Positions 1-21,248 of a stretch of DNA of 21,248 bases are shown here, piece by piece. Position 1 is the first letter of the stretch. Every line of letters begins with the position of its first letter. Below the pieces are notes generated by a model, which was not told the origin of the DNA, did no database searches, and saw only the letters and a program-made list of their open reading frames with translations. The stretch lies in the IMG/VR virus record IMGVR_UViG_3300005613_000475, positions 1 through 21,248 of that record; one strand, 5' to 3'. This DNA is from a virus. The position numbers were made by a program, and so were the translations under genes.

Positions 1-3000
1 GGCGAAGCCCTCGGCTACGGCGCTGGTGTGGGTGGCCTCATTCAAGCCCTCACTGATTTGGCTCTCGGTCGCCGTGCCAAGAAAGCCGCTGCCGCTGAAG
101 AAGAAGCACGGAAGGCTGAAGAAGCCGCCGCTGCCGCCGCTCCGGTACTTCCAGAAGGCGAAGGCGCTCAAGGTGAGTTGTTCCCACAAGAACTCGCTGA
201 GGCTGAAGAAGCTGAACTCGGCTTTGTAGGGCCACGTGCTGAAGCGGCACCAGAAGCCGCACCTGCCGAAGAGGAAGCCCCTGTCCAACCAGATATGATC
301 GACATGGCCGAGGAGCAGCAGCTTGAAGAGTTGTTTGCAGAAGACCGCCGCCGTGCCGATGAAGAAGAGACCCGCCAGATCGAAGATATGCTGGCAGCCG
401 ACGAAGCTGAAGCCACAGCGGCAGAAGCAGAGCGTCAGCGCATGCAGATGGAATCCGACATTGCCGAATTGACCGGTCGTCGTGAAACTGAGCAAGCGAA
501 AGCCAGCCAACAGCAACGTCTGGACATTTTGCTGCCCATCATTGATAACGTAGAAATCACCAATATCCCACGCAAATTCACCCAAGAGTTGAAGAAGCAG
601 GGGCTGCGTGAGACCGACATTAACGAAGATGAAAAGCGACTGATTAACCGCGCCTACGACATTCGTAAGGCAGAAGAAGTCGACACTACGTTGCCTGCGG
701 CTCCAGATGAGACTCCAGAAGGTTTAGTGCCTGAGAAGGCAACCACTCGTGAACCTGAACAGATGGGTTTCCCCGGTATGGGGCAGAAGCGCCTTCTGGA
801 GCGTGGCATTCTTGCCGAGCGTCAGGCACCGACCCCAGAGGCACCACAAACACTGGATGATACGTGGTTCGATTCGTTCGGTATCAAGAAGCAGGCTCCG
901 ATTCGTAAGAGACTGCAGGGTAAGACGTTTGACGATAACCGGGTAGAGATCCGTGGGGAGCTGATGGAATACGCAGCGAACCCAAACATCGCACCAGATG
1001 TCAGTCAGCGGATTCGCGATTACGCCAATTCTCCGTTATTTATGGAGCAGGCCGAAATGTTCGGCCCCCGTGGAGGGATTACAAAAGATGCTGCACGTCC
1101 ACGAACTAGACGCGAACCAACTGGAGTTAGCCCTGAAGGTGGTGTCGGACCTGTTGACGCAGGACGTACCCGTGGTGGTGCCGGACGAGTTGGAGCACCT
1201 GAACGAGCTGGACTGGGAGCTGCTGGAGGGGCTGCTGCACAGCCTGCAGGCAGAGAAGGAAGAAAGCCTGCTGCACTAGATGCGTTTACCGAACAAGCAA
1301 TTAAAAACGCGGAATCTGGTTCACGGGTCAAGTCCCGTGAAGTTGTCGTCGAGATGTCGATTGATGACTATCTAAACCTTGCTGCTCCGGGTACTGAGAA
1401 GGCAAAAACTAAAGGGTTAAAAGACGTAGATCAGTTCGATCAAATTCCACACTTGTCTACGGATGGTGAACAGGTCACCGGCCATGAAGGTCGTCATCGT
1501 GCCCGTCGGATGAAAGAACTCGGCTACACAACAATGCCGGTACGCATCATCGACAAGAATGTACGTTGGGGTGAAAACCCAAATACTCGTTTTGGCACGC
1601 TAAAAGCGGAAGAAGGAGATTTCTCTATTCCGCACCCCGTAAAGAGAGGGGACTATGGAACTTATTGGGATAGGGCCGTACGTGAAGAACCTAAAGCAGA
1701 AGTTAAGGAAGCTAAGCCTAAAACCGTTCGAGCTAAGCGCAAAGCTGCTGCGAAACCTGCTCCGCATAGGAAAAAGCGTGCTGCTGCAGTCGCTGCTAAG
1801 CCTGCTGGTCGAGTGGCTGAACAACCTGTTGAAAAGCCTACTCGTGCTAAGCCTAAAGTTACCCCTACCGAAAAAGCTGAAAAACCGGCTACTACTAGAA
1901 CTGCTGAAAAGGTAACACCTAAGAAAGCTGAGCCGAAAGTTAAGAAGGTCAAGGACACGCCGGATCAGGTACTCGAAGAAGTCGTATCGGATGAGGATCG
2001 TTTCGCTCAGGGTTGGGTGAAGAGCACCGATGCTAAGGGCAACGTGAAATGGGAACCACCCAAGAAGTCCACCACGACCAAGAAAGCTAAGGCTGCACCG
2101 AAAGAGCCGACCAAGGAAGAAGACGGTAACGCTGCGTGGCAAGAACTTGCTACCCCGCCGCTCAAGAAGTTCCATCAGGGCATTGCCCACATGTACGTGA
2201 TGCACGCCCCGCGTGAGATCAGCACGAAAGAAGATGCGAATAAGGTGCAGGCGCTGCTGAGAGGCAACCCGAAGACTATGAAAGCCGCCGATCGTGCGGT
2301 CTACAACTACTTCCTGAAGATGCCTCGGCAGGTAGACAACCTGATAAACATCGCGTTCGACTACGTATATAACACCCCGCAGTTCCGCCGTACCACAGAG
2401 ACGCTCGAAGAGGCCAAGTTCTTTGAGGGCATGAACGGTAAAAATGCTAAGGTGGCTTACGAATGGGTTAAGGAAAACCTAAGCCCTGAAGCGAATCGCG
2501 CACTGGACAAGTTTATACGTGCTTACGAAATTCAGCAGCGCCAGACCCGTGAAGAGGTACTGAACGCCATCCTGCTCGATAACGAAGCAATGTCCATCGA
2601 CGAGACGGTGCAGGATTATCTGGACGCTACGAATAAGGAACAGACCCTCAAGCTGCGTGCAGGTGAGATTGTCGAGATGGCGATGCCTCCGCACCCAGCC
2701 ATTGCTGCTCAGTTGGCAAACGGCGATCTACGCAAGGCGCTCGCTGGAATCGGCATTATGAACCCGAACACTGTGTTCGGTAGAGCCGCTACCAAGCTGG
2801 TCAACGCAGTCGAGAAGACTAAGGTAGAAGTTGTAGACGATTTGGTCGACGAAGCAGGTGAGCGCGTTGCGGGTCTGTACGATCCAAAAACTGACACTAT
2901 CCAGCTAGATTCTAGGCTGGGCATCAATACTCACACGATCCTCCACGAAGCGACCCATGCCGCAACTTCCCACGTATTGGCGAAGCCGGGGCATCCTGCT

Positions 3001-6000
3001 ACTAGGCAGTTGAAGCAACTCTACGAAGATGTGAAGGACTCGCTCGACACCGCGTACGGCGCACAGTCCCTTGATGAGTTTGTAGCAGAAGCGTTCTCTA
3101 ACCCAGAATTCCAAGCCAAGCTGCAGGCCATCAATCCGAAGGGTGAGCCGATTACAGCGTGGACCCGATTTACTCATGCTGTCGGCAACATGTTGCGTCG
3201 CCTGATTGGTATGGAGACTCGTGGACTGAAAACTGCATTAGACAAAGCTGATGTGACCATCACCTCGATTCTGTCTCCGGCACCGGATACCCGCAACGCA
3301 GGTCAGTTGTACGCCGCCTCGATGCTGGGTAAAGGTAAAGAAGTTCTCAACACTATCGGCCAACGCTACCAGAAGCTCGACCCACTGACGCAGGGTAAGA
3401 TTGACTCATTCCATGAGTTCTTCGCTCGCAAGATTCCGGGAACCGTGAAGAATGTAGTCCGTATGTCCCTACCGCTGAATGCCTTGGTGGACATCGCTCA
3501 GAAGTACATTCCGATGGCCCCTCGCGTCGATGCAGTGGTGCAGGAAAAGATGGGTTCCGAGAACCGTCGTAACCAGAAAATCGAGCCAATCATTCGCCGC
3601 GTAGAAGAGTGGTACAAGAAGCATCCTGACAAGTTAGACACACTGAATGAAGTGATCTACGCCAGTACACTGGATCAGGTAGACCCGTCAAAGCCACGCA
3701 ATTCCTACGCCGATAATGACCAGAAACTAGAAGTCTGGGACAAGCTGCAGAAGGACTGGAAGGCACTAGGCCCAGAAGGTCAGAGTGTCTATAAGCAGAT
3801 GCGGGATACGTACAAGAAGCTGTACGAAGAAATCGGCACCGTGCTTGAAGCCCGCCTAGCCGAAGGCGTAGAAAACGCTGATGTAGCTAAGAAGGTCAAG
3901 AAGGATATTTGGAACCGAATCTTTGATAACGGTGCAATCGAGCCGTACTTCCCACTGACACGTTCTGGTAAATACTGGCTGTCCTACAACGCATTTGATC
4001 CCCGTACTAATACTACGGAAATGTTTGTTGAAGCGTTCGAGACCGACCGTGCCCGTGACCGTGCGATTGCAGAGTTGAAGGCAGCAAAAGATGCAAAGGC
4101 TACCGACTTCCAGAAGTTTGCGAACCTCTCGCAAGTAAATTACAAGCGGGCACCGTCGACTTCGTTTATGAATACCGTGCTGAAAACACTGGATGTAAAC
4201 AAGGTCGATCCGAAAGTAAAAGAAGAAGTGATGACCTTCTTCATCAACATGCTGCCTGAAACCTCGTTCGCCCAAGGCTTCCGCCATCGTAAAGGCACCG
4301 CAGGTTTCAAACGTGACGCAGTGGGGGCGCTCCGCACTAAGTCTTACAATCTGTCCCGCCAGCTCGCGAATATCGAATATGGTGCGAAACTGGAAAACCT
4401 ACGCTCTCAGATCGACGAACACGTCAGGGAGCAGGGTAACGAAGAAACCACCGTGGGTTGGGCGGATGAACTGAATAAGCGCATCGACTTTGCCATCAAC
4501 CCGCATGTACCGATGTGGTCTAAGTTGGCTACGTCCTTCGGCTTTACCATGACGCTGGGCTTTAACGTGTCGTCGGCGATGGTCAACTTGACTCAGATCC
4601 CGCTGGTAGTGATGCCATATCTAGGTGGTAAATACGGATACGGTGTGACAACTAAAGCACTCGGCGCAGCGACTCGGGTGTTCACAAACAGTGGATTCGA
4701 CCGCGAAGTCGAGATGCTGGTGCCGACCGATTCGGGAGATGTGAAGCGAAAAGTCCGTGCCTTCCCGTCGTTGGACAACTATGACTTCGATGCTACGTCC
4801 ACCCCACCAGAAATTCGCCGCCTGAAAATGCTGTCCGAGGTTGCACTGGAACGTGGGCAGTTGAACCGCTCACTGACCTACGACATCTTGGATGTGGACG
4901 ACAGTGCTACTTTATTGACTAAAGTGAACGCGGCTTCTGGCTTCGTATTCCACCACGGTGAACGTATGAACCGTCAGGTGGCTATGGTCGCAACATATAA
5001 CCTCGAACTGGACGCGATGAAGAAAAAGGGTCGCAACATCGACGAGGCCGCCATGCGGGAAGCTGCGGAATACGCTGTTTACGTAACTGAACTGACCAAC
5101 GGCGGCACTGTAGCTGCTGCGGCACCACGTATCGCTCAGGGACCGCTGGGTAAAGTCTTGTTCATGTTCAAACGCTACGGCGTGTCCATGTACTACATGC
5201 TGTTTAAGACTGCTCGCGAAGCGTTGAAAGACGCCGATCCTGAAGTTCGTAAGATAGCGAAGCGCCAAATCGCGGGGATTTACGCTTCATCCGCACTCTT
5301 GGCAGGGGTGCAGGGTGTTCCGCTTTACGGTATTGCAGCGATGGCATACAACCTAATCCTCGCAGATGACGATGACGACGATTTTGATACTGCGGCACGT
5401 AAGTGGATGGGTGAAGTTCCGTACAGCGGGGCAGTAAACAACCTGCTCGGCGTGGAAGTTGCCTCCCGTGTCGGCCTCAGTGACCTCGTTTTCCGTGATA
5501 ACAAAGTACGAGATCAGCAAAGCGTAATGTTGTCACTCATGGAGACAATGGGTGGTCCGGTTCTGGGTGTAACCAGCCGCATGGAGCGTGGTTTATCCCT
5601 GATTAGTGAAGGTAATATTGACCGTGGTATCGAGCAGATGCTCCCCTCCGCGATCGGGAACGCTCTGAAGTCCGTTCGGTTCGGCACCGAAGGCGCTCGT
5701 ACATTACGTGGTGACCCGATAACAGGTGAACTTGGTCCGTGGAACACTTTCGCGCAGTTCTTTGGTTTCGCTCCAGCGGAATACACCCGCCAGCTTGAGA
5801 TCAACAGCAACACGAAGAAGATAGAGCGTAATATCCTACAGAAACGGACTAAGCTCCTGAGAAACTATTACATCGCAATGCGTAATGGCGATAGTAAGGA
5901 AGCCGCGGACATCATGCGTGAAATCGCCAGATTTAGTCGTGAGCATCCGGGTGTTGCGATTTCTGCGGATACGGTCAATCGGTCGATTCGTCGCCACTTG

Positions 6001-6093
6001 CAGACCAGTGCGGGTATGTACCACGGCATCACGATCAACAAGAGCCTACGCCCTGAGTTGATGCAGAACATCAGTGAGTACAACGGCGACTGA
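1..6093 (+). CDS. Giant polyvalent virion-type protein with metallopeptidase domain (5' end cut by window edge)
   Basis: The reading frame is open from base 1, so the N-terminus lies outside the window; residue numbers here count from the GTG at 28. About 2020 residues are visible. Residues ~15-170 are Ala/Glu-rich and probably coiled coil. A ParB-like stretch carries a GRHR motif (488-491). Residues ~345-415 are Gly/Arg/Ala/Pro-rich, and ~552-648 are Lys/Ala/Pro-rich like a histone tail. A zinc metallopeptidase motif HEATH lies at 973-977, with a downstream acidic helix (E1017/E1021) as likely third ligand; this resembles the MPTase-PolyVal domain of phage polyvalent proteins. The C-terminal ~900 residues are helical, with hydrophobic stretches near 1506-1535 and 1746-1779, a GPLGKVLFMFKRYG motif near 1706 and an Asp run at 1780-1785, recalling the large polyvalent-associated (LPD38-type) region. 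It is probably packaged in the virion and ejected with the DNA; this role is inferred. It is the last late gene before the convergent early genes. Confidence 0.85.
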   Translation, partial: GEALGYGAGVGGLIQALTDLALGRRAKKAAAAEEEARKAEEAAAAAAPVLPEGEGAQGELFPQELAEAEEAELGFVGPRAEAAPEAAPAEEEAPVQPDMIDMAEEQQLEELFAEDRRRADEEETRQIEDMLAADEAEATAAEAERQRMQMESDIAELTGRRETEQAKASQQQRLDILLPIIDNVEITNIPRKFTQELKKQGLRETDINEDEKRLINRAYDIRKAEEVDTTLPAAPDETPEGLVPEKATTREPEQMGFPGMGQKRLLERGILAERQAPTPEAPQTLDDTWFDSFGIKKQAPIRKRLQGKTFDDNRVEIRGELMEYAANPNIAPDVSQRIRDYANSPLFMEQAEMFGPRGGITKDAARPRTRREPTGVSPEGGVGPVDAGRTRGGAGRVGAPERAGLGAAGGAAAQPAGREGRKPAALDAFTEQAIKNAESGSRVKSREVVVEMSIDDYLNLAAPGTEKAKTKGLKDVDQFDQIPHLSTDGEQVTGHEGRHRARRMKELGYTTMPVRIIDKNVRWGENPNTRFGTLKAEEGDFSIPHPVKRGDYGTYWDRAVREEPKAEVKEAKPKTVRAKRKAAAKPAPHRKKRAAAVAAKPAGRVAEQPVEKPTRAKPKVTPTEKAEKPATTRTAEKVTPKKAEPKVKKVKDTPDQVLEEVVSDEDRFAQGWVKSTDAKGNVKWEPPKKSTTTKKAKAAPKEPTKEEDGNAAWQELATPPLKKFHQGIAHMYVMHAPREISTKEDANKVQALLRGNPKTMKAADRAVYNYFLKMPRQVDNLINIAFDYVYNTPQFRRTTETLEEAKFFEGMNGKNAKVAYEWVKENLSPEANRALDKFIRAYEIQQRQTREEVLNAILLDNEAMSIDETVQDYLDATNKEQTLKLRAGEIVEMAMPPHPAIAAQLANGDLRKALAGIGIMNPNTVFGRAATKLVNAVEKTKVEVVDDLVDEAGERVAGLYDPKTDTIQLDSRLGINTHTILHEATHAATSHVLAKPGHPATRQLKQLYEDVKDSLDTAYGAQSLDEFVAEAFSNPEFQAKLQAINPKGEPITAWTRFTHAVGNMLRRLIGMETRGLKTALDKADVTITSILSPAPDTRNAGQLYAASMLGKGKEVLNTIGQRYQKLDPLTQGKIDSFHEFFARKIPGTVKNVVRMSLPLNALVDIAQKYIPMAPRVDAVVQEKMGSENRRNQKIEPIIRRVEEWYKKHPDKLDTLNEVIYASTLDQVDPSKPRNSYADNDQKLEVWDKLQKDWKALGPEGQSVYKQMRDTYKKLYEEIGTVLEARLAEGVENADVAKKVKKDIWNRIFDNGAIEPYFPLTRSGKYWLSYNAFDPRTNTTEMFVEAFETDRARDRAIAELKAAKDAKATDFQKFANLSQVNYKRAPSTSFMNTVLKTLDVNKVDPKVKEEVMTFFINMLPETSFAQGFRHRKGTAGFKRDAVGALRTKSYNLSRQLANIEYGAKLENLRSQIDEHVREQGNEETTVGWADELNKRIDFAINPHVPMWSKLATSFGFTMTLGFNVSSAMVNLTQIPLVVMPYLGGKYGYGVTTKALGAATRVFTNSGFDREVEMLVPTDSGDVKRKVRAFPSLDNYDFDATSTPPEIRRLKMLSEVALERGQLNRSLTYDILDVDDSATLLTKVNAASGFVFHHGERMNRQVAMVATYNLELDAMKKKGRNIDEAAMREAAEYAVYVTELTNGGTVAAAAPRIAQGPLGKVLFMFKRYGVSMYYMLFKTAREALKDADPEVRKIAKRQIAGIYASSALLAGVQGVPLYGIAAMAYNLILADDDDDDFDTAARKWMGEVPYSGAVNNLLGVEVASRVGLSDLVFRDNKVRDQQSVMLSLMETMGGPVLGVTSRMERGLSLISEGNIDRGIEQMLPSAIGNALKSVRFGTEGARTLRGDPITGELGPWNTFAQFFGFAPAEYTRQLEINSNTKKIERNILQKRTKLLRNYYIAMRNGDSKEAADIMREIARFSREHPGVAISADTVNRSIRRHLQTSAGMYHGITINKSLRPELMQNISEYNGD
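1088..1279 (+). CDS. Small protein embedded in +1 frame inside the giant late gene
   Basis: A 63-codon ORF lies wholly within the giant gene, shifted by one base. ATG at 1088 follows a GGAGGG (1072-1077) with about 10 nt spacing, slightly long for a ribosome site. By hand count 55 of 63 codons end in G or C (CTG, GAG, GTG, GAC), and the segment is about 61% GC. The product is acidic and helical, with heptad-like leucines, and ends in EKEESLLH; it reads like an ordinary small phage protein. The main frame over the same bases is low-complexity Gly/Arg/Ala/Pro, as expected when another frame is under selection. I cannot assign a function. It could be an overprinted gene, or a once separate small gene absorbed when the giant ORF expanded. 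The alternative is a compositional artefact. Confidence 0.5.
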   Translation: MLHVHELDANQLELALKVVSDLLTQDVPVVVPDELEHLNELDWELLEGLLHSLQAEKEESLLH

Positions 6094-6123
6094 GAAAAAA
6101 ATCCCCGGTGAGGTACCGGGGAT
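6094..6123 (-). terminator. Intrinsic terminator at the end of the minus-strand operon
   Basis: A perfect 9-bp stem ATCCCCGGT/ACCGGGGAT (6101-6109 and 6115-6123) closes a 5-nt loop. Read on the - strand it is followed by seven T (complement of the A-run 6095-6101), a textbook Rho-independent terminator for leftward transcripts. The T-run abuts the stop codon of the convergent giant gene (6091-6093). On the + strand there is no U-run after the hairpin, so it should not terminate late transcripts efficiently. Confidence 0.85.
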
Positions 6124-6183
6124 AAGTCACCATCGGAGGATGATAAGAGAACGAAACGACAGAAAACTGTCGAGGGCATCCTA

Positions 6184-6453
6184 TCACAGCGTTCTCCAGA
6201 AGCGTACTCCCAGTTTTCCATCCTCGACTCGGAATCGGTACTCGATCTCCCACTTCTTATTGGATGCTACTAAACGCATCTGCTCAACAAGTTCTACCAC
6301 ATCAACTGCGGGGACGAAGAGCGAAGCGCCGATTACAAAGGCGTCCCAGTCGACGATGATCCGCACCCCGTCCGGGGATAACTGATCGAACTTTAGCCGT
6401 ACATCCTTACTGAAAGAGGGATTCGGTTTGCCCGAGCGCCTGTTCAGTTTCAT
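6184..6453 (-). CDS. Hypothetical 89-residue protein, last gene of leftward operon
   Basis: The ORF begins inside the 3' end of the primase-helicase gene (47-nt overlap, different frame) and ends about 60 nt before the terminator. The product starts MKLNRRSGKP, has a mixed alpha/beta look with an aromatic C-terminus (VRFWRTL), and shows no cysteines, membrane segment or known motif. I chose the ATG at 6453 because the upstream in-frame ATG (6489) lies deeper inside the neighbour and has no ribosome site. The Shine-Dalgarno at 6453 is also weak, so translation is probably coupled to the upstream gene. Function unknown. Confidence 0.65.
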   Translation of the reverse strand: MKLNRRSGKPNPSFSKDVRLKFDQLSPDGVRIIVDWDAFVIGASLFVPAVDVVELVEQMRLVASNKKWEIEYRFRVEDGKLGVRFWRTL

Positions 6454-9277
6454 CGTCCATAAATCCAGAGCAGTCAACCACCAGTACATCTGCTGGTGGT
6501 AGGTTTACACGCGTACCTCTAGCCAACCGGATCTTCTCCCGCTTTAACTTTGTGCGCCCCTGCTTTAATCCGTCAATGAACCCGTTATAGTTAATCTGCT
6601 GTTTAATGCACCACTGTTTCAGCGGTTTCGGCAGAAGGTACAACTTCTTGATGTCGTATTCGTATCGGCCAACTAATGCCAACCGAGGTGTTGCGTCAGG
6701 TAGCACGAGATGTTCCAGCCCGGATTCAACTGCTTCCTTCCGACTATCAGCACTACTTAATATACGAAGGAGGTTGTTGTAGTTCTCGGCCATGTAATCC
6801 GTCAGGACTTCCTCAACACTACCCCCCATACCAACGACACTCTGCTTGTTCTGTATGATCAAATCCAACGCAAACTTCATCACCCCCTTGGTGTCGTAAT
6901 TCAGTAGCCCAATGTGCTTGGCGATGATGTTCCCAGCGATTGAGCATGCTGCATGCACTGACCAGAATCGATTTTCTTGGGTCAACTCTGCCTTCTGGTC
7001 GATACGCTGCTGTACGCCGAAAACGATATTCCGAACTTCTTCTAAGTTGTTCATCACGAACTGCACGAAAATAATCCCTGCGTGTCCGTAGCACCGCTTC
7101 ACTTCGTTCAGGAACACGTCAGTCTCGTTCTTTGACGTGAATACTTTGTTCCGATTCGGCATCCGGTATTCCAGAATTCGCTGTGCCTCAGCTTTCGGCG
7201 CGGCTTTGTATCCTGAAATCCGTTCAATCATGCTGGTGTTACCTGTGGATACACATAGGAATTTCCACGGCTCTCCGCGTACACGCTCAGTATTCGCTTT
7301 ACCTGACATACGGTTACGCTGTCTGCCATTGGGGAGTTGGTATGCAAAATCACTCAAATCTTGTGGTTTGGTGTTGGTCATCTCGTCCAGCAGGAACGGC
7401 AGGTTCTTATAGACTTCAGCACGATTCATCTTGGAATTGTGGGTGTCCTCCTTCTGGAGCACCAGCTTGTCTGGGTCACCCCAGATTGACGCTGCCGAAA
7501 ACAACGCGGTGGTCTTGCCATGTCCAGAATCCGTACTGTGTAGGTGCAGCACCACACCGTTGATCGGCATGAGTTCCATCAGTACCGACCCGAATCCTGC
7601 ACCGATTACGTACTGGTGCGCTTCCAGACCCGGACGGTTGTACATCTCCATCAGTTCTTTCCAATGCTCTAACGTCCCTTTCGGCTCAAATGCAGGCATC
7701 AAACCTACCGTTGCTGCGGATGGAGGGTTGCTCTTAATCCCGTCCTTGGTGATCTCCATCTTGCCAAGAATAAAAGATGAGAACGTACCATCCGTCCAGC
7801 CAAACTGACGCCGTGCTTCGTCCGCTGCGCATTGAAGTTGTAACTCGTTTACCCATTTGTTTACGTAATTCATAAGCCCTTCCGGTTTTAGTGTCGCGAC
7901 ACCCTGTGTCGCCATTGTTTTACGGAAATCTTCGCGAGACCCCACAGCATGCAACGGCATGGTGAACTCACGCACTCCATCTTTCGGGAGGTGCAATCGC
8001 AGTACGATCGACTCGCCGACGTCCGGGTCATTCAAACGGCTTACTACGTATAGGTCATTGTGGTAGACCAGCTTATCGACAAACTGAGTGTTGCCTTGGT
8101 CGTCCTCTGTTTCTTCCCGTATGTAGATGCCGCCGTTCTTACCCCGTGTATATGGGGTTGGATATTTTGGGATCACATAGGTTTGCACAGGCGCATTCGG
8201 TAAATCCGCTGCTGGTTCCTGCACGACGTAATCCGCCTCAGTGGCTTCCGCCAATTCTTTGCCGAGAACAATCGGGGATTTCACCTTGCCATACGACGGA
8301 CACCCTGCGCATACGCCGGGATTCATCTCGTCAAACTTGGCGCAGGTATATGGCCCCTTGATCTGGGCAGCTTTACGCTCCGTATCTTCTGGGTCGTACT
8401 CTGGATGAAACGCAGAGATTTTGTGAATCGCTTTCTCACGATCACAGCAGTGCGTCGCAATCGACAACGCTGCACGCCATAAAGGTTCCGGTGCATTCTC
8501 CTGATCGGTGATCGCCAGCTTGAGTTGGGCACAGCCCTCGTCGTTCAACGTCTTGGTCAGGATAGTCTTGAAGCGGCTCGTGTAATTACCTGCTAACAAA
8601 TCAGTCAGCGGGTCACGCTCCTTCTTCTGCCATATTGTGGGAACTGGTATCGCTGTGTCTTCGCCAAGTCGGTCGTTGAATTCTTGCAGCGTCATTGGCT
8701 TGGCAAGATAGTCTCCGATGATCTCGACGGTTACCGGTGTCCCTCGTTTGTGGTTATGTGTACCCGGCACGCGCAACACACGTGCTGCATCAGCAGGTAC
8801 AGCAGGATCAGACCCACGGAGTTTGTGTCTCTCCGTAAGTGCTTTTAATTTATACGCAATCGGCTGCCACTCTTCACGTGACACTGGCGTAGTCAAATGC
8901 CAATACGCATGCACACCGTAACCGGAGTTGACGGTCGTTGGTTTCGGCAGATTTAGTTCTTTGCAGAAGCGACGTAGGTCGACTAATGCTTCGCTCTGGT
9001 TTTCGTACTCTTTGGATGGCCCACAGTCTAGGTCAAGAAAGAATGCTCTGATCTGTTTTACATTGTCCGCTCTACGATTCTCATCCGTCTTGAATCGTGA
9101 TAATGCGAAAAACGCGTTCCGTCCTTCTTGGTCAAACTTATGCGCCGCTTGTATTGCGTCTTCTAAGGTCTCAAAGAATTTTTGCTTTACGTAGCCCTCG
9201 CCACTGATTCCTGTAATGCAAATGTATCCTTCATCCCCTAGTGTCAGCCGCAGAAATTCGTTCGTTGTAATTGTCAT
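6407..9277 (-). CDS. Primase-polymerase / DUF927-type helicase fusion
   Basis: A 956-residue replication protein. The N-terminal ~200 residues look like an archaeo-eukaryotic primase (PrimPol) domain: FFLDLDCG gives the metal-binding D82/D84 pair, SGYGVH (118-123) the second motif with H123, and RVLRVPGTHNHK (~167-178) a conserved nucleotide-binding stretch. A Cys cluster follows (CAKFDEMNPGVCAGCP, ~310-325), likely zinc-binding. The C-terminal half matches DUF927, a phage/plasmid helicase-like ATPase: Walker A STDSGHGKTT with K588, and Walker B LPFLLDEM with D631/E632. The protein should prime and unwind the phage fork. It ends in an acidic tail. A terminator lies just upstream (9310-9344), so it is either transcribed by read-through or from a promoter I cannot define. 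The start ATG has only a weak Shine-Dalgarno. Confidence 0.88.
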   Translation of the reverse strand: MTITTNEFLRLTLGDEGYICITGISGEGYVKQKFFETLEDAIQAAHKFDQEGRNAFFALSRFKTDENRRADNVKQIRAFFLDLDCGPSKEYENQSEALVDLRRFCKELNLPKPTTVNSGYGVHAYWHLTTPVSREEWQPIAYKLKALTERHKLRGSDPAVPADAARVLRVPGTHNHKRGTPVTVEIIGDYLAKPMTLQEFNDRLGEDTAIPVPTIWQKKERDPLTDLLAGNYTSRFKTILTKTLNDEGCAQLKLAITDQENAPEPLWRAALSIATHCCDREKAIHKISAFHPEYDPEDTERKAAQIKGPYTCAKFDEMNPGVCAGCPSYGKVKSPIVLGKELAEATEADYVVQEPAADLPNAPVQTYVIPKYPTPYTRGKNGGIYIREETEDDQGNTQFVDKLVYHNDLYVVSRLNDPDVGESIVLRLHLPKDGVREFTMPLHAVGSREDFRKTMATQGVATLKPEGLMNYVNKWVNELQLQCAADEARRQFGWTDGTFSSFILGKMEITKDGIKSNPPSAATVGLMPAFEPKGTLEHWKELMEMYNRPGLEAHQYVIGAGFGSVLMELMPINGVVLHLHSTDSGHGKTTALFSAASIWGDPDKLVLQKEDTHNSKMNRAEVYKNLPFLLDEMTNTKPQDLSDFAYQLPNGRQRNRMSGKANTERVRGEPWKFLCVSTGNTSMIERISGYKAAPKAEAQRILEYRMPNRNKVFTSKNETDVFLNEVKRCYGHAGIIFVQFVMNNLEEVRNIVFGVQQRIDQKAELTQENRFWSVHAACSIAGNIIAKHIGLLNYDTKGVMKFALDLIIQNKQSVVGMGGSVEEVLTDYMAENYNNLLRILSSADSRKEAVESGLEHLVLPDATPRLALVGRYEYDIKKLYLLPKPLKQWCIKQQINYNGFIDGLKQGRTKLKREKIRLARGTRVNLPPADVLVVDCSGFMDDETEQALGQTESLFQ

Positions 9278-9309
9278 AGCTGCACTTCTAGTATTGGGAA
9301 ACTACAGGG

Positions 9310-9344
9310 AAAAAGGGGGCTGGGCCATTTCTGAACCCAGCCCC
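9310..9344 (-). terminator. Intrinsic terminator between the ssDNA-binding candidate and the primase-helicase
   Basis: A perfect 9-bp stem GGGGCTGGG/CCCAGCCCC (9316-9324 and 9336-9344) has an 11-nt loop and is followed on the - strand by C and five T (complement of 9310-9314). It lies 10 nt after the stop of the upstream gene. It would attenuate transcription into the primase-helicase and may set a higher level of the ssDNA-binding candidate. Confidence 0.8.
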
Positions 9345-9354
9345 AACGACGCAA

Positions 9355-10257
9355 TTAGTCGTCCCAGTCTTCCAATACAGAAGATAGTTCAGCCTTTTCC
9401 GCTACTGGAGCCGCAGATTTCTTAACAACCTTCTTCGGTTCTTCGATCTCTTCAGCTTCTTCCAACACTACTGTCTTCTTAACAGGTGCTTCAGTCGGAG
9501 CATCTGCAAACAAAGCTGGCTTAGCCGATTCCTTGTTTTCTTCAGTAGCTTGGTAAACGGAAAGAGTAACAAGACGTTGAGCCTCTTCGCTACCCCTTAC
9601 TTGCATGATAGCCTGTAATTCAGCTTCCTCTAATGCACGCACAGGCTTAAACACCAGACGTGGAGTTGCGCTGTTTGAATCAAAGCTAATAGCAGTAATG
9701 ACTGCTGCTGCCGGAGTGTTATGAGCCTTGAGATGGCGTGCGTAACCTTGCAGTCCCATACCATTCTTGTCATCTTTGAACACACTCTGTCCCGGCAAGT
9801 CCATCCCATACAGTTCGCCCTTAGCGATGCGACCCTCTGGAATTACTGCAATCTTCTGGCGACGCTTACATGCAGCGGAATCCCCACCACCAGAACCCTT
9901 GATGTTCTGCGGGCAGTCCATGCAACGATCCGCTTGGCGTTGATTTGCTGGTACATCGTCAGCAGGAGTTTGGGTATCGGAAGACCAACACGTCGGAGAT
10001 ACCTGCTTGTCGGCTGAATAAGATTCAGCGTAGTACATACGGTAAATCGGCGCGGCTTGCGCGATCACTACGTTGATGGTTGACCCGTCGAACGCATCCC
10101 CTTCTTTACCGTTGATTACCGGACGGAACCGATTTCCACGGATGCTAATGCGGCGAGTAACTCCACCACCACCGGATACGCTTTCAGTAAGGTCGCCCTT
10201 GCTAAGTTCTGCCAGCATTGCACTATTCTGGCCTTCAAACAATGTCATTTCGCTCAT
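9355..10257 (-). CDS. Putative zinc-containing single-stranded DNA-binding protein
   Basis: A 300-residue protein. The central region (~35-230) is beta-rich and begins with a basic segment (RRISIRGNRFRP). Four cysteines, C90, C112, C115 and C130, look like a zinc site inserted in the fold, as in T4 gp32-type proteins, although no sequence match is claimed. The C-terminal ~60 residues are Glu/Lys/Ala-rich and end in the acidic, aromatic SSVLEDWDD. Such a tail is typical of phage and bacterial SSBs, where it recruits partner proteins. Position beside the primase-helicase and recombination genes fits. ATG at 10257 has a good site (AAGGAG, 7-nt spacing), and a strong terminator follows the gene. 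The assignment rests on architecture and context; another nucleic-acid-binding role is possible. Confidence 0.6.
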   Translation of the reverse strand: MSEMTLFEGQNSAMLAELSKGDLTESVSGGGGVTRRISIRGNRFRPVINGKEGDAFDGSTINVVIAQAAPIYRMYYAESYSADKQVSPTCWSSDTQTPADDVPANQRQADRCMDCPQNIKGSGGGDSAACKRRQKIAVIPEGRIAKGELYGMDLPGQSVFKDDKNGMGLQGYARHLKAHNTPAAAVITAISFDSNSATPRLVFKPVRALEEAELQAIMQVRGSEEAQRLVTLSVYQATEENKESAKPALFADAPTEAPVKKTVVLEEAEEIEEPKKVVKKSAAPVAEKAELSSVLEDWDD

Positions 10258-10268
10258 TCTAATACTCC

Positions 10269-10544
10269 TTAGATGTCTTCATCTGTATCAAAGTCAAATT
10301 CCATCTGCTCCATTTCTGGGGCGGTTTCGATGGTGTCGGTTTGTTCTACGTCGTTTTCCTTACCCGCAGTCGATGCAGTCAATGCAGCGATCACGGCAGG
10401 GACGTTGAACCGGTACGTGTTCCCAATCTTGAGGTACGTGTTCTTGGGGATGTACCCCTTGCGTAGCCACGCTCTCACGGTTGAGATCGATACCGTCAAC
10501 TTCTTTGCCAATTCTTCAATCGGCACGAGAGTGTCGGTCATCAC
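10269..10544 (-). CDS. Small excisionase/MerR-type helix-turn-helix protein
   Basis: A 91-residue protein. Residues ~7-50 (PIEELAKKLTVSISTVRAWL followed by a GYIPK/IGNTYRF wing) match the winged HTH of the MerR/excisionase-like (HTH_17) family, which binds DNA. The C-terminal ~35 residues are acidic (FDFDTDEDI). The start ATG overlaps the stop of the Gp157-like gene (ATGA), so the two are translationally coupled. It probably acts as a transcription regulator or DNA-architecture factor; no integrase is visible, so a true excisionase role is unsupported. Confidence 0.75.
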   Translation of the reverse strand: MMTDTLVPIEELAKKLTVSISTVRAWLRKGYIPKNTYLKIGNTYRFNVPAVIAALTASTAGKENDVEQTDTIETAPEMEQMEFDFDTDEDI

Positions 10545-10942
10545 TTTCTCCTTACGGTTATTGCATACTCGGAATCCACATTTAGCCCCGGTGGAAGTAG
10601 GTCGGGGTTTTCCTCCAGAAACTGCTTCATGTTGGTCTGGTTGATGCGTTTGGCGTACAGATCGGGGACTTCATGCTCGATAACAAATTTATTGAAAGAG
10701 TCCCAATCGTTCGTCCAGTAGTTGCTCTTGACCGTACGGAAAAACAGTCCTTCGGACGTACGAACGCTCTCAACGTCATGCTCTTTGCAGTAGTTGAGAA
10801 GTTCATCCTTGACGAGTGCCATCTGATCTTTCAGCGCGGCACGCTTTTCTTTGAATTCGGCGTACAACTCAGCGTCTTTCGCCGCCATCTTTAAATAGAC
10901 ACGGACAAGTTTGTCCAAGCCTGTCTTGGCTTCATCAGTCAT
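10541..10942 (-). CDS. Gp157-like / coiled-coil recombination-associated protein
   Basis: A 133-residue protein. Residues ~10-55 form a charged helical coiled coil (AELYAEFKEKRAALKDQM), followed by a compact domain (SVRTSEGLFFRTVKSNYW) and a C-terminal segment ending YAITVRRK. This layout resembles the Gp157/Gam-like proteins often found next to phage SSB and recombination genes, where they are thought to affect host nucleases. It lies between a SNF2 helicase and an SSB candidate. AAAGGAGAACGAA precedes the ATG, an excellent ribosome site, and a near-consensus promoter sits just upstream (10973-11001). The family call is by resemblance; the function is inferred. Confidence 0.6.
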   Translation of the reverse strand: MTDEAKTGLDKLVRVYLKMAAKDAELYAEFKEKRAALKDQMALVKDELLNYCKEHDVESVRTSEGLFFRTVKSNYWTNDWDSFNKFVIEHEVPDLYAKRINQTNMKQFLEENPDLLPPGLNVDSEYAITVRRK

Positions 10943-10972
10943 TTCGTTCTCCTTTTAGTTATCGGAGTTTGT

Positions 10973-11001
10973 ATTATAGTGGCACTTAGTGCCTTACGCA
11001 A
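10973..11001 (-). promoter_or_regulatory. Sigma70-like promoter with a palindrome in its spacer
   Basis: On the - strand a perfect -10 TATAAT (10973-10978) is separated by 17 bp from TTGCGT (10996-11001). The spacer contains the 13-bp palindrome GGCACTAAGTGCC (10981-10993). The -35 overlaps the end of the helicase gene, and about 30 nt of leader separate the -10 from the Gp157-like ATG. It probably drives Gp157-like, HTH and ssDNA-binding genes; the palindrome could be a repressor operator. Confidence 0.6.
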
Positions 11002-12532
11002 GTAGTTCAGCGTAAAGATCGACAATCTTTGTGTGAACGTCCTTTTTATTATCTAACATGTTGTAAATGTGTTTTTCAACGCCAGATCCTTGTAGCTGTA
11101 CTACTGTCGACGGGTGGCGTTGTCCCGAACGATGAACACGCGCATTGGCCTGCTCATACGTCTCCAATGATGAGGTCGGTCCCCACCACACCACGGTGTT
11201 TGCAGCGGTCAGAGTCACGCCATGTGCTGCTGACTGAGGCTGAATTACAAGCACTCGCGGGTCGTGCTGCTCCTGAAACCGCTTGAAGATGTCAGTGCGG
11301 TCAGTTGCTTTCACATCACCCCGAATGATCTCCGTGGTAATTCCTTCTGAGCGCAGCTTGCCTACGAGGATGTCGATCACGTGCTTGAACGGCACGAAGA
11401 CCAAAACCTTCTGGCTGCTCTCGTCAATAACTTCTCTCAATACGGCATAACGATGTTTGATGTCGAACTCCAGCGTCTCGCCGGAATCGGAGTACACCGC
11501 ACCGCAGGAAATTTGCAGTAGCTTGTTCATGTTCACCGCCGCATTTGCCGCAGTGATCTCCTCTCCCGATGCCTGCATCAGCATTTGGCTCTTGAGGATG
11601 TTGTAGTACTTCTCCTGCTGCTTGGTCATCGAGGCCGTACGCTTCACGTAGGTCATTTCCGGCAGGTCGAGGCACTCGTCCTTGGTGTAGCGAATCGCTG
11701 GCTGGAGCGCCCTGAACACGACGTCCGTTGCTCCCGGCTTGGGGCGCCATTTGAACTGGGTCACCTTGTACATAACCATGTCGCGGAACGACGAAAAGAA
11801 CTTCGGTACTGCTCGTGGGTTGACAAGTTTTGCCAAGCCGTAGGCGTCCAGTGGGGATTGTGCAGCGGGAGGACCCGTCAGCATCCACAGCCATGTTTCA
11901 GGCAGCACCAACGAGGCTAGGGTCTTCCAGCGTTTCGTCTGGGCGTTCTTGTAGGCGTTGGCCTCATCTACCACGATCAGGTCAAAATTACCCCGTGCGA
12001 TCTCGTCGGCCACAATCTCTACACCGTCATAGTTGATGATGACGAACTCGGCTAACCCACGTATGATGGCTCGCCGCTTGTCCTTGGCTCCGTGGGCTAC
12101 CTCTACCGTGCGGTGCATGGCAAACTTAAACAGGTCAGCACGCCACGCCGAATCCATAATCGAGAGCGGGCAGATCACCAGCACCCTGCGAATACGCTTG
12201 GCTTTCATCAGGTAGTCAGCGGCCCAGATCACCGAACCCGTCTTGCCAGTACCCTGCTCGTTGAGGCACAGTGCCTTTCGGTTCATGGTGAGGAATGCAG
12301 CGGTGGTCTTCTGGTGGTCGAAGGGTTTGTACTGCCCCGGCCAGTCGTACTGCCCCAGAATCGGGGACGGTACGTTCTTAATCTTTAGGTTGCGGAGGAC
12401 TTGCGCTTCGTCTAGCCCCCAATTAACAAGTACTTGGTTATTGTCTAGTTCTTTGCTCTTTGGTATCACCGTGGTCACCTTGTTAGGGTTCCGCAGCGTC
12501 AACAAGAGCGCCTTGTTCTCTACGATTTCCAT
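10994..12532 (-). CDS. SNF2-family (SF2) DNA helicase/translocase
   Basis: A 512-residue two-RecA-domain ATPase. Motif I is NEQGTGKTGS with K97, after a Q-motif-like KPFDHQK. Motif II is VVDEAN (D189, E190), a DEAN rather than DEAH box. Motif III is LTGPPAAQSP (~219), and motif VI is QANARVHRSGQ (461-471), whose HRSGQ is diagnostic of SNF2 proteins. Length is typical of compact phage versions. These translocases act on duplex DNA, probably in replication, recombination or fork remodelling, and phages often pair them with VRR-NUC nucleases, as here. ATG at 12532 follows TTGGAGAACGA. The gene has its own 117-nt regulatory region upstream. Confidence 0.92.
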   Translation of the reverse strand: MEIVENKALLLTLRNPNKVTTVIPKSKELDNNQVLVNWGLDEAQVLRNLKIKNVPSPILGQYDWPGQYKPFDHQKTTAAFLTMNRKALCLNEQGTGKTGSVIWAADYLMKAKRIRRVLVICPLSIMDSAWRADLFKFAMHRTVEVAHGAKDKRRAIIRGLAEFVIINYDGVEIVADEIARGNFDLIVVDEANAYKNAQTKRWKTLASLVLPETWLWMLTGPPAAQSPLDAYGLAKLVNPRAVPKFFSSFRDMVMYKVTQFKWRPKPGATDVVFRALQPAIRYTKDECLDLPEMTYVKRTASMTKQQEKYYNILKSQMLMQASGEEITAANAAVNMNKLLQISCGAVYSDSGETLEFDIKHRYAVLREVIDESSQKVLVFVPFKHVIDILVGKLRSEGITTEIIRGDVKATDRTDIFKRFQEQHDPRVLVIQPQSAAHGVTLTAANTVVWWGPTSSLETYEQANARVHRSGQRHPSTVVQLQGSGVEKHIYNMLDNKKDVHTKIVDLYAELLA

Positions 12533-12649
12533 TCGTTCTCCAATGAGTTATAGACCGAAAGCGGTCTTCGCAATCGGTCACTTATATCGGCACCCCTTTT
12601 GTGGAGTGCCGTTTGAATCTAGCGGACGCGCATGGTGCGCGTCAAGTAC
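12533..12649 (-). promoter_or_regulatory. Regulatory region upstream of the SNF2 helicase
   Basis: This 117-nt gap holds three inverted repeats on the - strand. First, TTGACG (12640-12645) and TAGATT (12616-12621) make a sigma70-like promoter with an 18-bp spacer, and the repeat GACGCGCA/TGCGCGTC (12625-12643) lies over it. Second, GGCAC...GTGCC (12589-12610, one mismatch) sits 2 bp before TATAAG (12581-12586). Third, AGACCG/CGGTCT (12552-12567) has a 4-nt loop and lies between TTGCGA (12568-12573) and TATAAC. This third set is too close to the ATG for a normal leader. At least one promoter is likely; the repeats may be operators. Confidence 0.55.
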
Positions 12650-12940
12650 TTATTTCTTTTTCTTTTTGGGGCTGCTCATGGCACCCCCAGCGGCACGGTT
12701 TTTCTTCTGGCTCTGGACGGTGTATCCGTCCTTGTTGCTTCCGCCACGTGCTAATGGCTTCTTGTGGGCGATGTCTTTACCCTCACGCTTGTCAGCTTTT
12801 CCGTTGCCGTTAGCGTCTTTACCAGTCTTGTCTACCGCTCGGCGGGCACGCTGCCGCTCCATGCGGTTTTCATGCTCGCCTCTGGATTTCTGCTGCTCGT
12901 ACTCTTTTTTGTACGGGCGTGGTTTGTTCTTATAGGGCAT
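12650..12940 (-). CDS. Small basic HNH-like nuclease candidate
   Basis: A 96-residue, very basic protein. Its core reads RARRAVDKTGKDANGNGKAD, then GKDIAHKKPLARGG, then Asn-containing VQSQKKNRAAGG, ending in a Lys tail. The spacing of D-x-x-H, GG-x-N and the final NR recalls cysteine-free HNH-fold phage proteins (H, N and N/R in order). A nuclease role beside the Cas4-like exonuclease is plausible but not proven. I chose ATG at 12940 because GGGAG lies 8-9 nt upstream; an in-frame ATG at 12979 lacks such a site and lengthens the overlap. It overlaps the Cas4-like gene by 11 nt. Confidence 0.6.
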   Translation of the reverse strand: MPYKNKPRPYKKEYEQQKSRGEHENRMERQRARRAVDKTGKDANGNGKADKREGKDIAHKKPLARGGSNKDGYTVQSQKKNRAAGGAMSSPKKKKK

Positions 12941-13607
12941 ATCCGCTTCTCCCGTTGTGGGGACACTCCAGCACAACACAGTGGGCCTTACACAACCCCG
13001 ATGTGCGGGGATTCCAGACGTCGTTTTCGTACGCAGTCTTCATGCGATTGTAATCGGTCAGCCACTTCTCCCATAGTCTCGGCTCGTCCTCTTTACTGTA
13101 TTCGGCCTTGACAAAATCCTGACTCACCACGAACACCAGTGCGGCCTTGACGTGGGTCACCTGCGGGAAGTGCTTGAATGTGGCAAGTGCCATCAACTCC
13201 AACTGCCCCCGGTCAGCGTACTTGGCCGACTTCCCCGTCTTGTAGTCCAGCACCTTGGCCTTGTCTCCGTTCAGGATCATCAGGTCAGCAATCCCTCGCC
13301 ACCAAACATCTTTGTCCTTGAACCCGCACGGTTCCAGATTCTCGGTCAGCCCCATCTCGTACTCACACAGCTTCTCCCCCTCCATCGCATTAAGTTTCTC
13401 TAATGCGGATTGGGCGAACTTGAACTGTGGTGGGATCGGCGTGCCATCCCGCACGTACTCCTCGGCGGCTTTGTGGAACGCTGTCCCGTACAGCATCGCC
13501 TCGGTTTCTTTCTCCTTGTAATCCCGTGCCACCTTGAGGTGGTAGAACTTCTTCGGGCACTGCTCGAACGTCTTGATACTTGAGAAAGACCACGCAGGGA
13601 TTTTCAT
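12930..13607 (-). CDS. Cas4/RecB-like PD-(D/E)XK exonuclease with iron-sulfur cysteines
   Basis: A 225-residue nuclease of the PDDEXK superfamily. Nuclease motifs in order: GTAFHKAAE (H45), GIADLM (D108), LDYKTGK (D121, K123), and QLELMALATF with Q135. C17 (in CPKKFYH) plus a C-terminal trio C206, C210 and C215 match the four-cysteine iron-sulfur cluster of Cas4/AddB-type exonucleases. It is expected to degrade DNA ends or process single strands during replication and recombination. It is not evidence for CRISPR: no Cas1, Cas2 or array is visible. Its ATG overlaps the polymerase stop (ATGA), implying coupled translation with the polymerase. Confidence 0.9.
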   Translation of the reverse strand: MKIPAWSFSSIKTFEQCPKKFYHLKVARDYKEKETEAMLYGTAFHKAAEEYVRDGTPIPPQFKFAQSALEKLNAMEGEKLCEYEMGLTENLEPCGFKDKDVWWRGIADLMILNGDKAKVLDYKTGKSAKYADRGQLELMALATFKHFPQVTHVKAALVFVVSQDFVKAEYSKEDEPRLWEKWLTDYNRMKTAYENDVWNPRTSGLCKAHCVVLECPHNGRSGYAL

Positions 13608-16273
13608 TCACAATCTCCGTAGCTATTACCGACACCGGATTCACAGTTTACAGGTAATCCGTATGCCCAGTCAGGAACCCAACGCATGCACTCTTCGATG
13701 TAGGCACGGGCTTCGTCGACATCGGCCTCGCGTACACAACACGTGATGGCATCATGCACGGTCAGTACAACCCGATACTTCTTCGCGATCTTGAGCATCT
13801 GCTCACCGATAATGCACCGTGCGACTGCTTGGCACACATTTTCAATCACCTTCCCGCCGTAGATCCGTGTCCGTCCTCTACGAGTTTTGTAGCTGTACTC
13901 ATACCCACGCTCACCTGCTTCGGCGCTGAGGTCGTCATAGCGCATCAAGAGACCGGAGGGTAGGCGGATTGCTGATTCACTCGGCACAACTTCAAGAACC
14001 CCGGCTCGACCGAAGTATGTAGCGTCACCCCGTGCTAAGTTTTCAAGCATGAACTGCGCCTGCTTCCATAGCCCAGTGATCTCATTGTTTGTTCTACGGT
14101 AGATGTCAATAACACGGCGGGCCTCGTCTAAATCCATATCAAACCCAAACGTCTTTAACTGTGCTTGGAACTTGATCGCCCCCATACCGTATCCACAGTT
14201 ATGTGCTATCACCGGACCGGATTCGGTTAAGATCGTGAAGCGATTCCTCGGCCCTGCGTAAGCGATGTCGTAAGTCTGCAATAGTCTTTTCGAGGGTTTC
14301 GACCCTTCGCTTGTTCCGCATGTTTTCACTTCTGGTTGCGAACCGTATGTTGCCGGGTTCATACCCTTTATCATTGTCGATCCGATCCATTTCAAGTTTT
14401 GGATTGTCCCACCCATCCAATGTTTGCACAAATTTGAGAAACTTGGTCCTGTCGATTCGCCATTCTTCGTAGACATAGATACCCCTACCCCCGTAATCTG
14501 AGTATCTATTGGCGCTTGTGTTATGGCAGCGTGAGATAGCTGATGATAGCCTGTTAAGTAGCCTAGTCCTGTGTTTATCGTCTGGCATAGCTTTTGCGTA
14601 CTTCCAATAACGCTTTTGCCTGCCTGCCTCACGTGCGCATACTGGGCAACGGGTGGTTTTGAAGTTTTTGAAGTTGTGTTGGTCGACGGTGTACTCGGCA
14701 GTGCTGCAATCGCACGAGACAATGAGAGCTTTAACTCCACCCCGTGCGCCGCGTACATAGCCTGATACGGTAATTTTTCCTGACCGGTGTCCAATGCTTG
14801 GGATAGGGTGCACGCGTCTTGCACCACTGATCCTGTCTCCTTCCATTCGTTCCCGCACAATATCTTGTGGTCTGGTGTTAGCCAACTCCCGCAAAGACTC
14901 AATGTTTCTTTGGTGCCTTTCGGCACTAATCCTTGATGGCATACAAACTCCTCTCCATCCCACACGCGATCTGAAAGTGTGATCTGTTCTATAGGCTTCC
15001 ACCCAGAGTCACACAGTACCATTGTGCCAGCACCTATACAACCAAGGATAGTCGTCTTACCAACAAAGCGTTGATCCTTGGTAACCTCGTCAACAGGCAC
15101 ACCATAGATGTTAGACGCCATCTTCTTGTACACATCTTTACCTTGGGTGAACGCTTCGACCAGATCGTCCTGCCCTGCCAGCCATGCAAGTACACGGGCT
15201 TCGATCTGCGCAGAGTCCGCGTCGATTACTTTGAATCCTTTGGGTGCGATGATCGACTGCTTGAGTTTCTTTGCGTTCGGCCCACGGCTCGGCAAATTCT
15301 GCATGTTGATCTTGTCGTCACCACCCCAACGGCCAGTGTGTGCTGCGTAATAACGTACAGGTACAGGCAGCGGCCCACGCTTCGCGATGTCGATAAACCG
15401 TTGCGTGCGTGTTTCTTCCAGTGTGGACTTCGTACCGAGACGCGCTGCTACTAATGACTGCACGCGGTCATCTTCGTGGTCAGCCAGTGCCTTGAAGTCC
15501 TCATCACTCTTGGCAAGTGCCAGAGTTTCTTTACCGGTGGTAGGGCTGATCTTCATCGGTGGCTCAACACCCAACTCTTTCAGTAACTCAGCAAATTTCG
15601 GGTTGGACATCAGATCGTCTTTAGATACCCCCGCATCTTCCAGCAGCATATCTTTACGATCTTTAACTGCCTGCAAGTGTGCTTCCAGCAGCGGCAGATC
15701 CAACTCCATGATGGGGTCAATGAACATGCGCAGGGTCACATCAATCAGCTTCATCTCCTGCTTCGGGAAGTTCTTGACCATCGTCTTAAACAACTTATAC
15801 GTCAACTCCACATCGTTGACGCAGTAGTCACCATACCTGCTCAGTTCTTCTTCGCTGAAATCGGCACGGCGTTTACCCAGTGCGTTGAGTACCTCAGTAC
15901 CCTTCTGTCCAAGACCATACCGTTCGGTCAGTGCCTTGAGAGATCCGCCAACTTCGACACCATGAATAGCACGGCCCATACAGAGAGTATCAGCCCAAAC
16001 GCGAGGGTGAACATCAAACAGCCAGCTAAGTATGGCCCCGTCGAACATGGTGTTGTGCGCCAATGCCATTGAATCGGCCCAGTCGAAGGTATGCAGCCAC
16101 TTCTTGATCTGTTCATGCGTACCACTGGCCCACTCCGTCGCTCCGTTGTTTACCTTTATCGCAACGCCGATAACTTCAAAATCATCAGAGCGTATGTATT
16201 CCTCTGTGGTCATCTTCGACAACGAAAACTCTTTCGAGTAAAACGTCTCGAAGTCTATTGTTATTAAGTTCAT
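13604..16273 (-). CDS. Family A DNA polymerase with 3'-5' exonuclease, interrupted by an intein
   Basis: An 889-residue precursor; removing the intein (residues 412-692) leaves 608 residues, normal for a phage Pol I-type enzyme. The proofreading exonuclease shows D7/E9 (TIDFET), N74/D78 (AHNTMFD) and Y150/D154. Polymerase motif A is DSAQIEAR with D353. Motif B is split by the intein: R402...K406...LG, then CGYG after splicing. Motif C is TVHDA with H840/D841; the usual HDE glutamate is alanine. It is the replicative polymerase of the phage. ATG at 16273 has AAGGA about 8 nt upstream and overlaps the preceding small gene; the stop overlaps the Cas4-like gene. Activity should require splicing, since the intein sits inside the nucleotide-binding O-helix. 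Confidence 0.95.
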   Translation of the reverse strand: MNLITIDFETFYSKEFSLSKMTTEEYIRSDDFEVIGVAIKVNNGATEWASGTHEQIKKWLHTFDWADSMALAHNTMFDGAILSWLFDVHPRVWADTLCMGRAIHGVEVGGSLKALTERYGLGQKGTEVLNALGKRRADFSEEELSRYGDYCVNDVELTYKLFKTMVKNFPKQEMKLIDVTLRMFIDPIMELDLPLLEAHLQAVKDRKDMLLEDAGVSKDDLMSNPKFAELLKELGVEPPMKISPTTGKETLALAKSDEDFKALADHEDDRVQSLVAARLGTKSTLEETRTQRFIDIAKRGPLPVPVRYYAAHTGRWGGDDKINMQNLPSRGPNAKKLKQSIIAPKGFKVIDADSAQIEARVLAWLAGQDDLVEAFTQGKDVYKKMASNIYGVPVDEVTKDQRFVGKTTILGCIGAGTMVLCDSGWKPIEQITLSDRVWDGEEFVCHQGLVPKGTKETLSLCGSWLTPDHKILCGNEWKETGSVVQDACTLSQALDTGQEKLPYQAMYAAHGVELKLSLSRAIAALPSTPSTNTTSKTSKPPVAQYAHVRQAGKSVIGSTQKLCQTINTGLGYLTGYHQLSHAAITQAPIDTQITGVGVSMSTKNGESTGPSFSNLCKHWMGGTIQNLKWIGSTMIKGMNPATYGSQPEVKTCGTSEGSKPSKRLLQTYDIAYAGPRNRFTILTESGPVIAHNCGYGMGAIKFQAQLKTFGFDMDLDEARRVIDIYRRTNNEITGLWKQAQFMLENLARGDATYFGRAGVLEVVPSESAIRLPSGLLMRYDDLSAEAGERGYEYSYKTRRGRTRIYGGKVIENVCQAVARCIIGEQMLKIAKKYRVVLTVHDAITCCVREADVDEARAYIEECMRWVPDWAYGLPVNCESGVGNSYGDCE
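14198..15040 (-). mobile_element. Intein (281 residues) in DNA polymerase motif B
   Basis: It begins at C412 (block A: CIGAGTMVLCDSGWKPIEQI) and ends at H691-N692 followed by C693 of the C-extein. Block B is LTPDH with T466 and H469. Block F is TYDIAYAGPRNRFTIL, and block G is VIAHN|C. All residues for canonical class 1 splicing are present. The middle (~500-660) is Ser/Thr-rich with no LAGLIDADG or other endonuclease motif in this frame. Instead, an HNH endonuclease is encoded out of frame over the same DNA. The insertion point, between LG and CGYG of motif B, is the kind of invariant active-site location inteins favour. Confidence 0.95.
14199..14942 (-). CDS. HNH homing endonuclease nested out of frame inside the intein
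   Basis: A 247-codon ORF, offset by one base from the polymerase frame and entirely within intein DNA. ATG at 14942 follows GGAGAGGAGTTTGT, a very strong ribosome site; an upstream GTG at 15002 has none and is rejected. The TAA stop (14199-14201) overlaps the intein's final His-Asn codons. The product has a Cys pair set C77, C79, C99, C102 (zinc-ribbon-like). An HNH domain follows: a RLSSAISRCHN helix, YGGRGI (150-155), and DRIDNDKGYEPGNIRF (186-201) then N-x-R-N-K-R, the widespread phage HNH signature. Residues ~213-240 are a charged coiled coil. It probably cuts intein-less polymerase genes to promote intein homing; the target is inferred from location. Confidence 0.9.
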   Translation of the reverse strand: MPSRISAERHQRNIESLRELANTRPQDIVRERMEGDRISGARRVHPIPSIGHRSGKITVSGYVRGARGGVKALIVSCDCSTAEYTVDQHNFKNFKTTRCPVCAREAGRQKRYWKYAKAMPDDKHRTRLLNRLSSAISRCHNTSANRYSDYGGRGIYVYEEWRIDRTKFLKFVQTLDGWDNPKLEMDRIDNDKGYEPGNIRFATRSENMRNKRRVETLEKTIADLRHRLRRAEESLHDLNRIRSGDST

Positions 16274-16455
16274 TCTTCACATCCTTCAGTTGGGCATCGG
16301 TTATACGCAGTGTCAGGACTCATGCGGAATCCGCACGTGTCATCCTTCAAATGCTTCCAGTAAAACGGCTCGTCGATTGTGTCGTCTGTATCCATCCAGT
16401 GCTTACATTCCATGTTCACGCAGATGTTCGACGCACTGCAATATGTAGGGGTCAT
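16270..16455 (-). CDS. Small cysteine-rich protein upstream of the polymerase
   Basis: A 61-residue protein with six cysteines (C6, C12, C17, C41, C54, C59), suggesting zinc binding or a small disulfide-free knuckle in the cytoplasm. No family is recognised. The start has GGAGAACGT immediately upstream, the recurrent ribosome-site motif of this operon, and overlaps the VRR-NUC stop (ATGA). Its own stop overlaps the polymerase ATG. The tight coupling suggests it belongs with the replication module. Confidence 0.75.
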   Translation of the reverse strand: MTPTYCSASNICVNMECKHWMDTDDTIDEPFYWKHLKDDTCGFRMSPDTAYNRCPTEGCEE

Positions 16456-16748
16456 ACGTTCTCCAATACATCTTTCAAATGGTCTAAGTTGTGTGCGTCT
16501 ATCACCAACGCTACACCCCCAGCTTCATCAATAAGCCGTAAGTTCTTTTTCTGTAACTCTGTCGGCCCACGTTTGCTCAAATCGGCTTTGACTTCTATGC
16601 CAACAAACCGCCCATTCAAACAAGCCACGATGTCAGGCACACCGCTACTCCCATACCCGCCAGTGACGGGGTAGAAGTAGTACGCCTTATGCTGTTTTAG
16701 GATCTCCACTACTTTCTTCTTGACTTTGCTCTCCGGTGTCGCTGCCAT
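16452..16748 (-). CDS. VRR-NUC domain nuclease
   Basis: A 98-residue stand-alone VRR-NUC domain, a PD-(D/E)XK nuclease found in phages and in FAN1. The catalytic signature is GVPDI (D39), then GIEVKA (E52, K54), preceded by the PVTGGYGSSG loop and followed by an LTELQK-type helix (PTELQKKNLRLI). Length equals the minimal domain. It likely resolves branched DNA or nicks structures alongside the SNF2 helicase and polymerase. ATG at 16748 follows GGAGG with 6-nt spacing. It overlaps the preceding gene by 62 nt. Confidence 0.93.
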   Translation of the reverse strand: MAATPESKVKKKVVEILKQHKAYYFYPVTGGYGSSGVPDIVACLNGRFVGIEVKADLSKRGPTELQKKNLRLIDEAGGVALVIDAHNLDHLKDVLENV

Positions 16749-16923
16749 TGGTAGCCTCCATCATTTTTTGTATGTACTTCGCTTCTACGATACGTGCGAG
16801 TGATACTGCCGTGACAGTCAGCACCATGTTGTAGTCTTTCTTATCGACAGTCTCTTCTTCCTCTACCTTCGTTATAACTTGTTCAAGTAACTTAAACATT
16901 TCGTCATCTGAAATCTTATCCAT
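16687..16923 (-). CDS. Hypothetical acidic 78-residue protein
   Basis: An acidic, mostly helical small protein (MDKISDDEMFKLLEQVITKV), with an alpha-helical middle (VSLARIVEAKYIQKMME) and a disordered Ser/Glu/Gly C-terminus. The last 62 nt overlap the VRR-NUC gene in another frame. GAGGAAG lies before the ATG, and it overlaps the preceding gene by 8 nt. No family recognised. Confidence 0.7.
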   Translation of the reverse strand: MDKISDDEMFKLLEQVITKVEEEETVDKKDYNMVLTVTAVSLARIVEAKYIQKMMEATNGSDTGEQSQEESSGDPKTA

Positions 16924-17134
16924 TTTTCTTCCTCGCTTTGTGGTATGCAGCTTGTAACTGCCTTGAAATCTCGTCGCGTTGTGCGGCTTTCTCTTGGTAT
17001 GCTTTAGAAGTGTGGTTGTAGGTAATCTTCCCGTGCTTGTCGATGGTCTTACTGATAAACAAACATTGTGTAGCGATGCGCTTCAGCTTCTCACGTAGCT
17101 GATTTACGTACGCGTCCTGAAATGGATCGGACAT
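16916..17134 (-). CDS. Hypothetical basic helical 72-residue protein
   Basis: A basic, helical protein with a likely coiled coil (QLREKLKRIATQCL; EKAAQRDEISRQLQAAY) and an Arg/Lys tail. The basic surface could bind nucleic acid, but no motif is diagnostic. AGGAG with 8-nt spacing precedes the ATG, which directly follows the upstream stop. The stop overlaps the next gene. Confidence 0.72.
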   Translation of the reverse strand: MSDPFQDAYVNQLREKLKRIATQCLFISKTIDKHGKITYNHTSKAYQEKAAQRDEISRQLQAAYHKARKKNG

Positions 17135-17356
17135 TTATTTATCTCCTGCGATGTATAGGTAACACGTACCGCTTTTAAACTTTGGTGGGAAAATAACTGG
17201 AAAGGTTTTTGATGGGTGAGCCTTTTGGTATTCACGATCCTTTGCTAACTGTAAATATCTGGCACAGGTTTGGCACAGTGGTAATGCGTCGCCACCTGCT
17301 TCATTGTCAATCGTAGGTGCAGCGCACCGATCATCTTTCTTGCTGAGTTTTCTCAC
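17135..17356 (-). CDS. Hypothetical 73-residue protein with putative zinc site
   Basis: Starts at a GTG (17356) that overlaps the stop of the 35-codon membrane peptide gene (GTGA). C11, C28, C31 (LCQTCARYL) and a C-terminal cysteine (SGTCYLYI) could bind a metal. A CxxC followed by a helix is typical of small zinc-finger phage proteins. Function unknown. Confidence 0.7.
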   Translation of the reverse strand: MRKLSKKDDRCAAPTIDNEAGGDALPLCQTCARYLQLAKDREYQKAHPSKTFPVIFPPKFKSGTCYLYIAGDK

Positions 17357-17460
17357 AGCGGGGTTCCTTTACTGAAAACTTCGTACAGGGCGTAGGCAAC
17401 TAGCCCCCACATCGCTACTGGTAAAAATGTCAGCAGCACCATCTCCCAATCATTTCTCAC
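17353..17460 (-). CDS. 35-residue single-pass membrane peptide
   Basis: A very short gene with a GTG start at 17460, preceded by GGAG and a 5-nt spacer, and overlapping both neighbours. The product begins MRNDWEMV, then has one hydrophobic segment (LLTFLPVAMWGLVAYALY), and ends in EVFSKGTPL, consistent with a small inner-membrane protein. Small phage membrane peptides include holin-like, superinfection-exclusion and host-modifying factors; nothing here chooses among them. It sits in an early-type gene cluster, not by lysis genes. An internal ATG at 17442 would give a 29-residue version but has poor spacing. Confidence 0.6.
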   Translation of the reverse strand: MRNDWEMVLLTFLPVAMWGLVAYALYEVFSKGTPL

Positions 17461-17623
17461 ACTCGTGCTCCATTTCGCGAGTTTCGTATTCGACATAGCC
17501 GCATTCAGCAACGATGTCGTCCCAATCTTCATTCGGCATATCCTTACGCGATCTTGCGTACGCCAGAATCTTTTTTGCTATACAGCGTGCTTTCTTTAGT
17601 GTTTCTATTGGTGGGTGTAGCAT
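17450..17623 (-). CDS. Hypothetical 57-residue protein
   Basis: ATG at 17623 has AGGGGA about 7-8 nt upstream; an in-frame ATG at 17704 would overlap the neighbour much more and has no site. The product is helical at the N-terminus (IETLKKARCIAKKILAYARS) and acidic at the C-terminus (DWDDIVAECGYVEYETREME). It overlaps the upstream gene by 80 nt and the downstream membrane peptide by 11 nt. No family recognised. Confidence 0.65.
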   Translation of the reverse strand: MLHPPIETLKKARCIAKKILAYARSRKDMPNEDWDDIVAECGYVEYETREMEHECEK

Positions 17624-17798
17624 TTGAGAATCCCCTTGGTTTTTCTTTTGTACTAATTTCGTTACGTAAAAATGAGATCGTGTATTGCACGAACTCCATC
17701 TCATCTAGCCATACTCTTCTGTGTGTATGTTTATACCTATCCACACAGTACGCCATGCGCATCTTGGCTTTACTCAGTGCGTCTCTTAAATCATTCAT
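17544..17798 (-). CDS. Hypothetical 84-residue protein
   Basis: The first ~50 residues form charged amphipathic helices (MNDLRDALSKAKMRMAYCVD; VWLDEMEFVQYTISFLRNEI) typical of small phage proteins. The last ~30 are polar and overlap the next gene in another frame. No clear Shine-Dalgarno is visible; an mRNA structure (17804-17830) lies just before the ATG. No function can be assigned. Confidence 0.6.
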   Translation of the reverse strand: MNDLRDALSKAKMRMAYCVDRYKHTHRRVWLDEMEFVQYTISFLRNEISTKEKPRGFSNATPTNRNTKESTLYSKKDSGVRKIA

Positions 17799-17803
17799 AG
17801 GAA

Positions 17804-17830
17804 TAGCCCGTTTTTCCCACAGGTGGGCTA
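17804..17830 (-). promoter_or_regulatory. Leader stem-loop with two alternative pairings
   Basis: The 55-nt gap between the HTH-membrane gene and the 84-residue ORF contains, on the - strand, TAGCCC pairing with GGGCTA, ending 5 nt before the ATG. The same CCC can instead pair in CCCAC/GTGGG. The two structures exclude each other. A role in translation or RNA processing is only possible, not shown. Confidence 0.25.
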
Positions 17831-17853
17831 AGCCTGCTCGACTGTTGGGGAAC

Positions 17854-18243
17854 TTATAAATACCAAACGATTACAGCGAGTGTAGCCAAAGCTACGATGC
17901 CCATGAAAACGCTAAAGCCATCAATCTTGCGGGCAGTTTCTTCGTCAATAATTGGCTGTTCGACATACGAAAAGCCCCCCGCTTCTACCCCAGACACCGT
18001 AACACTCTCGGAACTGGTATCAGCTTTCTCAGCAGCCAGCGGGTTGACAACCTTCGGCAACTCGCTCTTGACTTCCTTCTTCTTGGGGATCGCCCCCAAG
18101 CCTTCTTTCTTACGCATCTGGTAGCTGGTGGTGTACACCATCTGCGGCTTAACACCTAGCTTCTTAACAATCGTCTTGGTGTCTGCACCTGCCGCTAACA
18201 TCTTGCGAATCTTCGCGCTCTTACTTTCTGGTTTCTTAGCCAT
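17854..18243 (-). CDS. Small HTH protein with C-terminal membrane anchor
   Basis: A 129-residue protein. Residues ~9-45 (KIRKMLAAGADTKTIVKKLG, then VKPQMVYTTSYQMRKK) look like a homeodomain-like/sigma-like helix-turn-helix. A Lys/Pro- then Ser/Glu-rich linker follows (~48-105). The last ~20 residues are a hydrophobic helix (FSVFMGIVALATLAVIVWYL), a tail anchor with the N-terminus in the cytoplasm. GGAG with 7-nt spacing precedes the ATG. The gene is preceded by a terminator and a 21-bp palindrome, so it probably has its own promoter and may be autoregulated. A membrane-tethered DNA-binding protein could position phage DNA or sense the membrane; this is inference. Confidence 0.75.
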   Translation of the reverse strand: MAKKPESKSAKIRKMLAAGADTKTIVKKLGVKPQMVYTTSYQMRKKEGLGAIPKKKEVKSELPKVVNPLAAEKADTSSESVTVSGVEAGGFSYVEQPIIDEETARKIDGFSVFMGIVALATLAVIVWYL

Positions 18244-18264
18244 TTCGTTACTCCGTTATAGTTT

Positions 18265-18285
18265 GTGTTATTACTGTAATAACAC
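18265..18285. promoter_or_regulatory. 21-bp perfect palindrome (operator copy 1)
   Basis: Core GTTATTACTGTAATAAC (18267-18283), extended by two matching bases on each side. It lies between the terminator at 18288-18315 and the HTH-membrane gene, about 22 nt before its ATG. The same core recurs at 19530 and 20743. Probably a binding site for a dimeric regulator. Confidence 0.65.
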
Positions 18286-18287
18286 GA

Positions 18288-18315
18288 TAAAAGGTCGGGG
18301 GGTAACACCCCCGAC
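18288..18315 (-). terminator. Intrinsic terminator after the 87-residue ORF
   Basis: An 8-bp stem GTCGGGGG/CCCCCGAC (18294-18301 and 18308-18315) with a 6-nt loop is followed on the - strand by CTTTTAT. It lies just after the stop of the gene at 18323-18586. The T-run is short, so termination may be partial. Confidence 0.65.
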
Positions 18316-18322
18316 AACCCAC

Positions 18323-18586
18323 TCACACCACGGGTCGGAAGACCCAAAATGTATCTACATCAACACGCATACCCACACCATCTACCTCATCACGAGGCGG
18401 GGGAATCTTGGTCATCATCAATAAGGCCAGACGTTCTTGCACCCAGTCGGGTAGGTCGTCCACTGAAGAATACTCACCCTCTATATCATGGTCAAGAACA
18501 TTCATACCCAGACACATAACTTCTACACTATTAGTATGTGGTGATATGTATATGCGATAGATGTCATCATCTTTTACGTCGCTCAT
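18323..18586 (-). CDS. Hypothetical 87-residue phage protein
   Basis: An acidic protein with a beta-rich N-terminus (DIYRIYISPHTNSVEVMCLG), a helix DLPDWVQERLALLMM and a C-terminal DTFWVFRPV. The PDWVQERLALL type of helix is common in small phage proteins of unknown role. No Shine-Dalgarno: the ATG overlaps the upstream stop (ATGA), so translation is probably coupled. A terminator follows. Confidence 0.7.
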   Translation of the reverse strand: MSDVKDDDIYRIYISPHTNSVEVMCLGMNVLDHDIEGEYSSVDDLPDWVQERLALLMMTKIPPPRDEVDGVGMRVDVDTFWVFRPVV

Positions 18587-19518
18587 ACATGTAACCAGTA
18601 AGTTGTTTCGTTGTGCTTGTACCCGATCTCTTCTACATAATCTCCCGAAGCTACCATTGATAGCACTGCGATCTTGTTAGCTACTTCAAGTGGTACGTCC
18701 TCCGATGCTAATGATTCAATATTTGAACTGCCGTCGTCTTTGTACACTTGGATATATCCGTCCTTGTACCTCGTACTTAGGATGTTCACTATCTGCCTAC
18801 CGAACCGCTGGATCACGTTGACATGCTGCACAGGGAACACGAACTGATGCTGTGCGGCTTCATCACGTGCAGTAATCCATGCGAGTACCTGATCACGTAG
18901 TGTCGGGGTAGCGAACTCATGGTTAGATTTAATCAGGTGTTCTAACTCAGAAAGTACCGGCAAATTGTCTGCTGTATACGGACTACCCAGTAACTTAGCA
19001 CGTGCGTATTTTTCCGCGTCCTCGTATTTGTCGAGGTACTTACGCATGTGTTGTGCTGCATCTGAATTACTCAGTGCTGCTACCTCAGCAGGATTCCAGC
19101 GGCGTAGATACTTCTTTGCTTCGCGCACCATACGCTTCATGTCCTTACTGTTCAGCATGGTGTACTGGTCGGAGTAACTATTGAATCGTTCATTTTGTAT
19201 CAGCCGACTCTCCACCATGTACTTGACCGCCCCCGTACCCTGCCACTGTGTGAAGTCGCCGAACCCGATGTTGCCGATGATGTAATCATCCTCTTCGTAG
19301 TACACAGCGATCTTGTTGTAAACCCCACGAGGTGCGTCAAACGACGGACCGAACTTCACGCCGCGCATCTGGCGCTTTAACTCTTGGGCGAAGTCCAGCA
19401 GCGTCTCAGAACTCAACGATGTGTCGTCTATGTTGTATGGGGATAACTCATAATACTCTTGGCAGTGCTCCTTCATACTCAGCACTGCTTCTACGGTGTA
19501 ATCTTTTTTCATGCTCAT
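18583..19518 (-). CDS. Uncharacterised 311-residue protein
   Basis: No family is recognised. It is soluble, with no signal or membrane segment. The N-terminal third is mixed alpha/beta (YNKIAVYYEEDDYIIGNIGF); the middle is strongly helical and basic (KDMKRMVREAKKYLRRW) with several Tyr-rich helices. The C-terminus is a beta-rich stretch (GYIQVYKDDG; VASGDYVEEIGY). AGGAGAACGAG precedes the ATG, and palindrome copy 2 fills the rest of the gap to the metallopeptidase/VWA gene. Its place directly downstream of the MoxR/VWA pair suggests it may act in the same system as a substrate or partner; this is context only. Confidence 0.8.
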   Translation of the reverse strand: MSMKKDYTVEAVLSMKEHCQEYYELSPYNIDDTSLSSETLLDFAQELKRQMRGVKFGPSFDAPRGVYNKIAVYYEEDDYIIGNIGFGDFTQWQGTGAVKYMVESRLIQNERFNSYSDQYTMLNSKDMKRMVREAKKYLRRWNPAEVAALSNSDAAQHMRKYLDKYEDAEKYARAKLLGSPYTADNLPVLSELEHLIKSNHEFATPTLRDQVLAWITARDEAAQHQFVFPVQHVNVIQRFGRQIVNILSTRYKDGYIQVYKDDGSSNIESLASEDVPLEVANKIAVLSMVASGDYVEEIGYKHNETTYWLHV

Positions 19519-19529
19519 CTCGTTCTCCT

Positions 19530-19546
19530 GTTATTACTGTAATAAC
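19530..19546. promoter_or_regulatory. 17-bp perfect palindrome (operator copy 2)
   Basis: GTTATTACTGTAATAAC begins directly after the stop of the metallopeptidase/VWA gene and runs into the AGGAGAACGA ribosome site of the 311-residue ORF. The gap is nothing but palindrome plus Shine-Dalgarno. It could bind a protein on DNA or fold in mRNA as a 7-bp stem with a 3-nt loop. Confidence 0.65.
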
Positions 19547-20731
19547 TTAATCTTTAATGTAAACGTACTTACCCACGGTCGGCTTGAACCGTGGCGGCCC
19601 AGCGATACACCACAACAGCGGGCTGGCCCAGCCTTTGCCCCAGTCCATGACGTAACCATCAGTCAGCACCACAACAGCTTGTGGTTTGATCTGCTTCTCA
19701 GCCATGTAGTCGATGACACACTGCGGGTCAGTACCCCCACCACCTAGCGGACGTGTTGATTTGGTAATGTTCGCAACCTCAGACTGGTCGTATACCTCAT
19801 CACCTGCAACACGCGAACCCCAGTACAAGATACGCACTCGATTCGGCTTGGCAGTCTCGGCAACACCACGCACCTCTGTCAGAAATTGTGTCAACTCTCG
19901 TGTGCCAATTGATCCAGACGTGTCGATGGCAATTACTAAGTCGTCAACGGTCTCACTGATACCGGATGGTAAGTACACACCCGACGATACAAAGCGCCGA
20001 TTGGGTCGCGCCCATGTCGAATAGTCATTGCCGCTGCATGTGCTAGATACAAAGTCGCGCAACACCTCACGCCAATTAACTTGCGGCTGCAACAAGGCAT
20101 CAACATCACGGGTACTTGCACCTTTGATCTTACCTGCTGCTAACGCACCTTGGCGGATGGCCTCGTCGATCTCACGCTCCAGTGTCTGTGACTCCTCGGC
20201 GGTCATCTCCTTGGCATCTTCCCAGCCATGCTCGTCCATGCCACCGTCACCGTCGCCACCACCGTCACTGTCCTCACTCTCGTCACCCTCGTCACGCAGT
20301 ATCTTGAACACCTGCGCTGCGGTCATGTCACGGAACCGCTCGTCGAGTAGTCCCCCCTCGGGCATAGTGGCAAAGCCATCGGCACAGTCGTCGGCGATCT
20401 TCTGGTTGATAACGTAATCACACGCCATGTTGGCTAACTTACTGTCCTCATCCCACAGGTTGCGCCATGTGGTCAGATGTTTGTATAGCTTGTGGTACGT
20501 CTCGTGCAGCACAAGAAAGCGCAGTTCAGCATCTGTCAATTTCTCGACAAAGGTACGCCCAAACTTGTCATCACGTCCGTTGGTGTACGCGGTCTGTACT
20601 TCGTCGTCGATCGTCTTGTCACCGATCATCATCACGCCAGCCAGTGCGGTGTAGCGTGGCTCACCCATGATCTTGACGATGGCCTTACTCAGCCGCTGCT
20701 CAGCGGTCAGTTGTTTACCTAGCATTAACAT
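19547..20731 (-). CDS. Metallopeptidase-like / VWA-domain protein (DUF2201-type)
   Basis: A 394-residue protein with the layout of DUF2201-type VWA-like proteins. The N-terminal putative metallopeptidase domain carries LHETYHKLYKHL (H76, E77, H80), with D105 (MACDYVIN) a likely third zinc ligand. A low-complexity Asp/Gly/Glu linker spans ~148-168. The C-terminal VWA-like domain has a complete MIDAS: D270-x-S272-x-S274 in AIDTSGSIG, T334 (GGGGTD) and D358 (LTDGY). Such proteins are usually encoded beside a MoxR-type AAA+ ATPase, as here, and the pair acts as a chaperone or metal-dependent remodelling system. AGGAGAACGAC precedes the ATG. In a phage the target is unknown. Confidence 0.9.
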   Translation of the reverse strand: MLMLGKQLTAEQRLSKAIVKIMGEPRYTALAGVMMIGDKTIDDEVQTAYTNGRDDKFGRTFVEKLTDAELRFLVLHETYHKLYKHLTTWRNLWDEDSKLANMACDYVINQKIADDCADGFATMPEGGLLDERFRDMTAAQVFKILRDEGDESEDSDGGGDGDGGMDEHGWEDAKEMTAEESQTLEREIDEAIRQGALAAGKIKGASTRDVDALLQPQVNWREVLRDFVSSTCSGNDYSTWARPNRRFVSSGVYLPSGISETVDDLVIAIDTSGSIGTRELTQFLTEVRGVAETAKPNRVRILYWGSRVAGDEVYDQSEVANITKSTRPLGGGGTDPQCVIDYMAEKQIKPQAVVVLTDGYVMDWGKGWASPLLWCIAGPPRFKPTVGKYVYIKD

Positions 20732-20742
20732 GTCGTTCTCCT

Positions 20743-20759
20743 GTTATTACAGTAATAAC
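20743..20759. promoter_or_regulatory. 17-bp perfect palindrome (operator copy 3)
   Basis: GTTATTACAGTAATAAC differs from copies 1 and 2 only in its central base as read on the + strand. It starts directly after the AAA+ ATPase stop and is followed by AGGAGAACGACATG. The whole block, palindrome plus ribosome site, duplicates the one at 19519-19546. Confidence 0.65.
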
Positions 20760-21248
20760 TCAAACCTTGTCCGCCGCGAACATGTAGTTGTTGGCGACAG
20801 CCCACTCGGTGAACTTGCGGTTCTGCATCACAAGCGCACGCTTGCTGTACTTCCCGTCCTTCACGCCGTTGGCGAACATACCTTGTGCTTCTGCATCGAG
20901 ACGTGGCAAGTAGTCCATCCACGCATCCACCCACGTGTTATCAAGTGCACCCATCGTGCGGTACACCACCATGCACACAGCAGCAGGGGATGTGGGAACT
21001 TTGGCATTGCGCGGGTCGGTCTTGATTGACTCCAGTGTTGGTAGCTGGTCAAGCATGCGCACGTATGCCATCAAGTCCATCGCACCACGGTCGCCGATTG
21101 TCCCCATCAACGCAGCAGTCAGCGTCACGTCATCCATGTGTTCACGCATCCACAACAGATCAGACGCGGCGTGCATTGATCTCGGCGTAGTGAATGCCGC
21201 ACGTTGTGCTTGCGGGTGGTTGATGTACGGATTCTCGTCGGGGTCCTG
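20760..21248 (-). CDS. MoxR-like AAA+ ATPase, C-terminal part (5' end cut by window edge)
   Basis: The frame is open to the right edge, so only the last 162 residues are seen; the internal ATG at 21176 is not the true start. Upstream of it the frame reads DPDENPYINHPQAQRAAFTT then PRSMHAASDLL. The 'TTPRS' followed by a helix matches the sensor-2/lid region of MoxR-type AAA+ ATPases (usually TPR with a catalytic Arg), followed by the LMGTIGDRGAMDLMAYV lid helices. Walker motifs would lie outside the window. It is paired with the VWA protein downstream, separated only by palindrome copy 3. Confidence 0.75.
   Translation of the reverse strand, partial: QDPDENPYINHPQAQRAAFTTPRSMHAASDLLWMREHMDDVTLTAALMGTIGDRGAMDLMAYVRMLDQLPTLESIKTDPRNAKVPTSPAAVCMVVYRTMGALDNTWVDAWMDYLPRLDAEAQGMFANGVKDGKYSKRALVMQNRKFTEWAVANNYMFAADKV

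Follow-up and report, generated by a model that had tools for sequence, protein, structure and literature searches.

In this study, we report a probable overprinted gene of 63 codons, carried in the +1 frame of the gene for a giant DarB-like polyvalent protein in a phage sequence of 21,248 nucleotides (IMG/VR record IMGVR_UViG_3300005613_000475, positions 1 to 21,248), the whole of which is called the window below. A functional overprinted gene is strongly supported, as firmly as comparative sequence allows, and the probability that the open reading frame (ORF) is a genuine overprinted gene with internal initiation was put at roughly 88%, a figure that covers the gene itself and the way it is expressed, and not its function. 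The new elements are the protein family, its host gene, its never being found free-standing, and a clear reversal of constraint between the two frames; an earlier report of the family was not found in the open-access literature.

Table 1. Predicted features of the embedded gene and its giant host gene in the window
Feature	Position	Strand	Basis or remark
Embedded gene, 63 codons + stop	1088..1279	+	+1 frame of the giant gene; predicted acidic helical-hairpin protein, new family
Shine-Dalgarno-like GGAGGG for the embedded gene	1072..1077	+	Sequence; motif also enriched across representatives
Giant DarB-like polyvalent protein gene	1..6093	+	PHROG 10089, E 5e-80; truncated 5' at the window edge
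LPD39 (large polyvalent protein associated domain 39) of the giant protein	3466..3933	+	Pfam PF18858, E 8.5e-17, residues 1156-1311
C-terminal part shared with DarB-like antirestriction and cultured-phage PLxRFG proteins	3874..6069	+	PHROG 10089, residues 1292-2023
Giant segment overlapping the small gene, Gly/Arg/Ala/Pro linker with drifting residues	1087..1281	+	GC3, omega

The reading-frame list and translations agreed with the first-pass annotation as to the embedded ORF, which runs from an ATG at 1088 to a stop codon at 1277-1279 within the frame-1 ORF of the giant gene and whose product ends in EKEESLLH. A recount gave G or C in the third position of 55 of the 63 codons, as first reported, with CTG used 13 times and GAG seven times. 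The Shine-Dalgarno-like hexamer upstream of the ATG was also confirmed; the 11 nt between GGAGG and the ATG are a long but workable spacing, atypical for the family. Over the embedded ORF the giant frame reads DAARPRTRREPTGVSPEGGVGPVDAGRTRGGAGRVGAPERAGLGAAGGAAAQPAGREGRKPAALD, the Gly/Arg/Ala/Pro linker that had been described. The +1 frame of the window is already open from position 965, with another ATG at 998, and 41 open +1 codons precede the embedded start. Homologues nonetheless support 1088 as the probable true start of the gene, and in one of them (L009) an in-frame stop lies 10 codons upstream of the start that matches it.

The length of the embedded ORF alone is not beyond chance. When the giant protein was held fixed and its codons were redrawn synonymously, a +1 ORF of at least 63 codons beginning with ATG occurred somewhere in 81% of the recodings, and the overlap itself remained open in 24%. 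The first of these figures would suit a chance ORF, open because the linker is poor in +1 stops and conserved as a by-product of the giant, and so would the long low-complexity +1 ORFs seen in the linkers of two other giants (L074 and L076). The high GC3 of the +1 frame is weak evidence, because it equals the giant's own first-codon-position GC, which is 0.875 in the overlap and 0.62 gene-wide; 3.4% of the 63-codon stretches of the giant reach the overlap's value. A stronger single-sequence sign is the giant's own GC3, which drops to 0.17-0.18 in the overlap, the lowest of any 63-codon stretch in a gene whose mean is 0.55 (SD 0.11).

When viral contigs were first scanned with the 63-residue product, three loci were recovered (68% and 43% identity), and at each of them a homologous giant contained the ORF at the corresponding position, again in the +1 frame. 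With the conserved C-terminal part of the giant as query, 80 viral-contig loci were obtained. A six-protein profile, run in all six frames, matched nearly all of those that were long enough, that is, those spanning the region able to hold the embedded ORF, and the matches were always in the giant and always in the +1 frame. Two scans with small-protein alignments only returned 62 loci, of which 61 were embedded in the +1 frame and one was cut by a contig end; none was free-standing. The homologues gathered amounted to 68 distinct sequences, all in the +1 frame of giants wherever the context was complete, and formed 38 clusters below 65% identity with a mean inter-cluster pairwise identity of 0.38. 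The embedded gene was present in 51 of 53 full-length giants, the exceptions being L013 and L074. Missing homologues and a disrupted +1 frame in related giants had been named beforehand as the outcome that would speak against the gene; the opposite was seen. The claim of a gene within a gene is thus strongly supported by homologues that keep the same frame and place, and the omega and recoding tests agree with it.

For omega, each possible change was classed by its effect in both frames, and 23 disjoint pairs were used. In the overlap, omega was 0.39 for the small frame (95% 0.30-0.49) and 1.17 for the giant frame (0.97-1.42; 1.04-1.17 across estimates). Control regions upstream and downstream had an omega of 0.34-0.49 in the giant frame and of 0.70-0.85 in a +1 frame. 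Codon alignments showed that changes in the overlap fall mainly at giant position 1, where the +1 frame has its wobble base, and seldom at position 3, the opposite of the pattern elsewhere in the gene. In the pair L028/L062, changes at giant positions 1, 2 and 3 numbered 23, 6 and 5 in the overlap as against 641, 470 and 1189 outside it; the pair of the window and L009 was milder, with 15, 13 and 13 as against 220, 133 and 790.

In the recoding test, for which the profiles were built without each representative's relatives, 38 of 38 representatives scored above 300 of 300 giant-preserving recodings. The omega pairs are linked by deeper ancestry and codons count as independent in the recoding test, but the selection effect is far larger than corrections for either could remove. 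The recoding test and the dual-frame omega with its controls refute a chance ORF, which is left as extremely improbable: giant-preserving recodings never attained the real profile scores in the 38 lineages, and the giant frame drifts where the +1 frame is conserved. The embedded ORF lies entirely inside a coding ORF with which it is out of frame, and it is under purifying selection beyond the constraint of the host frame. Judged from these codon comparisons, the small protein is the constrained partner in the overlap, and the residues of the giant drift, carried along.

The start codon, ATG or GTG, is preceded in the family by a Shine-Dalgarno-like AAGGAG(G), mostly 5-6 nt away. Scored at a length of at least 5 nt, the motif was found in 82% of the 38 representatives and in 19% of the recodings, a contrast that is somewhat inflated because starts were chosen partly by Shine-Dalgarno; three of the 68 sequences had no clear Shine-Dalgarno. 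In 37 of the 68, the +1 frame is closed by a stop no more than 12 codons before the start, often by a TAA right before the AAGGAG, for example in TAA AAG GAG CCG ATT ATG. An initiation signal of its own therefore belongs to the gene, with the spacing in the window being long. From this enrichment and the upstream +1 stops, internal initiation is to be expected rather than frameshifting, and the small protein is very probably translated in that way. The Shine-Dalgarno site of the small gene would recruit ribosomes within the giant cistron, and an acidic protein of about 60 aa would be made separately from the giant. A programmed +1 frameshift on the giant, ending at 1279 and yielding a truncated giant with a small-protein tail, could give such a fusion in the window, where the +1 codons upstream of the start are open; it is nevertheless very unlikely in view of those upstream stops, often directly before the Shine-Dalgarno, and of the Shine-Dalgarno and start codon present in most lineages.

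The consensus of the family is M-x(4)-L-x(2)-L-S-x(2)-Q-x-E-x-A-F-x(2)-L in the N-terminal part, followed by a variable stretch, and P-P-x-E-L-x-H-L-x(3)-E-W-x(2)-L-x(2)-L-L-x(2)-L-x(2)-E-K-x(2)-S-x-L-H in the C-terminal part. A first helix leads through a P-x-EL-x-HL turn into a second one, in which a Trp is invariant, and His is usually the last residue. AlphaFold2 models of two distant members both consisted of two long helices (mean pLDDT 81 and 79), with a pTM of only about 0.58. The proteins are acidic on average, with a mean net charge of -4.6. No membrane segment was detected over the 38 representatives, in which the top 19-residue hydropathy was 1.22 and so below 1.6, and no lipobox or N-terminal signal followed by Cys was present in the 68 sequences. 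Scans of 46 members against Pfam and PHROGs gave just scattered weak matches (best E 0.008), the best hit of a PDB profile search with the small protein was not significant (E 0.9), and Foldseek searches with the hairpin, covering PDB and viral models, returned no significant match. The small protein belongs to no Pfam, PHROG or PDB family.

The host gene belongs to the DarB-like/LPD39 polyvalent proteins (PHROG 10089, PF18858; PMC5512222), both the C-terminal profile and an LPD domain having been found in it. Its C-terminal part is 24-27% identical to proteins of cultured phages by tblastn. In relatives, the giant gene is the last of a plus-strand operon, behind matches to virion structural and DNA-ejection families, and in relatives and the window alike it faces a replication operon on the minus strand. 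Polyvalent proteins are believed to enter the host with the injected DNA (PMC5512222). An embedded gene in DarB-like/LPD39 proteins is not described in that paper, from the text of which the word "overlapping" is absent. The overlap sits in a linker, often just past the giant's Q-x-E-M-F-G-P-x-G-G motif. Right after the embedded ORF, at about 1282-1670, the giant of the window has about 130 extra amino acids (VTGHEGRHRARRMKELGYTTMPVRII), a stretch that is ParB-like by eye, has no Pfam match and is absent from a relative (L003) that is 84% identical.

As to the origin of the gene, a relative of the small protein was not found in bacterial genome contigs (GTDB), a free-standing homologue was not found in 50,697 phage records searched by tblastn with five queries, and the small gene was never free-standing in about ninety viral contigs; the search for stand-alone homologues that had been proposed for the 63-residue product thus yielded none. 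The sole tblastn matches, gp55-like proteins of Dinoroseobacter phage (E 0.3), are read in the annotated frame, do not pass the profile (E 2.4) and were set aside as chance. The embedded gene was absent from the giants of five cultured relatives (Skulduggery, douglas 12A4, Mwe-JY07, Rollin and RHph_TM29), and a phage of the clade that has it was not found in the cultured phage collection. Since these distant giants do not have the ORF, either a giant that already existed gained it or those lines lost it. Their lack of the small gene also agrees with the insertion of a once free-standing gene into the giant, which then read through it, and so does the composition of the +1 frame by codon position, which is more gene-like in the overlap. 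The first-pass annotation had suggested such an acquired segment, partly from the choice of GAG and CTG codons. This origin is unlikely, however: every collection searched was without a free-standing relative, which leaves the suggestion unsupported, and the giant's own first codon positions account for both the GC3 and the preference for GAG and CTG. The simplest origin would be de novo overprinting of a linker that was already there, which is favoured because the distant giants lack the small gene and a free gene was not found.

The function of the small protein can be addressed in tentative terms. It may be expressed late and serve the giant, or an ejection protein encoded nearby, as a partner or assembly chaperone, a role favoured because it is always encoded in the giant gene, never elsewhere, and has no membrane segment; obligate co-encoding behind structural genes, together with a soluble helical hairpin, suggests a partner or chaperone. 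About as likely, the same gene could encode an accessory or host-directed factor that acts independently and simply happens to be encoded in the giant's linker. Overprinted viral genes often encode accessory proteins (PMC8227390) and polyvalent proteins are part of a conflict repertoire (PMC5512222), which would fit such a factor, but the small gene has never left the giant across 38 diverged lineages and the giant gene sits behind structural genes. A rather doubtful but more specific proposal is that the family was born by overprinting in the linker of an injected polyvalent protein, and was kept throughout the history of a large phage clade because it acts on its own host protein; the small protein would then be a co-translational chaperone, a packaging partner or a brake on the giant. 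If this were true, the giant's linker would evolve as a passenger of the smaller gene.

Full embedding is common among catalogued viral overlaps, 30% of which lie totally within another gene (PMC7017920). The classic embedded gene of phages is Rz1, in the +1 frame of Rz, the lambda-type embedded spanin (PMC6139136). The present case resembles it as a small gene contained wholly in the +1 frame of a longer one, conserved across phages and independently initiated, initiation being predicted here. Rz1, however, is an outer-membrane lipoprotein of the lysis cassette, whereas the small protein is encoded in a giant polyvalent gene and has neither a membrane segment nor a lipobox, on which grounds an Rz1-type o-spanin role was rejected. 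Spanin genes also occur overlapped or separated, whereas the small embedded gene was never found free. The ShiLan-type HNH genes in phage methylases (PMC11855218) are similar in that a second protein is encoded out of frame and the main frame stays open, but they are sporadic homing elements, whereas the embedded gene is nearly constant in full-length giants and shows no nuclease similarity.

Annotation usually skips short ORFs nested in long ones, and this family, found in nearly all full-length giants of a widespread uncultivated phage clade, is yet without a Pfam or PHROGs entry. The overlap makes a clean case for the study of overlapping genes because the roles are reversed, the small hidden gene being constrained and the large visible one drifting. 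Rescanning the linkers of giant phage proteins for hidden genes is suggested. Caution is needed in doing so, as open +1 frames in repeat-rich linkers are common without being genes; the repeat-rich linker of the L076 giant, for instance, holds a 104-codon +1 ORF of LLPLRQLLRQ-like repeats.

A second gene within a gene was observed on the minus strand of the window, where a 247-aa HNH endonuclease ORF (14199-14942; PHROG 374, E 2.5e-35) lies within the ORF at 13604-16273. It is out of frame with a family A DNA polymerase ORF, shares its strand and is contained in an intein-like insertion (CIGAGTMVLCDSGWKPI...GPVIAHNC) of the polymerase. The same HNH was found out of frame in the polymerase ORF of five viral contigs (L166-L170, 60-65% identity). 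It resembles the hidden HNH elements of the ShiLan type (PMC11855218), but differs in the intein-like splicing borders that seem to be present here.

Short Q-x-x-[LM]-F motifs (QGELF, QGDLF, QQEMF) recur in the linkers of 41 giants, 49 having been observed where shuffled linkers gave an expectation of 3.8. They may be akin to sliding-clamp-binding pentapeptides. An example in the window is QGELFP at 169-186, in the N-terminal linker of the giant.

Follow-up and report, generated by a model that had tools for sequence, protein, structure and literature searches.

The window, that is, the whole stretch of DNA analysed, is a 21-kb virus fragment (21,248 nucleotides) from IMG/VR, and all features described here lie on its minus strand. 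An ORF at positions 13604–16273 encodes a phage family-A DNA polymerase (Pfam DNA_pol_A, E = 7.8e-32) of 889 aa, which includes an intein and is predicted to be reduced to 608 aa by splicing. The 608-aa spliced form aligns over its full length to inteinless relatives, with identities of 73–77% among the best 25. The polA intein (positions 14198–15040) comprises 281 codons, corresponding to polymerase residues 412–692, and is inserted at GKTTILG/CGYGMG, a conserved motif in the motif-B (O-helix) region. It is identified by invariant splicing residues, a Hint fold, and exact empty sites. A first-pass annotation of the window had described an intein with intact splicing residues; all its coordinates were confirmed, and the 6 residues (C412, T466, H469, H691, N692, and +1 C693) are all present. 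C1, T55xxH58, the terminal HN, and Cys/Ser+1 are kept in 73/73 non-redundant inteins of the family.

An AlphaFold model of the intein, built with the family alignment, revealed a Hint fold with 2 confident halves (residues 1–90 and 251–280, pLDDT about 96) and a disordered region between them (residues 98–247, pLDDT <50). The N-terminal splicing half (blocks A, N2, and B; codons 1–74, positions 14819–15040), recognised from family alignments, has a pLDDT of 96–97 over residues 1–90, and its portion beyond codon 33 is shared with the N-terminal extension of the HNH protein described below. The C-terminal splicing half (blocks F and G; codons 251–281, positions 14198–14290; pLDDT 95–96 over residues 251–280) shares its DNA with the C-terminal helix of the same protein, and YDIAYAGPRNRF...HN is conserved there. 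The top Foldseek matches of the intein model were the AceL NrdHF, Mtu RecA, gp41-1, and Npu inteins (prob 0.97–1.00), and a profile search with the intein frame matched the Mtu RecA intein (E = 1.5e-4). From the splicing residues and the modelled fold, we infer that the polA insert is an intein able to splice. The intein frame itself also matches a PHROG that carries the label "endonuclease".

A second ORF, predicted to encode an HNH-type homing endonuclease of 247 aa, occupies positions 14199–14942 in a frame shifted by +2 relative to the intein frame. No nuclease domain was found in the intein's own frame, which agrees with the first-pass annotation, as does the presence of a separate out-of-frame HNH ORF. 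The translation of this ORF matches phrog_374 (HNH; E = 2.5e-35, residues 50–214) and, more generally, the HNH endonuclease families PHROG 374, 3377, and 2081 (E = 2.5e-35 to 3e-22), and the protein resembles free-standing phage HNH families. Neither Pfam nor NCBIfam called an HNH domain in it, a PDB sequence search returned nothing significant, and a Foldseek search with its model gave no significant match, the HNH enzyme PacI ranking fourth with an E of 0.63. Since these 4 resources are silent, the HNH label rests on the PHROG families and on annotated free-standing relatives. The catalytic motif, "MDRID..GYEPGN", is non-canonical: an invariant Arg187 takes the place of the His in the usual "DHID", and N198 is likewise invariant. 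Given this replacement of the catalytic His and the missing Pfam or NCBIfam HNH domain, cleavage by the nuclease is uncertain.

The AlphaFold model of the HNH frame (mean pLDDT 83.8; core 93–96) has a confident core flanked by one helix at the N-terminus and another, 41 residues long, at the C-terminus. The core zone (positions 14301–14795, about intein codons 82–246) includes a zinc-ribbon-like CxC...CxxC and the nuclease. The 2 AlphaFold models together indicate that the HNH core sits in the intein linker and that only the end extensions overprint the splicing blocks. Thus, the claim that the HNH gene overlaps blocks B and F holds for the N- and C-terminal extensions, but the nuclease core lies between the blocks. 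The TAA stop of the HNH ORF was correctly placed inside the terminal His-Asn codons, where it reads CA(T AA)C in the window; it falls within these codons in 23/67 relatives, and the remainder end earlier, in block G.

The family was examined in 73 non-redundant sequences, drawn from the window, from contigs of IMG/VR, and from isolate phages such as those of Sodalis, Pseudomonas, and Vibrio; the same intein was also found in Salmonella and E. coli phages. The HNH ORF is in the identical phase across the family; stops are absent from its frame in 71/73 inteins and number 8–40 in the third frame. The intein frame is open in 73/73, a count that is partly ascertained because the relatives were found via that frame; the openness of the HNH frame is not subject to this ascertainment. 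A sequencing frameshift or a pseudogene is ruled out by the same phase in 71 relatives. The exceptions are L040, which has a stop within the nuclease, and L004/L089, a natural mini-intein of 144 aa in which the nuclease core is gone and both intein halves are retained. L004 and L040 suggest that a functional mini-intein can remain after nuclease decay.

Comparison of polymerases with and without the insert revealed that the 80 nearest IMG/VR polymerases, which are 64–79% identical around the insertion site, are all inteinless at the exact codon, with the protein uninterrupted (80/80). The +1 residue is Ala in 58 and Cys in 22 of these, and always Cys or Ser in carriers. Within the family, the element occupies either of 2 sites in the motif-B region, which are separated by 12 nt. 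Salmonella phage SETP3 (Jerseyvirus), a carrier, is 88–100% identical to the inteinless VSt10 upstream of the site (93–100% over codons 300–425), and over the 50 codons surrounding the site the identity drops to about 50%. Near the intein, SETP3 resembles Sodalis phage SO-1 (Dhillonvirus); the inteins of these 2 phages are 83% identical, but most of their extein stretches are only 50–75% identical. This mosaic of SETP3, VSt10, and SO-1 supports co-conversion as expected from homing. Patchy presence, empty sites, and co-converted flanks, which together make up the signature of homing, were thus all found. It is conceivable that the HNH protein is translated and no longer homes: it could have been domesticated for DNA binding or regulation, or could act as a nicking factor against competitor phages. 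Its non-canonical catalytic motif and the conservation of its zinc ribbon and of the long C-terminal helix would suit such a role. However, the patchy distribution with its many empty sites, the 2 insertion sites 12 nt apart, and the co-conversion mosaic are homing signatures, which makes a non-homing protein an unlikely account of the ORF.

The HNH ORF begins at the ATG at position 14942, 5' of which lies GGAGAGGAGTTTGT; the upstream element (positions 14943–14964) consists of a Shine-Dalgarno-like GGAGAGGAG and a spacer and is encoded by the intein motif D-G-E-E-F. Among 67 relatives tested, 43 have the ATG at +98 and 24 at +92; a few relatives, e.g., L010, L011, L062, and L086, have no ATG at either position. 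The Shine-Dalgarno-like match arises from the codons for D-G-E-E, a conserved intein motif. The strength of the match does not exceed the codon-usage prediction in the +98 group, to which the window belongs (z = -0.06, n = 43), and is mildly above the prediction in the +92 group (z = -1.1, n = 24). The strong ribosome site ascribed to the HNH gene in the first pass therefore exists as a match, but it is dictated by the DGEE codons, and selection for a strong private site is not supported in the window's group. The HNH frame of the window is open from about nucleotide 32 of the intein, which is 5' of the ATG, so that programmed ribosomal frameshifting could in principle reach the HNH frame and yield a fusion of the polymerase N-terminus, the intein N-terminus, and the HNH protein. 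In 12 relatives, however, the ATG follows an HNH-frame stop at a distance of 3 or 9 nt, which leaves almost no space for a shift, and the ATG is conserved at one of 2 positions in the 67 sequences tested. Internal initiation is favoured over frameshifting by these upstream stops, and frameshifting appears quite improbable. The HNH ORF would probably be translated independently, from its internal ATG.

To locate constraint in each frame, position variability was analysed in 24 sequences of equal length (843 nt, gap-free). The third intein-codon position is the most variable in codons 1–60 and 261–280, whereas in codons 81–240 the most variable is the second intein-codon position, that is to say, the third HNH-codon position, with a variability of 0.58–0.61 from codon 101 onward. 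An OLGenie-style NN/NS ratio of 0.27 [0.23–0.32] was obtained for the HNH frame in the core. The intein frame, by contrast, has an NN/SN of 0.79 [0.67–0.95] in codons 81–240, which corresponds to almost no amino-acid constraint, and of 0.30–0.41 in the A/B and G zones. Four-fold diversity of the intein frame is low at codons 61–80 (0.28) and 257–270 (0.34), compared with 0.62–0.70 in the exteins and 0.71 in the last 11 intein codons; this depletion of variation at four-fold sites indicates that both frames are constrained at codons 61–80 and 257–270. Codons 34–60 (HNH residues 1–28; 0.438) are not separable from the adjacent pre-HNH intein codons (0.465). Control is therefore divided by zone: the intein frame governs codons 1–60, the HNH frame governs codons 81–240, and both govern codons at about 61–80 and 241–270, the only stretches with clear joint constraint. 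The statement that each nucleotide serves both proteins does not hold over some 57% of the element, namely codons 81–240, where NN/SN is 0.79 against an NN/NS of 0.27.

Stops were also counted in one frame after codon shuffles that preserved the protein of the other. HNH-preserving shuffles predicted 213.5 intein-frame stops, and 0 were observed; intein-preserving shuffles predicted 58.8 HNH-frame stops in the B-block zone and 18.5 in the F-block zone, and 0 and 1 were observed, respectively. No selection on hydropathy was detected in the intein-frame linker (GRAVY -0.10 observed versus -0.12 shuffled, mean z +0.44). In mid-element, the intein frame need only stay open, and it is modelled there as a disordered linker between the Hint halves. 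Frame-specific purifying selection was thus detected in each frame, as expected of overlapping genes; relatives riddled with HNH-frame stops were not the rule (71/73 open), and selection was not restricted to one frame, both being selected in parts. That HNH-frame conservation is just a shadow of intein conservation, cast by an ORF that is not a functional gene, is very improbable: a shifted translation does appear conserved wherever the splicing blocks are, and codons 34–60 fail to separate the 2 frames, but the core varies most at the third HNH-codon position with the low NN/NS given above, and its translation matches free-standing phage HNH families. Equally implausible is a group I intron with an HNH ORF and an incidental resemblance to an intein, for although HNH genes are commonly found in such introns and the GenBank note for SO-1 reads "type I self-splicing intron", no Rfam intron family was matched at E<=1 (only one chance sRNA match was returned), the intein frame is open throughout the family with invariant splicing residues and a Hint fold, and third intein positions in codons 1–60 vary as under protein-level selection.

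In a second group of inteins, the HNH occupies the opposite phase. When genomes were scanned with the intein profile, the bacterial contigs L104, L105, L108, and L110 showed this arrangement. Of 72 non-redundant inteins then gathered from IMG/VR and from isolate phages, 52 show an HNH motif exclusively in the opposite-phase frame, the intein frame having none. Members of this group interrupt polA, at several sites, helicases, and other genes, and their carriers include the Streptococcus Javan101, Gardnerella AB1, Caulobacter GB2A, and Shewanella SFCi1 phages. In 53 opposite-phase inteins, the shuffles predicted 394 intein-frame stops, and 0 were observed. In an HNH tree, the window's group forms one clade, which lies with free-standing phage HNH proteins and not with the second group (support 100/99), which points to at least 2 separate HNH captures, with rooting and long branches as caveats. 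The out-of-frame arrangement is therefore widespread and has probably arisen at least twice.

We assign a probability of about 0.78 to the polA element being a mobile intein that carries its homing nuclease as a separate gene nested in another frame. Ribosomes translating polA would pass through the whole element, and, to judge from the intact residues and the fold, the 2 Hint halves would fold around the disordered middle, splice out, and restore the DNA polymerase. Other ribosomes may initiate at the internal ATG, aided by the purine-rich DGEE codons, and the product would be the 247-aa zinc-ribbon/HNH protein. This protein is predicted, from the co-conversion pattern, to cut or nick inteinless polA at the O-helix codons, and repair would then copy the entire element plus flanks. 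As for its origin, an HNH gene akin to free-standing phage HNH genes was most likely inserted, out of frame, into a mini-intein linker, and overprinting of splicing blocks B and F may later have extended its ends.

The 2 groups likely represent a largely unrecognised class of phage inteins in which the nuclease is uncoupled from splicing. This class would have originated at least twice through HNH capture into mini-intein linkers (frame +2 in one polA family; frame +1 in polA, in helicase genes, and elsewhere). Each time, the linker would have become a disordered shadow frame that stays open, and new HNH ends would have been overprinted on the splicing blocks. Because the 2 functions share DNA and not a polypeptide, nuclease levels could be regulated separately from host-gene expression and splicing. 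The more than 120 non-redundant elements in 2 phases constitute a data set for the study of overlapping-gene origin, between-frame constraint, and selfish-gene capture, and since many carriers reside in cultivable phages (of Salmonella, E. coli, and Streptococcus), translation and homing are directly testable. When only one frame is annotated, such nucleases stay hidden, and the intein-frame shadows are wrongly labelled as proteins.

In canonical large inteins, such as PI-SceI, the PI-MtuI RecA intein, and those of the HNH type, the endonuclease is normally a domain of the spliced-out polypeptide. The polA intein shares with them the Hint domain, an endonuclease between blocks B and F, and homing, but its nuclease is a separate ORF in another frame. 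In split inteins (fractured genes, gp41-1-type), the gene is physically split, and a free-standing endonuclease gene lies between the halves. The polA intein resembles these in that the endonuclease is apart from the splicing polypeptide; unlike them, the intein is encoded by a single ORF, which the nuclease overlaps. The GenBank records of phages APSE-1 (P45/P46) and SO-1 (gp38/gp39) each contain a polymerase gene and an overlapping HNH CDS, the dual coding being uncommented. SO-1 matches the window in both intein family and phase, although the element is annotated as an intron, and APSE-1 has the other phase.

The only described analogue that literature searches turned up is the ShiLan element in a mycobacteriophage DNA methylase, which was judged to be neither an intein nor an intron (Arsenault, Gosselin & Gogarten 2025, PMC11855218). 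That element is predicted to remain in the methylase, and its nuclease has no detectable RBS and a GTG start (PMC11855218). Like the ShiLan element (PMC11855218), the polA element is a stop-free in-frame insertion in a phage gene with an HNH in another frame and a mobile distribution, and in both the nuclease stop overlaps the end of the insertion. ShiLan lacks splicing motifs; the polA insertion, an intein in a DNA polymerase, retains the full set of splicing residues together with a Hint fold. Actinobacteriophage inteins of "non-canonical architecture" are the subject of a 2025 preprint (bioRxiv 10.1101/2025.01.02.630785), which may take priority if it reports nucleases encoded out of frame in inteins. 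The first pass knew of no described example, but ShiLan is a partial precedent, and overlaps are annotated in the records of APSE-1 and SO-1. An out-of-frame HNH in a non-splicing insertion was already known from ShiLan; what appears new is an intein with its homing gene nested out of frame.

The intein-frame translation of the window polA intein (positions 14198–15040, minus strand) matched the "endonuclease" family PHROG_93 with an E-value of 7.6e-15. This match covers the non-nuclease linker between the two Hint halves, and PHROG_93 is apparently a database family derived from the shadow frame.

A natural mini-intein of 144 aa is present in the related sequence L004 (positions 2143–2574), and L089 has an identical element; the HNH core is missing through an in-frame deletion, and both Hint halves are retained together with the codons of the HNH C-terminal helix. 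Pectobacterium phage PhiM1 (L205) has a free-standing gene related to the hidden HNH; it lies immediately upstream of a DNA polymerase gene, whose start it overlaps.

The Jerseyvirus polA genes (L019 and L111; intein-containing SETP3 and inteinless VSt10) show a sharp recombination mosaic flanking the intein, a sequence pattern that points to transfer between Jerseyvirus and Dhillonvirus.

Elsewhere in the window, a 2021-aa protein with an LPD39 polyvalent-protein domain is encoded on the plus strand (positions 28–6093), opposite to the replication genes, and a DUF2201 metallopeptidase/VWA-like protein, here in a phage, on the minus strand (positions 19547–20731).

Aggregatibacter kilianii (L107) seems to carry two polA inteins, close neighbours, the second of which seems to contain an HNH-like ORF in another frame. 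The L110 helicase gene possibly contains a second intein upstream of position 2501, ending ...VAGN/CHTMW.

A further set of inteins (L104, L105, L108, L110, L114, L117–L119, and L122–L201), whose host genes include polA and helicase genes among others, contain an HNH ORF in the +1 frame. This phase is the opposite of that in the window family, and the two groups apparently represent independent HNH captures.
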